From Salipiger thiooxidans (GTDB taxonomy: Bacteria; Pseudomonadota; Alphaproteobacteria; Rhodobacterales; Rhodobacteraceae): 64,000 nt of DNA. The stretch covers positions 124,001 to 188,000 of the forward strand of contig NZ_FNAV01000003.1 of assembly GCF_900102075.1 (NCBI RefSeq), written 5' to 3'. Positions 1-64,000 of the stretch are shown one piece after another (position 1 is the first letter of the stretch; each line of letters begins with the position of its first letter). The notes under the pieces are model-generated. The model saw only the letters and a program-made list of their open reading frames with translations. It ran no database searches and was not told the DNA's origin. A program made the translations under genes and the position numbers.

Positions 1-2535
1 GAAGGCGTTGAAGAGCGTGCCGCCCGCCGAGGCCCAGCCGGTCAGCAGCGTCTCGTAGAGCTTGGCCATCTCGGGCGTATAGTTGAAATACGCAAAGAAG
101 CCGGCGAGGCGCTCGTCCTCGGCGCGCGTTGCCTGTGCGGTGACATGGGTGCCGCCCTCGTACATCACCAGCCGCAGCCCGGCGGCCTCGGCGGCGGAGG
201 CGTGATAGGGCAGGATCTCGTCGGTGAGCTCGGAAAGCGAGCCCTCGAGCAGCGCCAGCGCCACCGGCGCTACGGCGGCCTCGTCCCGGTGGACGCGGAT
301 GAACTCGCGCAGCGCCACCCGCTGCACCCCCTGCGCGCGGCCCGCCGCCTCGGCCTCGGCCTCGGCGCGCGCCAGCCAGTCGTCCATCTGCGCCGCCATC
401 TCCTCGCCCCCCAGCTCGTAGCCGAAATACCCTGCCACGGCGTAGGCGTCGAAATCCTCCTGCGGGGCGTGGCCGAGGGTGAGGTAGGCGAGCGGCGCCA
501 CGAGGATATTTTCCTCGAGCCCCGGCCAGCCGGTGTGGGTCGCCATCACCCGCACCAGCCTTTCGGGTGCCTCGTCGCCGAAGGTGTCGGACCAGATCCG
601 CATCACCTGCGCGGCGCGCAGCCCGTAGAACTGCATCCACCCGACCTCGGACCGGCCCCAGAGCGCATCCGCCTGCGTCTCGGCCCAGCCCGCCTGCGGG
701 AAGATGTGGTTCCAGACCTCGTTGGAATACTCGACATAGGCCCGCAGCCGCGGGTCGAGCCCGTCGCGCACCGTTTCGGCGAAGCGGCGGACGTAGTCGT
801 CATCGGCCATGTGGGGCATGTTGAACCACGGGTCGGCGCCGATCTGGTTGGCGAGCGCGATCATCGCCTCGAGCGGCACACCCCACGCGGTCCAGGTGTA
901 GTCGCTCATCCGGGGCCGGCTGTCCCAGCCCGTCACCGGCGAGCCGTTGGTCAGCATCCAGTCCATGAAGCGCACGCTGCGCAGGTCGTGCACGCGCGCG
1001 ATCCAGTCGGGGTTGAAGAGCACGCCCGCCTCATAAAGCGGCATCTGGTCCTCTCGGATCACCCGGATGTCGCGGATCGGGTCGTTCTCGTCGGTGGCGC
1101 TGATCGAGATCCCCACCGCGCCCTCGCCCGGGCTGTAGTTGAACCCGGCCTCGCCCTCGCCGTAGCGCACCCGGCGCGCGCGGCCGGTGATCTCGAGCCT
1201 GCCCTTGCCGGACCAGAGCACCCGGTAGTCGCCGCGCAGGTGCCCGGCGGCCTCGGGCTGGTCGGTGAGCAGCAGCGCCTCGAGCCGCTCGACACCTTCG
1301 GGGATGCGCAGCGGCCAGCCGTCCTCGTCGAGCACGCCGCGGGCGCGCAGCTCGTCGACGCCGACCCCGCCCCACTGGCCGGGCAGGTGGCCGGTCCATT
1401 CCCGCGCGCTCTTCATCAGGTCGACGAAGGGCTGCTGCGTGGACCAGTCCGAAATGCCGTTGAGCCCCATGCCCAGCGCCGGGGCGCCCTCGGGCGCGGC
1501 CCCCGCCTCGGGCAGCGAAACCAGTCCACGCGGCGGAAGCGGCGCAGCAGGGGTCTGCGCGGGGGTCTCGGCGGTCTGCACCGGCGGCTCGGGGGCGCCA
1601 AGTGCGGCCTGGTCGAGCACGCACGAGCCCGAGACCGCCTCCCAGATGAGGTCGCGCAGCTCGGGGTAGGCGGCGACGATCTGCGGATGCAGCGTGTCGG
1701 GCGGCACGTAGCCCTCGGGCGGCGGTGCGCCGTAGAGGGTCGCGTGCACGATCATCGCGGCGAGGAAATAGAGGCTCGGTGTGCCATGCGGGTCGGCATC
1801 GACATAGAGATCCTCGGCCTCGAGATCCGACAGCGCGCCCCCCGGCCCCAGCAGCGACGACAGCACCGAGGCCACCGGGATCAGCCGCAGGTCGGCCTCG
1901 GGCCGGGCGTCGCGCAGTTCGGACAGGTAGCGCGCGTACCAGTCGTGGTAGTCGCCGCGATTGAACGCGTGGAAGCGCCGCAGGGCGCGGTCGGCGGGGG
2001 GGAAGCGCCGGGTGAAGCCGGACATGTCGGCCCAGCCCTCGTAGATGTAGACCGGCACGTCGGGCACCCGCCCCTGCAGCCAGTCGACAACCGTCAGGGT
2101 CGTGCCGAGCGGGCTTTCGTGGCGCGGGTTGTCCCACTCGTAGGGCGCGGCGGGCGGCTGGTACTGGATGAAGTTCGCAGGCGTGATCAGCACCGCGTCG
2201 ACGCCCGAGTCGGCAAAGCTGCCGCGGCCCGGATCCCAGAAGCCGGTGACGCCGGGAAAGCTCCAGTTCGGGCGTGGCGGCAACCCGCCGGCGAAATCGC
2301 GCAGGAAGCCCCACTGACCCTCGAGCGACAGCGCGCGGCCGCCCGCGTCGGCCATCTGCGCCAGCCAGTAGGGCACGTTGGAATGGGCCTCGTCGCCCAG
2401 ATGGTGAACGAGGCTGTTGCCGAAGACGTAGACATCGGCTCCTCCGTCCCCGGTCAGCGCCGACGCGGGCCCTCCCGCTGTCAGCAACGGCGTCGCGGCG
2501 GCCAGGACCGCGGCCCGTATCACTCGTCCGATCAC
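1..2535 (-). CDS. Secreted glycosidase-like protein, 3' end beyond window
   Basis: An open frame runs from a GTG at 2535 off the left edge (845 codons, no stop), so the C-terminus is missing. AGGGAG lies 7 bases before the GTG. The N-terminus has a signal peptide with probable cleavage after PASA. Next comes YVFGNSLVHH, which resembles block I of SGNH hydrolases. Further on are GMGLNGISDWS, a Pro/Ala linker of about 30 residues, and AYVEYSNEVWNH; an Asn-Glu pair at the end of a strand is typical of clan-A (TIM-barrel) glycosidases. GGTHV and WASAGGTLFNAF sit near the visible end. I infer an exported, probably carbohydrate-active protein; the substrate is unknown. A long antisense frame on the plus strand here is a high-GC shadow. 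Confidence is high that the gene is real, modest for function. Confidence 0.72.
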   Translation of the reverse strand, partial: MIGRVIRAAVLAAATPLLTAGGPASALTGDGGADVYVFGNSLVHHLGDEAHSNVPYWLAQMADAGGRALSLEGQWGFLRDFAGGLPPRPNWSFPGVTGFWDPGRGSFADSGVDAVLITPANFIQYQPPAAPYEWDNPRHESPLGTTLTVVDWLQGRVPDVPVYIYEGWADMSGFTRRFPPADRALRRFHAFNRGDYHDWYARYLSELRDARPEADLRLIPVASVLSSLLGPGGALSDLEAEDLYVDADPHGTPSLYFLAAMIVHATLYGAPPPEGYVPPDTLHPQIVAAYPELRDLIWEAVSGSCVLDQAALGAPEPPVQTAETPAQTPAAPLPPRGLVSLPEAGAAPEGAPALGMGLNGISDWSTQQPFVDLMKSAREWTGHLPGQWGGVGVDELRARGVLDEDGWPLRIPEGVERLEALLLTDQPEAAGHLRGDYRVLWSGKGRLEITGRARRVRYGEGEAGFNYSPGEGAVGISISATDENDPIRDIRVIREDQMPLYEAGVLFNPDWIARVHDLRSVRFMDWMLTNGSPVTGWDSRPRMSDYTWTAWGVPLEAMIALANQIGADPWFNMPHMADDDYVRRFAETVRDGLDPRLRAYVEYSNEVWNHIFPQAGWAETQADALWGRSEVGWMQFYGLRAAQVMRIWSDTFGDEAPERLVRVMATHTGWPGLEENILVAPLAYLTLGHAPQEDFDAYAVAGYFGYELGGEEMAAQMDDWLARAEAEAEAAGRAQGVQRVALREFIRVHRDEAAVAPVALALLEGSLSELTDEILPYHASAAEAAGLRLVMYEGGTHVTAQATRAEDERLAGFFAYFNYTPEMAKLYETLLTGWASAGGTLFNAF

Positions 2536-2649
2536 TCCCGATCTCCCTGTCTTCGGGCCCCCACCTTCCTGATATGACCCCGGGTGCGGGTCACTCAAGC
2601 CCCGAAGGCGCCCCGGCAGACTCCGGTGTCACCCGGCGCATTTTGCGGG

Positions 2650-2677
2650 TTTTCATTTATCCTTTAGCGCGTATAGT
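2650..2677 (+). promoter_or_regulatory. Candidate promoter of the leuA leader
   Basis: A TATAGT -10 element at 2672-2677 lies 16 bases after a weak -35 (TTTTCA, 2650-2655). The expected start, about 7 bases downstream, falls at the leader peptide ATG (2685), so the leader would be translated from a leaderless or near-leaderless RNA. The -35 is poor, so this is tentative. Confidence 0.4.
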
Positions 2678-2684
2678 CCGCCGC

Positions 2685-2774
2685 ATGATGACCCTTGGCC
2701 ATAATGCGATCCTGTCCCGTGCCCCCGGCGCGGCGCTTGCGCTTGGCCTGCGTCTTCTCCTAATCCGCCTCTGA
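2685..2774 (+). CDS. leuL: leu leader peptide (leucine attenuator)
   Basis: This is a 29-codon frame with 9 leucines, ending GLRLLLIRL-stop. The late leucine run uses several codons including CTA, rare in DNA this rich in GC. It lies 88 bases before leuA on the same strand. A perfect 10-bp inverted repeat begins inside its last codons and contains its stop. Leucine-rich leader peptides before leucine genes act as attenuators: ribosome stalling on Leu codons when charged tRNA-Leu is scarce alters RNA folding. Two in-frame ATGs (2685 and 2688) are possible starts. Function is inferred from composition and position. Confidence 0.75.
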   Translation: MMTLGHNAILSRAPGAALALGLRLLLIRL

Positions 2775-2828
2775 GCGCGCAGTCCCGGCGCGACCGCTCA
2801 GAGGAGGCACGTTTCGCGCCGGCGAAAC
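2768..2828 (+). promoter_or_regulatory. Attenuator hairpins between leader peptide and leuA
   Basis: Hairpin 1 pairs CCTCTGAGCG (2768-2777) with CGCTCAGAGG (2795-2804), with a 17-base loop; it includes the leader stop codon TGA at 2772-2774. Hairpin 2 pairs GTTTCGC (2811-2817) with GCGAAAC (2822-2828) around a 4-base loop. No T-run follows either, so a classical intrinsic terminator is not obvious; Rho-dependent or translational control is possible. Confidence 0.6.
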
Positions 2829-2862
2829 CCACAGGACGAAGACACTACAGGATTCAGACGAC

Positions 2863-4431
2863 ATGACCGACCAGACCAAAGACCGCGTGTTCATCTTCGA
2901 CACGACGCTCCGCGACGGCGAGCAATCGCCCGGCGCCACCATGACCCATGACGAGAAGCTCGAGATCGCCGAGCTGCTCGAGGACATGGGCGTCGACATC
3001 ATCGAGGCCGGATTCCCGATCGCCTCCGAGGGCGACTTCGCCGCGGTCTCCGAGATCGCCAAGCGCAGCAAGGAGTCGGTGATCTGCGGCCTCGCCCGCG
3101 CCCAGATCCCCGACATCGACCGCTGCTGGGAGGCGGTGAAATTCGCGCCGCGCCCGCGCATCCACACCTTCATCGGGACCTCGCCGCTGCACCGCGCCAT
3201 CCCGAACCTCACCATGGACGAGATGGCCGACCGCATCCACCAGACGGTGACCCACGCCCGCAACCTCTGCGACAACGTGCAGTGGTCGCCGATGGACGCG
3301 ACCCGGACCGAGTGGGACTATCTCTGCCGCGTGGTCGAGATCGCCATCAAGGCCGGGGCCACCACGATCAACATCCCCGACACGGTGGGCTACACCGCGC
3401 CTCGCGAATCCGCCGATCTCATCAAGCGGCTGATCGAGACGGTGCCGGGCGCCGACGAGGTGATCTTCGCCACCCACTGCCACAACGACCTCGGCATGGC
3501 GACGGCGAACGCGCTGGCCGCCGTCGAGGGCGGTGCGCGCCAGATCGAATGCACGATCAACGGCCTCGGCGAGCGCGCGGGCAACACCGCGCTGGAAGAG
3601 GTGGTGATGGCGCTCAAGACCCGCAGCGACATCATGCCCTTCTTCACCGAGATCGACACCCGCAAGATCATGCACATCTCGCGCCGCGTCTCGACCGTCT
3701 CGGGCTTCCCGGTGCAGTTCAACAAGGCCATCGTCGGCAAGAACGCCTTTGCCCACGAGTCCGGCATCCACCAGGACGGCATGCTCAAGAACAAGGAGAC
3801 GTTCGAGATCATGCGCCCCGAGGATGTGGGTCTCGCCGGCACCTCGCTGCCGCTCGGCAAGCACTCGGGCCGCGCCGCGCTCCGCGCCAAGCTCAAGGAT
3901 CTCGGCGTCGAGGTCGGTGACAACCAGCTCAAGGACATCTTCGTCCGCTTCAAGGATCTCGCCGACCGCAAGAAGGAGGTCTTCGACGAGGACATCCTCG
4001 CGCTGGTGACTGCGGCGATGACCACCGAGGGGACCGATCATCTCGAGATCGTGTCGCTCAAGGTGATCTGCGGCACCGCCGGCCAGGCCGAAGCGGTGCT
4101 CGAGATGGAAGTGGGCGGCGAAGAGCGCAGCGCCGACGAATACGGCGACGGCCCGGTCGACGCGACCTTCAAGGCGGTGCGCAAGCTCTACCCGAACAAG
4201 GCCCGCCTGCAGCTCTACCAGGTGCACGCGGTGACCGAGGGCACCGACGCACAGGCCACCGTCTCGGTGCGTCTCGAGGAAGACGGCAAGATCGCCACCG
4301 GCCAGTCGGCGGACACCGACACCGTGGTGGCCTCGGCCCGTGCCTACGTGAACGCGCTCAACCGGCTGCACGTGCGCCGCAGCCGTACCGGCAGCGACGT
4401 CAAGGAAATCAGCTACAAGGACGTGGGCTGA
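2863..4431 (+). CDS. leuA: 2-isopropylmalate synthase
   Basis: The enzyme condenses 2-oxoisovalerate with acetyl-CoA, the committed step of leucine synthesis, in the cytoplasm. The 522-residue product starts with the DmpG/HMGL-type [13 protein letters not shown], has metal-binding HCHNDLGMA, then [13 protein letters not shown] and a HESGIHQDG segment. A C-terminal LeuA allosteric domain of about 130 residues should carry leucine feedback inhibition. Length is normal for the family. AGGATT lies 8 bases before the ATG. Transcription is probably controlled by the leader peptide and hairpins upstream. A strong hairpin follows about 15 bases after the stop. Confidence 0.97.
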
Positions 4432-4444
4432 GCCCCATCCCAAG

Positions 4445-4475
4445 ACACCCGCCCGCGATCCGGGCGGGTGTTCGT
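4445..4475 (+). terminator. leuA terminator hairpin
   Basis: ACACCCGCCCG (4445-4455) pairs perfectly with CGGGCGGGTGT (4461-4471) over a 5-base loop, followed by TTCGTC. It also lies just past the end of the convergent gene and may serve both strands. Confidence 0.75.
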
Positions 4476-4488
4476 CCTGGCAGGCAGC

Positions 4489-5727
4489 TTACCAGGACAT
4501 CGCGTCCGCATCGGGCGCGGTGGTCGCGAAGAGGTCGAGGACGTCGGCCATGACCTCGGGCGCGTGCTCGGTCCCCGCCGGATGCGACGGTTCCTCGCGC
4601 CAGACGAAACCGTCCTGATCCGCAACTGCATCCCAGCCCTGCCCGTCCCCGTCCGGTGCCTCTGCCGCGACGGCCGGATGGCTGGCCTGGTGGACCACCT
4701 CCGCGTGCGAGCGGAAGTGGAAGTCGTCGTCATCGCCACCCCAGCCGGTACCACCCACCAGCGACAGAACCGTTGCCGCGCGCTCGGGCAGATCCGGCAC
4801 CGGCGCGGCACTGACGCTGAAAACGGGCGCGCCGTCAGCCTCCAGACTGACCGGCAGCGGACGCAGGACGCCATCATCGGAGGCATGGCCACCCTTGGCT
4901 TCCGCATCGGCGGCGGTGGCGAGATCCAGCTCGGGGCGCTCCTGCCCGGCGTGACCCACCACGTGCAGCACAACCTGCAGCGTCACCGGATGGTGGGCGC
5001 CAGACGCGCCGACCGCCGGGGCGTCATCGCCGGTGTCGGCAGTCACCACGCCAAGCGCCGCCGCGACCACGGCACCCACCGGCTCGATCCCTTCATGTCC
5101 GCCTGCATCGGTACTGGAGAAACCCGACGACACCGGCGCCGCCTCCAGCCCCGGATCGCCGGGGAACACCGCGCCGCGCTCGATCCACGACGGGATCAGC
5201 CACTGGCCCTCGGCGGGGGTGATGTGGAAATCCTCCTCGAACTCCTCGACGATCTCGAGCGTCACCACATGCCCGAGGCTCACTGCCGCATTGCGCAGGT
5301 TGCGCACGCTGCCGTCGGTTTCCATCCGGGCAAGCGACGCGCCCCCCATGCGACGGCTGGTGATGAGCTGAAGCTCGGCATCCGAGGAATCGTGTGGCTC
5401 GTCGTGAGCCGCCTCGTCCTGCGCGTCGCCATGCGCGAGGGCCGTGGCCAGCGTCGGCATCTGCACGAACTCGTCGATGTCGCTGGCCGCATTGTCCGCC
5501 GAGAGCACAAGCGCGTGCTCCGGCAGCCCGTGCTCCGACCCGAGGCGGGGCGCGTCACTTGCCGCCCCCTCGCCATAGCCGCGCACCCGCACCGGCCCAG
5601 CGACCGAGCAGAGTGAACGGGCCTCGGCCGGTGCGCCGCCGGGGTCGCCCTCGACCCCGATCCGGAGATCGCCCCAGCCCGCCTCGCCCCAGCCCGCACG
5701 TGCCCAGTTTCCGAAGACCTGTTCCAA
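4489..5727 (-). CDS. Orphan acidic protein of unknown function
   Basis: I do not recognise this 412-residue product. It is strongly acidic, low in Cys and Lys, and rich in Asp, Glu, Ala, Gly, Val and His. The middle is the most ordered part (VVTLEIVEEFEEDFHITPAE, then WLIPSWIERG); the second half has GGDDDDFHF and long Ala/Asp/His stretches. It has no signal peptide or membrane segment. I prefer a TTG start at 5727 with GAAGGA 8 bases upstream; an ATG at 5799 in the same frame would add 24 residues without a clear ribosome site. Base composition by codon position fits this frame (G-rich first positions), but a rival open frame lies on the plus strand, so reality is not certain. It is convergent with leuA and isolated. 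Confidence 0.5.
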   Translation of the reverse strand: MEQVFGNWARAGWGEAGWGDLRIGVEGDPGGAPAEARSLCSVAGPVRVRGYGEGAASDAPRLGSEHGLPEHALVLSADNAASDIDEFVQMPTLATALAHGDAQDEAAHDEPHDSSDAELQLITSRRMGGASLARMETDGSVRNLRNAAVSLGHVVTLEIVEEFEEDFHITPAEGQWLIPSWIERGAVFPGDPGLEAAPVSSGFSSTDAGGHEGIEPVGAVVAAALGVVTADTGDDAPAVGASGAHHPVTLQVVLHVVGHAGQERPELDLATAADAEAKGGHASDDGVLRPLPVSLEADGAPVFSVSAAPVPDLPERAATVLSLVGGTGWGGDDDDFHFRSHAEVVHQASHPAVAAEAPDGDGQGWDAVADQDGFVWREEPSHPAGTEHAPEVMADVLDLFATTAPDADAMSW

Positions 5728-5943
5728 AACGCACGTCCTTCTTTCAGCCCGAAAGGTTTCCAGTTGCTGAGAAGGTGAGGGACGTGGATGGCAGCCCAAG
5801 GCATCCGAATGCGGCGTTTCCGAGGCGCTTGCCGAGAGTTTTTCGTGAAACTGGACGGTCGTTAGAACGTTTTACACGATTCTGGACGCAAATGTGGCAA
5901 GGACGTCAGATCCTTGCCACAGCGGGGCCCGCAGGCCCGTGCG

Positions 5944-6930
5944 TCACTGCATCGAGGGCACGACCTGATCCGGGGGGCGGTGGCCGTCCGCGAAGGTCTT
6001 GACGTTGAGCAGCACCTTCTCGCCCATCTCGATGCGCCCCTCCATGGTGGCCGAACCCATGTGCGGCAGCATCACCACGTTGGCCATGTTCACCAGCTCG
6101 GGGTTGCCCTTGATGCCGTGCTGGTAGACGTCGAGCCCGGCGCCCGCGATCTCGCCCGCCTTGAGCATCCGGGTCAGCGCGCTTTCGTCGATGACCTCGC
6201 CGCGCGAGGTGTTGACGATCACCGCCGTGGGCTTCAGCAGCTTCAGCCGCCGCGCGTTCAGCAGGTGGAAGGTCGAGGGCGTGTGCGGGCAGTTGACCGA
6301 GATCACGTCCATCCGCGCCACCATCTGGTCGAGGCTCTCCCACCAGGTCGCCTCGAGCGCGTCTTCGGTCTCGGGGCGCAGGCGGCGGCGGTTGTGATAA
6401 TGGATCTGCATCCCGAAGGCGTGGGCGCGTTTCGCCACCGCCTGGCCGATGCGGCCCATGCCGAGGATGCCGAGCCGCTTGCCGCCCAGCCGCGAGCCGA
6501 GGAAGGCGGTCGGGGCCCAGCCCTCCCACTCGCCGCGCTGCATCACGGCAAGGCCTTCCTGCATCCGGCGGGTCACCGCCAGCATCAGCGCCATCACCAT
6601 GTCGGCGGTGTCGTCGGTCATCACGCCCGGCGTGTTCGCCACGAGGATGCCCCGGCGACGCGCGGTCTCGACGTCGATGTGGTCGATCCCGGCACCGTAA
6701 TTGGCGATCAGCTTCAGCCGCTCGCCGGCCTGGCCGATCAGGCCGGCGTCGATCTGGTCGGTGACGGTCGGAACCAGCACATCCGCCCCGGACATGGCCG
6801 ACGCCAGCTCGGCGCGGGTCATGGGGGTATCATCGTCGCGCAGGGTCACGTCGAAGAGCTCGGTCAGGCGGGTTTCGACCGCTTCCGGCAGGCGTCGCGT
6901 AACGACAACACTCAGGCGCTTCTGAGGCAT
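5944..6930 (-). CDS. D-2-hydroxyacid dehydrogenase (glyoxylate/hydroxypyruvate reductase type)
   Basis: This 328-residue NAD(P)-dependent cytoplasmic oxidoreductase interconverts 2-oxoacids and D-2-hydroxyacids. NYGAGIDHID and ANTPGV come before a Rossmann motif GMGRIGQAVAKR. The catalytic triad is visible as Arg in NTSRGEVIDE, a Glu in the following helix region, and His in LPHMGSAT. The pattern is closest to glyoxylate reductase (GyaR-like), but substrate cannot be read with confidence. It is divergent from the SH3 gene. Confidence 0.88.
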   Translation of the reverse strand: MPQKRLSVVVTRRLPEAVETRLTELFDVTLRDDDTPMTRAELASAMSGADVLVPTVTDQIDAGLIGQAGERLKLIANYGAGIDHIDVETARRRGILVANTPGVMTDDTADMVMALMLAVTRRMQEGLAVMQRGEWEGWAPTAFLGSRLGGKRLGILGMGRIGQAVAKRAHAFGMQIHYHNRRRLRPETEDALEATWWESLDQMVARMDVISVNCPHTPSTFHLLNARRLKLLKPTAVIVNTSRGEVIDESALTRMLKAGEIAGAGLDVYQHGIKGNPELVNMANVVMLPHMGSATMEGRIEMGEKVLLNVKTFADGHRPPDQVVPSMQ

Positions 6931-7034
6931 GGTGCCCCTCCCCTCCCTTTCCTTGGCTCTCGCTGTTTGGCACAGTGTCTCATGCGCGTGCGGGGCACAA
7001 GAACCTCGCCGAAAAAATGCGGGCAGGACAGAGC

Positions 7035-7535
7035 ATGAGCAAGGCAGCTTCGATTGCGGGTCTGATCGCCGCCCTTCTGGCAGGAGGCGCCGCCAGTGCC
7101 ACGGAAGAGCGCGGAGCGGTCACCAACCTGCCGATTCCACGCTTCGTTTCCCTCAAGGCGGGCGAGACCAACGTGCGGCGCGGGCCGTCGCTGACCCACC
7201 GGATCGACTGGGTCTACAAGCGCCGCGGCATGCCTCTAGAGGTGACCGCTGAATACGGCCACTGGCGCCGCGTCCGCGATGTCGATGGCGCCGGCGGCTG
7301 GGTCCACTACTCGCTGATCTCCGGCGTGCGCACCGTGCTGGTCGAGGACGACATGCTCGAGCTGCACAGCCGCCCTGGCGACAACATGCCGGTCGAGGCC
7401 AAGCTCGCGGTGGGGGTGATCGCCAAGCTCGGCGACTGCACCGTCGACTGGTGCGAGATCTCCGCCGGCGGCTACGAGGGCTGGGCCCACAAGGCGGCGC
7501 TCTGGGGCGTGGACGCGGAAGAGACCCGCGACTGA
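7035..7535 (+). CDS. Periplasmic SH3-domain protein
   Basis: The 166-residue product begins with a signal peptide (MSKAASIAGLIAALLAGG, cleavage near ASA). Bacterial SH3-like motifs follow: ETNVRRGPSLTHRIDWVYKR, then GGWVHYSLISG and a second half ending YEGWAHKAALWG. Proteins of this family (SH3_3/SH3_4) are exported and often bind peptidoglycan or act as envelope adaptors. I chose the internal ATG at 7035 because it opens the signal peptide; the frame extends upstream to 6975 without a better start. Two Cys (DCTVDWCEI) may form a disulfide. It lies about 100 bases before kdsD, possibly co-transcribed. Confidence 0.85.
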   Translation: MSKAASIAGLIAALLAGGAASATEERGAVTNLPIPRFVSLKAGETNVRRGPSLTHRIDWVYKRRGMPLEVTAEYGHWRRVRDVDGAGGWVHYSLISGVRTVLVEDDMLELHSRPGDNMPVEAKLAVGVIAKLGDCTVDWCEISAGGYEGWAHKAALWGVDAEETRD

Positions 7536-7633
7536 CGGCCGCCCCGGTCCGGCACGGCACCCGACCGTCGCACCGTTGGACATGCGGGCCAGAGCCGGAT
7601 AACAGGCGGAATGATCTTCAGGGGCAAGCGCAC

Positions 7634-8599
7634 ATGACCCAGGCACCGGCAGAGACTCCGACCGACATCGCACGCACGGTGCTGACCACCGAGGCCGAGG
7701 CCCTGCGCCGGCTCGCCGACGAGCTGCCAGCCTCGTTCGAGGATGTGATCGCCCTTCTGCTGCACATCAACGGCCGCATCATCGTCTCGGGCATGGGCAA
7801 GTCCGGCCACGTGGCGGGCAAGATCGCGGCGACTCTGGCCTCCACCGGCGCGCCTGCGCAGGTGGTGCACCCCGGCGAGGCGTCGCACGGCGATCTTGGA
7901 ATGATCACCCCCGACGACGTGGTCATCATGATCTCGAACTCGGGCGAGACCCGCGAGCTCGCGGACATGATCGCCCATTGCGCCCGCTTCGCCATTCCCA
8001 TGATCGCAATGACCCGCCGCGCCGACAGCACGCTGGCGCGTTCCGCCACCCATGTGCTGCTGATGCCCGACGCCCCCGAGGCCTGCGCCATCGGCATGGC
8101 GCCCACCACCTCGACCACCATGGCCATGGCGCTTGGCGACGCGCTGGCGGTGGCGCTGATGCAGGAGCGCGGCTTCGACCGCGAGAACTTCCTCGCGTTC
8201 CACCCCGGCGGCTCGCTCGGCGCGCAGCTGTTGCGGGTCTCGGCGGTGATGCACCGGGGCGACGAACTGCCGACGGTCCAAGCGGACACGTCGATGGGCG
8301 AGACCCTCGTGGTGATGTCGCAGAAGGGCTTCGGCGTCGCCGCGCTGGTCGAGGACGGCAAGCTCAAGGGCGTCATTACCGACGGCGACCTCCGCCGCAA
8401 CCTCGAGGGGCTGATGGAACGCACCGCGGGCGAGGTCGCGACGCCAAACCCGCGCACCGTCGCCCCCGACGCGCTGCTGACCGAGGCGCTCGGCATGATG
8501 AACGCGCGCAAGATCTCGTCGCTGTTCGCCGTCGAGGCGGACGGCACGCTGGTCGGGCTCGTCCACATCCACGATGCACTGCGCGCCGGAGTGGCCTGA
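7634..8599 (+). CDS. kdsD: Arabinose-5-phosphate isomerase
   Basis: KdsD converts D-ribulose 5-phosphate to D-arabinose 5-phosphate, the first step towards KDO of lipopolysaccharide. The 321-residue product has an N-terminal SIS sugar-phosphate isomerase domain (VSGMGKSGHVAGKIAATLAS, MISNSGETRE, FHPGGSLGAQL) and two C-terminal CBS domains (roughly residues 205-320, with GVITDGDLRRN). The order and size match KdsD. The ATG at 7634 has a purine-rich AGGGG upstream. Confidence 0.95.
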   Translation: MTQAPAETPTDIARTVLTTEAEALRRLADELPASFEDVIALLLHINGRIIVSGMGKSGHVAGKIAATLASTGAPAQVVHPGEASHGDLGMITPDDVVIMISNSGETRELADMIAHCARFAIPMIAMTRRADSTLARSATHVLLMPDAPEACAIGMAPTTSTTMAMALGDALAVALMQERGFDRENFLAFHPGGSLGAQLLRVSAVMHRGDELPTVQADTSMGETLVVMSQKGFGVAALVEDGKLKGVITDGDLRRNLEGLMERTAGEVATPNPRTVAPDALLTEALGMMNARKISSLFAVEADGTLVGLVHIHDALRAGVA

Positions 8600-8683
8600 G
8601 CCCCGGCAGCGCGAGCCCTGGCACCGCGGGCGGCGCGGAAGCCTTGACGGACCACATCGGCTCGCCAAGAACGCAGGCTGCGG

Positions 8684-9997
8684 TTAGGCCCGCAGCCCGT
8701 CCACCACCGGCTGGCGCAGCACCAGCGCCGCGGGCAGCAGCGACAGGATCAGGGTGACGCTGACGAAACCGGCGAGGAAGTGGATCTCGGCCCAGCCCAG
8801 CGGCGCGGTCACGAGGATGCCGGTGCGCGCCGTTACCACCTGCGACAGCAGCGCCGCGGTGCCGAGCCCGGTCAGCAGGCCCAGCCCCGCGCCCGCGAGC
8901 AGCAGCACCGCGCCGAAGGACCAGACCACCGCGAACACGAAGCGCGACGGCGCGCCCAGCGCCCTCAGCAGCGCCACCTGCCGGCGGAACAGCCGCGACA
9001 GGATGAAAAGCCCGAGCAGCACGCTTGCCGCCACCAGCACCTGCGTCACCAGCGCCATCACCGACATCGCCTGCCGCACGTCGCCCATCACCCGGTAAAG
9101 ATTGGCGAGCACCGTGCCGGGGAAGAAGGCCATTGTCTCGCTGTCACGGGTGAACTCCGAGCGCAGCGCGTAGTTGGCCCAAAGCTCCTCGGCATGGACC
9201 ACGATGGCCGGAGTGCCGGGGAAATAGTCCGGATCGAAGGGCGGCCCGATCTGTTCCTCGCGCTCGGGGGCGTGACCGTTGGCAAGGCCGTGGACCTCCC
9301 AGACCGACTCGACCGGCACCAGCAGCGCGTTGTCCCACGAGGTGCCCGTGGGCGCCATGCGGCCGACTACCGTGAGCCCCTCGCCCTCGTGGGCGTGGTC
9401 CTCGGCCGCCTCGCCTATGCCATGCGCGGGCTCGAAGCTGTCGCCGATCCCGAGCGGCACGAAGGCGCCGGCGATGGCCTCGTGATGCTCGGCCCACATT
9501 CTCCCCTCGATCTTGTCGTCCGAAAGGTGACGGGCGAATGCCTCGGTGGTGCCCACCAGCGGCGAGGTGCCGTAGCTGTCGCCGAACGCGAGCGGCGCGG
9601 CGACCGCGACCTTCTCGTTGCGGGCGATCTCGTCGTAGACCTCGCCCGAGAGCAGCGCCATGTCGCTGGGCTGCAGGTAGACCGCGGCGAAGAGCACGCT
9701 CAGCTCGCTGCCCGGCGCCGCCACCACGAGGTCGAACTTGTCCGCCGCCTGCGCGGTGCCGCGGCGCAGCCCGCGTTCCTGCGCCAGAAGGCCGATGCCC
9801 ATGCCGACCGAGATCGCGATCAGCGCCACGAACATAACCGCCGACCAGCGGAAGCGGGTCAGGATGGCCCGGGTGAGCGGCCAGGGCGCGTAGCCGCGCA
9901 GGGCGATGGCACCCACCAGCAGACCGGGTAGCAGCAGCAGCGCCAGCTTCAGGACATCCTGCAGCAGGGACGGCAGGGAATACCACAGGTCGCTCAT
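8684..9997 (-). CDS. FtsX/MacB-like ABC transporter permease
   Basis: This 437-residue membrane protein has two N-terminal hydrophobic stretches (residues about 15-35 and 50-70), a large extracytoplasmic domain, and three C-terminal membrane segments with RALGAPSRFVFAVV between them. That is the FtsX-domain layout of LolC/MacB-type permeases, which use ATP to move or release lipids, lipoproteins or other envelope substrates rather than small solutes. The start overlaps the ATPase stop by 4 bases (ATGA), so they form one complex and operon. The periplasmic domain has a His/Glu-rich stretch (AEDHAHEGEG), suggesting but not proving metal contact. Substrate unknown. Confidence 0.85.
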   Translation of the reverse strand: MSDLWYSLPSLLQDVLKLALLLLPGLLVGAIALRGYAPWPLTRAILTRFRWSAVMFVALIAISVGMGIGLLAQERGLRRGTAQAADKFDLVVAAPGSELSVLFAAVYLQPSDMALLSGEVYDEIARNEKVAVAAPLAFGDSYGTSPLVGTTEAFARHLSDDKIEGRMWAEHHEAIAGAFVPLGIGDSFEPAHGIGEAAEDHAHEGEGLTVVGRMAPTGTSWDNALLVPVESVWEVHGLANGHAPEREEQIGPPFDPDYFPGTPAIVVHAEELWANYALRSEFTRDSETMAFFPGTVLANLYRVMGDVRQAMSVMALVTQVLVAASVLLGLFILSRLFRRQVALLRALGAPSRFVFAVVWSFGAVLLLAGAGLGLLTGLGTAALLSQVVTARTGILVTAPLGWAEIHFLAGFVSVTLILSLLPAALVLRQPVVDGLRA

Positions 9998-10677
9998 GCC
10001 GTCACACTCCGCTCTTCGGTCAGGGCGCCGTCCGAGATCGTCAGGACCCGGTCCATGCGTTCGATCAGATGCAGGTCGTGGCTGACCGCGATCAGCGTGG
10101 TTCCGGTCTCGCGCGCAAGGGTGACGAGATCGTCGATCAGCCGGTCGGCGGCCGCGCGGTCGAGGCTCGCGGTGGGCTCGTCGGCCAGCAGCACCGGCGC
10201 CTGCGCGGCCATGGCGCGGGCGATGGCGACGCGCTGGCGCTCGCCGCCCGAGAAGCTGGCGACGCTGCGCTGTGCATCACCGAGCCCCAGCCGTGCGAGC
10301 TGCGCCTCGGCCCGTGCCCGCAGGGCGGCGCGCTCGGCGCGGGGACGGAACAGCGCGGTGACGCCGGCGTTGCCCGGCGCGTCGAGCTCTTCGAACAGAA
10401 GGAAATCCTGAAAGATCATGCCGACATTGGCGGCACGGAACGCGGTGCGACGCCCGGCGCCCAGCGCCAGCAACTCGGTGTCGCCCCAGCGCACCGACCC
10501 CGAGACCCGCTCGAGCAGCCCGGCCAGCGCATAGAGCAGCGTCGACTTTCCCGCGCCCGAGGGGCCCCGGATGCCGACCAGCGCGCCGCCCGAAACCTCG
10601 AACGACGGCAGCGACAGCAGCACGCGGCCGCGCGGGCTGCGCACCTCGAGCCCGGTGACGGAAAGGGACATGGACAT
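9994..10677 (-). CDS. ABC transporter ATP-binding protein (LolD/MacB type)
   Basis: The 227-residue ATPase has all core motifs in order: Walker A GPSGAGKST, Q-loop MIFQDFLLFEEL, signature FSGGERQRVAIARAM, Walker B VLLADEPTASLD and the switch His in AVSHD. It belongs to the family that pairs with FtsX-like permeases. Two ATGs are possible, 10677 and 10671; the second is better spaced from GAGGTG. The gene begins a few bases after the stop of the Tat-exported gene and overlaps the permease downstream, so the three are one operon. Confidence 0.92.
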   Translation of the reverse strand: MSMSLSVTGLEVRSPRGRVLLSLPSFEVSGGALVGIRGPSGAGKSTLLYALAGLLERVSGSVRWGDTELLALGAGRRTAFRAANVGMIFQDFLLFEELDAPGNAGVTALFRPRAERAALRARAEAQLARLGLGDAQRSVASFSGGERQRVAIARAMAAQAPVLLADEPTASLDRAAADRLIDDLVTLARETGTTLIAVSHDLHLIERMDRVLTISDGALTEERSVTA

Positions 10678-10684
10678 GGGCACC

Positions 10685-11107
10685 TCAGGCGAAGCTGGCG
10701 TCGGCAAGGCGCACCATGCTCAGAAAGCCGGTGTCGGGGTCCTTGTAGGCCCCAAGCTCGAGCACGCCGGAGGTGACGATCCTGACGTTAAACGGGGTCA
10801 CCTCGACCACGCGCTTGGCATAGACGGCGAGGATGTCGTTGGGCCACTCGGCCTCTGTCTCGCAGAACGGGCAGACCGCCATCGGGCGCCGGGTCAGCAC
10901 GAAGAAGTTGCTCTCGGCCTTCAGCGGCGGCGCCATGTAGCCCTCGACCCGGATGCGCTTGCCCTCGAGCCCTGTGGCGAGCTCGGACAGATCGTTGCCC
11001 CGGCGCTCGTAGAGATCGCGGACCTTGATCATCTCATCCTCGGCGCGGGCGGCAGTGGCCAGCGGCGTGGCGGCGGCGGAGATCAGGAAACTGCGTCGGG
11101 TGAGCAT
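10685..11107 (-). CDS. Tat-exported small protein, first gene of the ABC operon
   Basis: The 140-residue product starts with a twin-arginine signal (MLTRRSFLISAAA) ending near ARA. The mature part has GKRIRVEGYMAPPL, VLTRRPMAVCPFCETEAEWP and a C-terminal MVRLAD. GYMAPPL followed by a CPFC pair recalls periplasmic DUF3299-like proteins found with ABC systems of this kind, but I cannot assign the family firmly. CPFC may be a redox or metal-binding site. Tight linkage suggests it is a periplasmic partner of the permease/ATPase pair. Confidence 0.75.
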   Translation of the reverse strand: MLTRRSFLISAAATPLATAARAEDEMIKVRDLYERRGNDLSELATGLEGKRIRVEGYMAPPLKAESNFFVLTRRPMAVCPFCETEAEWPNDILAVYAKRVVEVTPFNVRIVTSGVLELGAYKDPDTGFLSMVRLADASFA

Positions 11108-11169
11108 GGCGAGGTCCTTTCCGGGATGGTCCTCCGGGCCGGCCCGGTGTGCGGCCGGTGCCCGGAACG

Positions 11170-11200
11170 GGCAAGGGGGCGCGGCCGCCCCCCTGCTTTG
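11170..11200 (-). terminator. Possible phoA terminator
   Basis: GGGGGCG (11175-11181) and CGCCCCC (11186-11192) form a very GC-rich hairpin with a 4-base loop, about 27 bases past the phoA stop on the minus strand. No T-run is present on that strand, so the assignment is weak. Confidence 0.35.
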
Positions 11201-11218
11201 GAGTCGTGACGGCCGGCC

Positions 11219-12724
11219 TTACTCGGCGGTCACGGCCTGGTTCATGACGTGGAAGATCACGTTTTGCTCGATAGTGCCGTCGAACAGGTGTGCCCACGGG
11301 CCCTTGGCGTAGACGGCGACGTCTTCGCCAGAGTGGGTCTCGGAGGACATCGGGATCAGCGCTTCCTGCACGAAGTCCATGTCGGTGGTCTCTTCCTGGG
11401 TCAGCTCGGCGCGCGACCCGGCGTAGTCGTTGCCGCCCTCGACCTGCTTCAGCACCGAGCCGGCGCCGTTGAGGTAGCCGATCACGGTGTAGGGCTTGCC
11501 GTCGTCGGCGAGCAGCAGCTCGTCGGAGTGCCCGACGCCCTCTTTCGCCACGTCGTAGCAGAGGCCGAGGATGTCGGAGCCGCGGCCGCAGTAGCCGTTG
11601 AACGCGATGGCGTGCTCGTGGTCGGCGGTGACGATGATCAGCGTGTCGGCGTCATCGGTCAGCTCGTCGGCCATGGCGACGGCCTCGGCGAAGGCGACGC
11701 CGTCGGTCAGGGTGCGGTAGGCGTTGCCGTCGTGGTTGCCGTGGTCGACGCGGCCGGCCTCGATCTCGAGGTAGTAGCCGTTCTCGTTCTGGCTCAGGTA
11801 CTCGATGGCGGCCTTGGTCATGTCGGCGAGCGAGGGCTCGTCGTCATCGGCGCGGTCGGCCTCGTATTCCATGTGGCTGTCGTTGAACAGCGCCAGCACC
11901 GGGGTGGTGCCATCGAGGGTCAGCTGGTTGAAGGTCTCGGTGTTCCAGGCGTACTGAGCGCCCATGCCGGTGGCCTTCTCGATCAGGTTCTGACCGTCGG
12001 GACGGCGGCCTTTGCCACCCTCGTCGAGGGTCACGTCCTCACCGGCGAAGTAGCGGCGACCGCCGCCCATGGCGAGGTCGATGACACCGGCTTCCATCTG
12101 GTCGATGAGCTGGGCCGCGATGTCCTTCTGGGCGGTGCAGCCCTCGGGGACTTCGCCTTCCCAGTTGCGGTTGGCGGTCTTCGCGTAGACGGCGGCCGGG
12201 GTGGCGTGGGTGATGCGCGCGGTCGAGACGATGCCCACCGACTTGTCCATCTGGCCCGAGACGATCTCGGCGAAGGTGGTCAGCTCGTTGCCGGCGACGG
12301 TCGAGCAATCGTCGTGGATCGCGTTCTCACCGAGGTTGATGAGGTTGAAGCGCTGCTTCACGCCGGTGTTCATCGCGCCGGCGGTCGGGGCGGAGTCCGG
12401 GGTCTGGGCGTTGATGTTGTAGGTCTTGACCAGCGCCGAGTGGAACTCGGGGGTCTCGTAGGGAAGCACGTTCTCTTCGCCCAGCATGCCCTTCAGCTGG
12501 CCGTCCATCAGGCGCACGGCGTAGTTGGTGCCGACACCGTTGCCGTCCGCGACGAGCACGATGACGTTCTTCGCGCGCGAGGTGTTGGGCTGGCGGGCCA
12601 TCATGGCCTCGATGTGCGCCTGACCGTCGGCGAACCACTGGCTGCTGGCCTGCGGCAGGTCCTGTGCCATGGCAGCGGTCGCGGAAACCAGCGCGATGGC
12701 CGAGATGGAGAGGGTCGTCTTCAT
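11219..12724 (-). CDS. phoA: Periplasmic alkaline phosphatase
   Basis: PhoA hydrolyses phosphomonoesters in the periplasm to release phosphate. The 501-residue product has a signal peptide (first about 20 residues, cleaved after AMA), metal-ligand VADGNGVG, the nucleophile loop TPDSAPTAGAM (Ser111), EIEAGRVDHGNHDG, VTADHEHA and the late ETHSGEDV histidine. The ATG at 12724 has AAGGAG 6 bases upstream; the frame extends to 12877 but that part is not signal-like. The 217-base upstream region holds CTGTCA-like half sites near 12829-12840 (plus-strand CTGTCAG followed by TGACA), which could be a degenerate Pho box; I did not find a clean 7-4-7 match. Confidence 0.92.
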   Translation of the reverse strand: MKTTLSISAIALVSATAAMAQDLPQASSQWFADGQAHIEAMMARQPNTSRAKNVIVLVADGNGVGTNYAVRLMDGQLKGMLGEENVLPYETPEFHSALVKTYNINAQTPDSAPTAGAMNTGVKQRFNLINLGENAIHDDCSTVAGNELTTFAEIVSGQMDKSVGIVSTARITHATPAAVYAKTANRNWEGEVPEGCTAQKDIAAQLIDQMEAGVIDLAMGGGRRYFAGEDVTLDEGGKGRRPDGQNLIEKATGMGAQYAWNTETFNQLTLDGTTPVLALFNDSHMEYEADRADDDEPSLADMTKAAIEYLSQNENGYYLEIEAGRVDHGNHDGNAYRTLTDGVAFAEAVAMADELTDDADTLIIVTADHEHAIAFNGYCGRGSDILGLCYDVAKEGVGHSDELLLADDGKPYTVIGYLNGAGSVLKQVEGGNDYAGSRAELTQEETTDMDFVQEALIPMSSETHSGEDVAVYAKGPWAHLFDGTIEQNVIFHVMNQAVTAE

Positions 12725-12941
12725 GGTCAACTCCTTGGTGTGTCCCAATGGGCGCGCGATGACGCGCGCCGTCCGGTGCGACCCAGACTGCAGGAATGTA
12801 ACGCTGGCGTGACCTTTCGCGAGAAAGCTGTCAGTGACACAAAAAGAAACCGGAATTTGCCTGCCTGAGCCGTCCAATTGACTGTTATATTATACTATTA
12901 CAGGCCAGTTTTCCGGGCATCCGGGCAGGATCTGGGCAATT

Positions 12942-13310
12942 TCACCGCCCATCCTGCCACCGGAAGGTGCGCCGCCAGCCCTCCCCGAGGGCCTCGCGGA
13001 TGTAGATCTCGATGCGGATGCGCTCCTGAGAGGCCAGTGGCTCCCGTCCTTCGGAACGCGCCCTGAGCACGCGGATGGCACTGCGCACGAGATGGCCGGG
13101 GTTCTGCGCGATCACCGCGTCGAGCATGCAGCGGCGCAGCTTCTCCTCGGTGTAATCGGTGCGCTCGTGGGCGATGATCACCTGCCGCATCGCGTCGGAG
13201 TCGTCGCAGAGCGTGTCGAGCGCCTGCCGCCCCTCCGAGCTCATCAGGGAGGCGCCGACGATGTCGGGAGGGTTGGCATAGGAGTAGGCGATGACCATCC
13301 GCGTGCGCAC
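12942..13310 (-). CDS. Small protein of unknown function, possibly a gene remnant
   Basis: The 122-residue frame from a GTG at 13310 includes MVIAYSYANPPDIVGASLMS, then a basic helical part (LVRSAIRVLRARSEGRE) ending WRRTFRWQDGR. I do not recognise it. The same frame continues upstream through TGA (13322-13320) and TAG (13334-13332) into a further 22 codons that also read like protein (GVIRLGFDTVLRADFPHLT). The gene may therefore be the 3' part of a broken longer gene next to the pseudogene scar. A GAGGCG lies before the GTG, so an independent start is also possible. Confidence 0.45.
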   Translation of the reverse strand: MRTRMVIAYSYANPPDIVGASLMSSEGRQALDTLCDDSDAMRQVIIAHERTDYTEEKLRRCMLDAVIAQNPGHLVRSAIRVLRARSEGREPLASQERIRIEIYIREALGEGWRRTFRWQDGR

Positions 13311-13395
13311 CGGATCGCCTCAGGTCTCGACCTAGGGCAGCGCCGTCAGGTGCGGGAAATCCGCCCTCAGGACGGTGTCGAAGCCCAGCCGGATG

Positions 13396-14045
13396 ACGCC
13401 GGCGCTGCGCAACGTGGCGATGGTATTCCAGCAATACTCGCTCTACCCGGACATGACGGTGCGCGGGGACCTCGCCTTCCCGCTGAAGTCGCCGCTGCTG
13501 CGCTACGAAGAGGCCCAGATCGCCCGCAAGCTCCGCGCCGACCTGCGGGTCGAGTTGAAGAACATCCAGGCCCAATCCGGCGTGCCGTTTCTCTACGTGA
13601 GCCACGATCAGATCGAGGCGATGGCCATGGCGAGCCACGTCGGCGTGCGCGATCAGGGACGGCTGGTGCAGTTCGGCTCACCGCGCGAGTCTGCGAGGAC
13701 CCGGTCAGCGTCTACGCCGCAAGCCGCCTCGGCCAGCCGCGCATCAACATCCTGCCCGCGGATCTGTTCGCCGGCGCCCCCGCGGCCGCGCGCTATATCG
13801 GCTTGCGCCCCGAGCAGATCCGGCAGGGCGACAGCGCCAAGAGCCGAGAGCCGAGAGCCGAGAGCCGAGAGCCGGGTCATCCCGGTCGAGCACCTTGGCG
13901 ACCAGACCCGCCTGCACCTGAGCTTCCGCGACCACGCTCTGATCACGCTGACCGAGCCGCACACCGCGCTGCGCTCGGGGGACACCGTGCGCATCACCCC
14001 CGAACCCCCGTTCTTTTCGACGCCTCCGGCGCCCTCGCCCAGTGA
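13396..14045 (+). pseudogene. Decayed sugar ABC transporter ATP-binding protein
   Basis: Pieces match the MalK/UgpC family: ALRNVAMVFQQYSLYPDMTV (Q-loop region), VPFLYVSHDQIEAMAMASHV (switch His), GRLVQFGSPRE, then VYAASRLGQPRINILPADLF and VIPVEHLGDQTRLHLSF (C-terminal regulatory domain). The 5' end with Walker A is gone. An in-frame deletion near 13530 fused IARK to LRADLRVEL, removing the signature and Walker B. One base is lost near 13690, a 7-bp repeat at 13841-13874 shifts frame again, and another shift lies near 14010. The original stop is 14043-14045. It cannot make an active ATPase. The lost operon was probably sugar or polyol uptake. Confidence 0.88.
13841..13874. repeat. GAGCCGA heptamer tandem repeat
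   Basis: GAGCCGA occurs four times followed by a partial GAGCCG, inside the ABC ATPase pseudogene between codons that were probably adjacent (SAKSR and VIPVEHL). One copy is expected from the reading frame, so about four were added (28 bases, a +1 shift). This looks like replication slippage. Confidence 0.9.
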
Positions 14046-14055
14046 GGAGGCCGCA

Positions 14056-14732
14056 ATGCGCCAATTCATCACCCTGAAGGAAGACATCGTCGCAGAGGCG
14101 GTGGACGGCGTGGTTTCGGCATCGGGCGGGCGGCTCGCGCGGCTCGAGGGGTACCCTCATATCCGGGTGGTGCTGCGCGCCGACTGAGACAAGTCCCGCG
14201 TGGCGCTGGTCTCGGGCGGCAGCTCAGGGCACGAGCCCGCCCACGCGGGCTTCGTCGGCGCGGGCATTCCGACCGCGGCGATCTGCGGCGACGTCTTTGC
14301 CTCGTCCTCGGTCGACGCGGTGCTTGCGGGCATCCTCGCGGTGACCGGCCCGGCGGGCTGCCTGCCGATCATCAAGAACGACACCGGCGTCCGGCTGAAC
14401 TTCGGCCTCGCCGCCGAGTGCGCCGGGGCCTTCGGGCTCAATGTCGCGATGGTGGTGGTCGATGAAGACATCGCCCTGCCCAGCCTGCCGCAGGCGCGCG
14501 GTGTGGCGGGCACGCTCTTCGTGAACAAGATCGCGGGGGCGCTGGCCGAGAACGGCGTCGACCGCACCGCGCCGCCAAGGCAGGACGCTCGGCCTGCATC
14601 AATGCCGATCAGCTCAAGGGACAGGCCGACCCGGGCGCCGAGGCGGTGGCCCGATTCTTCGAGAGCCTCGCAGCATGGGCGCAGGACGGCACCGGGGATG
14701 CGCCGGCCCTGCGGTCGGGCTGCGCAACCTGA
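14056..14732 (+). pseudogene. Decayed dihydroxyacetone kinase (DhaK-DhaL fusion type)
   Basis: From ATG 14056 (GGAGG upstream) the frame reads as a DhaK N-terminus: ASGGRLARLEGYPHIRVVLRAD, then stop TGA (14185-14187) where the family has Trp (TGG), then DKSRVALVSGGSSGHEPAHA, GDVFASSSVDAVLAGILAVT and KNDTGVRLNFGLAAE. At about 14570 it jumps frame to AAKAGRSACINADQLKG with ADPGAEAVARFFESL, which resembles a DhaL (DAK2) C-terminus, ending TGA 14730-14732. So most of DAK1's second half and DAK2's start are deleted. Intact enzymes phosphorylate dihydroxyacetone or related sugars. DhaK identity is strong; DhaL identity of the tail is my inference. Confidence 0.87.
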
Positions 14733-14753
14733 GGCGCGGCCCGGTTCCGGGCG

Positions 14754-16061
14754 TCACTTCTCGAAGTCGTGCACCTGCTTGTGCCCGCCCTCGCCCGGCG
14801 CCGGGTCGGGGATGGGCTGGGCAAAACCCTCTTCGCCGATGACCTTCTCGATCTCGGACAGTTCCTCACCGCGGAAGGTCGCCTCGAAGGCGCGCAGGCG
14901 TTTGTAGATCGACAGAAGCTCGACGATGGTGGTCCAGGAGTTCACGAGGAACTGGAACGAGCCGCTGACCTGCCCGAAGGCGGTGAGGATCTGCTGCCAG
15001 AGGCCCAGCGTGATCTTACCCGCCACGATGGTCGGCACGAGGATGATGTTTACGTAGATGTTGTCCGCCTGCAGGTAGAGACCGCGCGCGACGTTGAAAT
15101 ACATGTAGTGGAAGTAGAGCCGGAAGTAGTTGTGCCGGACGTTGGTGAAAAGCTGCGCCACGGTCGGCGGCTGCGCCCGCGAAGGGTCGTCCTCGCCATA
15201 GACCAGCTCCTTGCGGTAGGCGGCCTCGACCCGCTGGTTGAGGAACTCGAGCCCCGGCAGCCGGATGCCCACCAGCGCCAGAAGCCCGGTGCCGAAGGCG
15301 GCCCAGAAGATCAGCGCCACGAAGAGCGGGTGCGGGATCGCGCCCACCAGCGGCAGCTCGGTGACGTATTGCGAGAGCCCCCAGAGCACCGGCAGGAAGG
15401 CGATCAGCGTCATCAGCGCATCCACGACCGACACCCCGAGCCCCTCCATGATGGTGGCGAAGCGCATGGTGTCTTCCTGGACCCGCTGCGAGGCGCCCTC
15501 GATGTTGCGGATCGTCGACCAGCGAGACATGTAGTAGTCGTTCATCGCGGTGCGCCAGCGGAACACGTAGTGGCTGACGAAGAACCGGGTGACCACGTAG
15601 ATCACCGTCGAGACCAGCGCGATCTCGGCGAAGATCACGATCAGCTCGTAGAGATCCCCTGCGGTGACCGACCCATCCCCCGAGAGCGCCTGTTGGAACT
15701 CGTCGAAGAACGGCCGGCGCCAGTTGTTGATCGCGACGCTGACCTGCACGCCATAATAGGTGGTGAACAGGATGAAGGCCGAGCCGAGGATCGACCACAT
15801 CTGCCAGCGGTGCGGATGGTAGAGGAACCAGAACGCCGCGAAGAGCGCCACCCAGACCACGTAGAAGACGTAGAACCACAGGAAGGACGGGGTGTAGAAA
15901 TACGCGATCCCCACCACGGGCTCGCCCGCGTCCTGCAGGTCGAAGCCTATCATCGTGCCGATCTGCGTGCCGACGCCGTACCAGACGAGCATCCCGAAAG
16001 CGGTCCAGAGCAGGACCGAGAGGAAAAACTGCTTGGGTTTGGGGAAGAAGGACTCGAACAC
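14754..16061 (-). CDS. sbmA: SbmA/BacA-type peptide transporter
   Basis: This 435-residue inner-membrane protein resembles SbmA/BacA, a proton-driven importer of peptide antibiotics and related compounds. Hydrophobic segments begin at [14 protein letters not shown] and [20 protein letters not shown], with further ones to the C-terminus. Characteristic stretches are [28 protein letters not shown] and [12 protein letters not shown]. There is no nucleotide-binding domain, as expected. I chose GTG at 16061 because homologous sequence begins there; the frame extends to 16121 in unrelated residues. The C-terminal tail is polar. Confidence 0.88.
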
Positions 16062-16254
16062 GCCTGAACAATCCCTATGGGCGAGGCCTGCAGCCCCGGA
16101 GCGATGCGAAAGGCATGGCAAGCCTGACCCGCCATGGACACCCGTGCCTAGTGCGCGGCGGCGCGGGAAGTCAAATCAGCATTTCCATCGCGTGCGTTCA
16201 CGGTTTCGGAAACACCGCCTCTGGCGTCATCACGCCGGTGCGGCGGCGCCGGTC

Positions 16255-16288
16255 CACAAACGACGAAGCCCCCGCGAAGGGGGGCGTC
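16255..16288 (-). terminator. Terminator after tRNA-Thr
   Basis: GCCCCC (16268-16273) pairs with GGGGGC (16280-16285); on the minus strand the hairpin is followed by TTCGTCGTTTG, 30-odd bases past the tRNA 3' end. Confidence 0.5.
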
Positions 16289-16318
16289 GGGTGGGTCGAC
16301 TTTCTCGGGAGGGGAAAG

Positions 16319-16394
16319 TGGTGCCGGTGAAGGGACTCGAACCCCCGACCCCATCATTACGAATGACGTGCTCTACCAGCTGAGCTACACCGGC
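16319..16394 (-). tRNA. tRNA-Thr (anticodon CGU)
   Basis: The 76-base gene folds fully: acceptor GCCGGTG/CACCGGC, D arm GCTC..GAGC, anticodon stem CGTCA/TGATG with loop TTCGTAA (anticodon CGT, reading ACG), T arm with TTCGAGT loop, discriminator A, and an encoded CCA (16321-16319). It lies downstream of no other tRNA. No integrase or duplicated 3' end indicates use as an attachment site. Confidence 0.96.
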
Positions 16395-16440
16395 ACTGGT
16401 GGGCGGCCTCTTAGCACCGGGGCCGCCCGTATGGAAGAGC

Positions 16441-17985
16441 TTATTTCGCCTCTTCCTTCGGCCGCTCGCCGGTCACCTCCTCGGCGTCCTCGACCTCGGT
16501 CGCGGGGGCCGTGGCCGCCGCGGCACCGGTGTCGGAGGGCGGGTTCGGGGTGAGGATCTCGGGCGCTTCGGCCGCGGCTTCGGCGGCGCTCTTCTCGTCG
16601 GCCTTGTCGTCGATGGCCCCCACGATCAGCGGCAGCATCTCGGCGCCCGGCGGCACCGCATCGGACTGCGGCGGGGTCTTCCAGCTCAGGGTGTCGAAGC
16701 CGCCGCAGTTCTCGCAGATCGGCACCCACTCGGCGTGGATGTGGTTGCAGCTGTCGCAGACCCACTGCGGGCCGCGCGGCGCCACAAGCGCCTTTGCCAG
16801 CCAGCCGCGGACCTCGGCCTCGCCGGCCCCCTCGCCACGCGCGATGGCGGCCATGATGGTCAGCACACGGGCATCCGGCTCGGTCTCGACCAGATCGCCG
16901 AGCGCACGGCGTGCCTCGGGGAAGTCCTCGGCGGCCAGCGCCAGCTCGGCCTTGAGCAACCGGGTCTCGCGGTGGTTCACCCGCAGCGAGGTGAGCGCGC
17001 GGAACCGCTTCATGCGCTCCGCCGGGGTCTCGTCCGGCACGATCTCGGCAAAGGCCGCGGCAAGGTCGGGGTGGGGCTCGACCCTCCAGGTCTTCTTGAG
17101 CACCCGGACGGCCTTCTTCGGCTCGCCCTTGGCGATGTAGGACCGTGCCGCCATGCAGGCGCCAGGGATGAGATCCGGCGAGCCCTTGGCCGAGGCGATC
17201 GCCGCCTCGCGCGCCTCGATGGGCTTGTCCTCGGCGAAGATGTCCTTGGCCTCGGACAGCGCCAGCACCGCGTCGCGGCGGCGGTAGACGTCGCGCGGCA
17301 GGGCGCCGTGCTTGAGCTTGGCCGACAGCGTCTGGCGCGCGCCGCGCCAGTCGTGCTTCTGCGCCTGGAGCTGCAGCAGCGTGTCCTGGATCTCGGCATG
17401 CTTGGGCTTGAGCGCAAAGGCCCGCTCGGCGAGCTTCAGCGCCGTGTCGGTGTCGCCCTTGGCGAGCTTCAGCTTCATCATGCCGCGGATGCCGACGAAA
17501 CGGGTCTCGTCGTTGGCGATGAGCTTCTTGTAGACCTCTTCCGCCTTGCGGGTGTCGCCGGTCATCTCGGCGGCCTGCGCGGTCAGCAGATTGGTCAGCG
17601 CCGGGCGGTGCAGGTAGCGGTCGGCCTTCTGCGCCTTGGCCATGGCCAGCTTGCCCTCGCCCGAGCTGAGCGCCAGCATGCCCTCGGCCAGCGCGTGGTA
17701 ACCCTTGCGCTCGCGGTTGCGGTCGAAATAGCGCGACAGCGCGGTGTCGTCGCCGTTGATGAACTTCAACAGCGCGATCAGCAGCGAGACCAGCTTGAAG
17801 ACGACGTAGAGCGCGATCACCAGCACGATGACCGCGATCACCGACTGCAGCGGCCCGAGGTTGAACTCGTAGCCGCCGGCGGTGATCTGGATGCCGCCGT
17901 GACTCTCCATCACGTAGCCGGCGCCAAGGGTCAGGGCCGCGACGACGGCGACGAAGAGGATGATCTTCAGGAGTGACCAGAGCAT
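16441..17985 (-). CDS. hemY: HemY-like TPR membrane protein
   Basis: The 514-residue protein has two N-terminal membrane segments (about residues 5-25 and 45-70) typical of the HemY_N domain, then TPR-type helical repeats (AEEVYKKLIANDETRF, TALKLAERAFALKPKHAE). The C-terminus carries two Cys pairs in CDSC and CENC around a HIHAEW segment, probably a zinc ribbon, then an Ala/Glu-rich tail. In enterobacteria this hemX-hemY type gene is linked to heme synthesis without being an oxidase. Here it is third in a hemD-mitofilin-hemY operon (11 bases after the mitofilin gene), supporting a heme or envelope scaffold role. Confidence 0.9.
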   Translation of the reverse strand: MLWSLLKIILFVAVVAALTLGAGYVMESHGGIQITAGGYEFNLGPLQSVIAVIVLVIALYVVFKLVSLLIALLKFINGDDTALSRYFDRNRERKGYHALAEGMLALSSGEGKLAMAKAQKADRYLHRPALTNLLTAQAAEMTGDTRKAEEVYKKLIANDETRFVGIRGMMKLKLAKGDTDTALKLAERAFALKPKHAEIQDTLLQLQAQKHDWRGARQTLSAKLKHGALPRDVYRRRDAVLALSEAKDIFAEDKPIEAREAAIASAKGSPDLIPGACMAARSYIAKGEPKKAVRVLKKTWRVEPHPDLAAAFAEIVPDETPAERMKRFRALTSLRVNHRETRLLKAELALAAEDFPEARRALGDLVETEPDARVLTIMAAIARGEGAGEAEVRGWLAKALVAPRGPQWVCDSCNHIHAEWVPICENCGGFDTLSWKTPPQSDAVPPGAEMLPLIVGAIDDKADEKSAAEAAAEAPEILTPNPPSDTGAAAATAPATEVEDAEEVTGERPKEEAK

Positions 17986-17995
17986 GTTGCGACCC

Positions 17996-19552
17996 TTATT
18001 CCTTGTTCAGTTCCAGCGACACCGCGTCGGCGGCGGCGACCGCATCGGCGCGGGTCTGAGCGCGCGAGATCCAGTCCGCGAGCGGTGCCTTGGCCTCGTC
18101 CGGCAGCGTGCCGAGCTCGGAGAGCGCGGCGGGCAGATCGCCCGAGCGCAGCGCCGCCTCGGCGCGGGACAGTACCGCATCGGCGGTGTCGCCCTCGCGC
18201 GGGGTCACCGACCGGACGCCGAGCTGGTTCGACAGGAAGGTGGCGAAGCGCTCGGTGCCGCCCTCGGTCTCGGACTCTGCCATGCGCGCGGCGGAGAGTG
18301 CGTCACGGGCGAGCGGCGGATACTCTTCGACCAGCGCCGACAGGGTCGGGACCCCCTCGGTAGCGGGCGCGGCCAGCGCGTCGGGCACCGTCACGCCGTT
18401 TTCCTGCATGGTGTCCAGCGGCTCGGCATAGGGTTCACCGTCGGTAAGCGCCGCGGTGACCTCCGAGAGCGCCGCGCGGGCCTTGGCAACCGCCGCCTGA
18501 CCCTCGGCATTGGCCTCGGCCTCGAGCGCCTGCTTGGTCATCTGCTCGACCTCGAGCCGCTGCTGGGCGATGGCGTCGCGCAGCAGGTTCAGCTCGTTCT
18601 CGTAGGCGGCCATCGCCTCGGGCGACACCGATTCCTCGACCGGCTTGCGCTCGAGCGCGTCGATGCGGCCCGCGAGTTCGTCGAGCCGGCCCGAGAGGCC
18701 GTCGAAATTGCCCGAGGCGGTGTCGATCTGGCCCTGAAGCTCGCCGACCGAGCCTTCGAGCCCCGAAAGGTCGATGCCGTTGGCGGTGTCGGTCGCCGTC
18801 TTCACCTCGTCCGCCAGCGCGTCGATGCGGGCGGTCTGGTCGGAAAGCGCGGCGGTGGTCTCTTCCTGGAACGTGTCCCCGTCCCCGGCGAACGGCCAGC
18901 CGCCGTTCTGGTAGGCAGCGGCACCGTAGCCCAGCGCCGCGGCGATCACGCCGCCGATCAGGGCCGAGCCGAAGCCGCCCTTGCGCTCGACAACGCGTTC
19001 CTGGACCACGGGGGCCGGTGCCACGACGGGTTCGGGCGCGCGGGCCCCGGGCGTGTCTTCGGCGGGGGTCTCGGATGCTTCGGGGCCGGCGACAGTCGCC
19101 TCCTCGCTCAGCAGCGTCGCCTCGCCGGCGGAATGGATGCGGTCATCGTCGTAGAGCCCCGAGGCGTCGGCCGCGGCGGCATCGTCGGAGATCGTGTCGT
19201 CCCCGGTCACCGTCTCGTCCCCCGGCGCGACGCTGTCGTCGCCGGTCACCGTGTCGTCACCGATGGCAACCGTGTCAGCGTCTGCGGTCAGCGTCTCGTC
19301 ACCGATGGTGTCGGCCCCGTCGGTCAGCGTCTCGTCGCCCGCGGACACCGTGTCGAGCCCCTCGGCCACGATGGTATCCCCGCCCGGCCCGGAGGTCTCG
19401 GCCTCGTCTCCGGTGACGTTCTTCGCGTCCTCGTCCTCGGTCACCACCGTGCCGGAAGCGGTCTCCGGCGTCAGCTCGGTCTCGGGAGACTTCGCCGCAT
19501 CGACCTCGGCGTTGTCCTCGGTGCCGTCCACTGGCTTTTTCTCGTCGGCCAC
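17996..19552 (-). CDS. Mitofilin-like inner-membrane protein (COG4223 type)
   Basis: The 518-residue product has an acidic N-terminal region of about 180 residues made of degenerate GD(D/E)T(V/L) units. One membrane segment follows (GSALIGGVIAAALGYGAAAY), then a long coiled coil (repeated ALADEV, ELQGQID, RLDELAGRIDALE) and an Ala/Leu-rich C-terminal helical domain resembling mitofilin. Alphaproteobacterial mitofilins sit between hemD and hemY, as here, and are thought to organise inner membrane. I prefer GTG 19552 (GGGTGGAGC just upstream); an ATG at 19567 is possible. Mature size depends little on this. Confidence 0.85.
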   Translation of the reverse strand: MADEKKPVDGTEDNAEVDAAKSPETELTPETASGTVVTEDEDAKNVTGDEAETSGPGGDTIVAEGLDTVSAGDETLTDGADTIGDETLTADADTVAIGDDTVTGDDSVAPGDETVTGDDTISDDAAAADASGLYDDDRIHSAGEATLLSEEATVAGPEASETPAEDTPGARAPEPVVAPAPVVQERVVERKGGFGSALIGGVIAAALGYGAAAYQNGGWPFAGDGDTFQEETTAALSDQTARIDALADEVKTATDTANGIDLSGLEGSVGELQGQIDTASGNFDGLSGRLDELAGRIDALERKPVEESVSPEAMAAYENELNLLRDAIAQQRLEVEQMTKQALEAEANAEGQAAVAKARAALSEVTAALTDGEPYAEPLDTMQENGVTVPDALAAPATEGVPTLSALVEEYPPLARDALSAARMAESETEGGTERFATFLSNQLGVRSVTPREGDTADAVLSRAEAALRSGDLPAALSELGTLPDEAKAPLADWISRAQTRADAVAAADAVSLELNKE

Positions 19553-19599
19553 GCTCCACCCTTTCAAATTCGTTCGTGCGGCACGTTACCCGTGCCTGT

Positions 19600-20346
19600 C
19601 TAACCTTTCACAGACCCGTGACCCTTAACAAGCGCCCCGCAGTCTTTCAGTAAACCAATCACAGCCGAACGCATATGGGCCGCATCCGGATGCTTCGGAA
19701 TTTCGAGTCGACTCACATATAGCCCGCCCAGCGCCGCGGCCACATCCCCGCTCATCGCTGCGACGAAAAGCGGCGCGCGTCCCTGGACCGCCTGCGCAAA
19801 CTGGGCTGCGCTGCGCGGAGAGAAAAGCGGAACGATCACGGGCGCATCGCCATCGAGCACCGCTTTCGCCGCGGCGCTCAATTCCTGTGCAGGCTGGTCG
19901 TAGAGCTCGGCCTCGCGGGTCGGGATGCCCGCCGCGGTGAGTCGCGCCGCGACATCGCCCTTGCCGTGCCGTCCGCGCAGGTGCAGCAGCGGCCCCGCCG
20001 GCGCCTCGCGGGTGATGAGCTCCACCAGCGCGTCGGCATTGCCCCGGGCGCTGCGGGGCGAGAAGCCCGCCGCCCGCGCCGCCGCCGCCGTGGCGTCGCC
20101 CACCGTGTAGCAGAGCGGCAGCACCGCGCCGCCAAGCACCCGGTACGAGGATACGCCATTGGCCGAGGTGAAGATCACGCCGCGGATGTCCGACATCTCG
20201 GGCAGCGGGCCGTTCACGGAAATCCGGATCAGCGGGCTGATGATGACGCGGGTCCCGGTCAGCCCCTCGGCCTCGAGGTCCAGCGCGAACCGCCGCGACG
20301 CCGCGTCGGGACGGGTCAGAAGCAGGACAGGGTCGGGCTGGGCCAT
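19600..20346 (-). CDS. hemD: Uroporphyrinogen-III synthase
   Basis: HemD closes hydroxymethylbilane to uroporphyrinogen III in tetrapyrrole synthesis. The 248-residue protein shows [14 protein letters not shown] at the start, [39 protein letters not shown] and [13 protein letters not shown], all features of the HEM4 fold. Sequence is poorly conserved in this family, but position divergent to tsaD and upstream of mitofilin and hemY agrees with other Rhodobacterales. ATG 20346 opens the domain; a long upstream extension of the frame is antisense to tsaD and is not coding. Confidence 0.92.
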
Positions 20347-20406
20347 GGGCGGTCTGGCATTGTGAGGCGAATACGCAGGTGGTAGCTGCATGGGAAGGGC
20401 TTTGCA

Positions 20407-21498
20407 ATGGACGCGGACATGCCGGACAAGATCCTCCTCGGGCTGGAAAGCAGTTGCGACGACACCGCCGCGGCGGTGCTGCGTGGCCGCGAGATCCTGT
20501 CCTCGGTGGTGATGGGCCAGACCGAGCTGCACGCGGCCTTCGGCGGCGTCGTCCCCGAGATCGCCGCCCGTGCCCACGCGGAAAAGCTGGATCTGGCGGT
20601 CGAGCAGGCGGTGGCGCAGGCCGGGATTTCCCTGCAAGACGTCGACGCGGTGGCGGTCACCGCCGGGCCCGGGCTGATCGGCGGCGTGCTCTCGGGCGTG
20701 ATGATGGCCAAGGGGCTCGCGGCGGGACTCGGCAAGCCGTTCGTGGGGGTGAATCACCTCGCCGGCCACGCGCTGACGCCGCGGCTCACCGACGGGCTCA
20801 GCTATCCCTACCTGATGCTGCTGGTCTCGGGCGGGCATTGCCAATTCCTTATCGTGCGCGGCGCGCAGGATTTCACCCGGCTCGGCGGCACCATCGACGA
20901 CGCCCCGGGCGAGGCCTTCGACAAGACCGCGCGGCTGCTCGGCCTGCCGCAGCCCGGCGGCCCCTCGGTCGAGGCCACAGCGGTGGGCGCCGACGAGCGC
21001 CGCTTCGCCTTCCCGCGCCCGCTGCTCGACCGCGAGGGCTGCGACCTCAGCTTCTCCGGCCTCAAGACCGCGCTGCTGCGCCTGCGCGACCGGCTGGTCG
21101 AGGCGCAGGGCGGGCTGCACGAGGCCGACCGCGCCGATCTCTGCGCCGGGTTCCAGGCCGCGGTGCGCGACGTGCTGCGCGAAAAGACCCGCCGCGCGCT
21201 GGCGCTCTACCTTGCCGAAGCGCCCGCCGAGCCCGCCTTCGCCATCGCCGGCGGCGTCGCCGCGAACCAGGCGATCCGGGCCGCGCTCGAGACGCTCTGC
21301 GTCGAGCATGGCGTACGCTTCACCGCGCCGCCGCTGCGGCTCTGCACCGACAACGCGGCGATGATCGCCTACGCCGGATCCGAGCTGCTGGCCGCGGGCG
21401 AGACCTCGGACATGGCGCTTTCGGCGCGGCCGCGCTGGCCGCTCGACCGCAGCGCAGCCCCCCTGCTGGGGTCGGGCAAGAAGGGCGCCAAGGCATGA
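20407..21498 (+). CDS. tsaD: tRNA t6A37 threonylcarbamoyltransferase subunit
   Basis: TsaD transfers threonylcarbamoyl to A37 of ANN-decoding tRNAs with TsaB and TsaE. The 363-residue ASKHA protein has [14 protein letters not shown], metal-binding [23 protein letters not shown]-type [10 protein letters not shown] and [13 protein letters not shown], plus [10 protein letters not shown] near the end. Length is normal. It is the first gene of a plus-strand run; gpsA starts within its stop codon. Its partner tsaE lies at 37965-38438. Confidence 0.96.
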
Positions 21499-22457
21499 GC
21501 GTCGCGGTGCTCGGGGCGGGTGCCTTCGGCACCGCGCTGGCGCTGAGCCTGAGCCGTGAGGGCCACGCCCCGCGCATCTGGGCCCGCGACGCCGCCACCG
21601 TCGAGGCGATCAACCACGAGCACCGCGCCCCGCGCCTGCCCGCGATCACCCTGCCCGACACGATCACCGCGAGCACCGATATCGACGCGGTGGCACAGGC
21701 CGAAACCCTGCTGCTGGCGGTGCCCATGCAGTCGCTGCACGATCTGCTGTCGCGCATCGCCGCGCCGCTCGCCGGGCAGCGGCTGGTGGCCTGCTGCAAG
21801 GGCGTCGATCTGGCCGAGCTGACAGGGCCCACCGGCGTCATCGCCCATGCCAAGCCCAGGGCCATCCCCGCGATCCTCACCGGCCCGAGCTTCGCCGACG
21901 ACATCGCCCGCAACCTGCCCACGGCGCTCACGCTCGCCTGCCGGGACGAGGCCGCGGGCGAGGCGCTGCAGCACGAACTCTCCACCGGGGCGCTGCGGCT
22001 CTACCGCACCACTGACACCACCGGGGCCGAGCTGGGCGGCGCGCTGAAGAACGTCATCGCCATCGCCTGCGGCGCCTGCATCGGCGAAGGAATGGGCGAC
22101 AGCGCCCGCGCCGCGCTGATGACCCGCGGTTTCGCCGAGATGACCCGCCTCGCGGCCCGGCTCGGCGCCCGGCCCGAGACGTTGGCGGGACTCTGCGGCC
22201 TTGGCGACCTTGCGCTCACCTGCACGTCGGAGCTGTCGCGCAACTACCGCTTCGGCCTTGCGCTCGGCCGTGGCGAGAACTTCGATGCCCATCTCACCGT
22301 CGAGGGCGTAAAGACCGCCGAAGCCGTCACCCGCCTTGCCGCGAAGCTGGGCGTCGACCTGCCGATCTGCGCGATGGTGCACGAGGTGTCGACCGGCGGC
22401 ACCAGCGTCACCGAGGCCATCCGTTACCTGCTCAACCGACCATTGAAGGAAGAATGA
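21495..22457 (+). CDS. gpsA: Glycerol-3-phosphate dehydrogenase (NAD(P)+)
   Basis: GpsA reduces dihydroxyacetone phosphate to sn-glycerol 3-phosphate for phospholipid synthesis. The 320-residue product has the nucleotide motif [29 protein letters not shown], the catalytic Lys region [12 protein letters not shown] and [20 protein letters not shown]. The start overlaps the tsaD stop by 4 bases, and the YCII gene starts 1 base after its stop, so all are likely one transcript. Confidence 0.96.
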
Positions 22458-22458
22458 C

Positions 22459-22728
22459 ATGCTGATCGCCCTCATCGCCAAGGACAAGAAAGGCGCCCTG
22501 CAGACCCGCAAGGACAACCGCGATGCCCATCTCGCCTACATCGACTCGACCGGCGTCGTGACGCAGGCGGGTCCGCTGCTGGATGACGCCGGCGACATGG
22601 CGGGCAGCCTCGTGATCCTCGACGTCACCGACATGAGCGCGGCGCAGGACTGGGCCGCCAACGATCCCTACGCCAAGGCCGGGCTCTTCGAGAGCGTCGA
22701 GCTGATGGCATGGAAGAAGGTGATCTGA
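22459..22728 (+). CDS. YCII-domain protein
   Basis: The 89-residue protein has the ferredoxin-like YCII fold signature: MLIALIAKDKKGALQTR, RDAHLAYI, GPLLDDAGDMAGSLVILDV and NDPYAKAGLFESVEL. The His of RDAHL and the Asp of NDPY are the residues proposed to be catalytic in this family, whose substrates are mostly unknown. It is tightly coupled to gpsA and the EVE gene (one base overlap at each side). A second YCII gene is at 54086-54388. Confidence 0.88.
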   Translation: MLIALIAKDKKGALQTRKDNRDAHLAYIDSTGVVTQAGPLLDDAGDMAGSLVILDVTDMSAAQDWAANDPYAKAGLFESVELMAWKKVI

Positions 22729-23147
22729 TGAAATACTGGCTCTTCAAGTCAGAGCCCTCGGCCTGGTCCTGGGAAGACCAGGTCGCCAAGGGTGACGCGG
22801 GCGAGGAATGGACCGGCGTCCGCAATTACCAGGCCCGCAACTTCATGCGCGAGATGGCGCTCGGCGACCGCGGCTTCTTCTACCATTCCCTCAAGGAGAA
22901 GGCGATCGTGGGCGCGGTCGAGGTCAGCGCCGAGTCGCACCCCGACAGCTCGACCGACGATGACCGCTGGGAGTGCGTCGACATCCGCGCGCTGGCCCCG
23001 GCCCGCACCCCGGTCACCCTCGACGACATCAAGGCCGACCCGCGCCTCTCGGACATGGTGCTGGTGAAGAACTCGCGCCTGTCGGTGCAGCCGGTGACCG
23101 AGGACGAATGGCACGCGATCTGTGCCATGGCCGGGATCGAACTCTAG
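22728..23147 (+). CDS. EVE-domain protein
   Basis: The 139-residue protein matches the EVE (PUA-like) family: KYWLFKSEPSAWSWEDQ, WTGVRNYQARNFMREM, GFFYHS and AIVGAVEVSAE. EVE domains bind modified bases or nucleotides; stand-alone versions are widespread in Proteobacteria. The ATG at 22728 overlaps the YCII stop; an upstream in-frame start (22710) is inside the YCII gene and less likely. Linkage with tsaD hints at RNA modification, but no direct evidence is visible. Confidence 0.9.
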   Translation: MKYWLFKSEPSAWSWEDQVAKGDAGEEWTGVRNYQARNFMREMALGDRGFFYHSLKEKAIVGAVEVSAESHPDSSTDDDRWECVDIRALAPARTPVTLDDIKADPRLSDMVLVKNSRLSVQPVTEDEWHAICAMAGIEL

Positions 23148-23280
23148 GCGCGCCTGCGCCGACCTGGCAGAGGTTCCGCGTCTGACACGTCAGAACGGGC
23201 GATTTCGGCGAAGGGACCGTTGGCGGTGATCGTGGCGGCGGCGGCCGGGTGGATCCTGGGCGCGGTGTTAGCGGTGATAC

Positions 23281-23616
23281 ATGACCCTTTCGAAGGCATG
23301 GCTGGCGGCCACCGGCATCGAATGCGACGAAACCGGCAAGCCCAAGGGCGGCGGCCCTCTTCCCTTCGCCCTTTCCGCCGAGGCGGTGCTTCTGGTCGCG
23401 GGCATGATGCGCCACATCTTCGGCATGGCCGGCATCGCCTCGCCGGGCGCGGCCCTCGTGGCGGGGCTGGGCAGCGGGCTCTTCTTCATTTCGCCGTGGA
23501 TCATAATCAACAACGCCTGCGAGATGCGCCCCTTCCGCCTGACGCTGAACAACGGCGGCTACGCCACCTTCGGCTGTGCGCTGATGGGGCTGGTGCTGAC
23601 GCTGTTCCAGGGCTGA
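23281..23616 (+). CDS. Small membrane protein of unknown function
   Basis: The 111-residue product has two or three hydrophobic segments (SAEAVLLVAGMMRHIFGMAG, ALVAGLGSGLFFISPWIII and a C-terminal GCALMGLVLTLF) with short polar loops. I recognise no family. Its conserved-looking FFISPWIIINNACEMRPF and absence of competing frames argue that it is real. It is separated from the EVE gene by 133 bases. Confidence 0.65.
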   Translation: MTLSKAWLAATGIECDETGKPKGGGPLPFALSAEAVLLVAGMMRHIFGMAGIASPGAALVAGLGSGLFFISPWIIINNACEMRPFRLTLNNGGYATFGCALMGLVLTLFQG

Positions 23617-23971
23617 GGTGTCGGGCTGAGTTTGCCGGGCTCAAAGAGCCGGGGTTCGTTCTTTGCAGGCCGAAGAAGAACGGCCCCGTACGGCCATTGC
23701 CGCCGACGTCCCCCGACCGACCATCGCGGTCACAGACCCAGGCTGGGTAACCCCACCGCCAAACGGCGAAACGGGGTCCGGTCAGAGGCCGAACCCCGCT
23801 CTCACCCCACCCATGCTCCCACATGCGATCGGTTCGATCCGGTTCCGGCCTTCTGGCCACCCCCCGGTTCTACACGACTCCGCACCTCAGGAGCAAAGGC
23901 GAACTGTCTAAAACCCTGACGGAAAACGGCAACGCCCGGTTAAGACCCGGGCGCCGCGCGCGGTGGATGGA
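23617..23971. other. Intergenic region without a recognised gene
   Basis: No convincing gene was seen in these 355 bases. A weak hairpin (GGCTC/GAGCC, 23638-23650) followed by TTCGTTC may end the membrane-protein transcript. A 10-bp stem with one mismatch (CGGGGTCCGG at 23772 with CCGAACCCCG ending 23798) is followed by TTTCG on the minus strand. I checked for 4.5S, 6S, tmRNA and RNase P signatures and saw none. Confidence 0.5.
23928..23954 (-). terminator. Possible terminator of the DUF2853 gene
   Basis: On the minus strand GCCCGG (23952-23947) pairs with CCGGGC (23939-23934) and is followed by GTTGCCGTTTTCC. It starts about 20 bases past the gene stop. Confidence 0.45.
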
Positions 23972-24313
23972 TCAGGCGTAGACGCCTTCCTTCCCGAAGT
24001 GCTTCACCAGCAGGTAGTAGACCACGGCGCGGTACTTGTTGCGCTCGGACCGGCCGTAGGTCTCGATCACCGAGTTGATCGCATCCATCAGCTCGGGCCC
24101 GTCCGGCAGGCCCAGCTTGCGCATCAGGAAGTTGGTCTTCACCGTTTCGAGCTCGCCCTCCTGCGTGGCGGCGACGGTCGAGGCGTCGTCGTTGTAGATC
24201 GCCGGACCGCAGCCGATGGTGACCTTGGTCAGCAGGTCCATGTCTGGCTCCATCCCGCATTTCCCGCGCAGATCGTCAGCGTATTTCGCGATCAGCTCGT
24301 CTCGTTTGCCCAT
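23972..24313 (-). CDS. DUF2853 family protein
   Basis: The 113-residue cytoplasmic protein (KRDELIAKYADDLRGKCG, LLTKVTIGCGPAIYNDD, TNFLMRKLGLPDGPELMDAI, KYRAVVYYLLVKHFGKE) matches DUF2853, a helical family of unknown function common in alphaproteobacteria. ATG 24313 has GGAGGAGA upstream, and the longer frame to 24436 has no better start. It is divergent from the UspA gene across 278 bases. Confidence 0.85.
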   Translation of the reverse strand: MGKRDELIAKYADDLRGKCGMEPDMDLLTKVTIGCGPAIYNDDASTVAATQEGELETVKTNFLMRKLGLPDGPELMDAINSVIETYGRSERNKYRAVVYYLLVKHFGKEGVYA

Positions 24314-24591
24314 GGTGTCTCCTCCCGTTCCTGGCGGATGTCCCGCCCCAGAGTCGCGGATCCGGTGCCGCGAACGGCCCCAGCTTATCGCCATGGACGC
24401 AGAGAAAAAGACTTTTGCGCTGCTGCGTTTCTGCAATTCACGGCGAAATTCCGCGAGAATCTCACAATTTCAGGTTGATATGAAAAAATCTCGTGACAGC
24501 TGCAGCACCCCTCGCCCAGCATTGTCGCATCCGTGACGCACCGATTTCGCGCCGCGGGCTGGCGGATTAAAGACAAAAAGGGACAGTCGCA

Positions 24592-25029
24592 ATGAGTTCA
24601 GAAACATTCGTCGTCGCCTACGAGGGCGACCCAGACGACCCCAACGTGCTCGACTACGCGATCCATCGCGCCAAGGCCGAAGGCGCCCGGCTGCTGCTGA
24701 TCCACGTGCTCGAATGGTCGCCCTACTCCTTCCTCACCCCGCAGGAAGTGGAAGAGCGTCACGGTCGGCGCAAGCAGGAACTCGCCCGCGCCAACGAGGT
24801 CGTCATGGCGCCTGCACTGGCGAAATGCGAGGCCGCCGGCGTCCCGGCGGACGGCAAGATCCGCTACGGCCAGGTCGTCGAGCTGATCCTGGAAGAGACC
24901 AAGACCGCCGGAGCGACGGTGATCTTCGTGGGCCGGTCGGGCTCGAACTCCATGGCGGCGCGGGTCTTCGGCTCGGTCCCTCTGGGGCTCGCGCAGGTCG
25001 CCCCCGTCCCCACAGTCATTGTGCCCTGA
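24592..25029 (+). CDS. Universal stress protein (UspA family)
   Basis: The 145-residue cytoplasmic protein has the Usp fold: FVVAYEGDPDDPNVLDYAI at the start, LLLIHVLEW, and the ATP-binding pattern G-2x-G-9x-GS in GRSGSNSMAARVFGSV, then PVPTVIVP. It should bind ATP. It lies 17 bases before the AGCS symporter and is probably co-transcribed; Usp proteins paired with transporters often modulate them. Confidence 0.92.
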   Translation: MSSETFVVAYEGDPDDPNVLDYAIHRAKAEGARLLLIHVLEWSPYSFLTPQEVEERHGRRKQELARANEVVMAPALAKCEAAGVPADGKIRYGQVVELILEETKTAGATVIFVGRSGSNSMAARVFGSVPLGLAQVAPVPTVIVP

Positions 25030-25046
25030 GCCAAGGAGACACCGGA

Positions 25047-26588
25047 ATGTTTGACAGAAAAGCCTTTCCCCTCGCCGCCGGCTTCGCGCTCTCGGGTGCC
25101 GCGGCGCAGGCCCAAACCATCGACGAGACCATCAACTCGGTCGTCGGCGCCGTCACCGGCCCCTTCGTCAACTTCATCTTCTCGCCCTTTCCCGGCACCT
25201 CGTTCCCGTGGATCGTGCTCTGGCTGGTGATCGCGGCGACGATCTTCACCCTCTATTTCGCCTTCGTGCAGTTCCGCTCGTTCCCGCATTCCATCGCGCT
25301 GGTGTCGGGCAAGTACTCCGATCCCAATGACGCGGGCGAGGTCAGTCACTTCCAGGCCCTCGCCACGGCGCTTTCAGGCACCGTGGGCCTCGGCAACATC
25401 GCGGGCGTCGCGGTGGCGGTCTCCATCGGCGGCCCCGGAGCCACCTTCTGGATGATCCTCGCGGGCCTCATGGGCATGGCCTCGAAATTCACCGAATGCA
25501 CCCTCGGCGTGAAGTTCCGCAACGAGTACCCGGACGGCACCGTCTCGGGCGGGCCGATGTACTACCTGTCCAAGGGCATGGCGGTGCGCGGCTTCGGCGG
25601 GCTCGGCAAGGGGCTGGCAATTCTCTTCGCGATCTTCTGCGTGCTGGGCTCGCTCGGCGGCGGCAACATGTTCCAGGCCAACCAGGCCCATGCGCAGCTC
25701 GTCAATATCGTCGGCGACTACCCGGGCTGGATCACCGGCGTGATCTTCGCGGCCATCGTCTTTGCCGTCATCGTCGGGGGCCTGAAGTCCATCGCACAGG
25801 TGACCGAGAAGATCGTGCCCTTCATGGGCGTGCTCTACGTCGGCACCGCGCTGATCGTGCTGCTGATCAACTACGACAGGATCGGCTGGGCCTTCGGTGA
25901 GGTCTTCGACGGCGCCTTCACCGGCGCGGGCGTCGCGGGCGGGCTCGTCGGCGCTCTGATCCAGGGCTTCAAGCGCGCCGCCTTCTCGAACGAGGCGGGC
26001 GTGGGCTCGGCCGCCATCGCGCACTCGGCGGTGAAGACCAAGGAGCCGATCACCGAAGGCTTCGTGTCGCTGCTCGAACCCTTCATCGACACCGTGGTGA
26101 TCTGCACCATGACCGCGCTCGTGATCATCATCACCGGCGTGCTGCAGGTCGACCCCGAGACCGGCAACTACCTCTGGAACGCCGAACTCGGCCGGGTCGA
26201 GACCGTGGGCGACGTCTCCGGCGTGGCGCTGACCTCGGCCGCTTTCGGCTCGGCGCTGAGCTGGTTCCCCTACATCCTCGCGATCGCGGTGATCCTCTTC
26301 GCCTTCTCCACGATGATCTCCTGGAGCTACTACGGCCTCAAGGCGTGGACCTACATGTTCGGCGAGGGCAAGGCGCAGGAGCTGTCCTTCAAGATCCTGT
26401 TCTGCGTCTTCGTCATCATCGGCGCGGCGATGAACCTCGGCCCGGTGATCGACTTCTCCGACGCCGCGATCTTCGCGATGGGGCTGGTGAACATTTTCGG
26501 GCTCTACTTCCTGATGCCGATCGTGAAGGCCGAACTGAACAGCTACAACGCGCGGCTCAAATCGGGAGAGATCAAGCGCTTCGCCTGA
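25047..26588 (+). CDS. AGCS family amino-acid:cation symporter
   Basis: The 513-residue inner-membrane protein belongs to the alanine/glycine:cation symporters (Na+ or H+ coupled). It has the family motif GTVGLGNIAGVAVAV, GGPGATFWM, KFTECTLGVKFR, GGPMYYLSKG and FSNEAGVGSAAIAHSAVK. About ten membrane segments are visible. Unusually, it begins with a signal-like stretch ending AAAQAQ before the first core helix. AAGGAGACACCGGA precedes the ATG. The Usp gene lies just upstream and an unknown membrane protein downstream, likely one operon. Confidence 0.92.
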   Translation: MFDRKAFPLAAGFALSGAAAQAQTIDETINSVVGAVTGPFVNFIFSPFPGTSFPWIVLWLVIAATIFTLYFAFVQFRSFPHSIALVSGKYSDPNDAGEVSHFQALATALSGTVGLGNIAGVAVAVSIGGPGATFWMILAGLMGMASKFTECTLGVKFRNEYPDGTVSGGPMYYLSKGMAVRGFGGLGKGLAILFAIFCVLGSLGGGNMFQANQAHAQLVNIVGDYPGWITGVIFAAIVFAVIVGGLKSIAQVTEKIVPFMGVLYVGTALIVLLINYDRIGWAFGEVFDGAFTGAGVAGGLVGALIQGFKRAAFSNEAGVGSAAIAHSAVKTKEPITEGFVSLLEPFIDTVVICTMTALVIIITGVLQVDPETGNYLWNAELGRVETVGDVSGVALTSAAFGSALSWFPYILAIAVILFAFSTMISWSYYGLKAWTYMFGEGKAQELSFKILFCVFVIIGAAMNLGPVIDFSDAAIFAMGLVNIFGLYFLMPIVKAELNSYNARLKSGEIKRFA

Positions 26589-26645
26589 CCGGGGCGCACC
26601 GGCGGGAGGCGTCCGCGCCTCCTGCCATTCAGGGAGAGGAACACC

Positions 26646-27158
26646 ATGGACTGCACGGATGCGGCCACGCAATACAGCATGGTCTTCAGCGCCTACGAGA
26701 GCTTCAACGGCTACTCGCTTACCCTCAAGGGCTGGTCGGTCACGGTGGCGCTTGCGGGGATGCTGGCGGCCTACAGCAACTCGGTGACAAGGAACGGCCG
26801 CATCGCGCTGGTGCTCGCGACCCTCAGCACCGTCCCCTTCTGGTGGATCGACGCGCTCTTCAGGTCCTGGCAGCAGGGCTACGAGCGCGTGCTGGAAAGC
26901 CTCGAGGCCGGCTGCGAGGCCATCGTGCCGGTGATGGGGCTCTGGAGCGAGATGCACGTCTCGAACTGGGACGGGCTGATGGCGGATCTGCAGGCGTGGT
27001 TCGGCCAGCCCGAGGGCGCGGGACCGTTCCTGATGCTGCTCTATCCCGGCGTCTTCCTGCCCCACGCGCTGATCCTTGTGGCGGGGCTGATCCTCGCCAT
27101 CGGCTTCCCGCCCCGCACCGAGGCCGAGGCGCCGCCCAGGCGCAAGACCCTGCGATGA
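26646..27158 (+). CDS. Membrane protein of unknown function
   Basis: The 170-residue product has membrane segments near VTVALAGMLAAYS, IALVLATLSTVPFWWIDAL and FLPHALILVAGLILAIGF, with an amphipathic loop (SWQQGYERVLESLEAGCEAI) between. An AGGGAGAGG ribosome site precedes it. No family is recognised. It follows the AGCS symporter by 57 bases and may be an accessory protein. Confidence 0.72.
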   Translation: MDCTDAATQYSMVFSAYESFNGYSLTLKGWSVTVALAGMLAAYSNSVTRNGRIALVLATLSTVPFWWIDALFRSWQQGYERVLESLEAGCEAIVPVMGLWSEMHVSNWDGLMADLQAWFGQPEGAGPFLMLLYPGVFLPHALILVAGLILAIGFPPRTEAEAPPRRKTLR

Positions 27159-27209
27159 CGGGCCGGAAAGGGTCCGGGGACAGGCGCCTGCCCGCCCCCG
27201 GCCGTTGGG

Positions 27210-28568
27210 TCATTCCGCCGACAGGAGTTCCGGCACCGACAGCAGGATGAACTCGTTGTTCGCGGCGACGCCGATCTCGCGGCCGCCCGAGAACGGCAGG
27301 TTGTTGTCGTTGGCGACGAGGATGTGGGTCTCGTCGACGCGGGCCACGTCCTCGATGGTGAAGAACGGGAAGGTGAACGGGCCTTCCGCGGGCTTCATGC
27401 CGTCAAGCGCGATGCCGTCGGGATCGGCGATGTCGAGCAGGTCGATGTGGCCGATGCGGCGCACGAAACCGTCCTCGTCGACGTCGGACATGTCGACGAG
27501 CACGATGTTTTTCACCATGGCCGGGTGCGGGTAGCAGGCCGAGAGATCGGTCGCGCCCTCGGCACAGCCCTGCGCCGTGTCGCCCTCGCCGTTGTCACGC
27601 TCGATCACCAGCGCGCGGGTCTCGTCGATGAAGTTGAAGTCGCCGATGGCGGTCGCGCCCTCGGCCAGCTGGAACTTCACGCTCTCGCCGGTCCAGGCGC
27701 CCGCCTTCGGGTCGAACTGGATGACACGCAGGAACGGGCCCTCGGTCTCGCCGCCGTCGAGCAGGATCGGCTTCTCGAGCATCGCCCAGAGCATGTCGGT
27801 GCCCGGCTGCAGCGCCATGCCCTCGTAGCCGCCCGAACGCTGCACCTGAAAATCGGTGCCGGCGGCGGCGGGAACGAAGACGCTGTAAGTGTCCGGCCCG
27901 GTCAGGGTCTTGCCGTCGAGCTCGGTGGCGTAGACCTCCTTGACCACGCCGTCGAGCGTGGCGCGGATGATGTAGGGGCCGAATTCCTCGCCGATGAAGA
28001 TCTCGTCGCCCAGCACCTGGATCGACTCGGGGTCGAAATCGGCGCCGGTCAGGTAGCGGCTCTCGGTGCCTTCATAGGCGATGCGGAAGGGCACCTTGTG
28101 GTCGGGGTCCGACAGGAAGATCGTCTCGCGGCGCTCCACCGTGTTGGTCTCGAAATCCGGCGCCATCTTGTGGAAGAACAGCATCGCGTCGGGCGAGTTG
28201 CGCTTGTTGCCGAAACCGTTGTCGGTGAGCGTGTACCAGCTGCCGTCCTCGGCCCGGGTCATCGCGAAGCCCGACATGCCTTGCACCGGCTGGCCGATGA
28301 ACGGAAGCGAAATCCCGGTGGCATGGCCGCCGTAGCTCTTGCCGACGTCGCCCATGACGCTCATCGCCTGCTCGTTGCGGGCGGCACCGGTGAACTTGCC
28401 CGAGATCCAGGCATCGCGCGGCGCGTCGGCCGGCGGCTCGACCAACGACAGCGCCGGCAGGAAGGCGTGGCCGGCGAGGGTGGCGGGAAAGCTCTCTTCG
28501 GCGAGGGCGGGCGCGGCGAGAACCGCGGCAACGGCGAAGACGGAAAGCGAAAGACGCATGAGGATCAT
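27210..28568 (-). CDS. Secreted esterase-like phytase-family protein
   Basis: The 452-residue product has a signal peptide (cleaved near ALAEE) and matches the 'esterase-like activity of phytase' family (PF13449): GMSGFAMTRAEDGSWYTLTDNGFGNK, DFDPESIQVLGDEIFIGEEFGPYI, GGYEGMALQPG, and a C-terminal DPDGIALDG and LVANDNNLPFS. These are beta-propeller proteins, often calcium-binding, acting in the periplasm or outside; true substrate is uncertain. Start could be 28568 or 28559; neither has a strong ribosome site. Confidence 0.85.
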   Translation of the reverse strand: MILMRLSLSVFAVAAVLAAPALAEESFPATLAGHAFLPALSLVEPPADAPRDAWISGKFTGAARNEQAMSVMGDVGKSYGGHATGISLPFIGQPVQGMSGFAMTRAEDGSWYTLTDNGFGNKRNSPDAMLFFHKMAPDFETNTVERRETIFLSDPDHKVPFRIAYEGTESRYLTGADFDPESIQVLGDEIFIGEEFGPYIIRATLDGVVKEVYATELDGKTLTGPDTYSVFVPAAAGTDFQVQRSGGYEGMALQPGTDMLWAMLEKPILLDGGETEGPFLRVIQFDPKAGAWTGESVKFQLAEGATAIGDFNFIDETRALVIERDNGEGDTAQGCAEGATDLSACYPHPAMVKNIVLVDMSDVDEDGFVRRIGHIDLLDIADPDGIALDGMKPAEGPFTFPFFTIEDVARVDETHILVANDNNLPFSGGREIGVAANNEFILLSVPELLSAE

Positions 28569-28656
28569 CCATGATTGAAAGAGGATGACCGCTGCTACCG
28601 CTTCCCGGTGACGGGATGATTGCCGAACGGTGTCACTTTCGTAACGACCGTCCGGA

Positions 28657-28689
28657 CTTCATCTTGCCCGATAAACTCCCGCCGGAGGC
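28657..28689 (+). repeat. 33-bp intergenic repeat, copy 1
   Basis: These 33 bases (beginning CTTCATCTTGCCCG, ending CGCCGGAGGC) recur identically at 49848-49880. Flanks then resemble each other with small indels (CCTGCCC). Here it lies past the stop of the ketopantoate-reductase-like gene (minus strand) and upstream of the phytase-like gene. CTCC-CGCC-GGAG can form a mini-hairpin. Confidence 0.9.
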
Positions 28690-28717
28690 TCCTGCCCGTC
28701 CCGCCGGGAGCCCCCTC

Positions 28718-29686
28718 TCAGGAGGCGAACAGGCGCTCGAGCTCGTCCTCGGAAATGCTGCCGGCCCCCTGCCCGCTCGCCACCCGCTCGGCGGCGAGCG
28801 CGGTCAGCGTCGCGTTCAGCGGCACCGGCACGCCATGCAGGCGGCCCAGCAGAGCGATCTCGCCGTTGAGGTAGTCGGTCTCGACGCTGCCCGCCCCCCG
28901 CGCGAAGCTCTGCCGGGTCGAACTGCCCGGGCGCGGCGTGCCCTCGATCTCGACGATCTGCATCACGTCCTTGCGCTGCGGGTTGTCGAGGCCCACGTCC
29001 TCCCAGCCGATGCCCGCGGCCTCGAACACCGCGGTCGCCTCGGCCTTGAGCCGGTCGGTAAAGCGCGGCCGGTCGGCCCCGAGCGGCAGCAGTGCGTCGA
29101 CGATGTTGCCGAGGTTCATCAGCAGCTTGCCGTATTTCGTGCGCATCACCTCGGCCGAGGTGAAGGCCGCGATGTTGGCGCGCTCCAGCGCCTGCTTCAG
29201 CGCCTCGTCGGCGGCATCGGTGCCGCCGGGGTAGCGGCCGAGCGCAAACAGCCCATAGCAGGGCGCGCCGTGGGTAATGACCTCGCCCGGCTCGAGATAG
29301 GTCGCGGGCATCATCACCGTGACGCCGTGCACGTTGGGGAAATAGCGCAGCGCCACCCGCTCGTTGGCGACGCCGTTCTGGCAGCAGAACAGCGGCTGGT
29401 CGGTCATCCCCGCCGCCCGCAGGTCCTCGAGCGCCGCCGCCGTGTCCTGCCCCTTCACGCAGAGCAGCACCACGTCGTCGGGCCGGAAGGTGATCTCCGA
29501 GGGGTGGGCGACACAGGGGAACGGCAGCTCGACGGTGCCGCGGTGGCTGATCATGCGGATTCCATCCGCCTGCAGCGCCGCCAGCATCCGCCCGCGGGCG
29601 ATGCCCAGAACCTCGGTCCCGGCCTCGATCAGCGCCGCGCCAACGACACCGCCGATGGCGCCCACACCGTGAATGATGACTCTCAT
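28718..29686 (-). CDS. Ketopantoate reductase family (PanE/ApbA) protein
   Basis: The 322-residue NADPH-dependent enzyme has the N-terminal HGVGAIGGVVGAALI motif, VLLCVKGQDT, CCQNGVANE and the catalytic-lysine region RTKYGKLLMNLGN, with the C-terminal ApbA_C domain. PanE reduces 2-dehydropantoate to pantoate for CoA; several paralogues exist in this group and this one could act on another 2-oxoacid. It lies downstream of ahcY on the same strand, past a terminator. Confidence 0.87.
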   Translation of the reverse strand: MRVIIHGVGAIGGVVGAALIEAGTEVLGIARGRMLAALQADGIRMISHRGTVELPFPCVAHPSEITFRPDDVVLLCVKGQDTAAALEDLRAAGMTDQPLFCCQNGVANERVALRYFPNVHGVTVMMPATYLEPGEVITHGAPCYGLFALGRYPGGTDAADEALKQALERANIAAFTSAEVMRTKYGKLLMNLGNIVDALLPLGADRPRFTDRLKAEATAVFEAAGIGWEDVGLDNPQRKDVMQIVEIEGTPRPGSSTRQSFARGAGSVETDYLNGEIALLGRLHGVPVPLNATLTALAAERVASGQGAGSISEDELERLFAS

Positions 29687-29751
29687 GGTCTTCCCTTCCG
29701 AATCCGTTGCAGGCACCGCACCGCCCTTCGCGCCGCGGCGCAACCCCCGGA

Positions 29752-29782
29752 CAGCAAAACGCCCCGGCGACGGGCCGGGGCG
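29752..29782 (-). terminator. ahcY terminator
   Basis: On the minus strand CGCCCCGG and CCGGGGCG (29782-29775 and 29767-29760) pair perfectly over a 7-base loop and are followed by TTTTGC, 43 bases past the ahcY stop. Confidence 0.88.
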
Positions 29783-29824
29783 CTGCAGAAATGCCAGTGC
29801 TGCGGGCAGGCCCGCGGACAGGAC

Positions 29825-31213
29825 TCAGTAGCGGTAGTGCTCGGGCTTGAAGGGGCCTTCCGGCGCCACACCGATATAGGCGGCCTGCTCGGGGGTGAGC
29901 GTGGTCAGCTTCACGCCGATCCGGCCAAGGTGCAGGCGCGCGACCTTCTCGTCGAGGTGCTTGGGCAGGATGTAGACCTTGTTGTCGTAGCCTTCGCCGT
30001 TCTTCCACAGCTCGATCTGGGCGAGCGTCTGGTTGGTGAAGGAGGCCGACATCACAAAGGACGGGTGGCCGGTGGCGTTGCCGAGGTTCAGCAGACGACC
30101 TTCGGACAGCAGGATGATGCGCGAGCCCGAGGGCATCTCGATCATGTCGACCTGGTCCTTGATGTTGGTCCACTTGTGGTTCTTCAGCTGCGCGACCTGG
30201 ATCTCGTTGTCGAAGTGGCCGATGTTGCCGACGATGGCCATGTCCTTCATCTCGCGCATGTGCTCGATGCGGATCACGTCCTTGTTGCCGGTGGTGGTGA
30301 CGAAGATGTCGGCGCTGCCGACCACGTCCTCGAGCAGTACGACCTCGAACCCGTCCATGGCGGCCTGAAGTGCGCAGATCGGGTCGGCTTCGGTCACCTT
30401 CACGCGGGCGCCGGCGCCGGCGAGCGAGGCTGCCGAGCCCTTGCCCACGTCACCGTAGCCGCAGACCACGGCGACCTTGCCGGCCATCATCGTGTCGGTG
30501 GCGCGGCGGATGCCGTCCACGAGCGATTCCTTGCAGCCGTACTTGTTGTCGAACTTCGACTTGGTCACCGAGTCGTTGACGTTAATCGCCGGGAACGGCA
30601 GCTGGCCGTTCTTCTGCAGCTCGTAGAGACGGTGCACGCCAGTGGTGGTCTCTTCCGAGACGCCCTTGATCTGGTCGCGAACCTTAGTGAACCAGCCCGG
30701 GCTCGCCTCCATGCGCTTCTTGATCTGCGCCTTGATGACGGCCTCTTCCTCGGACTGCGGCACCGGGATGATGTCCTCGCCCGCCTCGGCGCGTGCGCCG
30801 AGCAGGACGTAGAGCGTCGCGTCGCCGCCGTCATCAAGGATCATGTTCGGGCCTTCCTCGAACATGAAGGACTTGTCGAGGTAGTCCCAGTGCTCTTCCA
30901 GCGTCTGCCCCTTCACGGCGAAGACCGGCGTGCCGCTGGCGGCAATTGCCGCGGCCGCGTGGTCCTGCGTCGAGAAGATGTTGCACGACGCCCAGCGCAC
31001 GTCGGCGCCCAGCGCGACCAGCGTCTCGATGAGAACGGCGGTCTGGATGGTCATGTGCAGCGATCCGACGATGCGCGCGCCTTTCAGCGGTTGCTCTTCG
31101 CCGAATTCGGCACGGCAGGCCATGAGGCCCGGCATTTCAGTTTCTGCAATATCAAGTTCTTTGCGGCCAAAATCGGCCAGGGAAATATCTTTAACGATGT
31201 AGTCTTGAGCCAT
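29825..31213 (-). CDS. ahcY: Adenosylhomocysteinase
   Basis: AhcY reversibly hydrolyses S-adenosylhomocysteine to adenosine and homocysteine, keeping methylation going. The 462-residue product has [54 protein letters not shown]-binding [26 protein letters not shown] and the C-terminal KPEHYRY. ATG 31213 opens the conserved N-terminus. Upstream lies a 98-base gap to the divergent pseudogene; I saw no clear SAH riboswitch in it. Confidence 0.97.
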
Positions 31214-31311
31214 AACAGGCGCTCCATTCACCTTTTGCAAGATGACCTTGGCCTAGCATTCCTTGATTATGCAGGCAACGCAGATAAGCCTCCTCGGCAA
31301 ACAGAACCATA

Positions 31312-32039
31312 ATGCCGGGCGCAGACGGGGCCAGAGCGGTGAAAAATACGGACGAAAGCCATCCCGCGAACGAATTCGGGCGATATTGCGTTCGCTCGGG
31401 ACCCGAGGCGCATCCGGCCGCCCTTTCCGTGATCCCGGGCCTGGTCCGTGAACCTGAAACCCTGCGTTTCATGCGTGCCCGCGCCGGAGACGGCGATATC
31501 ATCCACGCCGGCGCTTTCCTCGGAGATTTCCTTCCCGCTCTGTCCTTTGCCATGGCCCAAGGGCGCAGGGTCCGGGTCTTCGAGCCCAATCCAGGCAGTT
31601 TCGATGCCGCCCGCAGAACCGTCGCGCTGACCGGGCGCGGCAACGTCACCCTGACCAATGCCGCGCTCTCGAACCGCGAGGGCCCGCTGCTCTTCCGCAC
31701 CCGCGATGGCGAGGGCCAGAGCCCCGGCGGGCTCTCGCGCGTGACCGAGGACCCGGGCGAGGTTCAGGCGGTCATGCCCGACGTCGTGGCACCGCTGTCC
31801 CGACGGGTGACGATCCTGCGGTTCGACGGGTGACGATCCTGCGGTTCGACGTCGAGGGTCACGAGAAGCCTGCGCTGCGAGGCGCCTATCATCGCATCCA
31901 CCGCTGGAAACCCATCCTGATTCTCGGGTATCTCGGGCAGCAACAGTGGATCCGGCGCAGTTTTCGCGGCCTCGGCTACCGGCATGTCGGGAAGCTGCAC
32001 GGAATTCACGTCTACGCCTGCGAAGATCTGGAACTCTGA
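31312..32039 (+). pseudogene. FkbM-family methyltransferase split by a 23-bp duplication
   Basis: The first part (31312-31833) has GDGDIIHAGAFLGDFLPALS, RVRVFEPNPGSFDAARR and TNAALSNREGPLLF; the second (from 31830) continues ILRFDVEGHEKPALRGA to GKLHGIHVYACEDLEL. Joined, they make a normal FkbM SAM-dependent methyltransferase of about 235 residues. A 23-base unit is present twice in tandem (31801-31823, 31824-31846), shifting frame and creating a TGA. Removing one copy restores RVTILRFDVEGHE. FkbM enzymes O-methylate sugars or polyketides. The break could be recent, phase-variable or an assembly artefact. The next gene (HD) starts 3 bases after. Confidence 0.88.
31801..31846. repeat. 23-bp direct tandem duplication
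   Basis: Two identical adjacent 23-base units (CGACGGGTGACGATCCTGCG plus GTT), followed by a partial third start (CGAC). It breaks the fkbM gene. The unit length, not a multiple of three, means gain or loss would switch the frame. Confidence 0.95.
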
Positions 32040-32042
32040 CAC

Positions 32043-32639
32043 ATGTCCAAGCAGCCCCGCGCCTGGCAACGGATGCTCTCGGGCCGCCGTCTCGATCTGC
32101 TCGATCCCACCCCGGTGGACATCGAGATCGAGGACATCGCCCACGGCCTTGCCTTCGTCGCCCGCTGGAACGGCCAGACAGAGGGCGACTTCCCCTACTC
32201 CGTCGCCGAACATTCGCTTCTGGTCGAGGCGCTGTTCTCGCGCATGTATCCCACCGCCAACGCCGCCGCGAAGCTGACCGCGCTGCTGCATGACGCGCCG
32301 GAATACGTCATCGGCGACATGATCTCGCCGGTGAAGGCCGCGGTGGGGCCCGAGTACAAGGAGCTCGACAAGCGGCTCGAGGCGGCGATCCACATTCGCT
32401 TCGGCCTGCCCGCGCAGACCACCTCGGCGCTGAAGAAGCGGATCAAGAAGGCCGACATGGTCTCGGCCTTCATGGAGGCCACCCAGATCGCCGGCTTCAC
32501 CGAGGCCGAGGCCAAGCGATTCTTCGGACGCCCCGCCGACGAGCTGATCGCAGGGCTCGACATCCACCTGCGCCCGCCGGTCGAGGTGCGCCGCGCCTTC
32601 ACCGCACGTCACGCCGAACTGCTGGAGGCCCTGCCATGA
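32043..32639 (+). CDS. HD-domain phosphohydrolase (YfbR-like)
   Basis: The 198-residue cytoplasmic protein has the HD metal pattern: H in SVAEHSLLVEAL, HD in LLHDAPEYVIGDMISP, and a later Asp in KKADMVSAFME. It resembles YfbR-type 5'-deoxynucleotidases that dephosphorylate dNMPs; substrate is inferred. It overlaps the GNAT gene downstream by 4 bases. Confidence 0.87.
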   Translation: MSKQPRAWQRMLSGRRLDLLDPTPVDIEIEDIAHGLAFVARWNGQTEGDFPYSVAEHSLLVEALFSRMYPTANAAAKLTALLHDAPEYVIGDMISPVKAAVGPEYKELDKRLEAAIHIRFGLPAQTTSALKKRIKKADMVSAFMEATQIAGFTEAEAKRFFGRPADELIAGLDIHLRPPVEVRRAFTARHAELLEALP

Positions 32640-33118
32640 TCACCGTGCGTCGCGCCGGTCCGTTGGACGCCCGCCCGATGGCGGAGCTTCTGAACGAGGT
32701 CATCGCCATCGGCGGCACCACCGCCATCACCGAGCCGGTCACCCGCGAGGACCTGCTGAACTGGATGGAAGCCGACCCGCGCTCGATCTGGCACGTGGCC
32801 GAGGACGCCGCCGGGCAGATCATGGGCTTCCAGTGGGTCGACCCGCATCTCAAGCTGGGCGAGACGGTCGCGCAGATCGCCAGCTTCGCCCGCGTCGGCA
32901 AAACCGGGCTGGGCATCGGCTCGAAGCTCTTCGATGCGACCAAGCGCGCCGCCCGCACCGCGGGCTACGCCTGGATCAACGCCGAGATCCGCGCCGACAA
33001 CGAGGGCGGGCTGATCTACTACCAGAGCCGCGGCTTCGAGGATTACGGCCGCATCGAGGGCTACGTCATGTCGAATGGCCAGGTCGTCGACAAGGTGCTG
33101 AAGCGCTACGACCTCTGA
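32636..33118 (+). CDS. GNAT family N-acetyltransferase
   Basis: The 160-residue protein shows the GNAT fold: VRRAGPLDARPMAELLNEVI, IMGFQWVDPH, and the acetyl-CoA loop region RVGKTGLGIGSKLFDATKRA, then WINAEIRADNEGGLIYYQSRGF. The acceptor is unknown. It starts inside the stop of the HD gene, so both are translated from one message. Confidence 0.9.
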   Translation: MITVRRAGPLDARPMAELLNEVIAIGGTTAITEPVTREDLLNWMEADPRSIWHVAEDAAGQIMGFQWVDPHLKLGETVAQIASFARVGKTGLGIGSKLFDATKRAARTAGYAWINAEIRADNEGGLIYYQSRGFEDYGRIEGYVMSNGQVVDKVLKRYDL

Positions 33119-33124
33119 CCCGGC

Positions 33125-33448
33125 TCAGAACCCGGTCCTCGTTCCGACCTCGGGCTGCTCCGGCAGGTCGAGCATCAGCGCCCCACCCGAGGCCAGCACG
33201 CAGCTTTGCCCGGTGGCGCCGGTCAGCAGCACCGTGAAGGTGCCGGTCTCTTCCGAGCCCCAGAGCTCCATCAGCGTGGCGGGGGATTGCAGGCCGATCG
33301 CGATGCGCCGCTCGGCGAAGCGTTTCTCAAGCTGGGTGACGACGCTGTCGCGCGGGGCGCAGAAACGGACCTGCTGCGCCTCTGCCGCGGGCGGCGCCAG
33401 CGCTGCGGCGCCAAGGATCAGCGATGCTGTGAAAAGACGTTTGAACAT
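33125..33448 (-). CDS. Small secreted protein of unknown function
   Basis: The 107-residue product has a signal peptide (KRLFTASLILGAAALAPPA, cleaved near AEA) and a mature part with two Cys (VRFCAPRD, GQSCVLASG) that may form a disulfide, and GTFTVLLTG. Similar small proteins are frequent in Rhodobacterales but have no assigned role. It ends 6 bases from the convergent GNAT stop. Confidence 0.75.
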   Translation of the reverse strand: MFKRLFTASLILGAAALAPPAAEAQQVRFCAPRDSVVTQLEKRFAERRIAIGLQSPATLMELWGSEETGTFTVLLTGATGQSCVLASGGALMLDLPEQPEVGTRTGF

Positions 33449-33577
33449 GATCCTTCCTTTCCGCCGGAAAGATCATCCTCGACCGGATACGCGACGATGC
33501 GCTTTCCGGCACCGTTGCGTGTCTTCTATATGTGGGGTTTTCAGCCCTTGGTTACAACAAGGGCTGCGCCAGGCGCC

Positions 33578-34132
33578 TCAGCGCGGCGAGCGTTTCGCGA
33601 GGATCCGCTGCAGCGTCCGCCGGTGCATGTTGAGCCGCCGCGCGGTCTCGGAGACGTTGCGGTCGCACAGCTCGTAGACCCGCTGGATGTGCTCCCAGCG
33701 CACGCGGTCGGCGCTCATCGGGTTCTCGGGCGGGGGCGGCAGGTCATCGCCGCGCGCCAGCAGCGCGTTGGTGATGTCGGTGGCATCCGCCGGTTTCGAG
33801 AGATAGTCGGTCGCGCCGATCTTCACCGCCGCCACGGCGGTGGCGATGGCGCCGTAGCCGGTGAGCACCACGATGCGCGAGTCCGGTCGCCGCTCGCGCA
33901 GCACCTCGACCACGTCGAGCCCGTTGCCATCCTCGAGCCGCAGGTCCACCACCGCGTAGGCCGGGGGCCGCGCCGTGGCGATGGCCTTGCCGCCCGCGAC
34001 GGACTCCGCGGTCTCGACCTCGAAGCCGCGCTTCTCCATCGCCTTGGCAAGCCGCCGCAGGAAGGGTTCGTCGTCGTCGACAAGAAGCAGCGAGCGGTCG
34101 TCGCCTAGGTCTTCGATGATCTGTTCCGACAC
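33578..34132 (-). CDS. regA: Redox response regulator RegA/PrrA
   Basis: RegA is the DNA-binding output of the RegB-RegA system that controls respiration, carbon and nitrogen fixation and, where present, photosynthesis in response to redox. From GTG 34132 the product is 184 residues, as in Rhodobacter. The receiver has LLLVDDDEPFLRRL, phosphoacceptor Asp63 in VVDLRLEDG, conserved VLTGYG and Lys in LSKPAD; a proline linker (DLPPPPENP) leads to a Fis-type helix-turn-helix (NVSETARRLNMHRRTLQRIL). A frame to 34198 adds unrelated residues. It lies downstream of senC. Confidence 0.95.
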   Translation of the reverse strand: MSEQIIEDLGDDRSLLLVDDDEPFLRRLAKAMEKRGFEVETAESVAGGKAIATARPPAYAVVDLRLEDGNGLDVVEVLRERRPDSRIVVLTGYGAIATAVAAVKIGATDYLSKPADATDITNALLARGDDLPPPPENPMSADRVRWEHIQRVYELCDRNVSETARRLNMHRRTLQRILAKRSPR

Positions 34133-34211
34133 GAGAATTTCCCCAGTCCTGTTCGCCCTGTGGATTTTTCTAATATCCCGCAAGGCGATGGGGGTCAAAT
34201 CCTCGCCGAGT

Positions 34212-34826
34212 TCACATCTTGTCGATGAAGCAGGCAGATTTCTCCGCCATTTCCTCGGGCGTCACGTCGCGCCGGAAGAATTCGACGAAGCCCTGTTCCG
34301 GCAGCACGAGATAGGTGAAGGTCGAGTGATCCACGAGGTAGAACTCGTCCTCGGACTCCTGCTTCTTGTAATACGTGCGATACGCCTGGCTTGCCGCCTG
34401 CACCTGCTCGGGCGAGCCGGTGAGGCCGATCATCTTCTCGTGCATGTTGTAGGCGAAGTCGCCGACCACCTCGGGCGTGTCGCGCTCGGGGTCGATGGAG
34501 ATGAACACCGGCGTCACCGAGATGCCGCGCTCGGCCAGAAGGTCGACCGCCTCGGCGTTGCGCGAGACGTCGAACGGGCAGACGTCGGGACAGAAGGTGT
34601 AGCCGAAGTAGACCAGCGACGGCTCGGTAAACACATCCGCATCGGTGACCGTCTCGCCCTGCGCGTTCACCAGCTCGAACGGGCCGCCGATTGCACCGGC
34701 GCCGCCTGCGACGGCGCTGCTGCGGCAATCGGCGAAGACATCGCCCCCGGGCCGCGTCCAATACCACACGCCCCCCATCATCAGGACAAGAAAGAGTGCG
34801 GCGGCGGCAGCGGCGATCCAGCGCAT
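34212..34826 (-). CDS. senC: SCO1/SenC/PrrC copper-binding protein
   Basis: The 204-residue protein is anchored by one N-terminal membrane segment and has a thioredoxin-like periplasmic domain with the copper ligands Cys-x3-Cys in YTFCPDVCPF and the later His in LVDHSTFTYLV. SenC/PrrC proteins help assemble the CuA or CuB site of cytochrome oxidases and may signal to RegB. It sits between regA and the divergent regB, the usual arrangement. Confidence 0.94.
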   Translation of the reverse strand: MRWIAAAAAALFLVLMMGGVWYWTRPGGDVFADCRSSAVAGGAGAIGGPFELVNAQGETVTDADVFTEPSLVYFGYTFCPDVCPFDVSRNAEAVDLLAERGISVTPVFISIDPERDTPEVVGDFAYNMHEKMIGLTGSPEQVQAASQAYRTYYKKQESEDEFYLVDHSTFTYLVLPEQGFVEFFRRDVTPEEMAEKSACFIDKM

Positions 34827-34912
34827 GAGACTGGCCTCCCGAGTTGATTGCGAAATCTGTATCGCAGACCTAACAATCGGGGCCGCAGGATCAAGTGACG
34901 AAAGCGCGCAGT

Positions 34913-36301
34913 ATGAGCCAGACCGACCTAGGATTGCTCGACGAGGGCCAGCGCAGCAACTTCATCCGGCTCAGGACGATGATCCTTCTGCGCTGGGTCG
35001 CCATCGGCGGGCAGCTCATCGCGATCACCGTCGCGCAGCAGCTCTACGATCTGCGGCTCGAGCTCGGGCTGTGCTACCTCGTGGTCGGCGTCTCGGTGAT
35101 CGGCAACCTCGTGGCGATGTTCGTCTTCCCCGAGAACAAGCGCCTGTCCGAGACCGAGAACTTCCTGATGGTGATGTTCGACATCCTGCAGCTCTGCGCG
35201 CTGCTGTTCCTCACCGGGGGGCTGAACAACCCGTTCTCGATCCTCGTGCTGGGGCCGGTGACGACCTCGGCGGCGGTGCTGTCGCTGCGCCCGACCATCG
35301 TGCTCAACGCCACCGCCTTCGCGCTGATCTCGCTGATGGCCTTCGTGCATTTTCCGCTGCGCACCTACGACGGCACCACGCTCGAGCTGCCGCAGGTCTT
35401 CATCTTCGGGCAATGGGTCGCGATCACCATCGCACTGGTCTTCATCTCGGTCTACGCCCGCCGCATCACGCGCGAGATGAACGCCATGTCCGACGCGCTG
35501 ACCGCCACCCAGATGGCGCTGTCGCGGGCGCAGAAGCTCAACGACCTCGGCGGTGTCGTGGCCGCGGCCGCGCATGAGCTCGGCACGCCGCTTGCCACGA
35601 TCAAGCTGACCTCGGCCGAGCTCATCGACGACCTCGAGGACCACCCCGACCTGCAGGAGGACGCGCGACTGATCCGCGATCAGGCCGACCGCTGCCGCGA
35701 TATCCTGCGCAGCATGGGCCGGGCCGGGAAGGACGACCTGCACCTGCGGCAGGCGCCGCTCACCGAGGTCATCCGCGAGGCCGCCGAGCCGCACGAGAAC
35801 CGCGGCAAGGAGATCTCGCTCGACACGCCCGGGCTCGACCCCTTCGAGCAGCCGCAGATCCTGCGCCGGCCCGAGGTCATCCACGGGCTGCGCAACCTCG
35901 TGCAGAACGCGGTGGACTTCGCCCGCTGCCAGGTCTGGGTCGAAGCGCTCTGGGACGAGGCCACGGTCACTGTCCGCATTCTCGACGACGGCGACGGCTA
36001 CCCGCCGCACCTGATCGGCAGGCTCGGCGACCCGCTGATGCGCCGCCGCCGCAGCGAGGCCGACCGCCTGACCCGGCCCGAGTACGAGGGCATGGGACTG
36101 GGGCTTTTCATCGCCAAGACCCTGCTCGAGCGCTCCGGCGCCGAGCTGAGCTTCGCCAACGGCGCGGATCTCAACGAGCCCACGCGACAGGGCGCCCCGC
36201 GCGGTGCCATCGTCGAGGTTGTCTGGCCGCGCCAGAGCATCGTGCCGCCACGCCCCGAGCCCGGCGCCCCGCTTGGGGAAAACCAGCGCTTCGAGGCCTG
36301 A
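34913..36301 (+). CDS. regB: Redox sensor histidine kinase RegB/PrrB
   Basis: The 462-residue inner-membrane kinase has about six membrane segments up to residue 185, the quinone-interaction motif GGLNNPF in the second pair, then H-box AHELGTPLATIKL with His221. The redox-active Cys261 lies in ADRCRDILRSMGRAG. These correspond to His225 and Cys265 of R. capsulatus RegB with the same offset. N box (LRNLVQNAVDFA), G boxes (DDGDGYP, GMGLGLFIAKTLLERSGAEL) are intact. ATG 34913 (MSQTD) is preferred; a GTG at 34895 is in frame. Confidence 0.96.
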   Translation: MSQTDLGLLDEGQRSNFIRLRTMILLRWVAIGGQLIAITVAQQLYDLRLELGLCYLVVGVSVIGNLVAMFVFPENKRLSETENFLMVMFDILQLCALLFLTGGLNNPFSILVLGPVTTSAAVLSLRPTIVLNATAFALISLMAFVHFPLRTYDGTTLELPQVFIFGQWVAITIALVFISVYARRITREMNAMSDALTATQMALSRAQKLNDLGGVVAAAAHELGTPLATIKLTSAELIDDLEDHPDLQEDARLIRDQADRCRDILRSMGRAGKDDLHLRQAPLTEVIREAAEPHENRGKEISLDTPGLDPFEQPQILRRPEVIHGLRNLVQNAVDFARCQVWVEALWDEATVTVRILDDGDGYPPHLIGRLGDPLMRRRRSEADRLTRPEYEGMGLGLFIAKTLLERSGAELSFANGADLNEPTRQGAPRGAIVEVVWPRQSIVPPRPEPGAPLGENQRFEA

Positions 36302-36323
36302 TCGCTCCACCTGTCGGCGAGTG

Positions 36324-36340
36324 TTTACAACTAATTAACC
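36324..36340 (+). promoter_or_regulatory. Candidate CtrA-binding site before the DivL-like gene
   Basis: TTTA-N7-TTAACC matches the alphaproteobacterial CtrA consensus TTAA-N7-TTAAC at all but one base. It lies about 50 bases before the start at 36391. Confidence 0.45.
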
Positions 36341-36390
36341 TTCTTTCCCTAGTCACGGACTGGGGACAATGAATTCGGACACTTGCCTTG

Positions 36391-37914
36391 ATGGATCTGG
36401 CTCATGCACTCGCGGCCGGCCTCGGTGCGGGTGGGGCCGCGCTTGTGGGCGGCTACCTTCTGCAACGGACGCGCCGCACCGAGACGGGGGCGGTCGTGGC
36501 CGCCCGGTCGGACTGGGACCTTGCGGAGATGCTCGTCACCGACGGCGTCCTGACCGAGGCGACACCGCAGGCCCGACGCCTTCTGGACTGCCGGCGCGAC
36601 GAACGGTTGGGCTGGCGCGACATTCGCGCCGCGCTCGAGCCCAGCTTCGGCCCGCTGCCTGACGCGCCACCGCGCAGCCCGGTGATCCTGCAGGCCCTTG
36701 ACGACCCGCAGACGCTGCTGCGGCTCACCCCCGAGGACGCCGAGCTTCGCATGACGATCACCACGCCGCCCACCGGCAGCGGCGACCTGCTTCGCTACCG
36801 CACCGACCAGCGCGAACTGGCGCAGCTGCGCCGGGTGGTGACCCGCGCGCCGATGCCGATCTGGCAGACTGATGCCGACCGCCGCGTGGTCTGGAGCAAC
36901 GCGGGATTTGCCGATCTCTGCGCGCAGGCCGGGCTGCCCGACCACTCGGTGCCGCCTTTCGCGATCCTGCCCGACATCGGCGAGGAATATCATGTCACCC
37001 GCAGCAGCATCGGCAGCCGGGCCGAGAACTCGCAGGCGTGGTTCGAGGTGCAGTCCTATCGCCTGCCCGACGGCTGGCTGCACTACGCGCAATCCATCGA
37101 CGCGGTGATCCATGCGGAAATCGCCCAGCGCAACTTCCTGCAGACCCTGACCCGGATCTTCGCGCATCTGCCCATCGCGCTGGCGGTGTTCGATCGCGAC
37201 CGACGGCTGGTGCTGTTCAACCCGGCGCTGGTCGACCTGACCGGGCTCGCGGCGGATTTCCTCAGCGCGCGGCCGAACCTGCTCAGCTTCTTCGACATGC
37301 TGCGCGAAAAGCGCATGATGCCCGAGCCCAAGGATTACGGCGGCTGGCGTGACACGCTGCGCGACGTGATCGCCGCCGCCAGCACCGACCAATACATCGA
37401 GACGTGGAACCTCGCCTCGGGGCTCACATACCGGGTCACCGGGCGGCCGCATCCGGACGGCGGCGTCGCCTTCCTTTTCGAGGACATCACCGCCGAGATC
37501 TCGCTCACCCGGCGCTTCCGGCAGGAGATCGAGGTCACGCAGGCGGTGCTCGACAGTCTCGACGACGCGGTCGCGGTGTTCTCGCAGCTCGGCGTGCTCA
37601 GTTTCTGCAACGCCGCCTACCGCGATATGTGGGGCGGCGACCCGGATGGCAGCCTCGCCGACACCGACATCGCCGACGCCTCGCGGCTCTGGCAAGCGGG
37701 CTGCGACCCGAGCCCGATCTGGCCCGACCTGCGCGATTTCGTACTGACCCTGCGCGACCGCGCCGGCTGGGACGCCGAGCTCACGCGGCAGGACGGCCAG
37801 ACGCTGACGCTTCGGGCGGAGCCGCTGGTCGGGGGCTCGACCATGGTGCGCTTCTCGGGCCCCGTGGGACGGCCGGGCGCTTCCCTGGCAGAGAGCCGGC
37901 AGGCGCGCGCCTGA
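36391..37914 (+). CDS. divL: PAS-domain protein, DivL-like
   Basis: The 507-residue protein has one N-terminal membrane segment (HALAAGLGAGGAALVGGYLL) and three PAS-like regions: APMPIWQTDADRRVVWSNAGFADL (about 145), LPIALAVFDRDRRLVLFNPAL (about 265) and SLDDAVAVFSQLGVLSFCNAAY (about 390). It has no histidine-kinase H box or ATPase domain. In Rhodobacterales a PAS-only DivL acts upstream of the CckA-ChpT-CtrA phosphorelay; size, domain content and position before tsaE fit it. A CtrA-like box lies upstream. The assignment rests on recalled family features, not a search. ATG 36391 or TTG 36388 could start it. Confidence 0.65.
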   Translation: MDLAHALAAGLGAGGAALVGGYLLQRTRRTETGAVVAARSDWDLAEMLVTDGVLTEATPQARRLLDCRRDERLGWRDIRAALEPSFGPLPDAPPRSPVILQALDDPQTLLRLTPEDAELRMTITTPPTGSGDLLRYRTDQRELAQLRRVVTRAPMPIWQTDADRRVVWSNAGFADLCAQAGLPDHSVPPFAILPDIGEEYHVTRSSIGSRAENSQAWFEVQSYRLPDGWLHYAQSIDAVIHAEIAQRNFLQTLTRIFAHLPIALAVFDRDRRLVLFNPALVDLTGLAADFLSARPNLLSFFDMLREKRMMPEPKDYGGWRDTLRDVIAAASTDQYIETWNLASGLTYRVTGRPHPDGGVAFLFEDITAEISLTRRFRQEIEVTQAVLDSLDDAVAVFSQLGVLSFCNAAYRDMWGGDPDGSLADTDIADASRLWQAGCDPSPIWPDLRDFVLTLRDRAGWDAELTRQDGQTLTLRAEPLVGGSTMVRFSGPVGRPGASLAESRQARA

Positions 37915-37964
37915 TCCCAGCCGATCCCGCTTGCACCGCCCAAGTGGCGCGGTATCTTCGCGCC

Positions 37965-38438
37965 ATGACCCCGCCGCGCGCCGAGCTGACGCTCCCCTCT
38001 CCCGATGCCACCTGCGCGCTTGCCGCGCGGCTTGCTCCCCGGCTTAGCCCGGGCGACGTTCTGCTGATGTCCGGCGGGATCGGCGCGGGCAAGACCCATT
38101 TCGCCCGCTGCCTGATCCAGTCGTTGCAGGAGACGCCCGAGGACGTGCCCTCGCCCACCTTCACCCTCGTGCAGGTCTATGACACCCCTGCGGGCGAGCT
38201 CTGGCACGCGGATCTCTACCGGCTCTCCGTCCCCGACCAATGTGTCGAGCTCGGCCTCGCCGACGCCTTCGAGACCGCGATCTGCCTCGTCGAATGGCCC
38301 GACCGGCTGCAGGACCTGACCCCGTCCACCGCTCTGTCGCTGAGCTTCGACGCAGGCAGCGCGGACGAGTCGCGCCAGCTGTCGCTGGACTGGAGTGATC
38401 CGCGCTGGGACGGGTTGGTGGCGGAGCTTCTGGCATGA
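37965..38438 (+). CDS. tsaE: tRNA t6A biosynthesis ATPase
   Basis: TsaE is the ATPase that resets the TsaD-TsaB complex in t6A37 formation. The 157-residue product has Walker A GGIGAGKTHFARCL, SPTFTLVQVYDT, the LWHADLYRL switch region and CLVEWPDRL. It starts 50 bases after the DivL-like gene; the kinase gene downstream starts inside its stop. ATG 37965 opens the family domain, the longer frame being upstream shadow. Confidence 0.95.
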   Translation: MTPPRAELTLPSPDATCALAARLAPRLSPGDVLLMSGGIGAGKTHFARCLIQSLQETPEDVPSPTFTLVQVYDTPAGELWHADLYRLSVPDQCVELGLADAFETAICLVEWPDRLQDLTPSTALSLSFDAGSADESRQLSLDWSDPRWDGLVAELLA

Positions 38439-39412
38439 CCGAGACCTTCCTGAAGAGCGCCGGCTGGGACGGCGCCGAGGCACATCCGCTAGCGGGCGAC
38501 GCCTCATCCCGGCGCTACACAAGGCTGCGGCGTGGCGAAGAGCACGCCATCCTGATGCAGGACCCCGACGGTGACACCGCGCTTTTCGCCCGGCTGTCGC
38601 GGCACCTGCTGTCGCTCGGACTGAGCGCGCCGCGCATCCTCGCCGAGGCGCCCGGCCTGCTGCTGCTCGAGGATCTCGGCGACGGGCTCATCGCCCGGCT
38701 CGCCACCGATGCCGAGGCCGAAAAGAGGCTCTATCTTGCCGCAACAGACGCGTTGGTGATCCTGCACCGCCACGCGCCGCCGCGCGGTCTGCCGCTCGCC
38801 GATCCGCCGCGGCTGGCGGCGATGACCGACCTCGCCTTCACCTGCTACGCAACCAACGCCGACCACGCCCCGGCGCCTGGCACCGCCGAGCGCTGTGCCC
38901 GCGCCTTCGAGACTGCGCTCACGAACCACGCAGCCGATACCGACGTGATGATCCTGCGCGACTATCACGCCGAGAACATCCTCTGGCTGCCCGAGCGCGA
39001 GGGGGCCGCCCGCGCCGGTCTGCTCGACTTCCAGGACGCACTTTCCGGGCACCGCGCCTATGACCTCGTATCGCTGATCGAGGACGCCCGCCGCGACGTC
39101 TCGAACGATACTGCCGAGGCGGTAATTCGACACTATCTCGGCGCAACCGGCCTGCCCGATGCGCCCTTCCGCACGGCGCTTGCCGTGCTTGGCGCCCAGC
39201 GCAACCTGCGCATCCTCGGCGTCTTCGCCCGGCTCGCCGCCACCCGAGGCAAGCCCGGCTACATCGACCTCGTTCCGCGCGTCTGGGACCATCTCCAGCA
39301 CGACCTGCGCCACCCCGCTCTTGCGGAGGTCACCGCGATCCTGCACGAGGCCCTTCCCGCCCCCACGCCCGACATCCTTCAAAGGCTGAAAGACCCATGC
39401 CCGACGCCCTGA
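38435..39412 (+). CDS. amgK: N-acetylmuramate/N-acetylglucosamine kinase
   Basis: AmgK phosphorylates the anomeric carbon of MurNAc and GlcNAc in peptidoglycan recycling. The 325-residue APH-fold protein has LAGDASSRRYTRLR (substrate/nucleotide loop), LLLLEDLGDGLIARL, the catalytic loop ILRDYHAENILWL and LLDFQDALSGHRAYDLVSL. It overlaps tsaE upstream by 4 bases and murU downstream by 16, and murU is the next pathway enzyme, which supports the specificity. Confidence 0.92.
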   Translation: MTETFLKSAGWDGAEAHPLAGDASSRRYTRLRRGEEHAILMQDPDGDTALFARLSRHLLSLGLSAPRILAEAPGLLLLEDLGDGLIARLATDAEAEKRLYLAATDALVILHRHAPPRGLPLADPPRLAAMTDLAFTCYATNADHAPAPGTAERCARAFETALTNHAADTDVMILRDYHAENILWLPEREGAARAGLLDFQDALSGHRAYDLVSLIEDARRDVSNDTAEAVIRHYLGATGLPDAPFRTALAVLGAQRNLRILGVFARLAATRGKPGYIDLVPRVWDHLQHDLRHPALAEVTAILHEALPAPTPDILQRLKDPCPTP

Positions 39413-40077
39413 TGCTTTTCGCCGCCGGTTTCGGCACCCGCATGGGGGCGCTTACCGCGGACCGGCCGAAACCGCTGATCGAGGTGGCCGGCAAGCCGCT
39501 CATCGACCACGCGCTCGACCTGACCGAGGGGCTCGGCACCCTGCGCCGCGTCGCCAACGCGCATTACCGCGCCGACCAGATCGAGGCGCACCTGCTCGGG
39601 CGCGAGGTCGCGGTCTCGCGCGAAGAGCCGCGCATTCTCGACACCGGCGGCGGGTTGCGCGCCGCCCTGCCGGTGCTCGACGCCGACCCGGTCTTCACGC
39701 TCAACACCGACGCGGTCTGGTCCGGGCCCAACCCGCTGAACCTGCTGACCGACGCCTGGGACCCCGACCGCATGGATGCGCTGCTGCTCTGCGTGCCCCT
39801 GCCGCGCGCCGTCGGGCGCAAGGGCGGCGGCGATTTCTCGATCCGGGACGACGGGCAGCTCAGCCGTGGCGGCGATTTCGTCTACACCGGCGCCCAGATC
39901 CTGCGCACCGGGCGGCTCGCCGAGATCTCCGAGCCGGTGTTCTCGCTGAACCTCGTCTGGAACGCCATGAGCGCCGACGAGCGCCTGTTCGGCCTGCCCT
40001 ACCCCGGGCGCTGGTGCGACGTCGGCCACCCCGAGGGCATCCGCCTCGCCGAAGAGATGCTGGCCGCCGATGTTTGA
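39397..40077 (+). CDS. murU: MurNAc-1-phosphate uridylyltransferase
   Basis: MurU makes UDP-MurNAc from MurNAc-1-phosphate, bypassing de novo synthesis and MurA. The 226-residue nucleotidyltransferase has LFAAGFGTRMGALTADRPKPLIEV at the start, ILDTGGGLRAALP, FTLNTDAVW and WCDVGHPEGIRLAEE. The ATG overlaps amgK; addB starts 8 bases inside its end. The amgK-murU pairing is diagnostic. Confidence 0.93.
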   Translation: MPDALMLFAAGFGTRMGALTADRPKPLIEVAGKPLIDHALDLTEGLGTLRRVANAHYRADQIEAHLLGREVAVSREEPRILDTGGGLRAALPVLDADPVFTLNTDAVWSGPNPLNLLTDAWDPDRMDALLLCVPLPRAVGRKGGGDFSIRDDGQLSRGGDFVYTGAQILRTGRLAEISEPVFSLNLVWNAMSADERLFGLPYPGRWCDVGHPEGIRLAEEMLAADV

Positions 40078-43003
40078 TCCGTCCGAGACCCCCCGCGTCT
40101 TCGCGCTCGCCCCGGGCGTCGACTTCCCCGCGGCGCTGGTCGCAGGGCTGAAGCAGCGCATGGCGGGCCAGCCGCCCGAGGCCATGGCCCGGGTCGAGCT
40201 GATCGTGAACACCACCCGCATGGCGCGGCGGATCCGGCAGATCTTCGACGCCGGTCCCGCAACGCTGCTGCCCCGCATCCGCCTGCTGACCGAGATCGCC
40301 GACCCGATCGCGCTTGCCGACCTGCCGGCGCCGGTCTCGCCGCTGCGGCGCCGGCTCGAGCTCACCGGGCTGGTGTCGAAACTGCTCGACGCGCAGCCCG
40401 ATCTCGCGCCGCGCACCGCGCTCTTCGACCTCGCCGACAGCCTCGCCACGCTGATGGACGAGATGCAGGACGAGGGCGTCTCGCCCGACGATATCGCACA
40501 GCTCGACGTGAGCGACGAATCCGGCCACTGGCAGCGCGCGCTCAGCTTCTTCAACATCGTGCAGCGCTATTTCGAGACCGGCGAAGAGGCGCCCGATGTC
40601 AACGCGTTCCGCCGTCTTGCGCTGGAACAGAGACTGAAGGACTGGGAGATCTCGCCGCCGACCCATCCGGTGATCCTCGCCGGCTCGACCGGTTCGCGCG
40701 GCGGGACCAACCGGCTGATGAACGCGGTGGCGCGGTTGCCGCAGGGTGCGCTGGTGCTGCCTGGCTTCGACTTCGACACCCCGGCCAGCGTCTGGGACGG
40801 GCTCACCGACGCGCTGTCGGGCGAGGATCACCCGCAGTTCCGTTTTGCACGCCTCATGCACGGGCTCGGGCTGCGCCCGGACGATATCGCCCGCTGGAGC
40901 GGCGACGCGGCGCCGAACGACGGGCGCAACCGGCTGGTCTCGCTGGCGCTGCGCCCGGCTCCGGTCACCGACCAATGGCGCGACGAGGGGCCGAGCCTGC
41001 CCGACCTCACCGAGGCGACCTCCGAGCTCACGCTGGTCGAGGCCGCCTCGCAGCGCGACGAGGCCACCGCAATTGCCCTGCGCCTGCGGCAGGCGGCGGA
41101 GGACGGCGTCACCGCGGCGCTCATCACCCCCGACCGGATGCTCACGCGCCAGGTCACCGCCGCGCTCGACCGCTGGGGCATCCTGCCCGACGACAGCGCC
41201 GGCACGCCGCTGCAGCTGACTCCGCCGGGCCGTTTCCTGCGCCACGTTTCGACCCTGTTCCAGCAGGATCTGACCGCCGAGGCGCTGCTGACCCTGCTCA
41301 AGCACCCGCTCACCCACTCCGGCCACGACCGCGGCCAGCACCTGCGTGCGACCCGCGAACTCGAGCTGCACATCCGCAACAAGTCCTGGCCCTACCCGCA
41401 GCCCGACAGCCTGCGCGCCTGGGGCGAGGCCGAGGGCTTCGGTCCCTGGGCCGACTGGGTCGCCGCGAGCTTCTGCCAGCCGCCGGTGCACGGGACGCAT
41501 CCGCTCGCCGACTGGCTCGATCTGCATGTCGCCCGCGCCGAGGCGATCGCCGCCGGTCCCATGGCCGACGAGTCGGAGCTGTGGAAGGAGGCCGCAGGGC
41601 GCAAGACCCGTGCCACCGTCGACGCACTGCGGAACGAGGCGGGCTACGGCACCGATCTCGACTCTTGGGACTATGCCGGCCTTTTCCACGCTATTCTGAG
41701 TCAGAAGGAGCTACCGAATACCGACGAAACTCACCCCGAAATTATGATCTGGGGCCCGCAAGAAACTCGGGCAATGGGACCAGAACTGTTAATCCTTGGG
41801 GGCTTGAGCGAGGGCTCCTGGCCCAATCTGCCCGGCGCCGACCCGTGGCTGAACCGCCGGATGCGGCACAAGGCCGGGCTTTTGGTGCCCGAGCGGCGCA
41901 TCGGCCTTGCCGCACATGACTTCCAGCAGGCGGTCGCCGCGCCGCAGGTCTGGCTGACCCGCGCGCTGAAATCCGACGACGCCGAGACCGTGCCCTCGCG
42001 CTGGCTGAACCGGCTGATGAACCTGATGAACGGCCTGCCCGCCCGTCATGGCCCCGAGGCGCTGGCGGCAATGAAGCAGCGGGGCGCGCACTGGCTGGCG
42101 CTGGCCCGCGCGCTCGAGACGCCGCGGCCCAGCGCGCCGGCCACGCGGCCCTCACCCGCCCCCCCGGTCGAGGCCCGGCCACGCGCGCTCTCGGTCACCG
42201 AGATCAAGACGCTGCTGCGCGACCCCTTCCACATCTACGCCCGGCGCGTGCTGAAACTTCAGGCGCTGAACCCGCTGCAACGCGCCCCCGACGCGCTTCT
42301 GCGCGGCACGCTGATCCACGAGGTGCTCGAGGAGTTCGTCCGGCAAAGCGTCTCTGATCCGGCCCTACTCACCACTGAGGCGCTGCTTCGGCTGAGCGCG
42401 CAGATCGTCGGTGACCCCGAGGTTGTGCCCTATCCGACGACCCGCCATCTCTGGCAGGCGCGGCTTGCCAAGGTCGCCGAATGGTTCGCCGAAACCGAGC
42501 GCGCGCGCCAGCAGATCGCCCGGCCGGTTCATTTCGAGCAGATGGGCCGCGGCGATATCCCGGCGCTTGGCTTCACCCTGCGCGGCAAGGCCGACCGCAT
42601 CGACATGGACGAGCGCGGCAACGCCCATCTCTACGACTACAAGACCGGCGCGGCGCCCAGCGAAAAGGAGCAGCTGCATTTCGACAAGCAGCTCCTGCTC
42701 GAGGCCGCCATGGTCGAGCGAGGCGCCTTCAAGGAGCTGCAGCCCCGTCACGCCGAGCGCGCCGTCTTCGTCTCGCTTGCTCCCGGCAAGCCGCGCGAGG
42801 TTCCGGCGCCGCTGGCCGAGGCCCCGGCACAGCAGGTCTGGGCAGAGTTCGAGACACTGATGACCCGCTGGTTCGAGCCCGACAGGGGCTACACCGCGCG
42901 CGCGGCCCTGCTCAAGGAAAGCGACAGTTCGGACTACGATCACCTCTCGCGCTTCGGCGAATGGGACGTGACCGACCCGGCAGAGCGAAAGGTGCTGTCA
43001 TGA
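40070..43003 (+). CDS. addB: Double-strand break repair protein AddB
   Basis: AddB is the nuclease/inactivated-helicase partner of AddA, resecting double-strand breaks for RecA. The 977-residue product has the helicase-like N-terminal half (TTRMARRIRQIFD, LILGGLSEGSWPNLPG) and a C-terminal PD-(D/E)XK nuclease with GKADRIDMDERGNAHLYDYKTG. An A/T-rich codon island is embedded at about 41690-41810. Its end overlaps addA by 4 bases. Confidence 0.94.
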   Translation: MFDPSETPRVFALAPGVDFPAALVAGLKQRMAGQPPEAMARVELIVNTTRMARRIRQIFDAGPATLLPRIRLLTEIADPIALADLPAPVSPLRRRLELTGLVSKLLDAQPDLAPRTALFDLADSLATLMDEMQDEGVSPDDIAQLDVSDESGHWQRALSFFNIVQRYFETGEEAPDVNAFRRLALEQRLKDWEISPPTHPVILAGSTGSRGGTNRLMNAVARLPQGALVLPGFDFDTPASVWDGLTDALSGEDHPQFRFARLMHGLGLRPDDIARWSGDAAPNDGRNRLVSLALRPAPVTDQWRDEGPSLPDLTEATSELTLVEAASQRDEATAIALRLRQAAEDGVTAALITPDRMLTRQVTAALDRWGILPDDSAGTPLQLTPPGRFLRHVSTLFQQDLTAEALLTLLKHPLTHSGHDRGQHLRATRELELHIRNKSWPYPQPDSLRAWGEAEGFGPWADWVAASFCQPPVHGTHPLADWLDLHVARAEAIAAGPMADESELWKEAAGRKTRATVDALRNEAGYGTDLDSWDYAGLFHAILSQKELPNTDETHPEIMIWGPQETRAMGPELLILGGLSEGSWPNLPGADPWLNRRMRHKAGLLVPERRIGLAAHDFQQAVAAPQVWLTRALKSDDAETVPSRWLNRLMNLMNGLPARHGPEALAAMKQRGAHWLALARALETPRPSAPATRPSPAPPVEARPRALSVTEIKTLLRDPFHIYARRVLKLQALNPLQRAPDALLRGTLIHEVLEEFVRQSVSDPALLTTEALLRLSAQIVGDPEVVPYPTTRHLWQARLAKVAEWFAETERARQQIARPVHFEQMGRGDIPALGFTLRGKADRIDMDERGNAHLYDYKTGAAPSEKEQLHFDKQLLLEAAMVERGAFKELQPRHAERAVFVSLAPGKPREVPAPLAEAPAQQVWAEFETLMTRWFEPDRGYTARAALLKESDSSDYDHLSRFGEWDVTDPAERKVLS

Positions 43004-46000
43004 AACGCGACGAGGCGACCGAAGCGCAGGTCCGCGCGGCGCGGCCCGACAGCTCGACCTGGCTCGCGGCCAACGCGGGCTCGGGCAAGACGCGGGTGCT
43101 CACCGACCGGGTGGCGCGGCTGCTGCTCGACGGGGTGCTGCCGGAGCACATCCTCTGCCTGACCTACACCAAGGCCGCCGCGACCGAGATGCAGAACCGG
43201 CTGTTCCGCCGTCTCGGCGCCTGGGCCATGCTCGATGACGAGGCGCTGCGGGCCGAGCTGCGCCAGCTCGGGCTCGAAGGCGCGCTGCCGCCCGAGCGAC
43301 TGGCCGGCGCGCGCACACTCTTTGCCCGCGCCATCGAGACGCCGGGCGGGCTGCGGATCCAGACCATCCACTCGTTCTGCGCCTCGCTGCTGCGGCGCTT
43401 CCCGCTCGAGGCCGGGGTCTCGCCGCAGTTCCACGAGATGGAGGACCGCGCCGCGCAGCTTCTGCGGACCGAGGTGCTCGACCGGCTCTCCGAGGGACCG
43501 CAGGCCGGGCTCGTCGCCGATCTCGCGCAGTGGCTGCCCGAGAATTACGACGCGCTTCTGGCCGAGTTGTGCGGAAACAGAGCCGCATTCATCCCCGCCC
43601 GCAGCCCTGCCGAGGTGCGCACGCTCTATGATCTCGGCCCCGACGAGGACGCGGAGTCGCTGCTGTCGTCGGTTTTCCTCGGCAGCGAGACGGCGCTGAT
43701 CGCCGACGCCCTGCCGGTACTGAAGGCCGGCAAGAGCACCGATCAGGGCTGCGCCGACAAGCTCGCCGCCTTCACCGGACGGAATCTCGACAGTCTCGTG
43801 GCGCTCGAAGCCGCGCTGCTGACGCAGAAGGGCACGCGCAGCACGCGGGTGCCGACCAAGGACACCAGGGCCGCGCTCGGACCGATGGCCGAGCGGCTCG
43901 AGCAGCTGGCCGAGCGGGTCGAAGCTGCCCGCGAGACACGCCTTGCGCTCGAGGCCGTGCAGCGGGAATTGGCGCTGCATCGCTTCGCTCAGGCCTTCCT
44001 GCCCGCCTACGAAACCGAGAAGCAGCGCCGCGGCTGGCTCGATTTCGACGACCTCGTGACCCGCGCCCGCGACCTGCTGTCGGACGAGCGGGTGGCGGAA
44101 TGGGTGCTCTACCGGCTCGACGGCGGCATCGACCACATCCTCGTGGACGAGGCGCAGGACACCTCGCCGGTGCAATGGCAGGTGATCGAGCGGCTGGCGC
44201 ATGAGTTCACCAGCGGCGAGGGCGCGCGGTCGGACGTGCGGCGCACAATCTTCGTGGTGGGCGACAAGAAACAGTCGATCTACAGCTTCCAGGGCGCCGA
44301 TCCGCGCGAGTTCGACCGCATGTGCGACGAGTTCGCCGAGCGGTTGCAACGCACCGAGGCGCCGCTCAGCCGGATGATGCTGGAATACAGCTTCCGCTCG
44401 GCCGAGCCGATCCTGCGTCTGGTGGACAATTGCTTCGAAGGCCGCGAAGCCTCGGGCTTTTCCGAGGACCAGCGGCACCGGGCGTTCAAGTCCGCGATGC
44501 CCGGGCGGGTCGATCTCTGGCCGCATGTCGAGACCAACAAGGACAGCGCCGAGGACGGCGAGTGGTTCGAGCCGGTGGACCGCGTGGGCGAGCAGCATCA
44601 CGCGGTGATACTCGCCAACCGCGTCGCGGGCTTCATCGGGCGCACCATCGGCACGCCGCTGCCCGAGGAGATCGGGCACAGCGGCGAATACCGCACCCGC
44701 CCCGCCCATGCCGGCGACTTCCTCATCCTCGTCCGCGGACGCGGTACGCTGTTCTCGGAGATCATCCGCGCCTGCAAGCAGCGCGGTCTGCCCATCGCCG
44801 GCGCCGACCGGCTCAAGGTCATGTCCGAGCTCGCGGTGAAGGACATCGGCGCGCTGCTGGCCTTCCTCGCCACGCCCGAGGACGACCTGTCGCTCGCCAC
44901 CGCGCTGCGTTCGCCGCTCTTCGGGCTCGGCGAGCAGGATCTGTTCACACTCGCGCATCCGCGCAAAGGCTATCTCTGGGCCGAGTTGCGCAAGAACAGG
45001 GACACATATCCGCAGGTGATGGCGGTGCTCGACGACCTGCGGAGCGAGACCGACTTCCTCCGCCCCTATGACCTGATCGAGCGCATCCTGACCCGTCACG
45101 GCGGCCGCGCCCGGCTGCTCGGGCGGCTTGGCGAAGAGGCCGAGGACGGCATCAACGCGCTGCTCGGGCAGGCGCTGGCCTACGAGCAGACCGAGGTGCC
45201 CTCGCTGACCGGGTTCCTCGAGTGGATGCAAACCGACGATCTCGAGATCAAGCGCGCCCCCGACAGCGCCGGAAGCCGCATCCGGGTGATGACGGTGCAC
45301 GGGGCCAAGGGGCTCGAGGCGCCGATCGTGATCCTGCCCGACTGCGCCCGGCCCAACACGCAGATCCGAGAAAGCCTGCTCGACGGCGCCACCGGCACGG
45401 TCTGGAAGGCCGGCGCCGACACTCAGCCCCGGGTGCAGACCGAGGCGCTGGAGGCCGCGAAGGAGGCCGACCAACAGGAACGCGACCGGCTGCTCTATGT
45501 GGCTCTGACACGGGCCGAGAAGTGGCTGGTGGTCGCCGCGGCCGGCGAGCTCGGCAAGGACGGCAACGCCTGGTACGACAAGGTGAAGATCGGGATGGAG
45601 CGCTCCGGCGCCGAGGCCGCCGTCTTCGACTACGGCGACTGGGGCAGCGGGGAGGGACTGCGGCTGGGCCTGGCCGACTGGACCGGCCTGCCCCACGTCA
45701 CCGTACCGCCCAAGGAGGTGATCGAAGTCACCCTGCTCGATCTCTTCCGCCAGCCCGCCGTCGTGCCCGAGCCTGCGCCCGGCGCGGTTTCGCCCTCGGG
45801 GCTAGGTGGCGCCAAGGCGCTTGGCGGCGAGGATGGCGACGAGACCGAAGAGGCGATGCTGCGCGGCACCGCGCTGCACCTGCTGCTGGAACATCTCTCG
45901 GCCCTGCCCGCCGACCGGCGCGCCGACGCCGTGCCCCACGTGCTGGCCATCGCCGAGGAACTGCCCGCCGAGACCGACAGCCTCGTGCAGGAGGCGCTCT

Positions 46001-46356
46001 CCGTGCTCGCCGCCCTGCCGCTCGCGCCGTTCTTCGCGCCGGAGACCCTTGCCGAGGTTCCGATCTCGGCCGAGATCGCGCCGGTGGGGCGCATCCACGG
46101 CATCATCGACCGGCTCATCGTCACGCCGGAAAAGGTGATCGCGGTGGACTTCAAGTCGAACCGCACGGTGCCCGCCACCCCCGAGCAGACGCCCGAGGGG
46201 CTACTGCGCCAGATGGGGGCCTATGCCGCGGCCTTGCAACAGATCTGGCCCGACCGCTGCATCGAAACCGGGCTGCTGTGGACGGCAACGCAAAGCTACA
46301 TGGCGCTGCCACACGATCTTGTGTCTGCGGCGCTGGCGCGCGCTACCGCCGCTTGA
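43000..46356 (+). CDS. addA: Double-strand break repair helicase AddA
   Basis: This 1118-residue UvrD-type ATPase/nuclease has Walker [26 protein letters not shown], Walker [51 protein letters not shown] and [16 protein letters not shown]. The C-terminal RecB-like nuclease shows [15 protein letters not shown] and [10 protein letters not shown]. Length and motifs are complete. It starts in the addB stop and its own end overlaps the predicted trxA promoter. Confidence 0.96.
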
Positions 46357-46381
46357 CGTCTTCGCGGCCCCTACCTACCTT
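46353..46381 (+). promoter_or_regulatory. Candidate sigma-70-type promoter of trxA
   Basis: TTGACG (46353-46358), a 17-base spacer and TACCTT (46376-46381) lie at the end of addA, 44 bases before the trxA start, so trxA may also be transcribed alone. Confidence 0.5.
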
Positions 46382-46424
46382 CGCGCCTCAAGTCACCGGC
46401 TGCCCAACCCGCAAGGAGATCGAA

Positions 46425-46745
46425 ATGGCCACCGTTCCCGTTACCGACGCGACCTTCGACGAGGAAGTGAAGAACTCCGACATCCCCGTCGTGGTCGATT
46501 TCTGGGCCGAATGGTGCGGCCCCTGCAAGCAGATCGGCCCGGCTCTGGAAGAGCTGGCCGAACAGTATGACGGCCAGATCAAGATCGCCAAGGTCGACGT
46601 CGACAAGGATCAGGCGATGGCCGCCCAGCTCGGCGTCCGCGGCATCCCCGCGCTGTTCATCTTCAAGAACGGCGAAGTCTTCTCGAACCGCACCGGCGCA
46701 GCGCCCAAGGCCTCGCTGGAAAGCTGGATCAAGGAAGCGATCTGA
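46425..46745 (+). CDS. trxA: Thioredoxin 1
   Basis: The 106-residue cytoplasmic dithiol reductase has the active site [19 protein letters not shown], cis-Pro RGIPALFIF and KVDVDKD. It supplies electrons to ribonucleotide reductase and other targets via thioredoxin reductase. AAGGAG lies 8 bases before the ATG. A strong terminator follows. Confidence 0.97.
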
Positions 46746-46751
46746 CGCTTC

Positions 46752-46785
46752 AGGCGCGCCCTCGACCGGGGGCGCGCCGTTTTCT
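46752..46785 (+). terminator. trxA terminator
   Basis: GGCGCGCCC (46753-46761) pairs with GGGCGCGCC (46770-46778), followed by GTTTTCTT. Confidence 0.9.
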
Positions 46786-46817
46786 TGCTAAGAGTAAGGT
46801 CCCCTCAGGTGCTCTGC

Positions 46818-47789
46818 TCAGCCCCCCCGAAACACCCGCCCCACCAGCGGCATGAGCCCGGCCAGCCGCCGCTCCTGCGCAATGGAGCGCCCGGTGACCG
46901 GCAATCCCCACCACTCCGCCAGCACCCTGTTGCGCAACAACAGCCCGACCGATGGATCGCCGCTGGCAACCCGCTGGTATCCTTCGAAAAACGCGCTTGA
47001 AGCGCCCACCGGCAGGACCTCGCCCCGTGGGATCGCGTCCTTTTGCGCGTGCAGGATGGCGTAATCCACCAGAAGCCGCGCGATGTCGTGCCCGACCGGC
47101 ACCACCCTCCCGGCGGCAAAGTCGATGCCCCAGCACTGCGCGTCGTCCATGACGAGGTTGCGCAGGTGCAGGTCGCCATGGGTCTGCGCGGTCAGCGTCT
47201 CACGCCCCTCGTACGCCGCCTGCCTCGCGCAGAGCGCCCCGGCACACCGCAGGAAGCGCTCCGGCGCCACCACCTGCCGCGCGCCAGACGCGACCTCGGA
47301 CATGATGCCCCTCAGGTAGCGAAGGGTGAACCCCGGCTGGAAGACCCGCCGCTCGCCGGGCAGCGCGGAATGGAAGCCGCCGAGCCAGCGCCCGGCGCGG
47401 CAGAGCAGGGCCTCCTGCCCGGCCACCGGCGCCTCGTCGAGCAGCTGCGAAAGCGGGGTTGCCGCGAGGTAATCCATCACCAGCGACTGCGCCTCGGGCT
47501 CGACCGCATGCAACGCCGGAACGCCCTTGGGCCAGGCCGCCATCACCGCGAGATGCGCGGCGAAAGCGGCAGGAAAGCCGGGATCGGCGCCCGGGCGCAG
47601 CTGATGCTTCAGCACCAGCCGGCGCCCGCCGGGGCCCTGCAACACAAGCACAGACCGCGTCACCCGCGCGTCGTTGCGCAGCGAAAGCGGCGCCGCCTTC
47701 CACGCCGCGGGGTCTTCGCCCATCTGTCGCGCCAGCGCCGGCCAGTGCGCCAGCGCCGCCGCCACCAGATCCCGGCTTTGCATTTCCAT
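46818..47789 (-). CDS. APH-family phosphotransferase of unknown substrate
   Basis: The 323-residue protein has a kinase-like fold: [23 protein letters not shown] (Lys of the nucleotide site and a Glu/Ala helix), then the catalytic loop [16 protein letters not shown] and metal-binding [11 protein letters not shown]. It resembles aminoglycoside/choline phosphotransferases but carries no resistance signature. It is divergent from hslV and convergent with trxA. Confidence 0.78.
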
Positions 47790-47828
47790 CCGCGCGCCCC
47801 TGCACTATGTCGGGTCCAAGGGCAGCGC

Positions 47829-47857
47829 CTTGTTGCGGCGTTGTCCAGCCCCCATAT
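47829..47857 (+). promoter_or_regulatory. RpoH-type heat-shock promoter of hslVU
   Basis: CTTGTTG (47829-47835), a 14-base spacer and CCCCATAT (47850-47857) match the sigma-32 consensus (CTTGAAA, 11-16 bases, CCCCATnT) closely. It sits 30 bases before hslV, a heat-shock operon in other bacteria. Confidence 0.7.
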
Positions 47858-47886
47858 CGCCCCGGCACGACAAGGAGATCAGAGAC

Positions 47887-48444
47887 ATGGCCGATCAGGA
47901 ATTCCCCGGCTGGCACGGCACCACGATCATCGGCGTCCGCAAGGGCGGACAGGTCGTGGTCGCAGGCGACGGACAGGTGAGCCTCGGCCAGACCGTGATC
48001 AAGGGCACCGCCCGCAAGGTGCGGCGCCTGTCGCCCGGCGGCTCGGACGTGGTCTGCGGCTTCGCGGGCTCCACCGCCGACGCCTTCGCCCTGCTGGAAC
48101 GGCTGGAAGCGAAGCTCGAGAAGACCCCGGGCCAGCTGCAGCGCGCCTGCGTCGAGCTCGCCAAGGACTGGCGCACCGACAAGTACCTGCAGAAGCTCGA
48201 GGCCATGCTGATCGTCACCGACGGCCGCGAGCTCTACGTCATCACCGGCGCCGGCGACGTGCTGGAGCCCGAGCACGACGTCGCGGCCATCGGGTCGGGC
48301 GGCAACTTCGCCCTGGCCGCCGCGCGCGCCATGATGGACAGCGAGCGCTCGGCCGAGGACATCGCCCGCCGCGCCATGGCCATCGCCGCCGACATCTGCG
48401 TCTACACCAATGGCAACCTCACGGTTGAGACCATTTCGGCCTGA
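47887..48444 (+). CDS. hslV: HslV peptidase subunit of the HslUV protease
   Basis: HslV is the N-terminal-threonine peptidase of the ATP-dependent HslUV (ClpQY) complex. The 185-residue product has [21 protein letters not shown], where the Thr after HG is the nucleophile once the propeptide is removed, then [17 protein letters not shown] and [16 protein letters not shown]. The extension before this Thr is longer than in E. coli, as in other alphaproteobacteria. CAAGGAGATC precedes the ATG. A 22-base gap separates it from hslU. Confidence 0.96.
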
Positions 48445-48466
48445 GACGCCTTCCGAAAGGACCCCC

Positions 48467-49774
48467 ATGACCGACCTGACCCCCCGCGAGATCGTCTCGG
48501 AACTCGACCGCTTCATCATCGGACAGAAGGATGCGAAGCGCGCCGTGGCCGTGGCCCTGCGCAACCGCTGGCGTCGCAAGCAGCTGTCCGAGGACCTGCG
48601 TGACGAGGTCTATCCCAAGAACATCCTGATGATCGGACCGACCGGCGTCGGCAAGACCGAGATTTCGCGCCGGCTCGCCAAGCTCGCCAAGGCGCCCTTC
48701 ATCAAGGTCGAGGCCACCAAGTTCACCGAGGTGGGCTACGTCGGCCGGGACGTCGAGCAGATCATCCGCGACCTCGTGGACAGCTCGATCGCGATGACCC
48801 GCGAGCACATGCGCGAGGACGTCAAGGCCGCGGCCCACAAGGCCGCCGAGGACCGGGTGATCGAGGCCATCGCCGGCAAGGACGCCCGCGACTCGACCCG
48901 CGAGATGTTCCGCAAGAAGCTTCGCAACGGCGAGCTCGACGCCACCGAGATCGAGCTCGACGTGGCCGAGACCGCCTCGCCCTTCCCGATGATGGAGCTC
49001 CCCGGCCAGCCCGGCCAGAGCATGGGGATGATGAACCTCTCCGACATCTTCGGGAAAGCCTTCGGCGGCCGCACCACGCGCAAGAAGCTGAGCGTGGGGG
49101 AAAGCTACGAGGTGCTGATCCAGGAAGAGGCCGACAAGCTGCTCGACGACGAGGTGGTCAAGAAGGCCGCGCTCGAGGCGGTGGAGCAGAACGGCATCGT
49201 CTTCCTCGACGAGATCGACAAGGTGGCGGCGCGGCAGGAGACCCGGGGCGGCGACGTGTCCCGCGAAGGCGTGCAGCGTGACCTGCTGCCGCTGATCGAG
49301 GGCACCACCGTCTCGACCAAGCACGGGCCGGTGAAGACCGACCACATCCTCTTCATCGCCTCCGGCGCCTTCCACATCGCCAAGCCCTCGGACCTGCTGC
49401 CCGAACTTCAGGGTCGTCTGCCGATCCGGGTGAACCTGCGGGCGCTGACGGAAGAGGATTTCGTCCGCATCCTGACCGAGACCGACAACGCGCTCACCCG
49501 CCAGTACACGGCGCTGATGGCAACCGAGGAGGTCATCGTCGAGTTCACCGAGGAAGGCATCCACGCGCTCGCCAAGATCGCGGCGCAGGTGAACGAGTCG
49601 GTCGAGAACATCGGCGCGCGGCGGCTCTACACCGTGATGGAGCGGGTCTTCGAGGAACTCTCCTTCACCGCCCCCGACCGCGCCGGCGAGAGCATCACCG
49701 TCGACGGGAGCTTCGTCGAGACCTACCTGGGCGAGCTCACCCGCTCGGCCGACCTCAGCCGCTACGTGCTCTGA
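48467..49774 (+). CDS. hslU: HslU ATPase subunit of the HslUV protease
   Basis: HslU unfolds substrates and feeds HslV. The 435-residue AAA+ protein has Walker [20 protein letters not shown], the [18 protein letters not shown] segment with the pore GYVG, an I domain, Walker [11 protein letters not shown], sensor [11 protein letters not shown] and C-terminal LSRYVL that docks in HslV. It is followed by a long inverted-repeat hairpin. Confidence 0.97.
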
Positions 49775-49813
49775 GCCGTGGCGCCGGTGAGGGGCCAGCC
49801 CCTCACACTCCCC

Positions 49814-49880
49814 GGAGTTTAAGGGCAAGATGAAGAGCGGACCCGTCCTTCATCTTGCCCGATAAACTCCCGCCGGAGGC
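49814..49880 (+). repeat. 33-bp repeat copy 2, in an inverted pair (likely terminator)
   Basis: The copy of the 28657 repeat is at 49848-49880. Facing it is a near-complementary arm at 49814-49835 (GGAGTTTA..GGGCAAGATGAAG, one indel), with a 12-base loop between, giving a stem of about 22 bp some 40 bases past the hslU stop. It probably ends transcription or stabilises the 3' end. Confidence 0.8.
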
Positions 49881-49946
49881 GTTCCTGCCCCTACCGTTCG
49901 CGCGCGGCTGGAGATAACGTCGCGGCGACTGGCTTGGGAGGGCACC

Positions 49947-50624
49947 ATGAAACGTTCGCGCATCAACGAGATCATCCGCGAGGGCGATGCCTTCATCCGC
50001 AGCCATGGCTTCCGCCTGCCGCCCTTCGCCTATCTCTCGCCGGGGGAGCTGCGCGCGGCCGAGCATGGCGAGATCGCGCGGCGGCGGATGGGCTGGGACA
50101 TCACCGATTACGGCGCCGGCGATTTCGACCGGATGGGGCTGTTTCTCTTCACCACACGGAATGGTCTGAACGCCGATCTCGGCCAGCGCAGCGCCATGCT
50201 CTACGCCGAGAAGATCATGATCTCGCGCCGCGACCAGCTGAGCCCAAACCATCGCCATGACGTCAAGGTCGAGGACATCATCAACCGCGGCGGCGGCACG
50301 CTGGTGCTGGAGCTCTTCGCGGCGACGCCCGAGGGCGGGATCGACCGCGGCGCACCGGTCACCGTGCTTTGCGACGGCATGGAGCGGACCCTGCCCGCGG
50401 GCGGGCACCTGAAGCTCGATCCGGGCGAGTCGGTGACGCTGTTTCCCACCACCTGGCACGCGTTCTGGGGCGAGGGCAGCGACGTGCTGATCGGCGAGGT
50501 CTCGACGGTGAACGACGACCTGACGGACAATATCTTCGAGATGGAGATCGGCCGGTTCTCGACCATCGAGGAGGACGAGCCGCCGCTGCATCTTCTGGTA
50601 TCCGACTACGACGCGACGCTCTGA
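49947..50624 (+). CDS. D-lyxose/D-mannose isomerase family protein
   Basis: The 225-residue protein has a cupin-type metal site: NHRHDVKVEDIINRGGGTL with two His, and later TTWHAFWGEG. The N-terminus (RINEIIREGDAFIRSHGF, LPPFA) matches the D-lyxose isomerase (DUF1498) family, which interconverts D-lyxose and D-xylulose or D-mannose and D-fructose with Mn2+. GGGAGGGC precedes the ATG. It stands alone, without sugar transport genes. Confidence 0.88.
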   Translation: MKRSRINEIIREGDAFIRSHGFRLPPFAYLSPGELRAAEHGEIARRRMGWDITDYGAGDFDRMGLFLFTTRNGLNADLGQRSAMLYAEKIMISRRDQLSPNHRHDVKVEDIINRGGGTLVLELFAATPEGGIDRGAPVTVLCDGMERTLPAGGHLKLDPGESVTLFPTTWHAFWGEGSDVLIGEVSTVNDDLTDNIFEMEIGRFSTIEEDEPPLHLLVSDYDATL

Positions 50625-50657
50625 CCCCGCCGCACCGGGCCGGCGATCAGGCTCTGA

Positions 50658-52205
50658 TCAGGCGCGCCACCAGCGTTCCGCGAAGCGGGCGTTGTCCATG
50701 GACCAGAGGTTGCCGATGATCGCGGGCGCAGCGATCCGGTCGCTGACCGCCTGCAGGTGGTTGGCGAAGACCGGCACCAGCAGCCCGCCCTCGTCGCGCA
50801 GGATCTGCTGCATCTCGCCGTAGAGCGCCCGGCGCCGGGCGCTGTCGAGCTCGGAGCGCGCCTCGGTCAGCAGGGCCTGGAAGCGCGGGCTTTGCGCCAT
50901 GCCCCATTGCGTGTCGTTCCATGGCGCCCCGTGCTGCAGCGCGGTCGAGAACATCCAGTCCTCGGTCACCCGGCCCGACCATGCGCAGGCGCAGAGCGGG
51001 CGGTTGCGCCAGACTTCGGACCAGTAGCCCTCGGGGCGCTCGTGGATGACGTCGAGCGTGATGCCCGCCGCGGCGGCGGAGCTGCGGAAGCGCTCGGCCG
51101 CCGCAGGCGCGCCGTCGAAGGCGGCCTCGGAGACCGAGAGTGGCAGGGTCAGCTGCGATAGCCCCGCCTGCCGGAGGTGATAGCGTGCGCGGTCGGGATC
51201 GTAGGGCACCGGCGCGAGTGCCGCGTCGTACTGGTTGGCAGGGCCGATGGGGCTGTCCGCCCCGAGCCGGCCGTGCCCCAGCAGCACCTCGTCGAGCAGT
51301 GCCTGCCGGTCGATGGCGTGCTTCATCGCCTTGCGCACGTGCAGCGCGTCAAAGGGTGACGCGCCGGTCTGCATGGCGAAGCCGTAGTAGCGGTTGCCGG
51401 CGATCTCCTGCAGGCGCAGGCTCGGCTCGGCGCGCAGCCGCGCCACCCGTTGCGGCGCGACGCTGTTGATCGCATCGACCTGGCCGCCGCGCAGCGCCGC
51501 GACCCGGGCCGCGCCGTCGTTCATCGCGGTGAAGTGGAGCTCGTCGAACCAGCCCGCCTGCCCGTCCTTGTAGTGCCCTGCTACCCGGCGCCCGAGGAAA
51601 CGCACACCCGGTTCGAAATGCTCGACCCGGTAGAGCCCGGTGCCGATGCCGCGGGCCATGGCCTCGGCGATCTGGCCCGCCGGGTAGATCAACAGGTGAT
51701 AGTCGGCGAGCAGGTAGGGGAAATCCGCGTTGCCCTCGGCCAGCGTGAAGCGGATGCGATGATCCGAGAGCCGGTCCATCGCGGCGATCGAGGCGACCAG
51801 CGGGCGGGCACCCGAGGCGGCGTTCGGGTCGAGATGGAGCCGCAGCGAGGCGATCACGTCTTCGGCGGTGAAGGGCTTGCCGTTGTGAAAGCTTACGCCC
51901 TCGCGCAGCGTCACCGTCCAGATCCGCGCATCGGCGCTGGCGTCCCAGCCGGTGGCCAGCTCGCCGCGCAGCGAGCCGTCGGCGGCGACCTCGGTGAGCG
52001 TGTCGAAGACGGCGCCCTGAGCCGCGGCGACCATGAAGACATCGGAGTGGGTGCGGGAATCCCAGCTGTCGGAGCGGTGCGCCCCGCCGAGACCCGCCCG
52101 CAGGGTGCCGCCCGACCGCGCCGGCGCGGCAGAGAGCCCGGACGCGCCGAGCACTGCCGCGGCAAGCGCGGACTGGATCAGGCGACGTCGTTTGAACCCA
52201 CTCAT
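50658..52205 (-). CDS. Tat-exported ABC peptide/solute-binding protein
   Basis: The 515-residue SBP_bac_5 (family 5) protein has a twin-arginine signal (MSGFKRRRLIQSALAAAVL), then LREGVSFHNGKPFTAEDVIASL, TGLYRVEHFEPGVRF and ALHVRKAMKHAIDRQALLDEVLLGHG, all typical of DppA/OppA-like binding proteins. I start at ATG 52205 because it opens the Tat signal. No permease or ATPase genes lie beside it, so it is an orphan that must use a distant transporter or act differently. Confidence 0.88.
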   Translation of the reverse strand: MSGFKRRRLIQSALAAAVLGASGLSAAPARSGGTLRAGLGGAHRSDSWDSRTHSDVFMVAAAQGAVFDTLTEVAADGSLRGELATGWDASADARIWTVTLREGVSFHNGKPFTAEDVIASLRLHLDPNAASGARPLVASIAAMDRLSDHRIRFTLAEGNADFPYLLADYHLLIYPAGQIAEAMARGIGTGLYRVEHFEPGVRFLGRRVAGHYKDGQAGWFDELHFTAMNDGAARVAALRGGQVDAINSVAPQRVARLRAEPSLRLQEIAGNRYYGFAMQTGASPFDALHVRKAMKHAIDRQALLDEVLLGHGRLGADSPIGPANQYDAALAPVPYDPDRARYHLRQAGLSQLTLPLSVSEAAFDGAPAAAERFRSSAAAAGITLDVIHERPEGYWSEVWRNRPLCACAWSGRVTEDWMFSTALQHGAPWNDTQWGMAQSPRFQALLTEARSELDSARRRALYGEMQQILRDEGGLLVPVFANHLQAVSDRIAAPAIIGNLWSMDNARFAERWWRA

Positions 52206-52290
52206 GCGAATCCACTCATGTGGCGGTCGTTTCCCTGCTTCTCCGCGATGGCCGGTGATTCGCCGGACGCCGCGTAATGACCGAGCGAGG

Positions 52291-53289
52291 TTACAGGCCG
52301 GCCCGGCTCTGTAAACCCTCGCTCTCGGCAATCTGATCCATGCAGCGCACCAGCTCGGCGCTGATTCCGGGCTCGGACAGCGCGTGGCCGGCGTTGCGGA
52401 TCATCCGCAGGTCGGCGTCGGGCCAGGCCTGCGCCAGCTCCCACGCGCGGCGCGGCGGGCAGATCATGTCGTAGCGTCCCTGCACGATCACCCCGGGGAT
52501 GCCTTGCAGCCGGTCGGCGTTGTTGAGGATCCAGCCGTCCTCGGCGAGGAAGCCGTCGTTGACGAAATAGTGGTTCTCGAGACGGGCGAAGGCGCGGGCG
52601 TAGTCGCCGGGCGCCTCGCCGCCGGTGCCGTTGGAATAAACCGAGGCCAGCGCGTTTTCCCAGGCCGACCAGGCGCGGGCGTAGCGGGTCTCTTCCCGCA
52701 GGTTGCCGCTGAACAGGCGGCGGTGGTAGGCGCCGATCAGGTCGCCGTGCTCGTCCTCGGGAATGAGGTCGGTGAACCGCTCCCACGGCTCGGGCCAGAA
52801 CTGCCCGGCGCCGCCGCCGTAAAACCAGTCGAGCTCGGTCCGGGTCATCATGAAGACGCCGCGCAGCACCAGCTGGCGCACCCGCTCGGGGTGGCTGATG
52901 GCATAGATCAGCGACAGTGTTGCGCCCCAGCTCCCGCCGAAGACGATGAAACGGTCGATGCCGAGGTCCTCGCGGATGCGCTCGATGTCCGACACGAGGT
53001 GCCACGTGGTGTTGTCGGTGACGCTGGCATGGGGCCGCGACCGCCCGCAGCCGCGCTGGTCGAAGAGCACGACGCGGAACACCCTCGGGTCGAAATAGCG
53101 GCGCATCGCGGGCGAGCTGCCGCCCCCCGGGCCTCCGTGAAGAACGATGACGGGCACACCGCGCGGGTTGCCGCACTGTTCCATATAGATCTTGTGCCCA
53201 TCGCCCATGTCGATCATGCGTTGATCGAACGGGTCAATGGGCGGGTAAAGGTACTGCACTGCGCGCTTCTGACCCGGGAATTTGTCCAT
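52291..53289 (-). CDS. pip: Proline iminopeptidase
   Basis: Pip removes N-terminal proline from peptides. The 332-residue alpha/beta hydrolase has the oxyanion motif [41 protein letters not shown], nucleophile elbow [11 protein letters not shown], Asp in GRYDMICPP and His in NAGHALSEP. It is divergent from ubiG with starts 54 bases apart. Confidence 0.95.
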
Positions 53290-53342
53290 GCCTCGACTAT
53301 ATTGGCAGGGTGACCCGAAAGACCATGGGGGAATTGCGAGAG

Positions 53343-54089
53343 ATGAGCGTTACCGTCGATCCGTCCGAAATCGCCAAGTTCGAGGCCATGTCCGCCGAGT
53401 GGTGGGACCCGCACGGCAAGTTCAAACCGCTGCACATGATGAACCCGGTGCGGCTCGACTACATCACCCGCCAGGTGGCCGGCGAGTACGGCCGCGACCT
53501 GTCCGCGCCCAGGCCCTTCGAGGGACTGCGCATCGTCGACATCGGCTGCGGCGGCGGGTTGCTCTGCGAGCCGATGGCCCGGCTCGGGGCCGAGGTCGTG
53601 GGGGTCGACGCCGCCGAGCGCAACATCCCGGTGGCGCAGCTTCATGCCGAGCAGTCAGGGCTGGAGATCGACTACCGCCACACCACCGCAGAGGCGCTGG
53701 CCGAGGCGGGCGAGCGGTTCGACGTGGTGCTGAACATGGAGGTGGTCGAGCACGTGGCCGACCCGCTGGCCTACCTCACCGCCTGCCGCCAGCTGCTGAA
53801 GCCCGGCGGGCTGCACCTGTGTTCGACCATCAACCGCAACGCCAAGAGCTTTGCCATGGCCATCGTCGGCGCCGAGTGGGTGATGCGCTGGCTGCCCAAG
53901 GGCACGCACGAATGGTCGAAGTTCATAACCCCCGACGAGCTCTGCGAGCTGATGCGCAAGGCCGGGCTCGATCCCGTCGACCGCAAGGGCTACGTCTTCA
54001 ACCCCGTCAGCTGGTCCTGGAGCATCTCGGACCGCGACCTGTCGGTGAACTACGTCACCGCCGCGATCAACCCGGAGCCCGCCGCATGA
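53343..54089 (+). CDS. ubiG: Ubiquinone O-methyltransferase
   Basis: UbiG performs both O-methylations of the ubiquinone ring using SAM. The 248-residue product has [19 protein letters not shown] at the start, motif [48 protein letters not shown] and [20 protein letters not shown] chose ATG 53343 (GGGGGAA upstream); GTG 53310 and ATG 53325 are in frame. Its stop overlaps the next gene. Confidence 0.95.
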
Positions 54090-54388
54090 GCGTCATTCCC
54101 GAAGGCAGCGCCCTCTTCGTCATCGACATCGAGTACACCGTGCCCTTCGAGGAGGTGCAGAAGGTGCTCGAGCCGCACATGGCCTTCGTGAAGCAGGGCT
54201 ATGCCGAGGGTCGCTTCCTTGCCTCCGGGCCGAAAACCCCGCGTACCGGCGGCGTGGTGATCGCAATGGGCACCTCGCTGGAAGAGGTCGAGGCGCTTAT
54301 GGCGCAGGATCCCTTCGTCGAGGCCGGCGTGATCGCGCTGAAGATCACCGAGTTCGCGGCGTCGAACCGGCATCCCGTGCTGGCATAG
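54086..54388 (+). CDS. YCII-domain protein
   Basis: The 100-residue YciI-like protein has [42 protein letters not shown] and [19 protein letters not shown]. The first His of HMAF and Asp of QDPF match the proposed active site. The ATG overlaps the ubiG stop (ATGA). Function is unknown. Confidence 0.88.
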
Positions 54389-54418
54389 AGCCGCATTTCC
54401 CATGATCGGGGGCGGGCG

Positions 54419-54859
54419 TCAGTCCGCCTCGAGCTTCAGGCGCAGTTCGCGCAGCACCGGCAGCGCCGCGCGGACTTTCTCCGCGCCGAGCTCCTCCACC
54501 ATCTCCGAAATCACCGGCGCCATGGCGGCCAGCGCCGCCTCGCGGGCGCTCTTGCCCGCCGGGCTGATCGACACCATCTTGCGCCGCGCATCGTCCCAGT
54601 CGGGGCGGATATGCACGTAGCCCGCCATCTCGAGCTTGGCGATGGTGTTGGTCATCGCCCCCCGCGTGACGTGGAAGCTGCGCGCCAGCTGCGCCGGCGT
54701 ACGTTCCTCGTTGACCCGGGCGAGATGGTTCAGCACCGAAAAATGCGAGATCTCCATCTTGTTCGGAAGCACCCGGGTGAGCCGGTTCCGCAGGAGCTGA
54801 TCTGCCATGATCAGCTCGCTGAACAGCGAAATCGCGAGCGCATTCTGAGGGTTGTTCAT
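54419..54859 (-). CDS. MarR-family transcriptional regulator
   Basis: The 146-residue winged-helix protein has EISHFSVLNHLARVNEERT, recognition-helix region TPAQLARSFHVTRGAMTNTIAKLEMAGYV and wing HIRPDWDDARRKMVSISPAG. Such proteins repress genes nearby or elsewhere and may respond to small aromatic compounds; no clear operator was seen. It lies convergent with the YCII gene and upstream of nothing obvious. Confidence 0.9.
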   Translation of the reverse strand: MNNPQNALAISLFSELIMADQLLRNRLTRVLPNKMEISHFSVLNHLARVNEERTPAQLARSFHVTRGAMTNTIAKLEMAGYVHIRPDWDDARRKMVSISPAGKSAREAALAAMAPVISEMVEELGAEKVRAALPVLRELRLKLEAD

Positions 54860-54975
54860 TCCGGATCGGTCGGCGGCAAGGACGGTGAGAGGGGCTGGGT
54901 GAGAGTGGGCGTTGTTTGAACGTCCGGGCCCACGGGGTCAATACAAACCATAGGACCACCCCCGCAAACCCGCCG

Positions 54976-55233
54976 TCACCCGTTCAGCAGGGCGTCGAGC
55001 TTGCCGTCCCTCTCGAGCGCATAGAGCTCGTCGCAGCCGCCCACGTGGGTCTTGCCGATGAAGATCTGCGGCACAGTGCGCCCCCCGTTGGCGCGCTGCA
55101 CCATCTCGGGGCGGCGCGAGGGGTCTTCCATGACGTCGATCTCGGTGAAGTCGGCGCCCTTGGAGCTGAGAAGACGCTTCGCGGCGTGGCAGTAGCCGCA
55201 ATAGGGGCTGGTGTAGATCTCGATCGGCTGCAT
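54976..55233 (-). CDS. grxC: Glutaredoxin 3
   Basis: The 85-residue glutathione-dependent disulfide reductase has active site YTSPYCGYCHAAKRLL, TVPQIFIGKTHVGGCDEL (GSH-binding TVP and GG). Length and motifs fit GrxC. It follows comF on the same strand by 39 bases. Confidence 0.95.
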   Translation of the reverse strand: MQPIEIYTSPYCGYCHAAKRLLSSKGADFTEIDVMEDPSRRPEMVQRANGGRTVPQIFIGKTHVGGCDELYALERDGKLDALLNG

Positions 55234-55272
55234 GGATGGTCCCTTCGCAAAGTTCCGGATATCTGAAGAGAT

Positions 55273-56010
55273 CTAGGTATCCTTTGCAACGCGCGCCAGC
55301 ACGCAGACACAAACTTCGCTTGCGCCTGCTGCAACACAGGCCTCGGTCGCCATGGAAAGCGTCGCGCCCGAGGTCATCACGTCGTCGACCAGAAGCACCG
55401 GCCGGTCGCGCAGCAGCGGCTGCCATTTCGGCGTGACCCGGATCGCGTCATCAAGCGTGACGAAGCGCTCCTCGCGGGTCTTGCCGTCAAGCGCAGGCGT
55501 GTGGCGCGGACGCTCGAGCGCGTCGGGGCACCAGTCAAGGTCGAGCTCCCGCGCCAGACCGCGGGCGAGAAGCGCCGACTGGTTGAAGCGCCGCCGCAGA
55601 TGCCGCCGCAGGTGCAGAGGCACCGGCACCGCGATCATCTCGGGACGTACGAGCGCGCGGGCCTTGCGCGCCATCCAGACCGCAGCGGCCCCGGCGATGT
55701 CGTGACGGTCGCCGTGCTTCAACATCAGCACGAGCTTGCGGCCGTTGTCGCGGTAGAGCATCGCCGCAACCCCGCGCTGCCACGGCGGCGGCGTAGTCAG
55801 GCACGCGTCGCAGAACTCTTCTTCCTCGGAGCTGCCGGGCAGCGGCGTGCCGCAGGTGGCGCAGGCCAGTCCCGAGGTGAAGGGGGTGTCGCGCCAGCAC
55901 GGCCCACACAGGCCGAAGTCGCTTTCGACGAGGCCACCGCAGAGCAGGCAGCGGGCCGGGTAGACGATGCGCAGCATGGTTTGCAAGGCGGGCGCGAACA
56001 TTCTAAGCAA
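55273..56010 (-). CDS. comF: ComF/GntX-family phosphoribosyltransferase
   Basis: The 245-residue protein has an N-terminal four-Cys zinc region (PARCLLCGG, LCGPCW, CATCG, CDAC), VPVPLHLRRHLRRRFNQSALLARGL and a C-terminal PRPP loop VLLVDDVMTSGATLSMA. ComF proteins act in DNA uptake for natural transformation, though other roles exist. It precedes grxC on the minus strand and is divergent from the methyltransferase gene with only a few bases between. Confidence 0.92.
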   Translation of the reverse strand: MLRMFAPALQTMLRIVYPARCLLCGGLVESDFGLCGPCWRDTPFTSGLACATCGTPLPGSSEEEEFCDACLTTPPPWQRGVAAMLYRDNGRKLVLMLKHGDRHDIAGAAAVWMARKARALVRPEMIAVPVPLHLRRHLRRRFNQSALLARGLARELDLDWCPDALERPRHTPALDGKTREERFVTLDDAIRVTPKWQPLLRDRPVLLVDDVMTSGATLSMATEACVAAGASEVCVCVLARVAKDT

Positions 56011-56015
56011 CCTCC

Positions 56016-56837
56016 ATGTCCAGCCCCGCGCCCCTCACCGACCGCATCGCCCTGAGCCGACACCGCGCTCGTGCCGCGAACGACCCTGCAGTCTTCTTGC
56101 ACGAGGCCGCCCGCGACGAGGTGCAGGATCGGCTGATGGTGGTTAACAAAACGTTTAAATCACCGGCCGTCGTGACAGCTTTTCCGCAGGTCTGGGACGG
56201 CTTCCTCCCCGACGCCCGGATCCTGCCCGACGACGAAGTGCTGGCGCTTGACGAAGGCGCACATGACCTCGTGGTCCACGCCATGGCGCTGCACTGGGCC
56301 AACGACCCGGTGGGCCAGCTGGTGCAATGCCGCCGCGCGCTGAGGGCCGACGGGCTGCTGCTGGCGCTGTGCTTCGGCGGGCAGACCCTGCACGAGCTGC
56401 GCTCGGCGCTCGGCCAGGCCGAGATCGAGATCACCGGCGGCCTGTCGCCCCGGGTGTTGCCGATGGGCGAGATCCGCGACCTTGGTGGCCTGCTGCAAAG
56501 GGCCGGGCTGGCGCTGCCGGTGGCGGACAGCTTCACGCTCACCGCCAGCTACGACTCGGCGCTGCACCTGATGCGCGACCTGCGCGCCATGGGCGAGACC
56601 AACGCCCTGACCGCCCGCCTCCGCCGCCCGACCCGCCGCGCCGTGCTGCTGCGCGCCGCCGAGCTCTATGCCGAGGGCTTCTCCGACGACAGCGGCCGCG
56701 TTACCGCCAGCTTCGAGATCGTGACCCTCACCGGATGGGCCCCGGACGCGAGCCAGCAGAAGCCGCTGCGCCCGGGATCTGCGGCGCAACGTCTCGCTGA
56801 CGCCCTGAACGTCAATGAAACACCTCTTGAAGATTGA
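56016..56837 (+). CDS. SAM-dependent methyltransferase (BioC/NDUFAF5-like)
   Basis: The 273-residue protein has PDDEVLALDEGAHDLVVHAMALHWANDPV, QCRRALRADGLLLALCFGGQTLHELRSAL and PTRRAVLLRAAELYAEGF. This matches the NDUFAF5/BioC-like class, which includes an assembly factor for complex I. The SAM-binding glycine motif at the N-terminus is weak (RDEVQDRLMVVNKTF). Role uncertain. Confidence 0.82.
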   Translation: MSSPAPLTDRIALSRHRARAANDPAVFLHEAARDEVQDRLMVVNKTFKSPAVVTAFPQVWDGFLPDARILPDDEVLALDEGAHDLVVHAMALHWANDPVGQLVQCRRALRADGLLLALCFGGQTLHELRSALGQAEIEITGGLSPRVLPMGEIRDLGGLLQRAGLALPVADSFTLTASYDSALHLMRDLRAMGETNALTARLRRPTRRAVLLRAAELYAEGFSDDSGRVTASFEIVTLTGWAPDASQQKPLRPGSAAQRLADALNVNETPLED

Positions 56838-56895
56838 ATCATTCCAAAGACGAGATACCTAAGTAAAGTCATCAGGATCACCTCAGGACAGGACA

Positions 56896-57957
56896 ATGCT
56901 CGACGCCACCGACAAGGCCGCCCGCCCCGCTCACGGGCCCTCCGATCACCCCGCGATCTCCGCAACGAAAGTCGGGGTCCTTCTCGCCAACCTCGGCACG
57001 CCGGACCACTACTCCTACTGGCCGATGCGGCGGTACCTGAACGAGTTCCTCTCTGACACGCGGGTCATCGACTATCCGAAGTGGAAGTGGCAGCCGCTGC
57101 TGCAGGGGATCATCCTGACCAAGCGGCCGTTCAGCTCGGGCGCCAACTACAAGTCGATCTGGAACGAGGAGCTCAACGAGAGCCCCCTCATGACCATCAC
57201 CAAGCAGCAGACCGCCGCCATCGCCGCCAAGATGCAGGCGCGCTACGGCGATCAGGTCATGGTCGATTTCTGCATGCGCTACGGCAACCCCTCGACCAAG
57301 TCCAAGGTCGAGGCCATGGTCAAGGCCGGCTGCCGCAAGATCCTGTTCTTCCCGCTCTACCCGCACTACGCCGGCGCCACCTCGGCCACGGCCAACGACC
57401 AGTTCTTCCGGGCGCTGATGGACGAGGCGTGGCAGCCCACCGCCCGCGTCGTGGATCCGTATTTCGAGCAGCCGAGCTACATCGAGGCGCTGGCCCAGTC
57501 GGTCGAGCGCGGCTACGCGGCGCTGGCCGAGAAGCCGGACATCCTGGTGGTGAGCTACCATGGCATGCCCAAGCGCTACCTGATGCAGGGCGATCCGTAC
57601 CATTGCCAGTGCCAGAAGACGACGCGGCTTCTGCGCGAGCGGCTGGGCTGGGGCGAGGACCGGATCACCACGACCTTCCAGTCGGTCTTCGGTCCGGAGG
57701 AATGGCTCAAACCCTACACGGTCGAGCACGTGGCCGAGCTGGCGAAGCAGGGCAAGAAGAAGATCGCGGTGATCGCGCCGGCCTTCTCGGCGGATTGCAT
57801 CGAGACCCTGGAAGAGATCAACGAGGAAATCCGCGAGAGTTTCGAGCACGCGGGCGGGGAGCAGTTCACCTACATCCCCTGCCTCAACGACGATCCTGCG
57901 CATATCGACGCGCTGTCGGAGGTCATCGGGCAGAACCTCGCGGGCTGGGTCTCCTGA
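56896..57957 (+). CDS. hemH: Ferrochelatase
   Basis: HemH inserts Fe2+ into protoporphyrin IX, the last step of protoheme synthesis. The 353-residue product shows VLLANLGTPD, FCMRYGNPS, VVSYHGMPKRY, ATTFQSVFGPEEWLKP-type residues in the ITTTFQSVFG segment and the signature FSADCIETLEEI. A bidirectional terminator follows. AGGACAGGACA precedes the ATG. Confidence 0.97.
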   Translation: MLDATDKAARPAHGPSDHPAISATKVGVLLANLGTPDHYSYWPMRRYLNEFLSDTRVIDYPKWKWQPLLQGIILTKRPFSSGANYKSIWNEELNESPLMTITKQQTAAIAAKMQARYGDQVMVDFCMRYGNPSTKSKVEAMVKAGCRKILFFPLYPHYAGATSATANDQFFRALMDEAWQPTARVVDPYFEQPSYIEALAQSVERGYAALAEKPDILVVSYHGMPKRYLMQGDPYHCQCQKTTRLLRERLGWGEDRITTTFQSVFGPEEWLKPYTVEHVAELAKQGKKKIAVIAPAFSADCIETLEEINEEIRESFEHAGGEQFTYIPCLNDDPAHIDALSEVIGQNLAGWVS

Positions 57958-57995
57958 CCCGCCCCGGGGCGACGCGCCAGGCTCTACTACGCAAA

Positions 57996-58026
57996 GAAAA
58001 AGGCGGTGCCGTGGCACCGCCTTTCC
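57996..58026. terminator. Bidirectional terminator between hemH and the small secreted gene
   Basis: AAGGCGGTGCC (58000-58010) pairs with GGCACCGCCTT (58013-58023); the plus side is followed by TCCC and the minus side by TTTCTTTGC, serving both convergent genes. Confidence 0.88.
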
Positions 58027-58048
58027 CTTGTCCGAAGACGATCGGTGA

Positions 58049-58243
58049 TCAGTCGGCCGATGCGGCAGCGGCAATCACGGCGATCAGCAGCAGCGGGATC
58101 ACGATGCCGGCCGAGGACGAGCTCTGTTGAGTCTCTTCCACGACGACGACGGGCTCCATGACCACGTCGTCTTTGGCATAGGAACCGGCCATTGCGGTCG
58201 ATGCGGTACCGGCAAGCACGGCGGCGAGAACGAGTTTTTTCAT
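58049..58243 (-). CDS. Small secreted/membrane protein of unknown function
   Basis: The 64-residue product has a signal peptide (KKLVLAAVLAGTASTAMA), a short Val/Glu spacer, a Ser run and a hydrophobic C-terminus (AGIVIPLLLIAVIAAAASAD). GGAGGATAAC precedes ATG 58243. Small proteins like it are recurrent near hemH in Rhodobacterales; no function is known. It ends at the bidirectional terminator. Confidence 0.8.
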   Translation of the reverse strand: MKKLVLAAVLAGTASTAMAGSYAKDDVVMEPVVVVEETQQSSSSAGIVIPLLLIAVIAAAASAD

Positions 58244-58388
58244 GTTATCCTCCAGATAATCGCCTGACGCAGATAGAAATTTCCACGTCAAGCACCCAAG
58301 ACTTACCTCGTAAATCTGTCTAAGCAGCAATTCCTGGTGAATGCAAACTCAAGTTGTTGACGCCGAATGCGTCGCGCTCGCCCTGTGG

Positions 58389-58979
58389 TTAAATCAGCAA
58401 CACCTGAGTGCCCACGACGGACATATTGTAGAGCTGTTCGATGTGCTCGTTGTAGAGCCCGATACAACCGTTAGAGGACCGACGCCCGATCTTGCGTGTG
58501 TCATGGGTACCGTGGATACGGTAGTACGTCCAGCTCAGATGCATGGCACGGGTGCCGAGCGGATTGTCCGGGCCGGGGCCGACGTAATCGGGCCACTCGG
58601 GATTGCGCTCTTTCATCGAGGGGGTCGGCCGCCAGTCGGGCGACGGGTCCTTGAGAACCACCTGGGTACGACCGCGGCGGGTCAGGTCCTCGGTCAGCGG
58701 GACCGAGCACGGGTACAGGTGGTACGCGCCGGACGCTTCCCAGAAGTGCAGCGCACGCGAGCTGATGTCGACGAGGATGGCCCCGTTGTTCAGCGAGTTG
58801 AAGTGCGGGTGCCAGTCGAGCGACCGGAAGCTCGAGATGTTGCGCCGCGTCGCGGGCGAGATGTCCCGCTCGATCTCGACGGTGTCACTGCCGTTCACGT
58901 TCTGCGCGAGCGCAGGCGTCCCGATCAGAGCCGCGCTGCCGGCGAGAAACGCGCGACGGTCAAAGCCTTTCTGTGCCAT
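58389..58979 (-). CDS. L,D-transpeptidase (YkuD) with Tat signal
   Basis: The 196-residue protein has a twin-arginine-like signal (DRRAFLAGSAALIGTPALA) then a YkuD domain with GAILVDISSRALHFWEA and the catalytic region HGTHDTRKIGRRSSNGCIGL. The Cys of SNGCIGL is the nucleophile. L,D-transpeptidases crosslink peptidoglycan or attach proteins to it. ATG 58979 is preferred as it opens the signal. Confidence 0.93.
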   Translation of the reverse strand: MAQKGFDRRAFLAGSAALIGTPALAQNVNGSDTVEIERDISPATRRNISSFRSLDWHPHFNSLNNGAILVDISSRALHFWEASGAYHLYPCSVPLTEDLTRRGRTQVVLKDPSPDWRPTPSMKERNPEWPDYVGPGPDNPLGTRAMHLSWTYYRIHGTHDTRKIGRRSSNGCIGLYNEHIEQLYNMSVVGTQVLLI

Positions 58980-59182
58980 GTCGGTGGTATCCTTGTTGCA
59001 CAAACGCCAAAAGCCCCAAAAACTGGGGATCATGTCCCATGATACCGGTCCCGGGTTATGGCCGTAAAGCCTCAGTCGCGTGTCAAACCGTGTTACGTTG
59101 GCCACTTCACGACGTTGTGCGTTTGATTAGCCTAGGCGCGCACGTTAAGGCGGGAAAACCCACGATATAGCTAGGCAGGACC

Positions 59183-59716
59183 ATGAACCGACGCTCGTTC
59201 CTCATGATTTCCGCGGCGCTCCTGGCCGCTTCCTGTGGCCCGACGGTCACCGCACCGCAACTCGGCCCGGACGGCAAACCCCTGCCTCGTGCCTACCGGA
59301 TTCCCGCGGGGTCCGAAGGCAAGATCGAATACAACATGCTCGATTCGGTCAACGCACTGCGCCAGGCGCGCGGCGTGGCGCCGCTTCAGCTTGATGCAAG
59401 GCTCAACGCCGCCGCCGCGACTCACGCGCGCGACATGTCGGTGCAGAACCGCCCGTGGCACTTCGGTTCGGACGGCTCCTCGCCCATCGACCGGGTGCAG
59501 CGCGTGGGCTACTCCGGCCGCCTCGTGGGAGAGAACATCTCCGAGACCTACGAGACCGAGCTCGAGACCCTCGCCGCGTGGATGGAAGAGGACGCGACCC
59601 GCAACGTCATCCTCGACGGCTCGGCCCGCGACATGGGCTTCGCCTGGTATCAGGAGAGCAACGGCAAGATCTGGTGGACGCTGGTGACCGGCGCGCCGGG
59701 GGCCGGCGCGGTCTGA
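59183..59716 (+). CDS. CAP/SCP-domain lipoprotein
   Basis: The 177-residue product has a lipoprotein signal with lipobox-like LAASC, then a CAP (cysteine-rich secretory, SCP-like) domain: MLDSVNALRQARGVAPLQL, AAATHARDMSVQNRPWHFG, GENISETYETE and GFAWYQESNGKIWWTLVTG. Bacterial CAP proteins are exported and of unknown role. It has its own terminator and is divergent from the transpeptidase. Confidence 0.9.
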   Translation: MNRRSFLMISAALLAASCGPTVTAPQLGPDGKPLPRAYRIPAGSEGKIEYNMLDSVNALRQARGVAPLQLDARLNAAAATHARDMSVQNRPWHFGSDGSSPIDRVQRVGYSGRLVGENISETYETELETLAAWMEEDATRNVILDGSARDMGFAWYQESNGKIWWTLVTGAPGAGAV

Positions 59717-59739
59717 TCCCGCCCGCCACGTGACACGAA

Positions 59740-59775
59740 TCGCCCGGCCCCTTGCGGTGGCCGGGCTTTTCTTTG
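59740..59775 (+). terminator. Terminator after the CAP lipoprotein gene
   Basis: GCCCGGCC (59742-59749) pairs with GGCCGGGC (59759-59766), then TTTTCTTT. Confidence 0.9.
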
Positions 59776-59790
59776 GGCATCAACCCCGGA

Positions 59791-60312
59791 TCAGGGCTGG
59801 ATGGTGATCGGCGTGCCGTCGCGGACCATGGCGTAGATGTCTTCCATCTCGCGGTCGGAGACGGCGATGCATCCCCAGGTCCAGTCGCGGCCGTTGCTTC
59901 TCCAGCTGCCGCCGCCGCGACGCTTCTTGTCCTTCGGCGGACCGCCGTGGATGAAGATGTCACCGCCCGGGCTTTTCCCCGAAGACGCCGCGAAGGCGCG
60001 GTCGTAGGGGTTGGGGTAGGAAATCCCGATGCTCAGGTGGAAATTCGAGTTCGGGTTGCGCCGGTCGATGAAATAGAGCCCCTCGGGCGTCTTGCCGTCG
60101 CCCTCGTACTGCTTGTGACCCTGGGGCTGGAAGCCGAGCCCGATGTCGTAGCTTTCGAGCACCTTGTCATTGTGCAGGAGATACATCCTGCGGGTGCTCT
60201 TCTTGACCACGACCTGAGTCACTTCGGGCCCGTTATAGGTCCTGAACTTGCTGCTGCATGCCCCGAGGCCGCCCAGCAAGGCGATGATGAGAATCAGCCT
60301 GAAAAACCGCAT
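59791..60312 (-). CDS. L,D-transpeptidase lipoprotein (YafK-like)
   Basis: The 173-residue protein has a lipobox (GGLGACSS) and a YkuD domain: RRMYLLHNDKVLESYDIGLG, KTPEGLYFIDRRNPNSNFHLSIG, and catalytic HGGPPKDKKRRGGGSWRSNGRDWTWGCIAVSD-type spacing in which Cys of WGCIAVSD is the nucleophile. This resembles YafK/DpaA, which removes or attaches lipoprotein-type links to peptidoglycan. It is separate from the other transpeptidase gene by the CAP gene. Confidence 0.92.
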   Translation of the reverse strand: MRFFRLILIIALLGGLGACSSKFRTYNGPEVTQVVVKKSTRRMYLLHNDKVLESYDIGLGFQPQGHKQYEGDGKTPEGLYFIDRRNPNSNFHLSIGISYPNPYDRAFAASSGKSPGGDIFIHGGPPKDKKRRGGGSWRSNGRDWTWGCIAVSDREMEDIYAMVRDGTPITIQP

Positions 60313-60410
60313 CTGTCCGCTCGTTGTTATTTTCGGTCTCTTTTTGCGACCAGTTTATAGCGCAAATTCAGCCTCCGGCATAGTCGGCGCTTCTGCGGAA
60401 TCTAACGGTT

Positions 60411-61634
60411 TCACCGATCCGTGAGGCTGAGCTGCGCCACCAGTTCCACGTGGGTCGACCAGCGGAACTGATCCACCACCTGCAACCAGTCGAGCGTATA
60501 GCCCGCGGCAACCAGCACCGACGCGTCGCGGGCGAAGGTCACCGGGTTGCACGAGACGAAGGCGATGCGCGGGATCCGGGCCGCGGCAAGCTCGGCCACC
60601 TGTGCCTCGGCGCCGGCGCGGGGCGGGTCGATCACCGCGGCATCGAAGCGGTGCAGGTCCTCGGGCAGCAGCGGGTTGCGGAAGAGATCGCGCGCCTCGG
60701 AGGTGACATGACGCAGCCCCTCGGCCATGCGCCAGCCCTTGTCGAGCGCGACGGTCATCGCCTTGTCGCCCTCGACCGCGTGGACCCTAGCGTTTTCCGC
60801 CAGCGGCAGCGCAAAGGTACCGCAACCGGCGAAGAGATCGACGATATGGCTGGCGTCGCCCACCGCTTCGCGCACGCCGGCCAGCAGCGCGGCCTCGCCT
60901 TCGGGCGTGGCCTGCAGGAAGGCTCCGGGCGGCGGTACGACCTCGGCGCGGCCCATCTTCTGCACCGCCGGGCGCCGGGTCAGCGCCACCTCGTCGCCCC
61001 AGGCGACCCGCGCCACGTCATGCGCACGCGCCAGATCGGCGAGCTCGGACTGCAACTGCGGATCGAGCTCCTTGCCGCCGGTCACCCTGACGTCGAGCCC
61101 GTTGGCCCCGGTCGTCAACAGTACCGACAGCTCGCCCTTGCGGCTGCCGCCGAGCACGGCCATCGCCTCGACCAGCGGCAGGCCGGCGGCGAGCTTCGGA
61201 TCGACCAGCAGGCAATCGGGCACCGGTACGATGACGTCCGAGCCCTTCATGTGGAACCCCGCCAGCGCGCCCTTCTTGGTACGCCGGGCCGAGAAGGACG
61301 CGCGCCGCCGGCTTTGCGGTTTCGAGGTTGCACAGGGTCGAAACTCGGTCTCGAGCCCGTGGGCGGAGAGCGCGTGCCGCACCACCCCGACCTTCCAGTC
61401 CTCGACGAAATCGTCGCGGGCGTGTTGAAGCTGGCAGCCGCCGCAACCCTTGGCGTGGCGACAGGGCGCCTTCACCCGCATCTCCGAGGGCGTGACGATG
61501 CGCGGCGCCGCCATCACGTTGTTGGCAATCTCGCCCTCGACGGTTTCGCCGGGCAGAGCTCCGGGCACGAAGACAGGGCCCGGCGCAATGCCATCCCCCT
61601 GATGCCCGAGACGTTCGATCGTGACCTGTTCCAT
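60411..61634 (-). CDS. Class I SAM-dependent RNA (uracil-5-)methyltransferase, RlmD/TrmA type
   Basis: The 407-residue enzyme has a TRAM-like N-terminus (IERLGHQGDGIAPGPVFVPG), a [4Fe-4S] motif C-x5-C-x2-C in CRHAKGCGGC, SAM motif VDLFAGCGTFALPLAE, VIDPPRAGAEAQV and the catalytic Cys in FVSCNPVTFARD. It methylates a uridine C5 in rRNA or tRNA; RlmD-type 23S U1939 is likely but not proven. It is followed 5 bases away by the kinase gene. Confidence 0.92.
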   Translation of the reverse strand: MEQVTIERLGHQGDGIAPGPVFVPGALPGETVEGEIANNVMAAPRIVTPSEMRVKAPCRHAKGCGGCQLQHARDDFVEDWKVGVVRHALSAHGLETEFRPCATSKPQSRRRASFSARRTKKGALAGFHMKGSDVIVPVPDCLLVDPKLAAGLPLVEAMAVLGGSRKGELSVLLTTGANGLDVRVTGGKELDPQLQSELADLARAHDVARVAWGDEVALTRRPAVQKMGRAEVVPPPGAFLQATPEGEAALLAGVREAVGDASHIVDLFAGCGTFALPLAENARVHAVEGDKAMTVALDKGWRMAEGLRHVTSEARDLFRNPLLPEDLHRFDAAVIDPPRAGAEAQVAELAAARIPRIAFVSCNPVTFARDASVLVAAGYTLDWLQVVDQFRWSTHVELVAQLSLTDR

Positions 61635-61640
61635 GCGGGA

Positions 61641-62171
61641 CTAATGCCCCGCAACGGCCCCGCTGTCGAGATCGCGCAGAAAACGCTGCACCGCGCGGGG
61701 CGAGGTCAGCACCACGGTGCGGACCCCGGGGCCGGCCTGATCGGCCACCGCGCGGTTGCGGACACGGTTGCTGTGCCGCGTGTCCCAGACCCATTTCAGG
61801 AACTCGGCGTCGAAGCGCTCCGGGCAATTGTCGGGAAGATCGGGGCGGGTCTGCCCGCCAGCGAACTCTACCCGCCGCTTCAGCAACCGCCAGAGCCGCA
61901 GCGCCAGCGGAAGGTCGAGCACGATGACCGTGTCGGCACGGGCGAGCCGCGTGTCCCACGTGGCCGAGAGCCCGCCCTCGATGATCCAGCTCTCCTTGCG
62001 CTCGGCGGCGCGCATCATCGCGAACTTCTCCTCGCGCTCGCGTTCGACCCATCCGGGCGTCCAGTGGATGTGGTCGATGTGCACGACCGGCAGGCCGGTG
62101 CGTGCGCCAAGCTGCCGGGCGAGGGTCGATTTCCCAGCGCCCGGCTGCCCGACAATCATAACGCGTTTCAC
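61641..62171 (-). CDS. P-loop kinase-like protein (adenylate-kinase superfamily)
   Basis: The 176-residue cytoplasmic protein has Walker A MIVGQPGAGKSTLARQLG, HIDHIHWTPGWVERE and ADTVIVLDLPLALRLWRLLKRR, then a variable lid-like part. It resembles 'topology modulation'/FlaR-type small kinases with unknown substrate. It overlaps the ABC exporter upstream by 4 bases. Confidence 0.85.
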   Translation of the reverse strand: MKRVMIVGQPGAGKSTLARQLGARTGLPVVHIDHIHWTPGWVEREREEKFAMMRAAERKESWIIEGGLSATWDTRLARADTVIVLDLPLALRLWRLLKRRVEFAGGQTRPDLPDNCPERFDAEFLKWVWDTRHSNRVRNRAVADQAGPGVRTVVLTSPRAVQRFLRDLDSGAVAGH

Positions 62172-64000
62172 TCGGCGGCGTCCTCCACCGCCTCTGCCTC
62201 GGGCACGATGAACCCACCCGACTGCCGGTGCCAGTACCGCGCGTAGAGCCCGTCCTGCGCCAGCAGTTCGTCATGGGTGCCCTGCTCGACGATGTGGCCG
62301 CGGTCCAGCACGATGATCCGGTCCATCTCGGAGAGGGTCGAGAGCCGGTGCGCGATGGCCATGACCGTCTTGCCCTCCATCACCCGCTCGAGCGCCGACT
62401 GGATCGCCGCCTCGACCTCGGAATCGAGCGCCGAGGTGGCCTCGTCCAGCACCAGGATCGGCGCGTCCTTGAGGATGGCGCGGGCCAGCGCAATGCGCTG
62501 CCGCTGCCCGCCCGAGAGCTTCACGCCGCGTTCGCCCAGATGCGCGTCATAGCCCTCGCGACCCATGTGGTCGCGCAGGCCAAGGATGAACTCATGCGCC
62601 TCGGCCTTCTCGGCGGCGGCGATGACATCCTCCATTGTGGCACCGGGCCGGCCGTAGCGGATGTTGTCGAGCGCCGAGCGGTTGAACATCGCGGTCTCCT
62701 GCGTGACCATGCCGATCTGGCGGCGCAGGCTCTCCTGCGTGACCTCGGCGATGTTCTGGCCATCGATGAAGATACCGCCCTTTTCGGCGTCATAGAGCCG
62801 CAAGAGCAGCGCAACCATGGTCGACTTGCCGGCGCCCGAGGCGCCGACGACGCCGACCTTCTCACCCGGAGCGAGGGTCACGGCGATGTGCTCGACCCCG
62901 CCCTCCTTGCGCCCGTAGGAGAACGCCACGTCGCGGAAATCGATCTCGCCGCTGGTAACCTCGAGCGGCGTCGCGCCGGGGGCGTCGAGCAGCGTGTGCG
63001 CCGGGGTGATGGTGCGGATGCCGTCCTCGATCTCGCCGATGTTGGCGTAGATGCCCATGAGCGTGAAACTGACCCAGCCGGTCATCTGGCTGAGCCGGAT
63101 CGCGACCGCGCCGGTGGCGGCGATGTCGCCCGCGGTGACGAAGCCCTGCGACCAGAAGAACAGCGCGCCGCCGATCAGCACCACCGGCAGGGTCCCCGCC
63201 AGCGCCATGAGACAAAGCCGGAACGCCGACGCGACCCGCCCGAACGAGATGAAGCGGTCGCGGTAGGTCGACATGGCGCCGAGCGCGGCCTCGTCCTCGA
63301 AGTCGTCATGGGCGAAGAGCTTCACGGTCTTGATGTTGGTCACCGTATCTACGAGCTGACCGGTCACCATGGCCCGTGCGGCGGCGCGCGCCTTGGAGCG
63401 GGCCCGGATGCGCGGCATGAAGAACCGCAGCAAAAAGGCATAGGCCACGACCCAGGCCAGCAGCCCCATGGCGATGCGCCAGTCGATGGACCCCACCAGC
63501 AGCACCGAGCCCACCACCGAGGCCAGCGCGAAGAGGATCGCCTGCACCACCTCGGAGATCACGTCGTTCAGCGCCCGAGCGGTCTGCATCTCCTTCTGCG
63601 AGATCCGCCCCGCGAAGTCATTGTCGAAGAAGGTGACGGAATGGCCCAGCGTGTAGCGGTGCACCCGGCTCAGGATCAGGTTGAACACATTGGGCTGCAT
63701 CACGACCGACTGGATGTAGGCGGAGAGCCCGGCGATCCCCGGCCGCACCGCGATGAAGAACACCGCGCAGAACAGCAGGAACGGCCAGTGCGCCGAGAAC
63801 ACGGTCGTGGCGTCGCTCTCGAGCGTGCGGTCGATCACGTCGCCCAGCAGTTTCGCCGTCAGGACCTCGAAGGCACCGCCCAGTGCCGACAGGATCCCGG
63901 CGGGGATCAGCACCGGCCAGGCGCCCTTCAGCGCCCAGAGGACGAAGCGTCCGAGGGTCTGGGGAGGCGGGGTCTCCGCGCGCGAAAACGGGTCTATTAT
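62168..64000 (-). CDS. MsbA-type ABC exporter, 5' end beyond window
   Basis: The 610 visible residues run from the right edge, where the frame is still open (DPFSRAETPPPQTLGRFVLW), so the N-terminus is missing. Six membrane segments are followed by ATPase motifs Walker A GASGAGKSTMVALLLR, signature LSGGQRQRIALARAI, Walker B ILVLDEATSALD and AIAHRL. Fused membrane-ATPase exporters of this type move lipids, lipopolysaccharide or drugs; MsbA-like lipid A flipping is plausible but unproven. It is the first gene of the minus-strand run ending at the RNA methyltransferase. Confidence 0.92.
   Translation of the reverse strand: MIDPFSRAETPPPQTLGRFVLWALKGAWPVLIPAGILSALGGAFEVLTAKLLGDVIDRTLESDATTVFSAHWPFLLFCAVFFIAVRPGIAGLSAYIQSVVMQPNVFNLILSRVHRYTLGHSVTFFDNDFAGRISQKEMQTARALNDVISEVVQAILFALASVVGSVLLVGSIDWRIAMGLLAWVVAYAFLLRFFMPRIRARSKARAAARAMVTGQLVDTVTNIKTVKLFAHDDFEDEAALGAMSTYRDRFISFGRVASAFRLCLMALAGTLPVVLIGGALFFWSQGFVTAGDIAATGAVAIRLSQMTGWVSFTLMGIYANIGEIEDGIRTITPAHTLLDAPGATPLEVTSGEIDFRDVAFSYGRKEGGVEHIAVTLAPGEKVGVVGASGAGKSTMVALLLRLYDAEKGGIFIDGQNIAEVTQESLRRQIGMVTQETAMFNRSALDNIRYGRPGATMEDVIAAAEKAEAHEFILGLRDHMGREGYDAHLGERGVKLSGGQRQRIALARAILKDAPILVLDEATSALDSEVEAAIQSALERVMEGKTVMAIAHRLSTLSEMDRIIVLDRGHIVEQGTHDELLAQDGLYARYWHRQSGGFIVPEAEAVEDAAE

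Follow-up and report, generated by a model that had tools for sequence, protein, structure and literature searches.

The split fkbM gene and its duplication

The window, i.e., the whole stretch of 64,000 nucleotides that was analysed, covers positions 124001-188000 of a 434,706-base contig in a Salipiger draft genome (5.87 Mb, 68 contigs). It contains a locus with the gene order ahcY (-), fkbM, HD-domain gene, GNAT gene and then regA (-), in which ahcY and regA are presumed names based on sequence and gene order. The product of ahcY, S-adenosylhomocysteine hydrolase, clears the by-product of SAM methyltransferase reactions. The features are as follows:

29825-31213, minus strand: ahcY (presumed name), S-adenosylhomocysteine hydrolase, divergent from fkbM; left edge of the site compared across the genus
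31312-31833, plus strand: N-terminal open frame of fkbM, 173 codons, ending at a TGA (31831-31833) created by the frameshift
31801-31823, plus strand: copy 1 of the duplication, 23 bp (Tandem Repeats Finder and sequence)
31824-31846, plus strand: copy 2, 23 bp, identical to copy 1 (Tandem Repeats Finder and sequence)
31847-31851, plus strand: third CGACG, the 5-bp microhomology closing the duplication (sequence)
31830-32039, plus strand: C-terminal part of fkbM, out of frame with the N-terminal one, 69 codons starting at a GTG that overlaps the TGA
32043-32639, plus strand: HD-domain (YfbR-like) gene, found in 20 of 20 genus genomes; right edge of the compared site
32636-33118, plus strand: GNAT acetyltransferase gene, downstream neighbour of fkbM

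The whole fkbM gene spans 31312-32039, as the initial annotation had placed it, with the lesion proper at 31801-31851. The N-terminal half matched positions 2-82 of 143 in the NCBIfam profile TIGR01444 (37.8 bits, cut-off 37.7) and no family in a Pfam search, and the C-terminal half matched positions 116-149 of 173 in the Pfam profile PF05050 (24.0 bits, cut-off 22.7) and no family in an NCBIfam search. Both scores lie above the curated cut-offs, which places the gene in the FkbM family by ancestry, and no single frame holds a complete Rossmann methyltransferase domain; intact orthologues score 70-72 bits against TIGR01444. Elsewhere in this genome, the same profile found one further match above the cut-off (C32, 57.3 bits) and one below it (C39, 23.2 bits). 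Each half aligns over its whole length with 16 intact orthologues, eight from Salipiger and eight from other Roseobacteraceae, and the two cover successive parts of them. Judged by these alignments, the two frames are one FkbM-family gene in two pieces, and its frame is disrupted relative to the intact orthologues, as in a pseudogene. Besides the duplication, no second stop or frameshift was found in the fkbM frame.

The consequences for the protein were viewed on a structure model of the intact orthologue in genome G005 (AlphaFold2, 15-row alignment, mean pLDDT 92.3, pTM 0.89), the best PDB match of which is 2py6, "Methyltransferase FkbM" (Foldseek E 7.3e-08, query TM-score 0.53, 17% identity). 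In this model, the duplicated unit encodes core strand 165-170. The frame is lost just after the core strand bearing the LDVEG motif: the truncated product stays homologous up to the residue aligned with D171, ends with one further glycine, and lacks 62 of about 233 residues. These include strands 193-196, 215-220, and 223-227, the last three of the sheet.

A functional enzyme made from the split gene, either in two pieces by coupled re-initiation or by a -1 slip of the ribosome, appears extremely improbable. The TGA does overlap the GTG start of the C-terminal half (GTGA, 31830-31833), and the frame of this half is open to its natural end. Against such an enzyme, inspection by eye recognized no Shine-Dalgarno-like stretch within the 20 nt ahead of the GTG, the N-terminal frame has three XXXYYYZ heptamers (31434, 31680, and 31752) that are all G+C-only and at least 78 nt away from the stop, the split runs through the core strand, and the other family members are single proteins.

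The lesion itself is a perfect repeat at 31801-31851 (period 23, 2.2 copies, 100% match, score 102) and the top-scoring of 68 Tandem Repeats Finder rows in the window. Its layout, CGACG-18 bp-CGACG-18 bp-CGACG, yields a 28-bp matching run, and as 23 leaves a remainder of 2 on division by 3, the frame of fkbM shifts. The initial annotation had described fkbM as broken by a 23-bp tandem duplication, and the perfect repeat, the frame shift and the match of both halves to one protein bear this out. The same 5-mer stands at the start, joint and end of the adjacent copies, a signature of duplication between short direct repeats that a presumed one-copy ancestor in this species would have carried at both ends. 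Because the copies are identical, the lesion should be young.

The duplication is more than chance. A scan for perfect tandem duplications with two complete copies and a period of 10-300 covered 424 kb of the contig, made up of the window and 18 stretches of 20 kb each (some 7% of the genome), and this was its single hit. In four simulated sequences of the same length (order-3 Markov), perfect tandem duplications with periods of at least 10 numbered 2, 1, 2, and 3, and none had a period of 13 or more. Short tandem duplications are thus not common lesions in the scanned DNA, and the suggestion in the initial annotation that they appear as a source of gene breakage here is not supported; a genome-wide crop of such duplications was rejected on this count of one in 424 kb. 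A DNA hairpin promoting slippage was likewise discarded, with 192 of 200 shuffled sequences folding as well as the site.

Outside the scanned periods, the window contains a period-7 array at 13836-13874 (heptamer GCCGAGA, 5.6 copies, 96% match) in the 3' part of the frame 13375-14187 (+). This frame reads like that of an ABC-transporter ATPase running into the start of a DhaK-like protein, and a second frame at 14200-14907 is presumably DhaK-like as well. The stretch looks decayed.

An assembly error, or a mutation acquired in laboratory culture by a sequenced strain whose wild population retains the intact gene, would also account for a second copy, and the species is represented by one genome, a 68-contig draft. 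We consider this explanation unlikely. At 51 bp, the array is short enough to be covered by a single short read, and it sits some 155 kb inside the 435-kb contig, so a false duplication would not be expected; an error at this point would also leave unexplained why, as described below, 11 of 70 invariant residues have changed.

Fate of the gene across Salipiger

The interval between ahcY and the HD gene was surveyed in 20 Salipiger genomes including the window genome (G000). An intact fkbM orthologue is present in eight (G003, G005, G008, G010, G013, G014, G018, and G019), and G004 and G017 carry a full-length divergent FkbM gene at the same place with 40-42% identity to the N-terminal half. 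Internal deletions have shortened the open frames of G006 and G009 to 150 and 155 codons, the missing piece in G009 being 231 bp, a whole number of codons. In seven genomes (G001, G002, G007, G011, G012, G015, and G016), the gap between ahcY and the HD gene measures just 148-415 bp, and a search with the N-terminal half at E 0.001 gave no match anywhere in them. The tally of the 20 is thus 10 full length, two internally deleted, seven gone or reduced to a stub, and one frameshifted, the window copy. In nine of the 19 other genomes, the gene is lost or broken by differing lesions.

On a tree built from four neighbour proteins (GNAT being missing for G002 and regA for G012), this distribution needs at least seven changes, of which starred branches force five. 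With shuffled labels, 7.7-7.8 changes are needed, and 174-186 of 500 shuffles gave a count no higher than the observed one, so the losses are scattered rather than clustered. The change count alone does not separate gain from loss, and the three outgroup rows carry the gene but were found via it. All ten named loci (L001-L010, among them those of G019 and G003) have the order ahcY-fkbM-HD, which speaks for an old position of fkbM.

Several relatives show local variations of this arrangement. About 1 kb of extra DNA with small open frames (3690-4716 of L002) separates the intact fkbM from the HD gene in S. pentaromativorans (G003). Thalassococcus profundi (L006) carries two tandem FkbM genes at 3001-3663 and 3865-4422 between ahcY and the HD gene; their identities to the N-terminal half of the window gene are 60% and 39%. 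A second copy like that of T. profundi may be the ancestor of the divergent FkbM in G004 and G017. In Pseudoponticoccus marisrubri (L005), a relative of the window open reading frame 33125-33448 (-), sharing 43% identity, lies at 3684-3887 between fkbM and the HD gene, a placement from which this small gene would seem to have moved within the cluster.

Between ahcY and fkbM, the window holds a conserved stretch at 31241-31300 (GGTAGCATCCCTTGA...GCAACGTGGATCA in most relatives), which occurs at the same place in L032-L050. As judged by eye, it persists in genomes devoid of fkbM and therefore probably belongs to ahcY. An Rfam scan of 30900-32300 at E 0.1 returned zero matches, and a regulatory RNA at the fkbM locus was rejected on this basis. 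Plasmid relatives of the locus were rejected as well, the lone 48-bp match being situated at the start of the HD gene, outside fkbM.

Erosion and selection on the window copy

Compared with the 16 orthologues, the window fkbM differs at 11 of 70 invariant columns and has one gap in addition, whereas each of the orthologues, subjected to the same test, shows 0-4 changes in 58-62 invariant columns. The changes include L26P, W83R, L155P, Q169R, L170F, E197G, and N223I (G005 numbering), and the FEPNP motif is kept. In simulations on the two fitted trees, the window would be expected to carry 4.8 changes (sd 2.1) and 4.3 changes (sd 2.0), respectively, and 11 was reached in 3 and 4 of 500 runs, with models that yield about 48 invariant columns, fewer than observed; the control by fraction of invariant columns was weaker (45 and 21 of 500). 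The internally deleted copies show, in their remaining invariant residues, the same erosion as the window copy (17 of 42 changed in G006, 6 of 51 in G009). Third-position G+C in the window is 0.772 for fkbM vs. 0.899 for the HD gene, the steepest fall among 13 taxa. The ratio of dN between fkbM and the HD gene is likewise highest in the window (mean 2.31, 12 pairs), little above that of G019 and G010 (2.05 each).

The codon models pull the other way: in neither of two, both fitted with capped iterations, was dN/dS elevated on the window branch. The first, which joined the two halves in columns, put the branch at 0.085 vs. 0.093 elsewhere (LRT 0.07) and rejected a value of 1 (LRT 64). When neighbours shared branch lengths, the branch gave 0.118 vs. 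0.090 (LRT 1.7; LRT 115 against 1), in a model with a 288-nt piece as the HD gene of G003. Window branch lengths in the latter model reach 3.6-4.9 on the neutral scale, so that synonymous change is near saturation and the window dN/dS values are rough. Some other single branches also depart from the background: L003 and L004 are low and L006 is high (LRT 8.6), and G010 is high in the joined-halves model (LRT 3.3), which tested all 12 other tips, as well as in the neighbour-sharing model (LRT 5.9), which tested five of the 12.

What the codon models mainly say is that fkbM would have been under selection for most of the time since the window lineage split off. The branch dN/dS, the absence of further lesions from the fkbM frame and the identity of the two copies would all argue against a gene long dead. 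Neutral decay to the same level, simulated for a G+C-rich gene, left no stop in 23-30% of trials, and for this reason the lack of a second stop is weak evidence either way.

Gene decay, reversible switching, and known systems

We regard the window fkbM as a pseudogene, or as a gene that is now dying: constraint on a dispensable gene was already relaxing when a recent duplication flanked by microhomology broke it. We assign this reading a probability of roughly 0.8. The gene would have encoded a class-I (Rossmann-fold) FkbM-family SAM methyltransferase, divergently oriented to ahcY. Constraint on it presumably weakened in this lineage before a recent replication slippage, or end-joining between two CGACG copies, made the duplication. 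The truncated protein is probably inactive, and its loss may have been tolerated because fkbM seems dispensable in the genus.

The initial annotation had envisaged phase-variable methylation, i.e., a switch in which the two copies slip to one and back and thereby turn the methyltransferase on and off. The physical prerequisites are plausible: the copies are identical and adjacent with 28 bp in common, so precise reversion is conceivable, the remainder of the fkbM frame is open, and pneumococcal capsule genes are known to switch by reversible duplications, according to PMC4243769 and PMC4022640. The array offers just two copies, however, and the mutable repeat is not kept across relatives. At up to two mismatches, the 28-mer occurs among the 20 genus genomes in G000 alone, in its two overlapping places, and is absent from the other 19. 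A CGACG pair at spacing 23 was seen in 0 of 19 rows from 18 intact genes, which indicates that the site is not a kept mutable element; L003 has a different 5-mer pair at this spacing. The missense erosion, the habit of the genus to lose fkbM by large deletions, and a hairpin no better than shuffled sequence point in the same direction. With the gene missing or broken in 10 of the 20 genomes by different lesions, we find a phase-variable switch quite improbable, and ordinary gene decay looks the likelier of the two.

Reversion by slippage between the 28-bp repeats is possible in principle, and the identity of the copies, indicative of a young lesion, leaves room for reversion or a mixed population. 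Very doubtful in our estimation, albeit conceivable, is a slow reversible switch beside ahcY in a marine roseobacter, with a lesion so young that on and off cells may coexist. If reversion held true, duplication-based switching would be extended to marine Roseobacteraceae.

Under the preferred reading of gene decay, the lesion is an ordinary, cleanly datable case of bacterial gene death. One gene at a fixed place by S-adenosylhomocysteine hydrolase, full length in half of 20 congeners, provides a small natural decay series of modest use. Among the papers searched, none combines Salipiger and FkbM.

Three known systems invite comparison. The FkbM-family SAM methyltransferases (TIGR01444, PF05050, and 2py6) share with the window gene the profile matches of both halves and the best structural match of the G005 orthologue, and the window copy differs from them by its split into two frames and by 11 changed conserved residues. 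Waite et al. are said to have described reversible sequence duplications in pneumococcal capsule genes in 2001 and 2003. The genes concerned, cap3A, cap8E, and tts, resemble the Salipiger case in that a short tandem duplication within the reading frame inactivates the gene, and the citing sources describe the duplications as reversible (PMC4243769, PMC4022640). Switching is observed there, whereas the Salipiger fkbM has shown no variation, is not a capsule gene and is deleted outright in the genus. Microhomology-mediated tandem duplications are also known from fission yeast ssp1, where a review (PMC13207564) describes them as rapidly reversible. Both duplications are bounded by a short direct repeat and lead to an early stop; fkbM differs from ssp1 in being a bacterial case known from one genome.
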